A stretch of DNA of 35,162 bases. Origin: Desulfurococcales archaeon. GTDB lineage: Archaea > Thermoproteota > Thermoprotei_A > Sulfolobales > Ignicoccaceae. The DNA lies in assembly GCA_027081755.1 (NCBI GenBank), contig JALWJF010000138.1:1-35162 (forward strand), given 5' to 3'. Below the pieces are notes generated by a model. It was not told the DNA's origin, ran no database searches, and was given only the letters and a program-made list of their open reading frames with translations. Positions 1-35,162 of the stretch are shown one piece after another. Position numbers and translations under genes: made by a program. Numbering within the stretch: the stretch's first letter is position 1; each line of letters begins with the position of its first letter.

Positions 1-2
1 GC

Positions 3-566
3 GCGAAATTTAAGGCAAAATACTTGGTTTTCCATCTAACCACGTCAGAGAAGCTAGAGGATGACGTGAAGGGAAAAGTCTTCGAAGCGGGAAAGAAGTC
101 TGTAATAGAGATAAGTGAGTACGCAAGAGAAAAGAGAGTTGACGTCGCACTAGAGAATACACCAAGATTGGGTCAGCCGGACTACTTTGCAACCCTTCAC
201 TCTTTAACGGACATACGATTCTGCTTCGACATAGGTCACGCCGTAACTACATTCAAAAGCAGACATAAAATGAAGTTAGATAACATTAACGTTGATGAAG
301 TGTTAGAAGTGTGGAAGGCAGCTATAGGAGACAGGGTTAGGTGCCTACACGTACACGGTGTAGAACAAGAAAAGGGTAAGACCAAATCACATCAAATGCT
401 CATTTATCCCATAACCAAGAGAGTCACTGCAAAAGCTATAGCAATGATGGGAGTAGACGATGTTACCCTTGAGATATATTACAATAAGGGCAAAGAAGTT
501 GAGCCAAGGGAACTGGCAAAAGAGATACGGGACATAAAGTCTTGGGAGAAGGTTTACTTGAAGTGA
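3..566 (+). CDS. Sugar-phosphate isomerase/epimerase-like TIM barrel (AP endonuclease 2 family), 5' end truncated by window edge
   Basis: Open frame continues upstream of the first Met to the window edge (AKFKAKYLVFHL...); motifs ALENTP, FCFDIGHA, LHVHGV and VTLEIY are typical of the xylose isomerase-like TIM barrel. Confidence 0.7.
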   Translation, partial: AKFKAKYLVFHLTTSEKLEDDVKGKVFEAGKKSVIEISEYAREKRVDVALENTPRLGQPDYFATLHSLTDIRFCFDIGHAVTTFKSRHKMKLDNINVDEVLEVWKAAIGDRVRCLHVHGVEQEKGKTKSHQMLIYPITKRVTAKAIAMMGVDDVTLEIYYNKGKEVEPRELAKEIRDIKSWEKVYLK

Positions 567-1102
567 TAGAGAGGTAGGTTTGGAAGCCTTATTCCCCTTT
601 GACCTTGATAGTGCCCTTGCAAGAAGTATTCCTTCTCGACCGGGCTATCGAGTCTCACGAAGACCAAGTGAAGGAAAGGCGTCCCCGGTCTTAGCCTTAC
701 TGGGAAGGAGCTACCGATGACTTCAATTACTATCTGACCCTCAAAACCTGCATCAACCACCGTTGGTGGGATATATAGACCAAGCCTAGCTAGCGTACTC
801 TTTAGATTCACTAGGGCCACTAAGTCAGAGGGCATCTTTACATATTCTAAAGTATGGAGAAGCACGTGCTCATAAGGCTTTATAATTATTCCCTCTTGTC
901 CCATTACACTAACTTCATAGTATTTACTTACATCAAGGGACTTATTGACATCTAGAGCTTCATCTACTTCTTTGAATCGGGCATACTCCTCCCCTATTCT
1001 TAGATCCACTCCGTTCTCCCTTATCTGTCCCTTTTCAAGAGGTTCTATCATGAGCCAACCTTTCTCTATATAGGCTCTTATTCCCCTGTCCGAGAGTATC
1101 AT
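554..1102 (-). CDS. dcd: dCTP deaminase
   Basis: MILSDRGIRAYIEKGWLMIEP...NGVDLRIG...LVNLKSTLARLGLYIPPTVVDAGFEGQIVIEV; the internal Met at 1102 is a better start than the 1237 start in the ORF track. Confidence 0.9.
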   Translation of the reverse strand: MILSDRGIRAYIEKGWLMIEPLEKGQIRENGVDLRIGEEYARFKEVDEALDVNKSLDVSKYYEVSVMGQEGIIIKPYEHVLLHTLEYVKMPSDLVALVNLKSTLARLGLYIPPTVVDAGFEGQIVIEVIGSSFPVRLRPGTPFLHLVFVRLDSPVEKEYFLQGHYQGQRGIRLPNLPLYHFK

Positions 1103-1193
1103 ATGTTTGCCCAGAGTGGCGCTAGAGTCGGTGAGAAAAATAAAGTAGTTTCCACTTATTTTCCTCATCTCGTTCAACTTCCGGGGTCGAGGT

Positions 1194-1544
1194 TTGGATG
1201 AGGAACCCTTCGTATTCGTCATAGAGTCGTTTGACAAGGAGGGAGAGCCTCATGAGAGGCTCATATCCTGTGTAGAAAGGAGGAGAGACGCTATTGGAAT
1301 AATGGAGGGAATTATGCTTTCCGCAAGTGAGAGAGAGCCAGTCATATGTGTCACTGGTAAGCACTTGACCCCTAACAGAGTCTATGACAGATTCATAGTT
1401 GTCATTCCAATAAAGGCCGCTTTAATAGACATTGATGAAGATGAAGACATTGAATATTGGGAGATTGATAACAAAATATATGAATTAGTTAATGAAGAAG
1501 ACGAGATGGGCTACAGTAGGGTTGCTATTAATAGGTACGATTAG
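1194..1544 (+). CDS. Hypothetical acidic protein
   Basis: 116-aa ORF filling the space between dcd and the Lrp-like gene; ends in a 4-nt convergent overlap. No family recognised. Confidence 0.6.
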   Translation: MDEEPFVFVIESFDKEGEPHERLISCVERRRDAIGIMEGIMLSASEREPVICVTGKHLTPNRVYDRFIVVIPIKAALIDIDEDEDIEYWEIDNKIYELVNEEDEMGYSRVAINRYD

Positions 1545-1774
1545 GAGGTTAAAGATATTAAGGTCGTTGTTTCTCTTATTCCTTCTAGTTTCCTTACTTT
1601 CTCCAGTATGAAGTCTTCGATCTTGTTTAAGCTGTCAGCTTCAAAGACGGCCACCACGTCAACAGGGCCTGTCACTATATCAACAGTTTTGACATACGGT
1701 AGCGTCTTTAGGGCTTCAAACACCTTATTCTCCATACCGGACTCGGTCTTAACCAATAAGTATACACGAGCCAC
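1541..1774 (-). CDS. Stand-alone Lrp/AsnC ligand-binding (RAM) domain protein
   Basis: MARVYLLVKTESGMENKVFEALKTLPYVKTVDIVTGPVDVVAVFEADS: classic single RAM domain, no HTH. Confidence 0.85.
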   Translation of the reverse strand: MARVYLLVKTESGMENKVFEALKTLPYVKTVDIVTGPVDVVAVFEADSLNKIEDFILEKVRKLEGIRETTTLISLTS

Positions 1775-1809
1775 GCTATCCCCATAGCGATTTCATACCC
1801 CACTCCTAA

Positions 1810-2712
1810 TTACTCTACTGCGATGCCTACTGTCTCTTTGATATTCTTGAAACCTTTCTCTTTTAACCACCAAGCTATTCCGGCACTGACTTCTGAGAAT
1901 ACTCTGGGACCCTTGTCAACTAAAGCTGTACCTATCTGAACTGCTGAAGCACCCGCGAGTATGAGTTCTACGGCATCTCTCCATTCGTAAACGCCACCTA
2001 CTCCTATTATGGGAGCCTTAGTTTCCTTGTAAACATCATAGATGGCCCTAACGGCTATTGGGTGTATTGCCCTACCGGATAAGCCACCCACTTTGTTCGA
2101 AAGGACGGGTTTCATTACATCTACATCTATTACCATAGCTCTCAAGGTATTTATTAATGTCAAGCCAGATGCTCCGGCTTCCAAGGCCTTAGAGGCGGTT
2201 TCGACTAATCTATCAACATAACCGAGCTTGACGAATACGGGTACATCAACTGTAGTCGCGACGGCTTCGGTTATCCTCTTTACCATTTTTATATCCATTC
2301 CGATTTCCAGTCCCATTCCCTTTGCGTGTGGACAAGAGAGGTTTAACTCTAGAGCAGAGGCTCCGACGTCAACGGCTTCCCAAGCGACTTCTTGAAACTC
2401 GTTCTCATCCTTTCCTGCTATAGATACTATGACGGGTAGGTTGAACTTTTTCCCCACCTCAACTAATCTTCTGAGAGCCTTCTTTCCTGGATTCGAGAGA
2501 CCTACGGCATTTACTAGTCCACATGGTGTGGAAACAACTATTGGTGGATCATAGCCTTTACGAGGCTCTGGGGTTATACTCTTGGTCACTAGGGCACCTA
2601 TCTTGGCTCTCTTGGCTAGATATTCCATAGCATTTTCTTTGCCTCCTAAGATGCCAGAGGCTGGCATAAGAGGATTATCTAATCTTAAACCGCCAACCTC
2701 AGTCTCGAGCAT
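1810..2712 (-). CDS. pyrD: Dihydroorotate dehydrogenase (class 1B type)
   Basis: LDNPLMPASG, ALELNLSCPHAKGMG, VPVFVKLG, IIGVGGVYEWRDAVELILAGASAVQIGTAL. Confidence 0.92.
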   Translation of the reverse strand: MLETEVGGLRLDNPLMPASGILGGKENAMEYLAKRAKIGALVTKSITPEPRKGYDPPIVVSTPCGLVNAVGLSNPGKKALRRLVEVGKKFNLPVIVSIAGKDENEFQEVAWEAVDVGASALELNLSCPHAKGMGLEIGMDIKMVKRITEAVATTVDVPVFVKLGYVDRLVETASKALEAGASGLTLINTLRAMVIDVDVMKPVLSNKVGGLSGRAIHPIAVRAIYDVYKETKAPIIGVGGVYEWRDAVELILAGASAVQIGTALVDKGPRVFSEVSAGIAWWLKEKGFKNIKETVGIAVE

Positions 2713-2781
2713 TTTCTCGCTCCCCTTTGAACACCGGGCCTAAAGATAATACTGACTCCGAAGGAACCTTAGTGGGAAGTC

Positions 2782-3696
2782 ATGAGAAGGGGAGTCATTA
2801 ATACAGTCGAAGTACTGATACTGATAATGATATTCTTAGCGGCAGTGGCCTTCTTTGCAAGCTTTTACCTCAATGCTACCAAACAAGAGGCTAGGGCCGT
2901 CCAAAAGCAAGTAAGTGCGACGAACTTACTACTCAACCCGCCGGTTAAGATGATAGGAGTCATAAGCATTGAAAATGGTACCTTGGTAAACACAGCTTCA
3001 GATACACTAGATGATCCTAACGTAGTAGCGTTTGCATGTATACAAGAAACTGAAGGAGGTAGATGGTGGATTAGCAGTAGTGGAATTAGATATGGGACAC
3101 AAGGTCCTATTTACAGCATATTGAATCACTTGGATAGAAGTGCTAAAATAGTGGCGGCTGTCGGTGAGGGCAATCTGGCCAGTACAGCCATCAACATTAC
3201 TAAGATAAAAGAGAATATAACTACTGTGGCATTCAGCAACACAACTTCCCTTTTAGCAGTATGCTTTGATGTCAGTAAGAATAAGATACTCAACGTCTAC
3301 GCTTTTACAGGGCTTTCATGTGACGAAGAAGTCTTAAATGAAACCGTAAAGGAAGCAGCTCAATGGTGCTACAGTAACATCAAAAACTACGCTCCGGGTG
3401 ATTACTTCAGAGTTTATTTCGTTGACCTCTTCGAATACGCGTTGCCGGGCGGTGTCTCTATAGTTCCCTCACCCGTTTTACCAAAAGATATAGTGAACAA
3501 GGGAGGTGTCTTCACAATGTTAGTAAACTTGGCACAAGATATTAGACCTAATCCGGTGTCAATGCTTGACAAGAAGACTACCGGAACACTAACTTTCGAT
3601 GACATAGCAAACTGGTTAAAGAGTACTGATAATACGACTACTGCTCTAGGGACTTTCAGTGCGTCATGTGAATCGTGTACTTTTTATATAGGCTAA
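2782..3696 (+). CDS. Type IV pilin-like / surface filament protein with class III signal peptide
   Basis: N-terminus MRRGVINTVEVLILIMIFLAAVAFFASFY: short basic leader ending in G, then a Glu-containing hydrophobic helix; several N-x-S/T sequons follow. Confidence 0.6.
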   Translation: MRRGVINTVEVLILIMIFLAAVAFFASFYLNATKQEARAVQKQVSATNLLLNPPVKMIGVISIENGTLVNTASDTLDDPNVVAFACIQETEGGRWWISSSGIRYGTQGPIYSILNHLDRSAKIVAAVGEGNLASTAINITKIKENITTVAFSNTTSLLAVCFDVSKNKILNVYAFTGLSCDEEVLNETVKEAAQWCYSNIKNYAPGDYFRVYFVDLFEYALPGGVSIVPSPVLPKDIVNKGGVFTMLVNLAQDIRPNPVSMLDKKTTGTLTFDDIANWLKSTDNTTTALGTFSASCESCTFYIG

Positions 3697-4349
3697 TCGA
3701 TCTCTATGAACTTATGTATTTGAGGAATTACTCTGAATTCTCTCCTAAGCTCTTTATCTTCTAGAACTCTAAGAGTGAGTTCCCTAGAGACTGTAGAATA
3801 GTCGCCTTCACCACTTAAGGGTTGAAGTATCTTAGGAACCCTTACATCTCCGAGTTCTCTCATGAATCTCTTCACACAAGGTATATCTGATGCTCTTGCT
3901 ACGAGTTTTAGCTCGACTTTGCTAAAGTTATTTATTATCTTTTTTATGGTCTCTACATCAGCCATATAGTAGTCGCAAGTGACTTTTGGACTTAATGTTA
4001 ACCATACATCTCTCCCTTCTAGCGCTCTGGGATATATGGTACCGTTTGTCTCTACCTGGAAAATTCCATCAAAGCCTCTCTTCCTTAGCATCTCTTCAAA
4101 CTTTGATAGACCTTCTTGCTGAAGTAATGGCTCACCGCCAGTAACAACCACTAGGGGAACGCCCTTCGGTAATATTTCTGAGATAAGATCTTCGATCTTA
4201 ACGTGCTTACCCGAAGTCCAACTGTACTTTGTGTCACACCAAGGACAGCGTAGGTTACAACGCGCAAGTCTTACGAAGTAGGCAGGTGTGCCTACTAGAA
4301 GTCCTTCACCTTGAATAGATAAAAAGCGTTCAACTATTTCGAGTTTCAT
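3693..4349 (-). CDS. queE: 7-carboxy-7-deazaguanine synthase (radical SAM)
   Basis: [36 protein letters not shown] (CxxxCxxC) and [11 protein letters not shown]. Confidence 0.9.
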
Positions 4350-4738
4350 GCTCCCGACTTGGCCTTTATCTCTTCTAGTTCTTTTATTATTTCTTCCACT
4401 AGGTCCTTAGCTGCTCCGGGATCGATTATTGCTGCACTAGCCGCTTGCACTTCTATTCCGGCTGCTTCTCCCAACTTCTTCTTGCTGGGTACGTATATGT
4501 AAGGTATACCCTTCTCCTCACAGAGGAGGGGTAAGTGGGCTACGATCTCTGGTGGGTCAACGTCCTCCGCTATAAGTACTAACTTGGCTAGTCCCTTCTC
4601 TACTGCTTTTGTGGTCTCGTTGGTACCCTTCTTTATCTTTCCTCCACTCTCCCTGGCTTTTTTGAGAGCCTCGTAGGCTTTCTCGGCCAACTCAGGTGGA
4701 ACCTCGAACTTAACGTAGAATGGCTTGCTCATCCTCAT
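4346..4738 (-). CDS. rpl7ae: Ribosomal protein L7Ae
   Basis: [57 protein letters not shown]; 4-nt overlap with queE start. Confidence 0.97.
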
Positions 4739-4770
4739 CCACCCCTCGTCATGACCCCTCGTCCTACGGG

Positions 4771-4782
4771 GGGTTTAAAGTT
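4771..4782 (-). promoter_or_regulatory. Candidate TATA box for the L7Ae-queE transcript
   Basis: TTTAAA at 4774-4779, about 36 nt upstream of the L7Ae start. Confidence 0.4.
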
Positions 4783-4814
4783 ATCCATCGACACGGAGAG
4801 GGAGGTACGAAGGT

Positions 4815-5141
4815 TTGGAATGGGACTCCATAACTCTCATAATGTTAATATTATCAAATTTTATAATGACTGTAATGGTCTACTTTAAATTGTATACGCT
4901 TGAAGATATTAACAGAATTTTGAGATTTATTGTAAAAAGAATAAAGAAGGAAGAGTGCTTAAAGCCGAAGGCCGCAAGCGCTCTAATTCAAGCTGCTGAA
5001 TTGCTAGCATTAGATGCAAGACGTCTATATGAGAAAACTAACGATAGAGAGTTCTTAGTGATAGCTAAAAAGTGGGAAGAGTTTGTGAGAGCGAATAAAG
5101 GAACAATCCAGAAGCTTATAGACAAAGGACTTGAAGATTAA
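4815..5141 (+). CDS. Hypothetical protein with one N-terminal TM helix and a helical cytoplasmic domain
   Basis: SITLIMLILSNFIMTVMVYF followed by a charged helical region; own intergenic spacers on both sides. Confidence 0.6.
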   Translation: MEWDSITLIMLILSNFIMTVMVYFKLYTLEDINRILRFIVKRIKKEECLKPKAASALIQAAELLALDARRLYEKTNDREFLVIAKKWEEFVRANKGTIQKLIDKGLED

Positions 5142-5171
5142 ACTAATATTACGCTTTAAGGTCTAAGTAAC

Positions 5172-5182
5172 CCTTAAAAACT
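5172..5182 (+). promoter_or_regulatory. Candidate TATA element of the L12 gene
   Basis: CCTTAAAAAC about 35-40 nt upstream of the L12 ATG; SD-like GGTGA is also present at 5202-5206. Confidence 0.4.
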
Positions 5183-5213
5183 AGTACCGTGCCACGCTCC
5201 CGGTGACAAGAGT

Positions 5214-5534
5214 ATGGAGTACATCTATGCGGCTTTATTGCTCCACGCAGCTGGTAAGGAGATAACCGAGGATGCTGTAAAGAAGATACTGGAGGCTGCT
5301 GGCATAGACGTTGACGAGGTCAGAGTCAAGGCCTTAGTGGCCGCTTTGAAGGAGATAAACATCGAAGAGGCCATAAAGAGTGCTACATTCCCAGTAGCAG
5401 CTGCTCCAGCAGCGGCTCCAGCCGCTCCAGCTGCAGAGGAGAAGAAGGAAGAGAAGGCAGAAGAGGAAGAAGAGGAGAAGAAGGAGGTATCCGAGGAAGA
5501 CCTCAGCGCAGGTCTGGGAGCTCTGTTCGGTTAA
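5214..5534 (+). CDS. rpl12: Ribosomal protein L12 (P1/aL12)
   Basis: [45 protein letters not shown] ... Ala/Pro hinge, Glu-rich tail, GLGALFG end. Confidence 0.97.
5416..5530 (+). repeat. Copy 1 of a 115-bp perfect direct repeat encoding the P-stalk C-terminal tail (in L12)
   Basis: Identical base for base to 16421-16535 (offset 11005). Confidence 0.97.
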
Positions 5535-6565
5535 ACGCCTTTTTCACTTACGAAGTCTTTAAGAGCCTTCTTAACTAAGAATTCCATCATTTCCTCAAGT
5601 CCTTCTCCAGTCTTCATCGAAACCTTGTATACGGGCAGACCTAACTCTTTAGCATACTCTTCGGCTAACTTTACCTTCCTTTCGTTAGCTATGTCCATCT
5701 TGTTCAGTGCAACCACTACCTTACTTTTTGGCACAATTTTTAGAACGTTTTCTAACACGGTATTTTGCTCTTCTATACCATAGCTTTCATCACTTACGTC
5801 ATAAAGGAACAGAAGTACATTCGGTAGGTATCTGATAGCAACTGCTGCCTTCCTTTCTATTTCGTTCAATTTTTCCCAAGGCCTATCGAGTATTCCGGGC
5901 GTGTCGATGACTTGTAGCTTGTATTTCTTTAAGTCCACATGACCTACATGCACTTGTTTTGTAGTGAATGGATAAGAGGCGACCTCGACCTCTGCAGTAG
6001 AGATCCTCTTTACAAAGCTAGACTTGCCAGAAGACGGCATCCCCGCTACGACGAGTCTAGGTTGCTCAAAGTCTATTGAAGGTAACTGCGCTATTGCATA
6101 CTTGAAGTCCCTTATGGTCTTGAAAGCTCCAGACGATCTTCTAACCATGCTCAGAGCTCTTCCCACAGCTTCTCTCCTAAGCCTGGCAGCTTCCTCTAAA
6201 CTGACCGCGCTTCTTACTATAGCTCTGTAATCTTCCCACATTTCTTTCATCTTTCGTCGAAGTTTTATCAGACCCTTAACGCTTGCCCAATACTTCCGAT
6301 AAGGGACCGTTAATGATGCCAATTCCAAGTAAAATGGATGAATGGCTTCTGGTGGAGGTAATTTGTCCAAGAACGACATCTTATCTATTATTATTTGGTA
6401 AACTAAGTTAACTCTGTTTATCTCTAGATTAATTATATCTCTCGTCCTCTTGCTCTTGGCCCTTAACTCTGGATATCTCCTCAATACTTTACCCACTATT
6501 TCCTCAGCTGTTGGTACGTGTAGATGCCGGAAATAGCCCGGTGGGTCCCTCAACATCACTTTCAA
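5531..6565 (-). CDS. NOG1-family GTPase
   Basis: [18 protein letters not shown] (G1), [10 protein letters not shown] (G3), ALNKMDIA (G4); N-terminal NOG1 helical domain. Confidence 0.92.
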
Positions 6566-9143
6566 ACCCGTAATCCCTCATGCCCGAAGAGTTAAGTCTC
6601 TGGGAGATCTTACTCAAAACCATTTCTCTAAGCCTCTGGAGGAGTCTCCGCTTATCCTCCATGAACACTACATCGCTAAAGGCATTAGCGACTATTACAT
6701 GAGCAAAGGGGCTTGGCACGTCCAGAGGTCCTACAACTTTCACTTCTATGTAACCTTTTTCTATTCTCATTACCGTTTCTATGGCAGCGTCTATGTTCAT
6801 GTAATCTTCTAATATCTCTCGCAAGGTCTCCTTGTAAACTGGAAAGTCCTCTATGTTTTCCACGACCTCTATCAGTTGCTGAGCAGAGATTTGCATTCGT
6901 TCGGGACTTTTCTCGTGCCCTCTATACCTCTTCAGTATCATGAAACTTCTTTGGGCGCAATGCCTAAACCTTCTTTTGAAGAGTTCTGTCCTTTTTACTG
7001 CCTCTTCTACATACTTTCTTACATTAACGCTATTTACGTCATTTAGCACTTCCTTGATATCTATGTCAGGATGGCCAGGTACTGTCAACATGAAACCATA
7101 ATCAGTAACTGTCACACTTACGTTGGTACCCACTTTCTTCCCTAAGGCATAAGCATATGCTCTAGATAGAGCATCTATCCCTCTTCTCCCTATTAAGAAG
7201 TGGAAGATAAAGTTTCTCCTATCCGGTTCATCCCATATTTCAATTAGATAGGTACTATCTCCAGGCACTACGCCTATATACTGTTCTTGTTCCTTAGCAT
7301 AATCTATTAAGGATTTAGCCGCATGCAACTCTAAGTTATACTCTTTGCTCAATTCATGTACGCTATATTTTAGCAATCTCTCTCTGAACCTCGCCACCTC
7401 TCTGGCAGAGTCGTATGCCAAGGGTAGCATCTCACTAAACCACGCCGGAACTGTTGGTCTCTCGCTAGGAGCCGGTTCAACGTAAATATTCATGCCTTTG
7501 GAGTAGAGGAAGCGGTAAGTCTTTCCCGACAGCACAAAGACGTCCCCCGGTACCAAGTTCTGAGCAAATAGTTCCTCTACGTTACCCAGAGGTTTCCCGG
7601 TCTTTGCATCATAAACCCTCACCTTACTTTCATCTGGTATGGTACCAGCATTCATGAGGTATATCATTCTCGTGGTTCTCTTCCTCTTCAAAACGTTCTT
7701 CTCCTTATCCCAGTATATTTTGGGATATACCTTCTCCTCCTCGAGCCCGTACTCACCAGCCAAGTACTTTACTACGGATATGAAGTCATCCCAGCTTAAA
7801 TCCCAGTAGGGATAAGCCCTCTTAGTTATTTCGTATGCTCTCTTAAGTTCAACTTCTCCCATCTCTAAGGTCAGAGCTATTATGTGCTGTGCTAGAACAT
7901 CTAAGGCGTTCTTTGGTATCCTGACCCTATCTATCTTCTTCTCCATAGCTAGCTTAGCCAAAACCGCGTTTTCTAACAAATCGTCTCTGTCAACAACTAT
8001 TATCCTTCCCTTTGAGACTGCATCTATCCTATGACCTGCCCTTCCCACTCTTTGCAAAAGTCTGCTAACGCTCTTGGGGCTTGAGAGTAAGATCACCAAA
8101 TCTACGTGACCTATATCTATACCCATTTCCAGAGAAGTAGAGGTAACGACGACCTTCAGCTCTCCTTTCTTAAGTTTTTCCTCCACCTCCAACCTCACTT
8201 CACGTGAAAGGGATGAGTGATGTGCTGCTACTTTGTCCGCTAAACCTTCTTTCTCTAAGTACTGCTTCAGTTTGAAAGCGACCTTTTCGGTGCTGTGTCT
8301 CGTATTGGTGAATATTAGAACTGCCCTATGCTGCTTTATTAATTCAACCATCTTCTTGTAAATGGATTCATTTAGCTCCTCAGCACTGGCATTAACAATG
8401 TCCTTTACTGGGCTTAACACCTTTATATCTATAGGCTTCGAAAACCTCGCATCAACTATCCAGACCTCTCTGTCCTTACCCCCTAAGAACGATGCCATGG
8501 TTTCTAATGGATGTATTGTAGCACTCAAACCGATCCTTTGATATTCTGTCAGTTCTGCCAACCTTTCCATACTTAGAACTAAGTGTGTGCCCCTCTTACT
8601 AGAGGCTATTTCATGTATTTCATCTACTATGAGCCATCGAACCTCAGATAGTTTCTCTCTGAATTTTGGAGATGCTAAAGCTAGGGCAAAGCTCTCTGGA
8701 GTAGTTATGAGAATGTGGGGAGGTTTTCTCAGCTGTTTCTGTTTCTCGCTGGGAGAGGTATCGCTGGTCCTTATGGCTACCCTTATCTTCTGCGTATTCT
8801 CTGGTACAAGCTGATATATCTCATTTAACGGTTCCAATAAGTTCCTCCTCATGTCATTACCTAAAGCTCTCAAGGGAGAAATGTAAATCGCATACACTTT
8901 GTCTTCGAGAGCTCCATCTATTGCCTTCCTCAGTAGTTCGTCTATTATGCCCAAGAAGGCTGCTAATGTCTTCCCGGTTCCAGTAGGAGATGATATTAGG
9001 ACATGCCTTCCCTCTTTGATAAGCTTTATAGCTCCTCTCTGGGGAGGAGAAAGGTTGCTATACTTTCCTTCGAACCAGCGCCTAACTATAGGATGGAGAA
9101 GCTTCAAGACTTCCTCTGAGGGAGGTAGTGGATCCAACCTCAT
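6504..9143 (-). CDS. lhr: Lhr-type superfamily 2 DEAD/DEAH helicase
   Basis: ISSPTGTGKTLAAFLGI, VDEIHEI, GLSATIHP, SLEMGIDIGHVDLVI, QRVGRAGHR and a long Lhr C-terminal region. Confidence 0.93.
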   Translation of the reverse strand: MRLDPLPPSEEVLKLLHPIVRRWFEGKYSNLSPPQRGAIKLIKEGRHVLISSPTGTGKTLAAFLGIIDELLRKAIDGALEDKVYAIYISPLRALGNDMRRNLLEPLNEIYQLVPENTQKIRVAIRTSDTSPSEKQKQLRKPPHILITTPESFALALASPKFREKLSEVRWLIVDEIHEIASSKRGTHLVLSMERLAELTEYQRIGLSATIHPLETMASFLGGKDREVWIVDARFSKPIDIKVLSPVKDIVNASAEELNESIYKKMVELIKQHRAVLIFTNTRHSTEKVAFKLKQYLEKEGLADKVAAHHSSLSREVRLEVEEKLKKGELKVVVTSTSLEMGIDIGHVDLVILLSSPKSVSRLLQRVGRAGHRIDAVSKGRIIVVDRDDLLENAVLAKLAMEKKIDRVRIPKNALDVLAQHIIALTLEMGEVELKRAYEITKRAYPYWDLSWDDFISVVKYLAGEYGLEEEKVYPKIYWDKEKNVLKRKRTTRMIYLMNAGTIPDESKVRVYDAKTGKPLGNVEELFAQNLVPGDVFVLSGKTYRFLYSKGMNIYVEPAPSERPTVPAWFSEMLPLAYDSAREVARFRERLLKYSVHELSKEYNLELHAAKSLIDYAKEQEQYIGVVPGDSTYLIEIWDEPDRRNFIFHFLIGRRGIDALSRAYAYALGKKVGTNVSVTVTDYGFMLTVPGHPDIDIKEVLNDVNSVNVRKYVEEAVKRTELFKRRFRHCAQRSFMILKRYRGHEKSPERMQISAQQLIEVVENIEDFPVYKETLREILEDYMNIDAAIETVMRIEKGYIEVKVVGPLDVPSPFAHVIVANAFSDVVFMEDKRRLLQRLREMVLSKISQRLNSSGMRDYGFESDVEGPTGLFPASTRTNS

Positions 9144-9184
9144 AGTGAAGGACCGTAGAGAAGTTGAAATTCACCAAAAAAGTC

Positions 9185-10609
9185 TCAGCGCTTGGTGCAT
9201 CCAGCTGCCAGATATACTTTGCCCTTTAATAGAGTCTGAGTCCTCAGAAGACCTCCCACGGCTGGATTGATCAAACTAGTATAACACACCTTATTCCCAT
9301 CTAATGTAGCCAAGACATATAGTGAAGAGAGCTTCTGTGGTACATTCTCTATTCTAAACTTAAATGTTCCAGCATTGCTTTTAATCACTACAGTGCTATT
9401 TGTGTAGTTACCTAAACCGAAGATGAGTCTCCTCACAGGACTAAGTTCTAGTCCTTGAAGCAGTGCTATATTCCTCTGCAAGTTACCTACATTTATGACG
9501 TTACTGTTCCCGTTGGGATCGTAATAAGCTATCTCTATACCATTTCTTGCTCTTACTAAGAAGAGTACATCGCCGACATAACCCTTACCACTGAAGTCAC
9601 CTACACCAATATAGTTGTAAAGGCCATTGATGTCATAGGTTACTGTCTTATTCTGTATCAAGTTCCATATCTTTAATTTGAACATACTCTTGGCTTGATG
9701 GAACTGTAAGCTCTTGAGGTTGGCCAGCGCTACCATAACAAAATATGGGTCACTCTTGTACGGTGCATACTCTAAGAACGTCGGTATAAAGGTAGCTATT
9801 CTCATTTCCATTACTTTTAGTACACCTTCCTTTTCACCATCAACACCCTTGTAATGGAAGTAGAGGTTGGGTATTGCCCTAATAGTCCACATAACCAAAC
9901 ATCCTCTACCATCTAGCAAGTCTGGTAGTGCGTTGATCCTGGTTATGTTACTCATGTTTATGTTCACAGTTATATTTCTTAACACCTTAGAGTTCAAGGC
10001 ATTATACAGCGTACAGATAGCAGTACTGTTGAAAATGTTAACGCCCCAAACATAAACGTTGCCTTTCAAATAGAAGAAACCGTACTTCTGAGCTTTTATA
10101 TTCTTTAAACTAGCAATTGGAGTTGCTTTGTTTCCATATATTTCATAGATTTTGTTACCTAAGCCGAGCAGGAGCTTGTCATCTTTAACGGCATACTCAC
10201 CCCTTCTCGGATCGTATATGGGATATACTTTCGTGGTATTTAGGGTGAACTTACCAATTAGTTTAGTGCCTTTGAATGTCCATATCTCCCTCGAACCTTT
10301 GAGTGTAGTAACGTATATGAACAATGTACCGTCGGGTTGAGGATAGGTCAACGGTATAGCGCTCCTAACTCCCTTAAGCTCCATGAATTTCATTGTAATT
10401 GTATTTCTATTAGTAGTGGGGGTTAGGTTAACCTTCGCTCGAACCATATTTTGTATTCCCCTTTGTGATCCTCCAAGACTGGGAGGGGATAGGAGAACTA
10501 CATAAACAAGGGCAGCAGCTGCTATGATAACTATTATTGGGATAATTATTAACCAAGGTGTCCTTCTATTTTGCACACTCTTAGTTTCATTAGCGTGCTG
10601 AGCACTCAT
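9185..10609 (-). CDS. Membrane-anchored extracytoplasmic hypothetical protein, probably beta-rich
   Basis: Single N-terminal TM helix (PWLIIIPIIVIIAAAALVYVVLL) followed by about 430 aa with repeated beta-strand-like segments and many N-x-S/T sequons. Confidence 0.7.
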   Translation of the reverse strand: MSAQHANETKSVQNRRTPWLIIIPIIVIIAAAALVYVVLLSPPSLGGSQRGIQNMVRAKVNLTPTTNRNTITMKFMELKGVRSAIPLTYPQPDGTLFIYVTTLKGSREIWTFKGTKLIGKFTLNTTKVYPIYDPRRGEYAVKDDKLLLGLGNKIYEIYGNKATPIASLKNIKAQKYGFFYLKGNVYVWGVNIFNSTAICTLYNALNSKVLRNITVNINMSNITRINALPDLLDGRGCLVMWTIRAIPNLYFHYKGVDGEKEGVLKVMEMRIATFIPTFLEYAPYKSDPYFVMVALANLKSLQFHQAKSMFKLKIWNLIQNKTVTYDINGLYNYIGVGDFSGKGYVGDVLFLVRARNGIEIAYYDPNGNSNVINVGNLQRNIALLQGLELSPVRRLIFGLGNYTNSTVVIKSNAGTFKFRIENVPQKLSSLYVLATLDGNKVCYTSLINPAVGGLLRTQTLLKGKVYLAAGCTKR

Positions 10610-10651
10610 GCTCTATTCCCGGCCTCTCGGCACACTATCCCCAAAAACCCT

Positions 10652-11710
10652 TTACCTAATAACTCCAGTAACCTTAGCCAAATGTTCAGCAGCTTCCCTC
10701 TTTAATTTCTCCGTACCTAAGATGGTATATCTACCCTTCCTTATAGTTGGGGCTATTATTAATGCTTCTACTATTTTTTCATCGTTCACTCCTAGCTCTT
10801 CCGCGGTCGTCGGTAGTCTGACCTCTTTCAACACCTTCCTAACCCTTTTCCAGAGCTTAGAACCATGCAGGTAAAGCATCATAATGCTCCCCAAACCCAC
10901 TTGTTCACCATGTAAGGCAGGCCTGTTAGCTACTATATCTAAAGCATGAGAGAATAGGTGTTCGCTACCACTAGCCGGTCTGGAGCTTCCTGCAATACAC
11001 ATAGCAACGCTAGAAGATATGAGTGCCTCAACCAGTATTCTCAATCCTTCATCAACTAAATTCTTGAGCAAGTTTACGTATTTGAGAACGTGTTTAGCGC
11101 TCATAAGGGCTAGGGATGCGGCGTAAGAGCCATAGTACTCACCCTTTAGGAGGTGGGCTAGTCTCCAATCCTTGACCGCACTGAACTTTGCTAGTACGTC
11201 GCCAATACCCGCTCTGTTTAGCCTTTCTGGAGCGCTAGAAATTATGTCTAAGTCAGCAATGACCGCTATCGGTGCTCTGGTTTTTATGCTCATGGGTCCG
11301 TTTATGCCCTTAAGGCTGGAAAAGGGAGATGCTATACCGTCGTGGCTGGTGGCGGAGGGTAAGCTAACGATATCCTTATCTAGCTTATGGGCTATGAACT
11401 TAGCTAGGTCTATGGACTTCCCTCCTCCAAAACCTATGAAAAGGGATACGTCATCCGGAACTTTCTTGAGAAGCCTATCGGCTTCTTCTTTGCTAGGTTC
11501 TTTTGCTAGTAGCACGTCTACCCTAAATCCTTCCTTTTCGAGAATCCCTTGTACTTGATCTCCCCACTCGTCCCAAACATGAGGTCCACTTATGATGACT
11601 ATCCTCCCCTTTGTGTAACCCAAGCCTTTGATCACATTCCCAAGCTTGCTCCTTGTCCCCTTGCCTACGACAATCCTTTTCATCAGATCGATCTCGTGAA
11701 CTCTGTCCAT
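10652..11710 (-). CDS. egsA: sn-Glycerol-1-phosphate dehydrogenase
   Basis: [45 protein letters not shown] and [11 protein letters not shown]...HGEQVGLG. Confidence 0.95.
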
Positions 11711-11802
11711 TTCTTTTCCAAAGTATGTAACAAGCGGAGTTGAAATATCATTTGCCCGAGCAATCCTTTTTAGAAGGTGCTAGAAGGTATGAGGGGCTTC
11801 AA

Positions 11803-12117
11803 ATGAGTGATATAAAGTTCTTTAAGATTACTGGTTACATGCTCATATCCCATGATAAGAATCCGCGCTGGCAAAAATTTGAGATAATAAGGATGGGTAG
11901 CAAACCCGAAGACGTTGTTGAGAGGACCCTCTCAGAGCTAGGCAGCAGACACAAGCTCAAGAGATATCATATAAGAGTCGAACGTGTTGAGGAGGTTCCC
12001 GAGGATCAAGTAGAGGAACTCTACTACCTTCAGCTGGCACATTTGAACGAGTGGGAAGCCTATGATGCTCATAAAGTGTGGAGAAAGTACAAGCTCGGCT
12101 GGGGTGCGTTTAAGTGA
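11803..12117 (+). CDS. rpl18a: Ribosomal protein L18a (LX)
   Basis: MSDIKFFKITGYMLISHDKNPRWQKFEIIRMGSKPEDVVERTLSELGSRHKLKRYHIRVE; internal ATG at 11803 preferred over the ORF start at 11740. Confidence 0.9.
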   Translation: MSDIKFFKITGYMLISHDKNPRWQKFEIIRMGSKPEDVVERTLSELGSRHKLKRYHIRVERVEEVPEDQVEELYYLQLAHLNEWEAYDAHKVWRKYKLGWGAFK

Positions 12118-12581
12118 GTGTGAAAAATGAAGAAGTTCAACAACTTTATTCAGAATTACTAGCCCTTCAGTCTGAATATGAGAAGCAGAGCATCTTATAT
12201 GAGAACTTGAGGTCCCAAATAGATGCATTAAAAGCTTTAGCAAAGGATTACGAAACGACTATTAATGAGCTAGAAGACCTTGAAGAAGGCAAGGAGGCCC
12301 TAGTACCCATGGGTTCAGTCCTCGTTAAAGCTAATCTACATGGAAGTGTCCTAGTCCCTCTAGGAGCCAACTTCTATATTACCATGAAACCTTCGGATGC
12401 CATTGAAAAGCTAAAAGAATACAAGAAAAAGGTTGAAGAGGATATTAAGTTCCTTGAAAACGAGTTGGCGAAGCTATCGCAAAACATCGCCTCTTTAGAA
12501 ACTAGAATCAACGAAATAACGCTAAAGTTAAGATCGATGCAAACAGTAAGCACGACAAATAAGGAAATCAAAAAAGAATAA
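12114..12581 (+). CDS. pfdA: Prefoldin subunit alpha
   Basis: Coiled coils flanking LVPMGSVLVKANLHGSVLVPLGANFYITM; GTGA overlap with LX. Confidence 0.93.
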   Translation: MSVKNEEVQQLYSELLALQSEYEKQSILYENLRSQIDALKALAKDYETTINELEDLEEGKEALVPMGSVLVKANLHGSVLVPLGANFYITMKPSDAIEKLKEYKKKVEEDIKFLENELAKLSQNIASLETRINEITLKLRSMQTVSTTNKEIKKE

Positions 12582-12629
12582 CTTCTAGTATTAACCCCTT
12601 TTCTTGCCACTCATTAAGGGTTCTAGACT

Positions 12630-13658
12630 TTGTTAGGTAGGCTTAAAAAAGTACTTAAAAGCTTGGTCAATGAGGTAGTGAAAGCCGAAAAACCAGTAGA
12701 GGTAGAGGAAGTACCTAAAGAAGTTAAAAAAGAGACCACAAAGAAACAAGAAAAAGAAAAGAAGGGATTCTTGGCGAGAGTAAAGGAAGTTGTAGCCTAC
12801 AAAGAAATAGACGTAAAGAAACTCGAACCAATACTTGAGGAGTATGTCCTAATTTTAAGCGAACTCGACGTAGCCTATGAAGTTGCAGAACAACTCATGG
12901 AAGAGTTCAAGAAGAAGCTGGTAGGTATGAAAATAAGAAGAGGTACCGACGAGAGAGAGCTCGTTAAGAAGGCTCTTCTAGAGTCCATAAAGACCCTAGT
13001 TTCTGTCCCGAGCTTCGACTTGGTCGAAGAAGCAAAAAAAGCCAGAGCAGAAGGCAGAATTCTAAAGATAATGTTTATGGGAGTTAATGGCGTTGGCAAA
13101 ACAACTACTATCGCAAAGGTTGCATACATGTTAAAGAGGGCTGGAATCACTCCGGTATTGGCTGCAGCTGATACCTTTAGGGCTGGAGCAGTTGAGCAAC
13201 TAAAGGTTCATGCACAGAGGATAGGCGTGCCAATAGTAACAAAACCCTATGGATCGGATCCGGCGTCGGTAGCTTATGATGCAATAGAGTATGCTAGATC
13301 AAGGGGCTTCAACGTAGTGCTAATTGATACCGCCGGCAGAATGCATGTCGATGTGGACTTGATGAATGAACTTAGAAAGGTTGCAAAAGTTGCAGAACCC
13401 GATTATAAAATACTTGTTCTTGATGCACTAACTGGTAACGATGCTGTAGAACAAGCAAGATTTTTTGATGAGGCTGTAGGTGTTGATGGTGTTATATTGA
13501 CTAAGGTGGACGCTGATGCAAAAGGAGGAGCCGTACTAAGCGTCGCTGCGACGATAAAGAAACCTATCCTGTACTTGGGGGTCGGACAGAATTACGAGGA
13601 CTTGATAAAGTATGATCCCAACTGGTTCGTGGAAAAATTGCTGGGTGAAGGGCTATGA
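12630..13658 (+). CDS. ftsY: Signal recognition particle receptor FtsY
   Basis: GVNGVGKTTTIAK, AADTFRAGAVEQL, IDTAGRMH, LTKVDADAKGGA; TTG start. Confidence 0.96.
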   Translation: MLGRLKKVLKSLVNEVVKAEKPVEVEEVPKEVKKETTKKQEKEKKGFLARVKEVVAYKEIDVKKLEPILEEYVLILSELDVAYEVAEQLMEEFKKKLVGMKIRRGTDERELVKKALLESIKTLVSVPSFDLVEEAKKARAEGRILKIMFMGVNGVGKTTTIAKVAYMLKRAGITPVLAAADTFRAGAVEQLKVHAQRIGVPIVTKPYGSDPASVAYDAIEYARSRGFNVVLIDTAGRMHVDVDLMNELRKVAKVAEPDYKILVLDALTGNDAVEQARFFDEAVGVDGVILTKVDADAKGGAVLSVAATIKKPILYLGVGQNYEDLIKYDPNWFVEKLLGEGL

Positions 13659-13849
13659 AGGGGTTTAATTATTATATCGAAAAGATTAAGGGTATGATCA
13701 ACGACTGGAAGCTGATACTGAACTTGGCCAGTAAACCCAGCCCAGACGAATTCAACGCTATACTGAAGGTAATAGGTCTGGCTACAATCATTATAGGCAT
13801 ACTGGCATATATAATAAGAGTAATAATCGTGCTGACGCTATATGGGTGA
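13655..13849 (+). CDS. secE: Protein translocase SecE / Sec61 gamma
   Basis: 64 aa, single C-terminal TM, KPSPDEFNAILKVIGLATIIIGILAYIIRVI; conserved place between ftsY and spt5. Confidence 0.92.
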   Translation: MKGFNYYIEKIKGMINDWKLILNLASKPSPDEFNAILKVIGLATIIIGILAYIIRVIIVLTLYG

Positions 13850-13855
13850 AAAATC

Positions 13856-14293
13856 ATGGCATTCTTTCCGGTCAGGACAGTAAATGGAAGAGAATTAGAA
13901 GTTGCTCTAATAGTAGAGGAAAGAGCCAAGACACTTAATTTGGATATAAGGTCAGTAATAGTACCACCCCGAATAAAGGGCTTTATCATAGTCGAAAGCC
14001 CCGCGCACTTCATTGTAAGAGAAGCTATCCAAGGTATCAAGTACGTGAGAGGAGGACCTGGAAAGAAAATGAAATTAGAAGAAGTTCTGAAGCTGATAAA
14101 GCCGATACCAATAATTGAGACAATAAATGTGGGCGACATCGTGGAACTCGTAGCGGGTGTATTCAGAGGAATGAAAGCCAAGGTGGAAGCGAAGATTCCC
14201 GAAAAGAATGAAGTTATCGTCAGCATTTTGGAGGCGGCCTATCCGTTACAAATAACAGTACCCGCCGACTACGTGCGTCCGGTGCAGAGGTGA
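13856..14293 (+). CDS. spt5: Transcription elongation factor Spt5 (NusG-like)
   Basis: NGN domain followed by KOW motif (VGDIVELVAGVFRGMKAKVEAI). Confidence 0.94.
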   Translation: MAFFPVRTVNGRELEVALIVEERAKTLNLDIRSVIVPPRIKGFIIVESPAHFIVREAIQGIKYVRGGPGKKMKLEEVLKLIKPIPIIETINVGDIVELVAGVFRGMKAKVEAKIPEKNEVIVSILEAAYPLQITVPADYVRPVQR

Positions 14294-14299
14294 AGAAGC

Positions 14300-14809
14300 A
14301 TGCCCAAGAAAGTATTATCATTCACTATTGAGGGCGGTGCAGCAAAACCCGCTCCTCCACTGAAAACTGCCCTCGAAGCGGAAGGCCTAGACGTAAATGA
14401 AGTAGTGAATAAGATAAACGAACTTACTAAGAGGTACAAAGGCTTTACGATAACAGTAAAAGTAATAGTTGACCCCGAAACAAAAGAATACGAGATCGAA
14501 ATAGAACCACCCAACATAACCGAACTGTTGTTAAAGCTTGCCGGAGCTCCAAGACCATCCGGAGATCCTATACATCAAAAGGTTGGAGACTTACCCTTCG
14601 AAAAGGTGATTGAAGCAGCCATCTTGAAAGCACCCGAACTCACAGCTAAGACTCTCAAAGCTGCAGTAAAGACAGTCCTAGGCACAGCAAGAGCAATAGG
14701 ACTTACCGTTGACAAGAAAGACCCCAAGGAAGTGACTAGAGAAGTGGAAGCCGGCATGTACGATGAAATAATAAAGAAGCATGAACCTGAGTGGGAAGCA
14801 GTCAGTTAA
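14300..14809 (+). CDS. rpl11: Ribosomal protein L11
   Basis: [37 protein letters not shown] ... [14 protein letters not shown]. Confidence 0.97.
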
Positions 14810-14811
14810 AA

Positions 14812-14834
14812 CCCCCGTAGCTAGACAGTGGGGG
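14812..14834 (+). promoter_or_regulatory. Inverted repeat in the L1 leader (CCCCC...GGGGG) overlapping the likely ribosome binding region
   Basis: CCCCC 14812-14816 pairs with GGGGG 14830-14834; start codon of L1 at 14842. Confidence 0.4.
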
Positions 14835-14841
14835 CTCGAAG

Positions 14842-15486
14842 TTGATAGTGGAGCAAGACGTTTTGGAGAAAAGCTTACAAAAGGCCCTTGAACTCAAAAG
14901 AAAGAGGAACTTCAAAGAGTCCGTGGATCTAATAGTAGTCCTCAAAGATATCGATTTGAAAGGACCAGAGGGCAGAATTAGAGAAGTAGTTGAGCTTCCT
15001 CATCCACCCAAAAAGGAAGTAAAGATATGTGTAGTTGCCGACGGTGACATGGCACTTCAAGCTAAGAAGATGGGTCTCAGAGTAGTTACTAGAGACGAGC
15101 TTCAACAGATGGACAAGAAGGCTGCTAAGAAACTAGCCAAGAACTGTGATTGGGTCTTGGTTAAAACGGACTTGATGGGTCTGGCTGGAAGGATCTTAGG
15201 CCCAGCTCTGGGTCCTAGGGGTAAAGCACCTATACCAGTTCCTCCCAACGCGCCCTTAGAGGCTTTCGTTAAGAGGTATCAAAGGAGCGTAAATGTGAGA
15301 GTTAGGAAGCAACCACAAGTGATGTGCAGAATAGGCACTGAGGATATGAATCCCAAGGAACTAGCAGAAAACGCTATGGCGATCATTTCTGCTCTTGAGA
15401 GAAAGCTACCCAACCCTCAAAATCAAATAGCTGAGATAATAGTAAAGACCACGATGGGTCAACCGGTGCTAGCCAAGGCGAGGTGA
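14842..15486 (+). CDS. rpl1: Ribosomal protein L1
   Basis: RNFKESVDLIVVLKDIDLKGPEGRIREVVELPHPPKK; GLAGRILGPALGPRGKAPIPV. Confidence 0.97.
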   Translation: MIVEQDVLEKSLQKALELKRKRNFKESVDLIVVLKDIDLKGPEGRIREVVELPHPPKKEVKICVVADGDMALQAKKMGLRVVTRDELQQMDKKAAKKLAKNCDWVLVKTDLMGLAGRILGPALGPRGKAPIPVPPNAPLEAFVKRYQRSVNVRVRKQPQVMCRIGTEDMNPKELAENAMAIISALERKLPNPQNQIAEIIVKTTMGQPVLAKAR

Positions 15487-15489
15487 TGT

Positions 15490-16539
15490 ATGATGAGTGC
15501 GATTACCGCTCATATCTCTACATACCATAGAGAAAAGTTCCCAGAGTGGAAAGTAAAGCTAGTGAACGAAATAAAAGAGAAACTAAAGGAGAAGGACGTA
15601 ATACTCATGTTAGACTTGGTAGAGACACCGGCTAACATAGTTCACAAGTTCCGCAAGAAGTTTAGAAAGCAGTACCCAGACATGAAAACCGTGAAAAACA
15701 ACTTAATGAGAAAGGCATTTGAACAGAGCGGTATCAAGATGCCAGAAGAGATGGACAAGGCACTAACGGGCACAAACTTGTTCGTATTTACCAACGAGAA
15801 CCCCTTCGAAACCGCCCTAAAGTTCAGTAAGTTCAGCGTCCCGGCCCCCGCCAAACCTGGAGACATAGCTCAAACAGAGATAGTTGTTCCGGCCGGAGAT
15901 ACCGGTCTCAAGCCCGGACCAATATTGAGCACCTTCGGAAAACTCAAGATAAAGACTATGGTAAAAGGAGGAACTATCCACATAGCCAAGGACACCGTAG
16001 TAGCCAAGCCTGGAGACGTAATATCTCCAGAACTCGCAAGCTTACTTCAAAAGCTAGGCATAACTCCGATGGAAATAAGAATGAAGATCAAAGGAGCATA
16101 CGTAAAGAGCTTAAACAGGTGGATACCGGCAGAGGAACTAGTACTGGATTTGAAGAAGTACAGAGAGGAGGTACAGAAGGCTTACCAAGATGCACTGGCC
16201 CTAGGAGTGGCGATAGCGTACCCGGTGCCAGAGGTACTGGAGCTAAGCGTGGCAAAGGCCTTCCAGGACGCCCTCAAGGTCGCTGTGGAAGCCGGGTGGC
16301 TCACCAAGGAGTCTGCTCCTTACTTACTAGCAAAGGCACAAGCACAAGCCATGGCACTAGTGGCCGCTTTAGGAGACAAAGCGAAAGAGCTAGGAATAGA
16401 GGCTCCAGAGATCTCGGTCACTCCAGCCGCTCCAGCTGCAGAGGAGAAGAAGGAAGAGAAGGCAGAAGAGGAAGAAGAGGAGAAGAAGGAGGTATCCGAG
16501 GAAGACCTCAGCGCAGGTCTGGGAGCTCTGTTCGGATAA
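15490..16539 (+). CDS. rpl10: Acidic ribosomal protein P0 (L10)
   Basis: L10 domain (FPEWKVKLVNEIKEKLKEKDVILMLDL...KTVKNNLMRKAFEQ), P0-like extension and a C-terminal tail identical to L12. Confidence 0.97.
   Translation: MMSAITAHISTYHREKFPEWKVKLVNEIKEKLKEKDVILMLDLVETPANIVHKFRKKFRKQYPDMKTVKNNLMRKAFEQSGIKMPEEMDKALTGTNLFVFTNENPFETALKFSKFSVPAPAKPGDIAQTEIVVPAGDTGLKPGPILSTFGKLKIKTMVKGGTIHIAKDTVVAKPGDVISPELASLLQKLGITPMEIRMKIKGAYVKSLNRWIPAEELVLDLKKYREEVQKAYQDALALGVAIAYPVPEVLELSVAKAFQDALKVAVEAGWLTKESAPYLLAKAQAQAMALVAALGDKAKELGIEAPEISVTPAAPAAEEKKEEKAEEEEEEKKEVSEEDLSAGLGALFG
16421..16535 (+). repeat. Copy 2 of the 115-bp perfect direct repeat (in L10)
   Basis: Identical to 5416-5530. Confidence 0.97.
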
Positions 16540-16566
16540 CCAGAAAAAGTCTTTTCTCCCTCTTTT

Positions 16567-16580
16567 CCCACTCTCGTGGG
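16567..16580 (+). promoter_or_regulatory. Hairpin CCCAC-TCTC-GTGGG immediately upstream of hisC, preceded by a pyrimidine-rich stretch
   Basis: 5-bp perfect stem, 4-nt loop, 6 nt before ATG at 16587. Confidence 0.4.
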
Positions 16581-16586
16581 ATAAGG

Positions 16587-17633
16587 ATGAAGTGCCTCAA
16601 AAGAGAATGGTTAAAGAACATGAAGACCTACATGTTACCCCAAAAACCTAGGAATGTGGTTGCTAGACTTCACATGAATGAGAATCCTTATCCTCCTCCT
16701 CAGAGAGTTATAGAAGCTGCTAAGAAAGCAGTCGAAAATTGTAACCTCTACCCAGATCCCGAGAGGCTTTGGAAGTTAAGGGAATTGGCTGCGAAGTATT
16801 ACAAGGTTCCTGGACCCGAGTGGGTACTACCAACCCTGGGCTCTGATACCGCTCTAAGACTGACCTTCGAGTGCTGTGCACTAACCTCTGAAATAGCATT
16901 GCCATTTCCAAGCTTCCAAGCGTATCCAGCATTAGCTGGAGCAGCCGGAGCTAAACTAAACTATTACAATCTAGAAATTAGTGACGATAAATTTGTACTA
17001 AACATAGATGAATTCATTAAAGGAGCCAAGGGAGAATTAGCTGTAGTAGACAGTCCTAATAACCCTACAGGTTCGCTATTAGTTGATGAAAAAGGGTTAG
17101 AAAAACTAAGTAAAGCCTATCCAGCAGTACTGATAGATGAAGCGTACGCTGAATTTGCACCTTATGAACTCACCAGGGAGGTTGAGAAGTTCGCTAATGT
17201 ATTGTTTACCAGGACGATGAGTAAGGCGTTTGCTCTAGCAGGACTTCGGATAGGATTTCTAATATCGAATCCCGAATACATCGAAAACATCTCGAAAATG
17301 GTATTGCCATATGACATACCATCAGCGACAGTTGAAGCAGCTATAGCGGCTATGGAAGATCCCTCCTATTCGAGAGAGTATATAGAATACGTGAACGATG
17401 AAAAAAAGAAACTCAAAGAGAAAGTAGAGGCTCTAGGCTGGAAGGCCTTCGAAAGTTACACGAACTTCGTATTGGTTAAGGCTAAAGAGGGCGTTGTAGA
17501 TATGCTAAGAGAAAGGGGAATAATGGTCAGGAAGGTACCCTTAGGTAAAGAGTGGTTCAGAGTAAGCATAGGGAAGCCCGAAGAGATGAAATTGTTCTAT
17601 GAAGCAATAGAGGAACTAGCCGATAAGCTCTAA
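16587..17633 (+). CDS. hisC: Histidinol-phosphate aminotransferase-like PLP enzyme
   Basis: LHMNENPYPPPQRVIEAA, NLYPDPE, DSPNNPTGSL, LIDEAYAEFA, RTMSKAFALAGLRIGF. Confidence 0.88.
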   Translation: MKCLKREWLKNMKTYMLPQKPRNVVARLHMNENPYPPPQRVIEAAKKAVENCNLYPDPERLWKLRELAAKYYKVPGPEWVLPTLGSDTALRLTFECCALTSEIALPFPSFQAYPALAGAAGAKLNYYNLEISDDKFVLNIDEFIKGAKGELAVVDSPNNPTGSLLVDEKGLEKLSKAYPAVLIDEAYAEFAPYELTREVEKFANVLFTRTMSKAFALAGLRIGFLISNPEYIENISKMVLPYDIPSATVEAAIAAMEDPSYSREYIEYVNDEKKKLKEKVEALGWKAFESYTNFVLVKAKEGVVDMLRERGIMVRKVPLGKEWFRVSIGKPEEMKLFYEAIEELADKL

Positions 17634-18365
17634 CTCAGCCTCATTTAACTTCAATTTAGTTCCCATTATCAACTCCTCTAGGTGCATTACATTTTCTGTC
17701 TTGGGTATTGGGATGACTATTGGGCTTCTTGACAAAAGCCAAGCTATTACGACGCTTGCCGGAGGTACATTCCTCCTCTTGGCTATTTCTTTAACAGAAG
17801 GCAATTCCATAGCCCTTCCCTTATCTAGGGGAGTATGTGCTTGAAGGGCTATCCCCTTAGGTTCTATCATTGGGAACAGTTTTTCCGTTTCTCTAAATAT
17901 TGGAGAGTACTTGTTCTGTACAGCAACTATCTCATGTCTTTTAGTAGCTTGCAACGCTACTTCGAGTTGTTCCTTAGTAACGTTCGAAACACCTATCATT
18001 TCCACTAGACCTTTGTCAACTAATTTCTCTAGCTCTCTTACTTCGCTGGCTATGTCTTCGGGCCAATGAACGAGCACTAGTTCTGGAACCTTTCCCAGCC
18101 TCTCTATTTGCCTCTTCATGGCCTTTTCTGCTTCATATCTTATGTTCCACGGGTAAAGTTTGGTAGTTATGAATATTTCTTTACTTCCGTATCTCTCCAT
18201 TGCCTCCTTTATCAACGGCTCAGTCTTATACATCTCCGCGGTATCAACCAAGTTTATTCCCATCTCAAAGGCCTTAACTAACGTATCTATGAATGCCTCA
18301 GGATCTTTGACAGCCCAAGAACCCAAACCTATATCAGATACTTTGTAATTTCCTATCCTTCTCAT
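17616..18365 (-). CDS. Aldo/keto reductase
   Basis: IGLGSWAV, INLVDTAEMY, LVLVHWPED, IGVSNVTKEQL, PIPKTENVMHLEE. Confidence 0.92.
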   Translation of the reverse strand: MRRIGNYKVSDIGLGSWAVKDPEAFIDTLVKAFEMGINLVDTAEMYKTEPLIKEAMERYGSKEIFITTKLYPWNIRYEAEKAMKRQIERLGKVPELVLVHWPEDIASEVRELEKLVDKGLVEMIGVSNVTKEQLEVALQATKRHEIVAVQNKYSPIFRETEKLFPMIEPKGIALQAHTPLDKGRAMELPSVKEIAKRRNVPPASVVIAWLLSRSPIVIPIPKTENVMHLEELIMGTKLKLNEAELELIG

Positions 18366-18373
18366 TACAAAGC

Positions 18374-18387
18374 CCCCTCTAGAGGGG
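18374..18387. promoter_or_regulatory. Perfect 14-bp palindrome CCCCTCTAGAGGGG
   Basis: Directly read; lies 8 bp upstream of the aldo/keto reductase start in the divergent spacer. Confidence 0.5.
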
Positions 18388-18436
18388 ACCTAGAGACATT
18401 TAGCCTTACGTCGTTTGCTTAATAGGGTATTATTCC

Positions 18437-20053
18437 TTGCAAAAAGCATTCGAACCAGCCCGAAGCAAGGTATTCGGTAACAAGAAGATCGGATTTCTGG
18501 AAGCCTTCAGTATAGGAGTTGGAGGAATGGTTGGAGGAGGAATATTTGCAGTACTAGGCTTAACTATATACTTGGCAAAAGGTGCAGCGCCCTTAGCATT
18601 CTTTATAGCGGGTTTGGTCGCCTTAATAACAGCTTACTCGTATGCCAAACTTTCCGTTCGATATCCTTCAGAGGGAGGGACTGTAGAGTTCTTGGTTCAA
18701 GGCTTTGGTAACGGATTTCTGGCAAGCTGGCTTAACGTGTTACTATTGGCTAGCTACATAATAATGCTGACCTTATATTCGTACGCCTTTGGAGCCTATG
18801 CAAGTTCAATGATCTTTGGAGGTGAAAATTGGTTTACGAGGACAGGGCTAGCGTGGACAGTGATTGCGTTCTTTACTTTCCTCAACGCCTTAGGAGCATA
18901 TATTGTGGGTAAGGCGGAGGATGCCATGGTACTATTCAAGGTGGGTGTTCTCCTATTGGTAGGAGGGGCAGGTCTCTTACTAGGCAATCCTAGCAAGCTC
19001 TCGCCCGCTAATTGGCCTCCGCTAGTTCACGTAATTGTGGGAGGTTTCATAATATTCTTGGCTTATGAAGGGTTTGAGCTGATAGCGAACGCTGCCAAGG
19101 ATATAAAAGATCCTGAAAAGACCTTACCCAGGGCGTTCTATGCAGCTGTAATCTTCGTAATGGCATTATATATACTAGTTGCTGCCGCTGCCGTAATGAA
19201 CTTAACTTGGCAAGAGGTAGTTAAGTACAGAGATTATGCCTTAGCCGTAGCAGCGGAGCCTATCTTCGGGAAATTAGGCTTCATATTGGTGGGTCTAGCA
19301 GCCGTTGCGTCAACCGCATCTGCAATAAATGCAACGCTTTATGGAACTACTAGGATAAGTTACGTTGTTGCGAAATACGGCGAACTACCGCCATCGGTTG
19401 GCAAAAAGGTCTGGGGATTGGCTACAGAAGGATTAATCGCAATAGCATTGGCAACGGCTGTAACAGTCGCTGTCTTACCTCTAGAGTCTATAAGCTTGGC
19501 CGGTAGCTTGGGCTTCCTAACAATATTTGCAGCTACAAACCTCGTTAATTTTAAGCTTAGAAAATATACAAAGGCCAATCCTGTGCTAGCGCTATTAGGC
19601 TTCCTCGCTTGTGTTACAGCAGCTATACTATTAGTGACGTTTAATGCTACTCCTGTTCAGCTAGAGGGCGCAATAGCTACTTTCCTAGGATCTGCACTCA
19701 TAGAGTTTTATGTATATAAAATTAGAAATATTAGGCTAAAACCAGTTATAGATAGAGAGCTCGAGACAAGACTAAAACTACTAGAAAGCTATGAAGAGTG
19801 GCTTCCAAAAGTAATAGACATCTTGAAGAAGAAACCTGAGGTTATAGATGTGAGGCTTGTAGGTGGATTAGCTGAAGGTAGAAAGGAAAGCAGTCATGAC
19901 GTTGACCTACTGGTGGAAGTGAAAGATGTTAAAGAAATAGAGGCATTTAGAGAAGGGGTTGAAAATGAAATAGCGAAGGAGTTAGGCGTTTCTAGGAGAG
20001 AATTACCATTACATTTACATATCGTGAAAAAGTCTAAGGTTTCACAAACTTGA
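18437..20053 (+). CDS. APC-superfamily amino acid permease with C-terminal nucleotidyltransferase-like domain
   Basis: SIGVGGMVGGGIFAVLGLTIYLAKGAAPLAFFIAGLVALITAYSYAKL plus about 12 TM segments; C-terminal LVGGLAEGRKESSHDVDLLVEV in the same frame. Confidence 0.88.
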   Translation: MQKAFEPARSKVFGNKKIGFLEAFSIGVGGMVGGGIFAVLGLTIYLAKGAAPLAFFIAGLVALITAYSYAKLSVRYPSEGGTVEFLVQGFGNGFLASWLNVLLLASYIIMLTLYSYAFGAYASSMIFGGENWFTRTGLAWTVIAFFTFLNALGAYIVGKAEDAMVLFKVGVLLLVGGAGLLLGNPSKLSPANWPPLVHVIVGGFIIFLAYEGFELIANAAKDIKDPEKTLPRAFYAAVIFVMALYILVAAAAVMNLTWQEVVKYRDYALAVAAEPIFGKLGFILVGLAAVASTASAINATLYGTTRISYVVAKYGELPPSVGKKVWGLATEGLIAIALATAVTVAVLPLESISLAGSLGFLTIFAATNLVNFKLRKYTKANPVLALLGFLACVTAAILLVTFNATPVQLEGAIATFLGSALIEFYVYKIRNIRLKPVIDRELETRLKLLESYEEWLPKVIDILKKKPEVIDVRLVGGLAEGRKESSHDVDLLVEVKDVKEIEAFREGVENEIAKELGVSRRELPLHLHIVKKSKVSQT

Positions 20054-21476
20054 CCTTAAGGTACTCTGGCAACTTATGCCAATGTTTCTTCACCAGATCC
20101 GGCATATGTTTCATTACCAAAGCCAGCATTTCCGTATCGCTAAGGGCAGTTAACCTCCCGTGTTCGAACTGCTTCATTACGTCTTTGTATATCGCTTGAA
20201 CTCTTGGATCCTTTTTGGACACCGCTTCATCTCCTTTCAAGTCGAACGTCTTGTTGATCCAGTATACAATTCCTGCTAAACCGGCGTATGGTGTTATGGC
20301 CACTCCGGGCTTTACACCAAGTATCCTTTCAGTATCGAAGGGTAAGTACGTCTCCGGATTCTTGAGCAGTCCATCGGCGTGTATACCGGCTCTTGTGGTC
20401 GCAAAGTTCCTGCCTACTAGCGGGTAGTAGGGCGGAACCTCATAGCCCAGCTCCTTGCGATAGTATTCAGCAATTTCAGTTATCACCTTAGGATTCATAC
20501 CGTCAAAGCCATGCTTGAGTTGTGCGTAAATGAATACTAGAGCTTCTATAGGGACGTTACCTGCCCTCTCGCCTATTCCTAGTAAAGTTCCGTTGTTAAG
20601 ACCCGCTCCATAGAGCCACGCGCTCATAGCGTTCGCGACGCCCAAATGGAAGTCGTTATGACCGTGGAACTCTAACCATTCACTGGGTACTCCGCAGACG
20701 TGTCTTAGCACCCAAGTGAGCTTAGGTATGCTCCTTGGAAGAGAAGCCTCTGCTATAGGTACTCCCACTCCTAAGGTGTCGGGATATCTAACCTTTATTG
20801 GCAGCCCATACATCTCGCTCAGTCTCATGAGCTTCTTCACGAAGGGTACTACAACTTCGAATATGTTTGCTCTTGTTATGTCCTCTAGGTGAACCCTAGG
20901 TATTATATCCATCTTTAATGCTTCTTCTACTACGCTCAGATACTTGTCAACTATCTTCGTCCTAGAACTTTTGAATTTGAAGTATATATGATAATCACTT
21001 ATGGATGTGAGTATTCCCGTTTCCTCTAGGCCGGCCTCTTTAACTAACCTTAGTTCTTCTTTCTTGGCCCTTATCCAACCAGTTGGTATAGGGTATTTGT
21101 ATCCGAGCTCCCTGACCCTCCTGACAGCTTCTCTATCTTTTTCAGTATATAAGAAGAATTCGGTAGTCCTTATCTTTCCTTGAGGTCCGCCTAGCTCATG
21201 TAAGTACTTATATAATCTCACTATTTGTTCTACTGTATACGGTTCTCTGGCTTGCTGTCCATCTCTGAACGTAGTATCAGTTATCCATATCTTGTCTGGA
21301 AGTTCTGTCGGCAGTATTATTCCATCAAAGAATATTCTAGGTACTTCTTTGAATGGAAATATAAACTTGTACAACTGTGGCTCGGGAGAGTCTATGACCT
21401 CATAGTCCGGTAGATCAAGCGCCTCTGACCTTACTTTTCTCAAAAATTCTCTTCTTAATTCGTGTAAATACGGCAT
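20034..21476 (-). CDS. HMGL-like/DRE-TIM acyltransferase: candidate Re-citrate synthase (isopropylmalate/homocitrate synthase family)
   Basis: WITDTTFRDGQQAREPYTVEQIVRLYKYLHELGG, EFHGHNDFHLGVANAMSAWLYGAG, GIGERAGNVPIEALV, AGIHADG; no leucine-binding regulatory domain apparent. Confidence 0.75.
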   Translation of the reverse strand: MPYLHELRREFLRKVRSEALDLPDYEVIDSPEPQLYKFIFPFKEVPRIFFDGIILPTELPDKIWITDTTFRDGQQAREPYTVEQIVRLYKYLHELGGPQGKIRTTEFFLYTEKDREAVRRVRELGYKYPIPTGWIRAKKEELRLVKEAGLEETGILTSISDYHIYFKFKSSRTKIVDKYLSVVEEALKMDIIPRVHLEDITRANIFEVVVPFVKKLMRLSEMYGLPIKVRYPDTLGVGVPIAEASLPRSIPKLTWVLRHVCGVPSEWLEFHGHNDFHLGVANAMSAWLYGAGLNNGTLLGIGERAGNVPIEALVFIYAQLKHGFDGMNPKVITEIAEYYRKELGYEVPPYYPLVGRNFATTRAGIHADGLLKNPETYLPFDTERILGVKPGVAITPYAGLAGIVYWINKTFDLKGDEAVSKKDPRVQAIYKDVMKQFEHGRLTALSDTEMLALVMKHMPDLVKKHWHKLPEYLKVKFVKP

Positions 21477-21519
21477 AGTGTAGACCCTTTATCATTAGGG
21501 ACAAAGAGAGAAATATGCT

Positions 21520-22917
21520 TTACACCAGCTTGCACTCAAGTCTCTTCTTGCCCCACAACCACTGCCATGATCTCTTTATCACACTCCACCACCACTGGAG
21601 GGCCTCTGAGATGTGAGAATAGTTCATAAGCGATATTGCAAGTCCAGCAGCAGCAACGTCTGCAAATGGCGTGAAAACTACTGTATAAAATGCATACAGC
21701 GTGTGATTTCCAGCCCAATAAATAGCTTGGAAGCCCAATAGAGCTGAAATCAGATAAAACGAAGCTAACCAAGGTGCTCTATAAAGCTTCTTTTTTCTCA
21801 GGGGTAATAATAAGAAGAATGCTATTATTGCTAATTGTATGACGGTAGGATTCGTATAGACTTCTAGGGTAGGCTTCACGGAAAGTGGAACCTTTCCCGT
21901 ACCTACAATCCAGTCCCAAGGGGTTGATGGAGGAGGACCAGAAGGTCTGCTCACTAAGAACCACTCTATCCCGCCAATCAAATTCTTCAGCCAGTTCTCG
22001 AACCCAAGACCTAGTATTATTGGTAAGGAAGTTAATGTTAATACTATGACAAAGGTCATAAGAGGTCTCAATACCGAGCCTGCTGGACTCTTCTTCCTTT
22101 CCAGCCAGAATACATATGCTAAGGGTATGAAGTAGAAGAACGCAGTGTACTTGCTACTAGAAGCGATAGCATAAAGCACCGTAGCCGTGTAGGGCTCGAA
22201 GAGTAATGCAGAGAAGGACATAACGGAAAATGATGCTGCATATATGTCTAGCATCGCCACCATGCTCATAGCCCTTAATGGTTCGTCAAAGTACAGGAGA
22301 AGCATGGATAGGAAGGATAGCCAAAATGAATCCGTAGCTATGAGCAAGGCTATCGGGACTATGAAGACTACTAAAGAGCCCAGCACCATACTAGGTATTC
22401 TCCAGTTCATGGGTACGTCTTTCTGCAAGATTTGATACATAATGAAGTACTTGCCGACTGGGGGGTGCTCTAAATTTAGGTAGTTTAAGATGCCCTCTTT
22501 GTCGGGGTACTTCCACCCCGGCTGCACTATTGATATATTGTACTTGTTCTTTTCTCTAATGAGCATCATTACCTTCGTAATGTTTTTTCCAATTGCATAT
22601 TCGGAATTCTTTATCTTCACGTATGGCTCCATCTTAATAAAGTCGAATTTTGACGAATAAAGCCCGTTAAATTTAGCTAGATCGACTACGCTTTTAAACT
22701 TCAGAGTGGCGTTAGATGATCGAGGATACATGTGGAAGGCTACACGAAGTAAATTTCGCGAAGCAGAAACATACCACGTTTCATCACTTATGTAAGTGTT
22801 TTTAATGCTAGATGAATTCAGTATCCTATATTCCGTAACGAAGAAGTTATATGAGAACGCGGATGAGAAGAATAAAATAATCAAAAACTTTATGATCGTG
22901 TATTTCCTCAACTTCAC
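21520..22917 (-). CDS. Membrane glycosyltransferase / dolichyl-phosphate-mannose mannosyltransferase-like (GT-C)
   Basis: N-terminal TM, extracytoplasmic DETWYVSASRNLLR and NLEHPPVGKYFI loops, then multiple TM segments; resembles PMT/GT-C fold. GTG start. Confidence 0.65.
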   Translation of the reverse strand: MKLRKYTIIKFLIILFFSSAFSYNFFVTEYRILNSSSIKNTYISDETWYVSASRNLLRVAFHMYPRSSNATLKFKSVVDLAKFNGLYSSKFDFIKMEPYVKIKNSEYAIGKNITKVMMLIREKNKYNISIVQPGWKYPDKEGILNYLNLEHPPVGKYFIMYQILQKDVPMNWRIPSMVLGSLVVFIVPIALLIATDSFWLSFLSMLLLYFDEPLRAMSMVAMLDIYAASFSVMSFSALLFEPYTATVLYAIASSSKYTAFFYFIPLAYVFWLERKKSPAGSVLRPLMTFVIVLTLTSLPIILGLGFENWLKNLIGGIEWFLVSRPSGPPPSTPWDWIVGTGKVPLSVKPTLEVYTNPTVIQLAIIAFFLLLPLRKKKLYRAPWLASFYLISALLGFQAIYWAGNHTLYAFYTVVFTPFADVAAAGLAISLMNYSHISEALQWWWSVIKRSWQWLWGKKRLECKLV

Positions 22918-23108
22918 ACCTCTTCCTCTTCTTCCTCTTCTATTAACTCTTCTTCTATTTCCTCCTCTTCCTCGTACTCTTCTAAGCCTTCTTCTTCTAG
23001 CTCCATCTCTTCTTCCTCCTCCATAATTTCGTCGACTTCTTCGTAATCCTCTTCCTCATATGGTTCATCGTATAGTTGCGCCTCTATTTCCTGATATTCA
23101 TCGACCAT
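22914..23108 (-). CDS. Super-acidic 64-aa low-complexity protein
   Basis: MVDEYQEIEAQLYDEPYEEEDYEEVDEIMEEEEEMELEEEGLEEYEEEEEIEEELIEEEEEEEV: 36 Glu and 4 Asp, no Lys/Arg/His; GTGA overlap with the next gene. Confidence 0.6.
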   Translation of the reverse strand: MVDEYQEIEAQLYDEPYEEEDYEEVDEIMEEEEEMELEEEGLEEYEEEEEIEEELIEEEEEEEV

Positions 23109-23181
23109 TCTGTTGCCCTAGCTCGGAATCCATTGATAGGGTTAAATGCGTGAGGCAGAAAGAAGGTGGGAAAGAAGAAAT

Positions 23182-23904
23182 ATGACCGATCCACTAACGG
23201 CAATCTTGCTACAAGCCAGCAATCTCATCGATAAGTATGGGGCTTTAGGTGTCTTTTTAATATCTTTCTTAGGTAACGCTATACCCTACTTGTCTATGCC
23301 ATATCTAGCACTAATCGCTGCTCTGGCTATGAAAAAAGGTCTCACTTTGTGGGATATGGTGGTATGGTCCGTAGTTGGTGGTTTGGGGGCCGCGATAGGC
23401 AAGGTCATCGTATACCTAACTGGATTAGGAACGTCTGAACTGTTACCAGAAAAAGTGAAGACTAATTTAGAGATATTTAGCAGAATTGCGCAGAGAGGTA
23501 TCTTCATAGCTATATTCTTATTTGCCGCGCTCCCCTTGCCAGACGATGTACTCTATATTCCTTTGGGGATAGCCAGATATCCCTTACTAAAATTCTTTAT
23601 AGCAGTATGGATAGGAAAGGTCATTATCACTTTTTTAAGTATTGTTTTTGGTCAGACATACTCTGCTGTAATGCAAGAATACAACATCTCCTTTAGTAGG
23701 AGCGTTATAATACTAATAGTAATTACTGCCGTGTTAACGGTAATAATTGGTAGGATGGATTGGATAAGGATAGGTCTAGCGCTCTCCGAGAGGGGCGCCG
23801 GTTATGCATTGGTTGTCGCCGGTGACGAGTTCCTAAAGGCCTTAGGTATTAAAAAACTTATTGAGATAATCAAGGGTTCCTCTTCTTCTTCGAAAAGCCA
23901 GTAA
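23182..23904 (+). CDS. DedA/VTT-domain membrane protein
   Basis: YGALGVFLISFLGNAIPYLSMPYLALIAALA...GGLGAAIGKVIVYLTG...FAALPLPDDVLYIPLG; start taken at MTDPL (23182). Confidence 0.8.
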   Translation: MTDPLTAILLQASNLIDKYGALGVFLISFLGNAIPYLSMPYLALIAALAMKKGLTLWDMVVWSVVGGLGAAIGKVIVYLTGLGTSELLPEKVKTNLEIFSRIAQRGIFIAIFLFAALPLPDDVLYIPLGIARYPLLKFFIAVWIGKVIITFLSIVFGQTYSAVMQEYNISFSRSVIILIVITAVLTVIIGRMDWIRIGLALSERGAGYALVVAGDEFLKALGIKKLIEIIKGSSSSSKSQ

Positions 23905-25228
23905 TGAGTATTTCGCTCTCAAATATTTTTACAGTTATTGCCAAGAGGATCGCCGTTATTGCCAGCATTGCTAACACATTCTCGATTACACCTATCCAAG
24001 ATCCTTTCAAAGCTTGATCTATTGCGATAACTGCATACGTGTGGGGAATCATATAGGCTAATATCTTCGCAGTTAAAGGTAAAGTATTTATATTAGAATA
24101 CATCGCGTAGAGGATTATTAAGAGTGGTATCATTTGTACGAATCCTCCTATGGATTGAGCACTCCTTACACTATCGGTCAAAGATACTATAGGCATTAGC
24201 AAAGCTGCTGTTGAAGCGACTACTAATAGCATTACAAAGCCATGTAATGCAACTATTCTAGGATCCAGAGTTAGTGTGAAAGTGGGCATTCCTTTTACTG
24301 TGGTCATGGCTAGCTGGGTGTTTATTGTCTGAATATAGAATATTAGACCTACTACGTCAGCAACAGCTGCTAACAACCCCAAGACTATCGAGGCAGTAAA
24401 TTTACCTAAGACTATGTCCCTCCTAGAAACTGGAGATGCTAGAAGCGTCTCGAGCGTCTTTCTTTCCTTTTCACCAGCTATAGAATCTGATATGAAGGCT
24501 AGCACTGGGACGCTCACGTAGAATATTGAGAAGAGCAAGAGCTTTGCACTTAGCATCTTGCCCAGTTCAGCTGCACTTATCTTCTTTCCAGTAACGCTCA
24601 CGTATTGTGTCTTTATCACGATTGGGCTTAGGACAGCTTCGGGAGAGACTTGAGTTGCGTTGCAGCAAGCCAGAAGTATAGAAACTCTCTCCCTAGCAAA
24701 GTATTGTTTTGATATCAAATTCAAGGTTGTTATTAGTGTCTGGTAAACTTGGGTTGAGCCTATACCTAAGCTAGATGGACCTGCCCTATAGAAGACCGCC
24801 ACATACGTCACATTAAAGCTTGCAGGATCAAGTGTAAGCAGTTTTTCGCTGAAGTCCTTTGGTATTATGACTAGTATGTTATAGCTTGGAATGCTCTTAG
24901 GTACACCATTTATTATTATTACCTTAGCATTCGGACTAACTTTCTTCACAGTTTGGGCTAACATCTTTGCAACTTCTAAACCTAAATTAACCCTTTGGAG
25001 CTCCCTTCCTTGTACGAGAGGTATCGGTTGTATAAGTAATGCAGGAACTTCAGAACCTTTGTCTTCATTTATTATAACCACTCGAACCGGCGTACTCTTT
25101 TGTGCAAGAACTAATAGCTGTGCCATTAAGGGCAACATTATAGCTGGTAGTATAACTGCCGTGAGTATTGTTTTTCTGTCTCTCGATAAGTCCTTAAGTT
25201 CCTTCCATACGACTGACTTAAGCCCCAA
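23870..25228 (-). CDS. ABC-2 type permease, NatB-like
   Basis: WKELKDLSRDRKTILTAVILPAIMLPLMAQ, SIAGEKERKTLETLLASPVSRRDIVLGK. Confidence 0.88.
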   Translation of the reverse strand: MGLKSVVWKELKDLSRDRKTILTAVILPAIMLPLMAQLLVLAQKSTPVRVVIINEDKGSEVPALLIQPIPLVQGRELQRVNLGLEVAKMLAQTVKKVSPNAKVIIINGVPKSIPSYNILVIIPKDFSEKLLTLDPASFNVTYVAVFYRAGPSSLGIGSTQVYQTLITTLNLISKQYFARERVSILLACCNATQVSPEAVLSPIVIKTQYVSVTGKKISAAELGKMLSAKLLLFSIFYVSVPVLAFISDSIAGEKERKTLETLLASPVSRRDIVLGKFTASIVLGLLAAVADVVGLIFYIQTINTQLAMTTVKGMPTFTLTLDPRIVALHGFVMLLVVASTAALLMPIVSLTDSVRSAQSIGGFVQMIPLLIILYAMYSNINTLPLTAKILAYMIPHTYAVIAIDQALKGSWIGVIENVLAMLAITAILLAITVKIFESEILITGFSKKKRNP

Positions 25229-25961
25229 CTCCCTTCACCTCTTTCACCGCTTTAACGAAAGCTTCTTCTAGATTCTCAGCCCCGAACATCTCTTTGAGCT
25301 CTTTTGGAGTACCAATACTAATTATTCTTCCGTTAGCTATGAAAGCAACCCTATCACAAAGGTACTCTACTTCTAACATGTTGTGAGAGGACAATATTAC
25401 GGTGGACTTCGATTTTCTGACGAATTCCTTTATGACCTTCCTAACATTTATAGATGAGTAGACGTCTAAGCCAGAGGTAGGCTCATCTAATATCGCAAGC
25501 TTGGGTTTTACCATTAATGTCCTAGCCAGTGCCAACCTCCTCCTCATACCTTTGCTGTACGTTTTCGTTAACCTATTTATGGCATCACCTAAATCAGCTA
25601 TCTTTTTTCCTTCCTCTATCATTTCTATCATATCTTTTTTATCCTTTGCATATAACATCGCAAAGAATTTCAAATTCTCATACCCGGTTAACCTTAAGTA
25701 GACGTCACTCTCTTCCGGAAGGTAAGATATTATCTTCCTTGCTTTAGAAGGTTCCTTTACAACATCTATATCCCACACCCTTACGTGACCTTTATCAGGT
25801 TTCAATATTGTACTTATTATTCTCAAAGTAGTGGTCTTACCCGCTCCGTTAGGTCCTATCAAACCAAATATTTCTCCTTCTTCGACCTCGAAGGAAACCC
25901 CCTTTAAGACGATCTTGCTCCCAAAAGATCTCCAAAGATCCTTGACCTCAACGGCACTCAA
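25218..25961 (-). CDS. ABC transporter ATP-binding protein, NatA-like
   Basis: GLIGPNGAGKTTTLRII, YSKGMRRRLALARTL, LAILDEPTSGLD, SSHNMLEVE. Confidence 0.93.
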   Translation of the reverse strand: MSAVEVKDLWRSFGSKIVLKGVSFEVEEGEIFGLIGPNGAGKTTTLRIISTILKPDKGHVRVWDIDVVKEPSKARKIISYLPEESDVYLRLTGYENLKFFAMLYAKDKKDMIEMIEEGKKIADLGDAINRLTKTYSKGMRRRLALARTLMVKPKLAILDEPTSGLDVYSSINVRKVIKEFVRKSKSTVILSSHNMLEVEYLCDRVAFIANGRIISIGTPKELKEMFGAENLEEAFVKAVKEVKGVGA

Positions 25962-26060
25962 CCTTTACGCCCCTCGGAACTTATCTTATTTGGGTAATAA
26001 TCGAGCAAGTACCGCTCTATATTAGCTGAGATGTATGAGTTAAGCCTTAGGGGCCGCTCG

Positions 26061-26687
26061 ATGAGTTTGGTCGCTGCAAGGATAAAGGAATTCCTAGAAG
26101 AGTATGGTGAGAGGGCGGCCCTCATCTTGCGTTCGGCCCTAGAGGTTTCTGACGAATATAAGGCAAGTGGGAAGAATGCCCTAGGAGACTTCGATTATAA
26201 AGGTTTAGTTCAGAAGCTCAAGTTAAAAGGAATTAATTACAATCCATCCCCTCTATTAAGAAAGCTCGAAAGAGAATACGGAATAATAGAAACCACATAT
26301 AAGTCAGAGAAACAGCACTGGTGGAAATTCATAGACGAGGAAGCGATAAGAGATGTCCTAGAAGGAGAAGAGGACATTGAGGATCCAAAACTCATAATGC
26401 TTAAGGTTCAAACTTCTGCCTTAGGCATAGGCGAAATTAAGGACAAGCTCAAAAAACTTGCAAGCAAGAAAAAGTTAAACGCCGCTGAGAGGAAATGGTT
26501 CAAAAACTTTGCATTTGAAACCTTACCTCTAATAGTAAGGATAGTTGAAGTTACGATAGAAGAGGGCTACGAGGACCCGGAACTTATGGAAGCAATTAAA
26601 GTATTGAAACTTTCCATGAAGGTAGCCAACAAACTTAAGGCAAGGAACGTACTCCCCCTTGAGATCGGAGAAGAGATAAATCCTTAA
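26061..26687 (+). CDS. Conserved-looking archaeal protein with winged-helix-like N-terminal region
   Basis: Helical, charged 200-aa protein: KGLVQKLKLKGINYNPSPLLRKLEREYGIIETTYKSEKQHWWKF resembles a winged helix; no exact family recognised. Confidence 0.6.
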   Translation: MSLVAARIKEFLEEYGERAALILRSALEVSDEYKASGKNALGDFDYKGLVQKLKLKGINYNPSPLLRKLEREYGIIETTYKSEKQHWWKFIDEEAIRDVLEGEEDIEDPKLIMLKVQTSALGIGEIKDKLKKLASKKKLNAAERKWFKNFAFETLPLIVRIVEVTIEEGYEDPELMEAIKVLKLSMKVANKLKARNVLPLEIGEEINP

Positions 26688-27345
26688 GTACATGATCCTC
26701 AATAATCTTTAATCCATATTTCCTATAGAGTTTCAGTTCTTGTACGGATGATTGGAACGGATTGAAATTAGCTTCAAATAACACTATCTTACTGCAAGGT
26801 TTACCTTTTATCTCCTTTGTCAAGAAGGATAGCGGCGTATTCAAGTGAGCCCACTCTATATGGTTCCTGGTCAGAAGCTCAGAACCAACAAGAGCCACTT
26901 TGCCTCCAGCCCTCACGAAATCAGTTATTCTTAATGATCTACATTTTTCCTTCTTCATCCATCTAAACTTACCTACATCTCTTAAATAGAGAACCGAAAA
27001 CTCTATACTGCCTTCAAACAAGGGCATGGCTACATCAGCTTTGAGTACGTTTGCATAAGAAACCAGCATCTCCAAGGTTTCAAACTTTAACCAAGGCATA
27101 TCTCCGGGTACTACCAAAACTTCTCCATCAAGCTCTAAGATTGCGCTGGCCGGACCTTCCCCTCTATCTATTACACAAGGTCCATTCCAATAGAGTCTAC
27201 ATCTCTCTTTGCTAGTGGTTAGCAGGAGGTCAGGTCTTACGTTTTCTATTACTCTCTCTATAGCAGTCCTCCCATCAACTATGGCTAAGAGCTTGTCCTT
27301 ACCAAACCTTTTGGATTTACCTCCAGCCAGTACTGCTATTATCAA
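26635..27345 (-). CDS. mobA: MobA-like molybdenum cofactor guanylyltransferase
   Basis: MIIAVLAGGKSKRFGKDKLLAIVDGRTAIERVIENV ... VVPGDMPWL. Confidence 0.75.
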   Translation of the reverse strand: MIIAVLAGGKSKRFGKDKLLAIVDGRTAIERVIENVRPDLLLTTSKERCRLYWNGPCVIDRGEGPASAILELDGEVLVVPGDMPWLKFETLEMLVSYANVLKADVAMPLFEGSIEFSVLYLRDVGKFRWMKKEKCRSLRITDFVRAGGKVALVGSELLTRNHIEWAHLNTPLSFLTKEIKGKPCSKIVLFEANFNPFQSSVQELKLYRKYGLKIIEDHVLKDLSLLRSQGGVRSLP

Positions 27346-27841
27346 TTTCTTTCACCATAAGATATGCATCTTCTCCATCCATATAATAGAAGGGTAAGAT
27401 CCTGACTATTTTATAGCCAAACTTTTCGTAAAGTTTGATCGCTCTCGAGTTTGACACTCTTACTTCTAAATAGCTGATATCAAAACCATCTTCTCGAAGC
27501 CTATTCAAATATTCTTTAAGTAAGCTGGAACCTATACCCATGCCTTGATACTTCCTAGATACTGCTATTGAAAGTAAATGAGATACCTTCTTTCCATTCT
27601 CAATATATCTTCTTATATCAGATGAGGGAGGTACTAATGGGTTTCTTCCATCAACCATAGACATTAGATAGCCGACAACGTTTCCCTCATATTCTGCAAC
27701 CAAAAAGTATCTCTTCCACTTCTTCCATACAAAATGGAAGAATCCGTACGGGTAGTTCTCTGGAAGCTCTGCTCTATTTATCGACATCACCTTCCTTAGA
27801 TCGTTCTCGGTAGCTTCTCTAACTATAATTGCCAGCGACAT
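27317..27841 (-). CDS. RimI-like GNAT N-acetyltransferase
   Basis: VREATENDLRKVMSINRAELPENYP...LLSIAVSRKYQGMGIGSSLLKEYLNRL...LEVRVSNSRAIKLYEKFGY; start taken at MSLAIIVRE. Confidence 0.88.
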   Translation of the reverse strand: MSLAIIVREATENDLRKVMSINRAELPENYPYGFFHFVWKKWKRYFLVAEYEGNVVGYLMSMVDGRNPLVPPSSDIRRYIENGKKVSHLLSIAVSRKYQGMGIGSSLLKEYLNRLREDGFDISYLEVRVSNSRAIKLYEKFGYKIVRILPFYYMDGEDAYLMVKEIDNSSTGWR

Positions 27842-27924
27842 CATGGGCTCTACGGCCTCTGGTAAGGGGAAGACTCCGAAGGACAAAAATTTAACTCAAA
27901 GTACACACGAAGGGTCTCAGTGAC

Positions 27925-29121
27925 TTGGAAGGACACCCAGTGGAGGAGATAAGGGGAATTAAGTGGAATTCACTAAACAACAAGGAAATAATATTGGGAG
28001 TTAGCTACAGTGTAGCCATATACAAATCTATAGATGTCGCCCGAGATCTCATAAAGAGAGGGGGGAAGGTCAAAGTTGTAATGACTGAAGAAGCAAGCAA
28101 GATAGTTTCACCGGAACTATTCCATTGGGCGACAGGAGAGGAGCCCGCTTGGAAGCTAAGCGGCAAAACAGAACATGTAACCTTAGTAAAAAGAGCATCT
28201 TCAATAGTAATTGCTCCAGCAACCCTCAGAACCCTTTCGGAGATAGCTTACGGAATAGCTGAGAGCCCCGTTTCATTGGTTGCAGTAAATGCTAGGGGAT
28301 ACGCTAAGCCTGTAATACTATTCCCAGCTATGCACATAGGCATGCTCAAGAGCCCTCAATACGAAAGAGCAACGAAACTCCTAAAAGAGCAAGGTTACCT
28401 CATCTTCCCTCCTCTTGTAGAAAGAGGCAGAGTGAAGTTTCCCGAACCAGAAATGATAGCGAACTTAGTTGAAAGCATTACCTTAAGAGGAAGGGATTAC
28501 GAAGGAATAAGAGCCCTAGTTACCTCTGGACCCACAAGAGAATACATAGACACCATAAGGTTTATCTCAAACCCCTCGAGCGGAAAAATGGGAGCCTCCA
28601 TAGCGTGGGAACTCTTCGCAAGAGGTGCACACGTTAGGGTTGTGCACGGTCCCTCAAAAGCTGTCTATCCTCCCTGGGTAGAGAGTATCGAGGTGGAGAG
28701 TACTGAAGAAATGGCAAAAAAATCATCTGAAGGAGAGTACGACGTAGCCTTCTTTGCAGCAGCTCCGGCTGATTACAAACCGGAGGAGCGCTTTAATGGG
28801 AAGCTAGATTCGGAGGAATGTATAACTCTAAAGTTGGTTCCCACGCCAAAGGTAGTTAAGTCCGTTAAAGCAAAGGTAAAAGTCGGGTTCACCGCTGTTG
28901 TAGGAGAAGACGTAGTGGATATGGCATTTAAGAAGTTAGAAAAATATGACTTCGATATGATAGTTGCTAACCGAGTGGACAGGAAAGATATAGGATTTAC
29001 ATCCGATATGAACGAGGTACTGATACTCCACAAAGATGGTAGGGTGAAGCACGTACCAAAACTCCCGAAGCTTCTAGTGGCTAGGGCAATAATCGACGAA
29101 GCGTTGGGGCTGTTAAAGTGA
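27925..29121 (+). CDS. coaBC: Bifunctional phosphopantothenoylcysteine decarboxylase / phosphopantothenate-cysteine ligase
   Basis: ILGVSYSVAIYKSIDVARDL, APATLRTLSEIAYGIA, PAMHIGM, LVTSGPTREYIDTIRFISNPSSGKMG, ADYKPE. Confidence 0.94.
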   Translation: MEGHPVEEIRGIKWNSLNNKEIILGVSYSVAIYKSIDVARDLIKRGGKVKVVMTEEASKIVSPELFHWATGEEPAWKLSGKTEHVTLVKRASSIVIAPATLRTLSEIAYGIAESPVSLVAVNARGYAKPVILFPAMHIGMLKSPQYERATKLLKEQGYLIFPPLVERGRVKFPEPEMIANLVESITLRGRDYEGIRALVTSGPTREYIDTIRFISNPSSGKMGASIAWELFARGAHVRVVHGPSKAVYPPWVESIEVESTEEMAKKSSEGEYDVAFFAAAPADYKPEERFNGKLDSEECITLKLVPTPKVVKSVKAKVKVGFTAVVGEDVVDMAFKKLEKYDFDMIVANRVDRKDIGFTSDMNEVLILHKDGRVKHVPKLPKLLVARAIIDEALGLLK

Positions 29122-29855
29122 GACTTCATGTCTCAGCCTTCTGGAAACCTGTATACACCAACTCTCCCATAAGCACTGGCTCCTTAGGAGTGGGTATAGT
29201 ACTTTCTCCCGGTCCTATATGTAGGGAAGGGAGAACTTGGCCAATAGTCGAACCAGCGCTGAAGCTGGGCGGTGGGTTGGAATGTCGCTTACCGGTTCCC
29301 GTTGGAAAGGGTTTTGCAACGTCCGCCTCAATTACATTATGTACAGCTTTAAGGAAGTACCAATTCTGGGAAGGAGTGGCTAGGGCCCACGTGGCAGAGG
29401 TCATCTCAAAGACAGGTCTAGGAGATGTTATGGCAATAGCCCTAGGTAGGGGACTGGTTGTTAGAATAAAGCCCGGTGGGCCAGGTTGGGGAAAGGTAAT
29501 ATCGTTAAAGATCCCTAACGTAGGTCTCGTAGCTACAAGCATTAATGGGAGCTTTAAAGATACTCCATCTATGTTGATGAAGCTTGACGTAGAAAAGGAG
29601 TTTAAAATAGCATGGAGAATATTCATGGAAGGTAAGAATTTTACTTCGTTCTTGAAGGCTGCGCGTAGGTTCTCCGTGGATGTAGGTTTTATGAGTGAAG
29701 ATACTGAAAAGTTATTAGAAATTGAGGGTGTCCTGGGAGGTTATGTTAAGAAATCAGCGTTTATCATCTTCACAAAACCTGAGTATGAGTTCAGAGTGAA
29801 AAGAGAGCTGAGGAAAAGAGGTTTCGAAATTTATAAAGTTCATATCTTTCAGTAA
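29118..29855 (+). CDS. Pantoate kinase-like GHMP kinase
   Basis: FWKPVYTNSPISTGSLGVGIVLSPG...LPVPVGKGFATSASITLCTAL...TGLGDVMAIALGRGLVVRIKPGGPG; GTGA overlap with coaBC. Confidence 0.82.
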   Translation: MRLHVSAFWKPVYTNSPISTGSLGVGIVLSPGPICREGRTWPIVEPALKLGGGLECRLPVPVGKGFATSASITLCTALRKYQFWEGVARAHVAEVISKTGLGDVMAIALGRGLVVRIKPGGPGWGKVISLKIPNVGLVATSINGSFKDTPSMLMKLDVEKEFKIAWRIFMEGKNFTSFLKAARRFSVDVGFMSEDTEKLLEIEGVLGGYVKKSAFIIFTKPEYEFRVKRELRKRGFEIYKVHIFQ

Positions 29856-29884
29856 TTTTATTAGCTACTGATTAGAAGCACCCA

Positions 29885-30301
29885 ATGGGCTGTCCTATGA
29901 ACAAGAATGCACGTTATTTATTGCTTTCATTAGGTTTACTCGTTGTCTTTGGAATTGTTGGTTATTATGCTAGCGCCTCTAGCTCATATATCGATGTCTC
30001 TGAGCTAGTAAAGATGAAGCCAGGCACATATATGGTTAGAGGCGATGTGATCAATTGGACGGTTACCACCATAAATGGCCAAAAGTTCTTGGTACTCCAG
30101 CTGGAAGGCAAGAAAGGGGATAAGATAACAGCACTAGTCCCGGTGAGCTATATAGAACAAAAATACGGCCCGTTGAGTCAAGTCATAATAACTAAGGGAG
30201 AGATGGTGGTAAAGGGACGCTGGGACGGAAGGATACTTCATATCCAAGAAATACTGAAAGGTTGTCACAGTGCATACAACCAGCCTCCGGTCAGCTCCTA
30301 A
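29885..30301 (+). CDS. ccmE: Cysteine-type cytochrome c maturation protein CcmE (OB fold)
   Basis: N-terminal TM anchor, GTYMVRGDVINWTVTTINGQKFLVLQL, C-terminal CHSAY (CxxxY). Confidence 0.75.
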   Translation: MGCPMNKNARYLLLSLGLLVVFGIVGYYASASSSYIDVSELVKMKPGTYMVRGDVINWTVTTINGQKFLVLQLEGKKGDKITALVPVSYIEQKYGPLSQVIITKGEMVVKGRWDGRILHIQEILKGCHSAYNQPPVSS

Positions 30302-30344
30302 AACCTTTTTTGAGTTCCTTCTCCTCGTCTCAAGGGTTACATAA

Positions 30345-30995
30345 ATGATATTGTTCGAGCTTATCAGAAAAGATATCCTAGAGGAGGCACGAAGAGTACA
30401 CGAGCTAGTAGCGCTGATGGCTTTAGTTGCTACTTTATCTATACCCACTTCTTACCTAATTTCTGGTCCGGGATCAGTCTTACCTCAAGATGCCCCCGCC
30501 TTAGTAGTTATTGCACAACAAGCTTCAGCAATACTGGTGGCCTCCCTTCTAGGTTTTCTGGTTGTCATAAGGGAGGCAGAGAGAGGAACTATAAATGCAC
30601 TTAAGCTAGCCCCTGTGGAGCCCGAGACCTTAATTGTATCTAAGATTGTGGTTATATTTATGTTCCTATTATCGCTAAATATAGCGTTTGTATTCCTTAC
30701 ATCCTTCTTCTCGTCAATGAACTTTATCACGGCTAGCTATTTCCTCTATATTATATCCTTAAGCTTGTACTTGGCTTCGGTAGGCGCTTTGGCATCGTTT
30801 ATGATAATATATACTGACGTGGGGACTCTGTTGGCATCGGTTAGCATTGGTGCTCTCTCTATCCCTTACCTTTACTCTTCGGCACCCCAAGCCGTAGATG
30901 CGATAAACGGACTAACGAACGTTTCCTTTACCTTTCCACCAATAGCAATGAGCTTAGTATCAATTGTGCTAGGAAGGTTCCTATTAGAAATCTAG
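30345..30995 (+). CDS. ccmB: Heme exporter permease CcmB-like
   Basis: LIRKDILEEARRVHELVALMALVATLSIPTSY...LLGFLVVIREAERGTINALKLAPVEPETLIVSKIV: CcmB architecture. Confidence 0.75.
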   Translation: MILFELIRKDILEEARRVHELVALMALVATLSIPTSYLISGPGSVLPQDAPALVVIAQQASAILVASLLGFLVVIREAERGTINALKLAPVEPETLIVSKIVVIFMFLLSLNIAFVFLTSFFSSMNFITASYFLYIISLSLYLASVGALASFMIIYTDVGTLLASVSIGALSIPYLYSSAPQAVDAINGLTNVSFTFPPIAMSLVSIVLGRFLLEI

Positions 30996-31609
30996 CTGTA
31001 GGCCCTCCTAGATAACTCCAAGTATTCATCTATAGTCTTGAAGAACGTTATAGGGTCTATGCATGTAGCACCAAGCTTCGAGGCAAGTTTACATAAGCCT
31101 TCGTCATTAGTTACCAAAACTGCACCGAGTTCTAATGCTAGGATTGCTGCCTCTAAGTCCGCAACCGAGTCTAACAGTCCCTTTCGAGTAGCCTCTCTAT
31201 ACTTCTCTCTCAGATTCCTTATGTGATCTCCTATCTCGCCTCCTTCCATAGCCCTTCTAGTACTCTCCTCGGCAACCCTCAAACCTTTATCAAGTCTTCT
31301 ACGAACCTCCGCTACATAATCCAAGAACACTCGTGCTGGAATCTTTACTTCAGTCTCGCTTACATCCTTAACCATTATCCAAACTCCCAACTTAGTTATG
31401 ACTTCCGGCGGACTCATACCCCTTTCCAAGAAACCTTTTATTTCTTTCATAACGCTCGGCGTTGTATAAAAGGAGAAACCTAACCTCAGCTTGGCAAGCG
31501 CCATCTTTTCAAGAGACTTGTTCACTACTTCCCATAGCTCACGTACTCCAAACAATTGTCTCAGTCTTGGATCAGTGAGGGCGCTGGCATCGATAACGAA
31601 TTTGAGCAC
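30992..31609 (-). CDS. HARP family protein (UPF0278 / 'RNA ligase partner'; PIN-domain, protein-only RNase P homolog)
   Basis: MLKFVIDASALTDPRLRQLFG...YTTPSVMKEIKGFLERG...LLDSVADLEAAILALELGAVLVTNDEGLCKLASKLGATCIDP. GTG start at 31609 preferred over 31714. Confidence 0.82.
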   Translation of the reverse strand: MLKFVIDASALTDPRLRQLFGVRELWEVVNKSLEKMALAKLRLGFSFYTTPSVMKEIKGFLERGMSPPEVITKLGVWIMVKDVSETEVKIPARVFLDYVAEVRRRLDKGLRVAEESTRRAMEGGEIGDHIRNLREKYREATRKGLLDSVADLEAAILALELGAVLVTNDEGLCKLASKLGATCIDPITFFKTIDEYLELSRRAYS

Positions 31610-31640
31610 TCTGATGCCCCTCTTGAGCAAATATGAAGGA

Positions 31641-31656
31641 GCTTTTAGATAAAAGC
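31641..31656. promoter_or_regulatory. Inverted repeat GCTTTT-AGAT-AAAAGC in the HARP/Tfx divergent spacer
   Basis: Perfect 6-bp arms; AT-rich TATA-like core on both strands. Confidence 0.5.
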
Positions 31657-31678
31657 ACTCACCTTCAAACATATGTAA

Positions 31679-32161
31679 TTGGAGTGGTGGACTTTGGAGC
31701 CAACGGACAAGCAACTGTTGGTACTTCTGTTGAGATCCATGGGTCTCAACTTGAGTGAGATTGCAAACATTTTAGGGACAAGCAGACAGAATGTCCATTC
31801 AATGATAAAGAGGGGCTTAAGAAACATAAAGAAGTATGAAAACATGTACAAACTAATGAAGGCTTGTACATCAAAGGTACAATTAGAATTTGAGGCAAAC
31901 GAAATGCTGAGCAATGTGGCATTCAAAATAATGGAAGCAGCAGACGAAATAGGCATAAAGTTAAGAGGCAATGAACAAGACATAGTGTCTTACCTAAAGT
32001 TTGAAGTCGAAAATAACGGTAGGGAGCTTCTGGAGCCTTGCATAGTGGCTATAACTGATGAAGGAAGGCTCGTTATACTCACCAAGGATTCTATGAAAGA
32101 ATTTAGCAAGATAAAGGATAAGGCTAGTAAACTGATATCTATTTACAAGAAGGCAAAATAA
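31679..32161 (+). CDS. Tfx-family HTH transcriptional regulator
   Basis: LEPTDKQLLVLLLRSMGLNLSEIANILGTSRQNVHSMIKRGLRNIKKYENMYKLMKAC; C-terminal domain LEPCIVAITDEGRLVILT; TTG start. Confidence 0.8.
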   Translation: MEWWTLEPTDKQLLVLLLRSMGLNLSEIANILGTSRQNVHSMIKRGLRNIKKYENMYKLMKACTSKVQLEFEANEMLSNVAFKIMEAADEIGIKLRGNEQDIVSYLKFEVENNGRELLEPCIVAITDEGRLVILTKDSMKEFSKIKDKASKLISIYKKAK

Positions 32162-32196
32162 AGGCATCACTAACCATTCAGTAAACGGGTAAGAGT

Positions 32197-32967
32197 GTGA
32201 AGAAAACTACGGGCGTAGCAGTGGTATTAATAGCAGCTATACTGATCTCTACATCAGTCATATTAAGCCTAAGTTTTAGGAAAAGACAAAGGTTAATACT
32301 TGCTTATCTACCTGCAGCGGGAATAAAAGCTTGGCCTAAGGTGATAGCGCTTTTCAAAAAGAAGTACTCGGTAGATGTAACTGCCATATATGGTTCATCT
32401 GGTTTTCTTCTTCATCAAGCATATATCAGTAAAACCGGGGACGTCTTAGGCTCGGCAACACCAGTTTACATGAAAAAGGCTATCAAAATGGGAATTGTCC
32501 TACAAAACAGTGTCGTCACAGTAGCTTGTATGGAACCGGCAATTCTCTTCCAAGACCATAGGAACTACACATTGGAGGACTTGCTAAAGCCGGGAATAAA
32601 GATAGCTATGTGTGATCCAGTGAACTGCGCCGTAGGAAGGTTTATTAAATACATGCTTGTAAAGATGGGTCTGTGGGACAAAATCAAGAAAAACATAGTA
32701 GTCTATACTGAAAACTTTGCAAAGCTAGTAACTGTCTTAAGATTAGGAGAAGTTGATGCTGCCCTAGGCTGGAACGTAGCGACAAAGTGGTATCCTAGCT
32801 TAGGTTACACCCCATTAAAAGGACCCATGCCCTATAAACCTTGTATAACCGTAGGAGTTTTGAAATTCTCGAAAAACAAAATCTTATCAATGAAGTTCGT
32901 GGACTTCTTGAAATCCAAGGAAGTAAAAGGAATTTTTGAGAAGCTGGGGTATGAGGTGGTAAAGTGA
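32197..32967 (+). CDS. Molybdate/tungstate ABC transporter substrate-binding protein (ModA/WtpA-like)
   Basis: AYLPAAGIKAWPKVIALFKKKYSVDVTAIYGSSGFLLHQ...GDVLGSATPVYMKKA...GEVDAALGWN; GTG start. Confidence 0.8.
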   Translation: MKKTTGVAVVLIAAILISTSVILSLSFRKRQRLILAYLPAAGIKAWPKVIALFKKKYSVDVTAIYGSSGFLLHQAYISKTGDVLGSATPVYMKKAIKMGIVLQNSVVTVACMEPAILFQDHRNYTLEDLLKPGIKIAMCDPVNCAVGRFIKYMLVKMGLWDKIKKNIVVYTENFAKLVTVLRLGEVDAALGWNVATKWYPSLGYTPLKGPMPYKPCITVGVLKFSKNKILSMKFVDFLKSKEVKGIFEKLGYEVVK

Positions 32968-33701
32968 AACCCTTAGCATACGTTCTAGCATCTCTTTGGC
33001 TTTTGGCCTTGCTATCTCTATTCACCGTCGTGAAGCCTCAAGACGTCTTCGGGATGGTCTTTAATCCCGAAGTGCAGTACGCGTTAGCGTTAAGTATAAT
33101 TACATCAAGCATCTCGACAGTACTAGTAATGCTCTTAGCTTTTCCGACGGCCTACGAGTTATCCAAAGGCTCTAAGTTTTTGGAGCCATTACTGAGTTTG
33201 CCCAACGCAATGCCTCCAGTAGCCGTGGGTGCCACTCTACTCATTTTCTTTAGTAGAACCTATTTAGGTTCACTAATCAACTCGCTACTGCACATCGTAT
33301 TTAGCATTCCCGGTCTAGTAATAGCTCAATCCGTTGTTTCCTTCCCATTAGCCTTGAAACCATTAAAGTCGGCATTCAAGACCATTGATGAAGATGTAAT
33401 CCTAGCGCTGCGATCATATGGCTGTCATGGACTGCGTTTATTAAGTAAGCTATTTAAGGGTATAAAGGATTCGTTTAAATCTGCATCTCTCTTGGTTTTC
33501 TCTCGTTCACTAGCAGAGTTCGGAGCCTCAGTGACATTAGCTGGCGCTATAAGGTTTAAAACAGAGACATTACCCATTGCAATATACTTAAACTTGGAAT
33601 CGGGAGATGTAGCAAAAGTGATTTCTCTTATAGCCATCTCGGCTATATTAGCGTTCTTAATCTTGTCCATTAGTATGAGGTGGGAAGTTGATGAGAGTTA
33701 A
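32964..33701 (+). CDS. ABC transporter permease (ModB/WtpB-like)
   Basis: LPNAMPPVAVGATLLIFFSRTYLGS...IDEDVILALRSYGCHGLRLLSKLF (EAA-like loop), RSLAEFGASVTLAGAI. Confidence 0.88.
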   Translation: MKPLAYVLASLWLLALLSLFTVVKPQDVFGMVFNPEVQYALALSIITSSISTVLVMLLAFPTAYELSKGSKFLEPLLSLPNAMPPVAVGATLLIFFSRTYLGSLINSLLHIVFSIPGLVIAQSVVSFPLALKPLKSAFKTIDEDVILALRSYGCHGLRLLSKLFKGIKDSFKSASLLVFSRSLAEFGASVTLAGAIRFKTETLPIAIYLNLESGDVAKVISLIAISAILAFLILSISMRWEVDES

Positions 33702-34290
33702 GGATTTCCGATACGGCTATAGAAGCTTAGAGTTTGGTCCGTTGAGCTTTGAGGTTAACGGTGTACTAGCAGTAATGGGTCCTAACGGTGCTGGTAAGAG
33801 CAGTTTACTCAGAGCTCTGGTAGGTGGAATTAAGGCTTTTGGGTATATAGAAGTTGATGGAAAAGTAATTCATAATGGAAAAAAGGGTTTGAAGCCGGAA
33901 AAACGACCTATAGCTTATGTTCCTCAAAAGGATCCCGCAATACCCTTCCTTACGGTTGAAGAAAACCTAATGCTAGCTTCCAAAGAAATTGATGAGGATT
34001 TACTTGATGAACTGGGAATAAAGAAATACCTAAACGTAAAAGTTGCAAAACTTAGTGGAGGTCAAAGAAAGAGAGTTGGAATAGCAATGGCTCTTAGCAG
34101 CAAGAAAAAAGTGCTCTTGCTTGATGAACCCTTAAGTGGTATTGATCCAGAAAGCAGAGAACTAGTAATTGATGTTATCTTGAAGAGATCTAAAGGAAAG
34201 GATATAGTGTGGGTAACGCACTTTGAAGACGTCCTAAAGTTTTCTAATTCGGTGCTTCGTCTTCAACCGGTTAGGTCTAACCTGTCATAG
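33688..34290 (+). CDS. ABC transporter ATP-binding protein (ModC/WtpC-like, short form)
   Basis: GPNGAGKSSLLRAL, LSGGQRKRVGIAMAL, LLLDEPLSGID, WVTHFEDVL; no C-terminal TOBE domain. Confidence 0.88.
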   Translation: MMRVKDFRYGYRSLEFGPLSFEVNGVLAVMGPNGAGKSSLLRALVGGIKAFGYIEVDGKVIHNGKKGLKPEKRPIAYVPQKDPAIPFLTVEENLMLASKEIDEDLLDELGIKKYLNVKVAKLSGGQRKRVGIAMALSSKKKVLLLDEPLSGIDPESRELVIDVILKRSKGKDIVWVTHFEDVLKFSNSVLRLQPVRSNLS

Positions 34291-35162
34291 CTCCCTAGAA
34301 CTTTTAATATAGCACTTCTCAGCTTAGCCTCTTCTAAGACCTTTTCTAATTTTCTTCTGGACCCTTCCATCTCTATATAAAATATATATCTCCAAGGCAC
34401 ATCTTTCATAGGCCTAGAGTAAATCATAGTCAAGTTTATTGAGTTCTTGGCGAAGACTTCCAAGAAATTGTACAAGCCCCCAGGCTTATGGGGTACTGAA
34501 ACCAACAAAGCCGTATAATTGCCCTCTGGGTTGTCAAGCTTACTTATTACGAAGAACCTCGTCGCATTGTGAGGTTTATCTTCCACATTACTCTTCAGTA
34601 TTTTTAAGCCATAAAGTTCAGCTGCTTTGGGGGAGCATAAGGCGGCTGCACCTTCCTCTTTAGAAGCTATTATTGCTGCTTCAGAGGTACTTCTAGTAGG
34701 TACCACCTCCACCTCGAGTTCTCTAAGAAGTTTCGTTGCTTGCTTGAATATCATTGGATGACCATAAATCCTCTTAACTTTGTCTATATCATCAACTGTT
34801 CCGGAGGCGAGCATTATCCTTATTGGTATTTCTATATCATGGTAAACTTTAACGTTGCTTTGGAAGAGTAAGTCTATAGTTTCATTTACTGGACCCTCGA
34901 GCCTATTAGCTATTGGAACTACTCCATACTCGGCTTCTCCCTTCTCAACGGCCTCAAAGACCTCAGCTATAGTGCCCTTGGATACGAGCTTCTCTTCGGG
35001 GAATAGTATAGAGGTGGCTTCGTGAGTATAGCTTCCGGGAGGTCCCAAGTAAGCAACGGTTGTGCCCTTCGATGCTAAAGATCTTAACCACAATATTACA
35101 GGTTTTAATTCCTCAGGCCAACTACCAGAAGGAATTCTGATGGGTTTTTCTCTCAATATCTC
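34263..35162 (-). CDS. pheA: Prephenate dehydratase with ACT domain; N-terminus may extend past the window
   Basis: VAYLGPPGSYTHEAT, YGVVPIANRLEGPVNETIDLL, NATRFFVI, ALLVSVPHKPGGLYNFLEVFAKNSINLTMIYSRP. Confidence 0.92.
   Translation of the reverse strand, partial: EILREKPIRIPSGSWPEELKPVILWLRSLASKGTTVAYLGPPGSYTHEATSILFPEEKLVSKGTIAEVFEAVEKGEAEYGVVPIANRLEGPVNETIDLLFQSNVKVYHDIEIPIRIMLASGTVDDIDKVKRIYGHPMIFKQATKLLRELEVEVVPTRSTSEAAIIASKEEGAAALCSPKAAELYGLKILKSNVEDKPHNATRFFVISKLDNPEGNYTALLVSVPHKPGGLYNFLEVFAKNSINLTMIYSRPMKDVPWRYIFYIEMEGSRRKLEKVLEEAKLRSAILKVLGSYDRLDLTG

Follow-up and report, generated by a model that had tools for sequence, protein, structure and literature searches.

Why should an archaeal amino-acid permease carry, in the same reading frame, a domain that resembles a nucleotidyltransferase (NTase), and what might such a domain do for a transporter? 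The question is raised by one gene of a Desulfurococcales archaeon (assembly GCA_027081755.1, contig JALWJF010000138.1), located in a stretch of 35,162 nucleotides that was analysed as a whole and is called the window below. An earlier note on this DNA had read the gene as an APC-type permease with an NTase-like tail in one frame, a reading that is borne out by Pfam, by an AlphaFold2 model and by the recurrence of the architecture elsewhere. The features of the locus are as follows.

18437..20053, + strand: whole fusion gene, 538 aa, an open reading frame with TTG start and TGA stop
18482..19726, + strand: ApcT-like APC permease, residues 16-430, 12 TM (Pfam, PDB and Foldseek matches)
18938..18940, + strand: Lys168, counterpart of ApcT Lys158, the Na2-site lysine of TM5 (alignment with ApcT)
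19745..20050, + strand: minimal nucleotidyltransferase (MNT) domain, residues 437-538, directly behind TM12 (PF01909, alignment with free-standing MNTs, AlphaFold2 fold)
19748..19774, + strand: first MNT helix IDxxLxxR, residues 438-446, the best-conserved tail segment
19862..19906, + strand: G476-G477-x10-D488-x-D490, putative nucleotide/metal-binding motif (exact GGx10DxD, the MNT spacing)
20006..20020, + strand: P524-L-H526-L-H528, strand with the third catalytic position, occupied by His in this copy, followed by an invariant His (alignments)
20034..20053, - strand: tail-to-tail overlap of 20 bp with a convergent HMGL-like gene at 20034-21476 (ORF coordinates)

The TTG start is found at the identical position in an 86%-identical relative (L003), and the tail reading frame must be real because the other two frames across the tail hold 13 and 15 stops. 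The AlphaFold2 model of the 538-residue fusion has 12 TM helices, followed at about residues 440-531 by an alpha/beta domain with the topology of an MNT (mean pLDDT 86.6, pTM 0.88, with pLDDT about 86-93 across most of the tail). Within the tail, helices are predicted at 440-450, 452-464 and 501-516, and strands at 469-475, 489-495 and 525-531. A fold of some other kind had been named in the earlier note as grounds for dropping the claim; the fold that came out is that of an NTase.

The most obvious objection, which for a frameshift the earlier note had likewise listed as a refutation, is that a frameshift, a read-through or a chimeric assembly has fused two adjacent genes, particularly as the window stems from a draft metagenome-assembled genome (MAG) of 159 contigs. 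However, dozens of assemblies obtained independently have the junction, in frame and conserved; some of them are single-contig genomes (G020, G029 and G030; also G335 and G346), and this recurrence leaves the artefact practically no chance of being the explanation. The full-length fusion is present in 11 further genomes of the order, in five families and at 46-86% identity, and a contig scan of GTDB species yielded 80 independent loci, 63 of them tailed (26 have the active-site motif, 37 are degenerate). Both the conservation in related genomes and the wider occurrence of the architecture thus turned out in favour of the earlier note. The active-site tails come mainly from Crenarchaeota and Archaeoglobi, and the homologous tails that lack the site from loci labelled Aquificota, Thermodesulfobacteriota, 'Deltaproteobacteria', WOR-3, Thermotogota and Campylobacterota; for individual loci in the scan the MAG label may be wrong. 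By our own count the fusion occurs in 26 of the 59 genomes in the class of an Archaeoglobus MAG, and in the phylum to which a Hydrogenothermaceae MAG belongs, a match into the tail region was obtained for about 31 of 136 genomes. The distribution closer to the window is patchy: in a sample of 300 genomes from its phylum only 9 matches span the tail, these being confined to three families of its own order, and its genus is mixed, with two complete genomes that have distant unfused relatives only.

What kind of transporter carries the domain? Pfam AA_permease_2 (PF13520) matches residues 18-408 above the gathering cut-off (8.1e-35), and the nearest solved protein in the PDB is ApcT (MJ0609) of Methanocaldococcus jannaschii, at an E value of 1.4e-61. 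The two permeases share the LeuT fold (33% identity; Foldseek TM 0.91 for the permease model against 3gi8/3gia) and the Na2-site lysine, K158 of ApcT (PDB 3gia/3gi9) corresponding to K168 here. The latter position is Lys in 87 of 87 aligned family members, and Lys158 of ApcT has been implicated in proton coupling (PMC12764776). The permease reaches none of the NCBIfam equivalog cut-offs, and the gene is best explained as encoding a predicted proton-coupled, ApcT-like amino-acid transporter. Unlike the fusion, the deposited ApcT chain (444 residues) stops after TM12 and has no MNT domain, and the fusion family forms a separate clade. A second ApcT-like permease is encoded elsewhere in the source genome (G000:C3:677-1876, - strand); its identity to the permease part of the fusion is 41%, and the match between its 462-aa open frame and the fusion reaches residue 413 only.

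The identity of the tail is established by several comparisons. Pfam NTP_transf_2 (PF01909) matches residues 457-535 in the whole protein (3.3e-6) and also the tail alone as query (1.5e-7), the fusion scoring 27.8 and 32.1 bits against a gathering cut-off of 21 bits; all 27 archaeal tails scanned match it as well. When the tail profile is compared with the PDB, MNTs rank on top, led by AF0614 (1ylq; 7e-7), with further NTases also among the matches. The MNT signature that the earlier note had proposed is present as an exact GGx10DxD at residues 476-490. Its placement of the domain boundary needs correction, since the tail is indeed an MNT but starts at about residue 437 rather than about 449. 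The fused domain aligns with 24 free-standing MNTs from genomes of the same order from their first residues onward, the IDxxLxxR helix of the fusion corresponding to xDTxLxRR in several of them. Because the match thus covers whole free-standing MNTs, the join must be end to end, soon after TM12 and near residue 437. Free-standing archaeal MNTs (AF0614 1ylq, Sulfolobus 2rff, L150/L151/L154) share with the fusion the whole-domain alignment, the first helix and the G[GS]x10DxD motif, but are soluble proteins. In a comparison with 22 free-standing MNTs the fused domains group together (SH-aLRT 94), and identity between a fused tail and its closest free-standing MNT reaches up to 50%. Free-standing MNT genes are abundant in several small genomes (G055, G020, G028 and G026; 12-15 matches per genome). 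MNT-profile matches also lie within larger frames, at G018:C12:31702-32013 (283 aa) and G048:C55:6354-6596 (498 aa), and may mark other MNT fusions.

How much of the active site has survived? Among the archaeal tails, G476, D488, D490 and H528 are invariant in 34 of 34 at a mean identity of 40%, while position 477 is Ser in 29 and Gly in 5. The third position, 526, is divided between Asp (18) and His (16), and has switched between the two several times along the tree. In the window protein the third catalytic carboxylate of PF01909 MNTs is replaced by His526, within P-L-H-L-H, which agrees with the earlier remark that this residue was not obvious; about half of the archaeal relatives have Asp there. 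Glu occupies the position in 19 of the 24 free-standing MNTs and never in the fusions (Fisher p 4.5e-11, with relatedness ignored). No archaeal member departs from the strict G..DxD..H pattern, which speaks for retention of nucleotide/metal binding, or of catalysis, in these tails. In the free-standing MNT MntA, ATP-Mg is held by the DxD pair and the third Asp (D71) touches only the second Mg (PMC7641770), so that binding could survive where the third acid is missing. By analogy, the change at this position should harm transfer more than binding, and it is plausible that the domain of the window copy is, as had been suggested, inactive. The Ignicoccus-type fusions L002, L003 and L032 have GG in place of GS, lack the C-terminal helix WLxKAxxYKxL of most other archaeal fusions, and are among the fastest-evolving, most divergent archaeal tails.

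The history of the family was followed in a tree of the permease part (IQ-TREE, careful run) rooted on a distant outgroup. All fusions fall into a clade of 74 rows (100/88), with ten close unfused archaeal sisters outside it, and the bacterial rows form one clade (99/96), which branches from within the archaeal Asp-Asp-His fusions. The fewest steps are needed if the fusion arose once in Archaea, passed once to Bacteria, where its active site was lost, and was truncated afterwards. The tail-less bacterial rows are mostly Campylobacterota and keep the first MNT helix as a stub, and the tree supports the view that many Campylobacterota shed the domain after the transfer and retained only this piece. 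For L085, another row without the tail, a frameshift may be responsible, as the match continues beyond the end of its ORF. Because the root rests on a distant outgroup, the gain of the domain is placed with less certainty than the bacterial clade, and whether the unfused archaeal sisters never gained the domain or have lost it would hinge on where that root is placed.

In the bacterial tails D488 is present in 0 of 27, and the residues at 476, 490, 526 and 528 are scattered. Could these tails be an unrelated domain? Profile comparison, searches and structure all speak against it: hhalign of bacterial against archaeal tails gives 99.9% (E 1.7e-32), and 99.1% in a second comparison; the archaeal profile finds the tails within the bacterial genomes that carry them at E 1e-16 to 1e-24; and the predicted structure of one bacterial tail protein (pLDDT 87.4) has MNTs as its top PDB matches, although with a Foldseek probability of 1.00 the E value is weak (about 7e-3), making this match supportive only. 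Nor is neutral decay supported. Tail dN/dS is 0.01-0.20 in the archaeal and nearly all the degenerate bacterial pairs, with a maximum of 0.28, against 0.01-0.12 for the permease, these being values for close pairs, outside which the window's lineage lies with saturated dS. Because tail dN/dS is low, the bacterial tails without a site are maintained proteins and not decaying remnants. That the tail stays under purifying selection although the site is lost speaks for a conserved role of the domain beyond catalysis alone, and if bacteria manage without the nucleotide site, sensing would not be its sole purpose either. The best-conserved part is the first helix, with D439 in 100% of archaeal and bacterial tails and L442 in 97% and 93%, respectively; the IDxxLxxR helix is kept even in bacterial forms that lack the remainder of the tail.

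The gene neighbourhood was also considered. In the window the fusion is flanked by an aldo/keto reductase gene and the HMGL-like gene at 20034-21476, an isopropylmalate/citramalate synthase type (Pfam HMGL-like, 1.2e-31), with ribosomal and ABC-transporter genes close by. A HEPN/MNT toxin-antitoxin context was rejected, as no HEPN gene occurs among the ten flanking ORFs scanned. No neighbourhood was found to be conserved beyond single lineages, and an operon clue to substrate or target was likewise discarded, the neighbours being lineage-specific; ilvD-like genes lie near six loci, four of which belong to one bacterial family, which is too weak. No separate MNT gene was found beside fused, tail-less or unfused relatives, in a search that detected all 63 fused loci as a positive control. 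Two other frames of the window deserve mention. The mechanical ORF at 16119-17633 (+) begins within the ribosomal protein L10 gene (15490-16539), and because its aminotransferase (HisC-like) match begins only at residue 183, the true start of that gene is probably well downstream. Adjoining the HMGL-like synthase gene, a 465-aa ORF that starts with GTG occupies 21520-22917 (-); Pfam gave it no match at E 1e-5.

By analogy, the nearest functional precedent is KimA, a K+ importer of the APC superfamily whose PPAT-like cytoplasmic domain is unrelated to the MNT and which is reported to be inhibited by c-di-AMP (PMC6994465). KimA/KUP carriers (PMC6994465; 8b70) resemble the fusion in that TM12 is followed by a C-terminal domain with a nucleotide-binding fold, located in the cytoplasm, but that domain is PPAT-like with a parallel five-stranded sheet and the substrate is K+, whereas the tail here is of the PF01909/pol beta type. 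MntA (PMC7641770) has the MNT fold and a GSx10DxD motif in common with the fusion, but is a separate small protein paired with a HEPN toxin, while the fusion's MNT is covalently attached to a transporter. A C-terminal extension is also found in archaeal APC permeases of 711-717 aa from related genomes (L018, L019 and L020, for example), where it is long and soluble and, judged by eye, not an MNT. These permeases may resemble universal-stress-protein fusions.

What, then, does the tail do? The explanation that we favour, tentatively and at somewhat less than an even chance, is that the tail has a regulatory role in the cytoplasm, binding Mg-nucleotide in archaea and persisting in bacteria as a module without catalysis. 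Once, in Archaea, a permease gene would have been joined end to end with the gene of a free-standing archaeal MNT. The domain would lie in the cytoplasm because LeuT-fold carriers of this kind have both termini inside, as reported for LysP. In archaea it would bind Mg-nucleotide at the cytoplasmic face through G476/G477 and D488/D490, and the bound or unbound state would be passed to the transporter through the IDxxLxxR helix behind TM12, such that amino-acid uptake is tuned to the nucleotide or energy state of the cell. In the window copy, with His526 for the third carboxylate, nucleotide transfer would probably be weak or absent. Members of the bacterial branch no longer have the nucleotide site, and the domain may have stayed in them as a non-catalytic regulatory or docking module.

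Perhaps the archaeal domain is instead an active NMP-transferase that nucleotidylates (e.g. AMPylates) the transporter or a partner and thereby switches uptake, the activity having been lost in bacteria. The invariant archaeal DxD fits an active enzyme as well as it fits a sensor, the G[GS]x10DxD spacing is exact, G, D, D and H528 never vary among archaeal members, about half of these still have an acid (Asp) at the third position, and MntA, with the same motif, is a proven AMP-transferase (PMC7641770). Considering, however, that the third acid is never Glu, that it is His in the other half including the window, that Asp and His have switched repeatedly, that the flanking ORFs scanned include no HEPN gene and that bacterial homologues keep the domain but have given up the whole of the active site, we regard an enzyme as unlikely, if well short of negligible. 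Its extension into a covalent switch, in which the archaeal MNT would modify permease or partner according to amino-acid or energy state and bacteria would have made a pseudoenzyme regulator of it, seems to us quite doubtful.

The tail might also be a structural or assembly module, acting in stability, dimerisation or protein docking, with conservation of the archaeal nucleotide site a secondary matter. In its favour, the bacterial tails keep fold and purifying selection without an active site, no form of the protein, not even a truncated one, has given up the conserved IDxxLxxR helix, and many Campylobacterota manage without the domain. But retention of G476, D488, D490 and H528 in all archaea at 40% tail identity would then go unexplained, and this possibility appears rather unlikely. 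The regulatory, nucleotide-binding reading has its own difficulties, in that the Ignicoccus-type tails are divergent and without the C-terminal helix, and no pathway is suggested by a conserved set of neighbouring genes.

KimA is already an example of an APC-superfamily carrier with a cytoplasmic regulatory domain, and the fusion proteins must already be in databases as automatic annotations. No description of the permease-MNT combination was found in the open-access full-text literature, where absence is no proof that it is undescribed. As far as we found, the new aspect is a pol beta-type NTase on an amino-acid transporter, a domain type unreported there. Conservation of the family reaches from Crenarchaeota to Campylobacterota, and the archaeal join together with the bacterial versions that lack the site points to a possible nucleotide-linked control of amino-acid uptake. 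On one scaffold, nature offers a series from no domain, through MNT with Asp-Asp-Asp, MNT with Asp-Asp-His and a domain without the site, to a stub only; both control of an ApcT-type transporter by a nucleotide site and the passage from enzyme domain to pseudoenzyme are therefore testable in this family.
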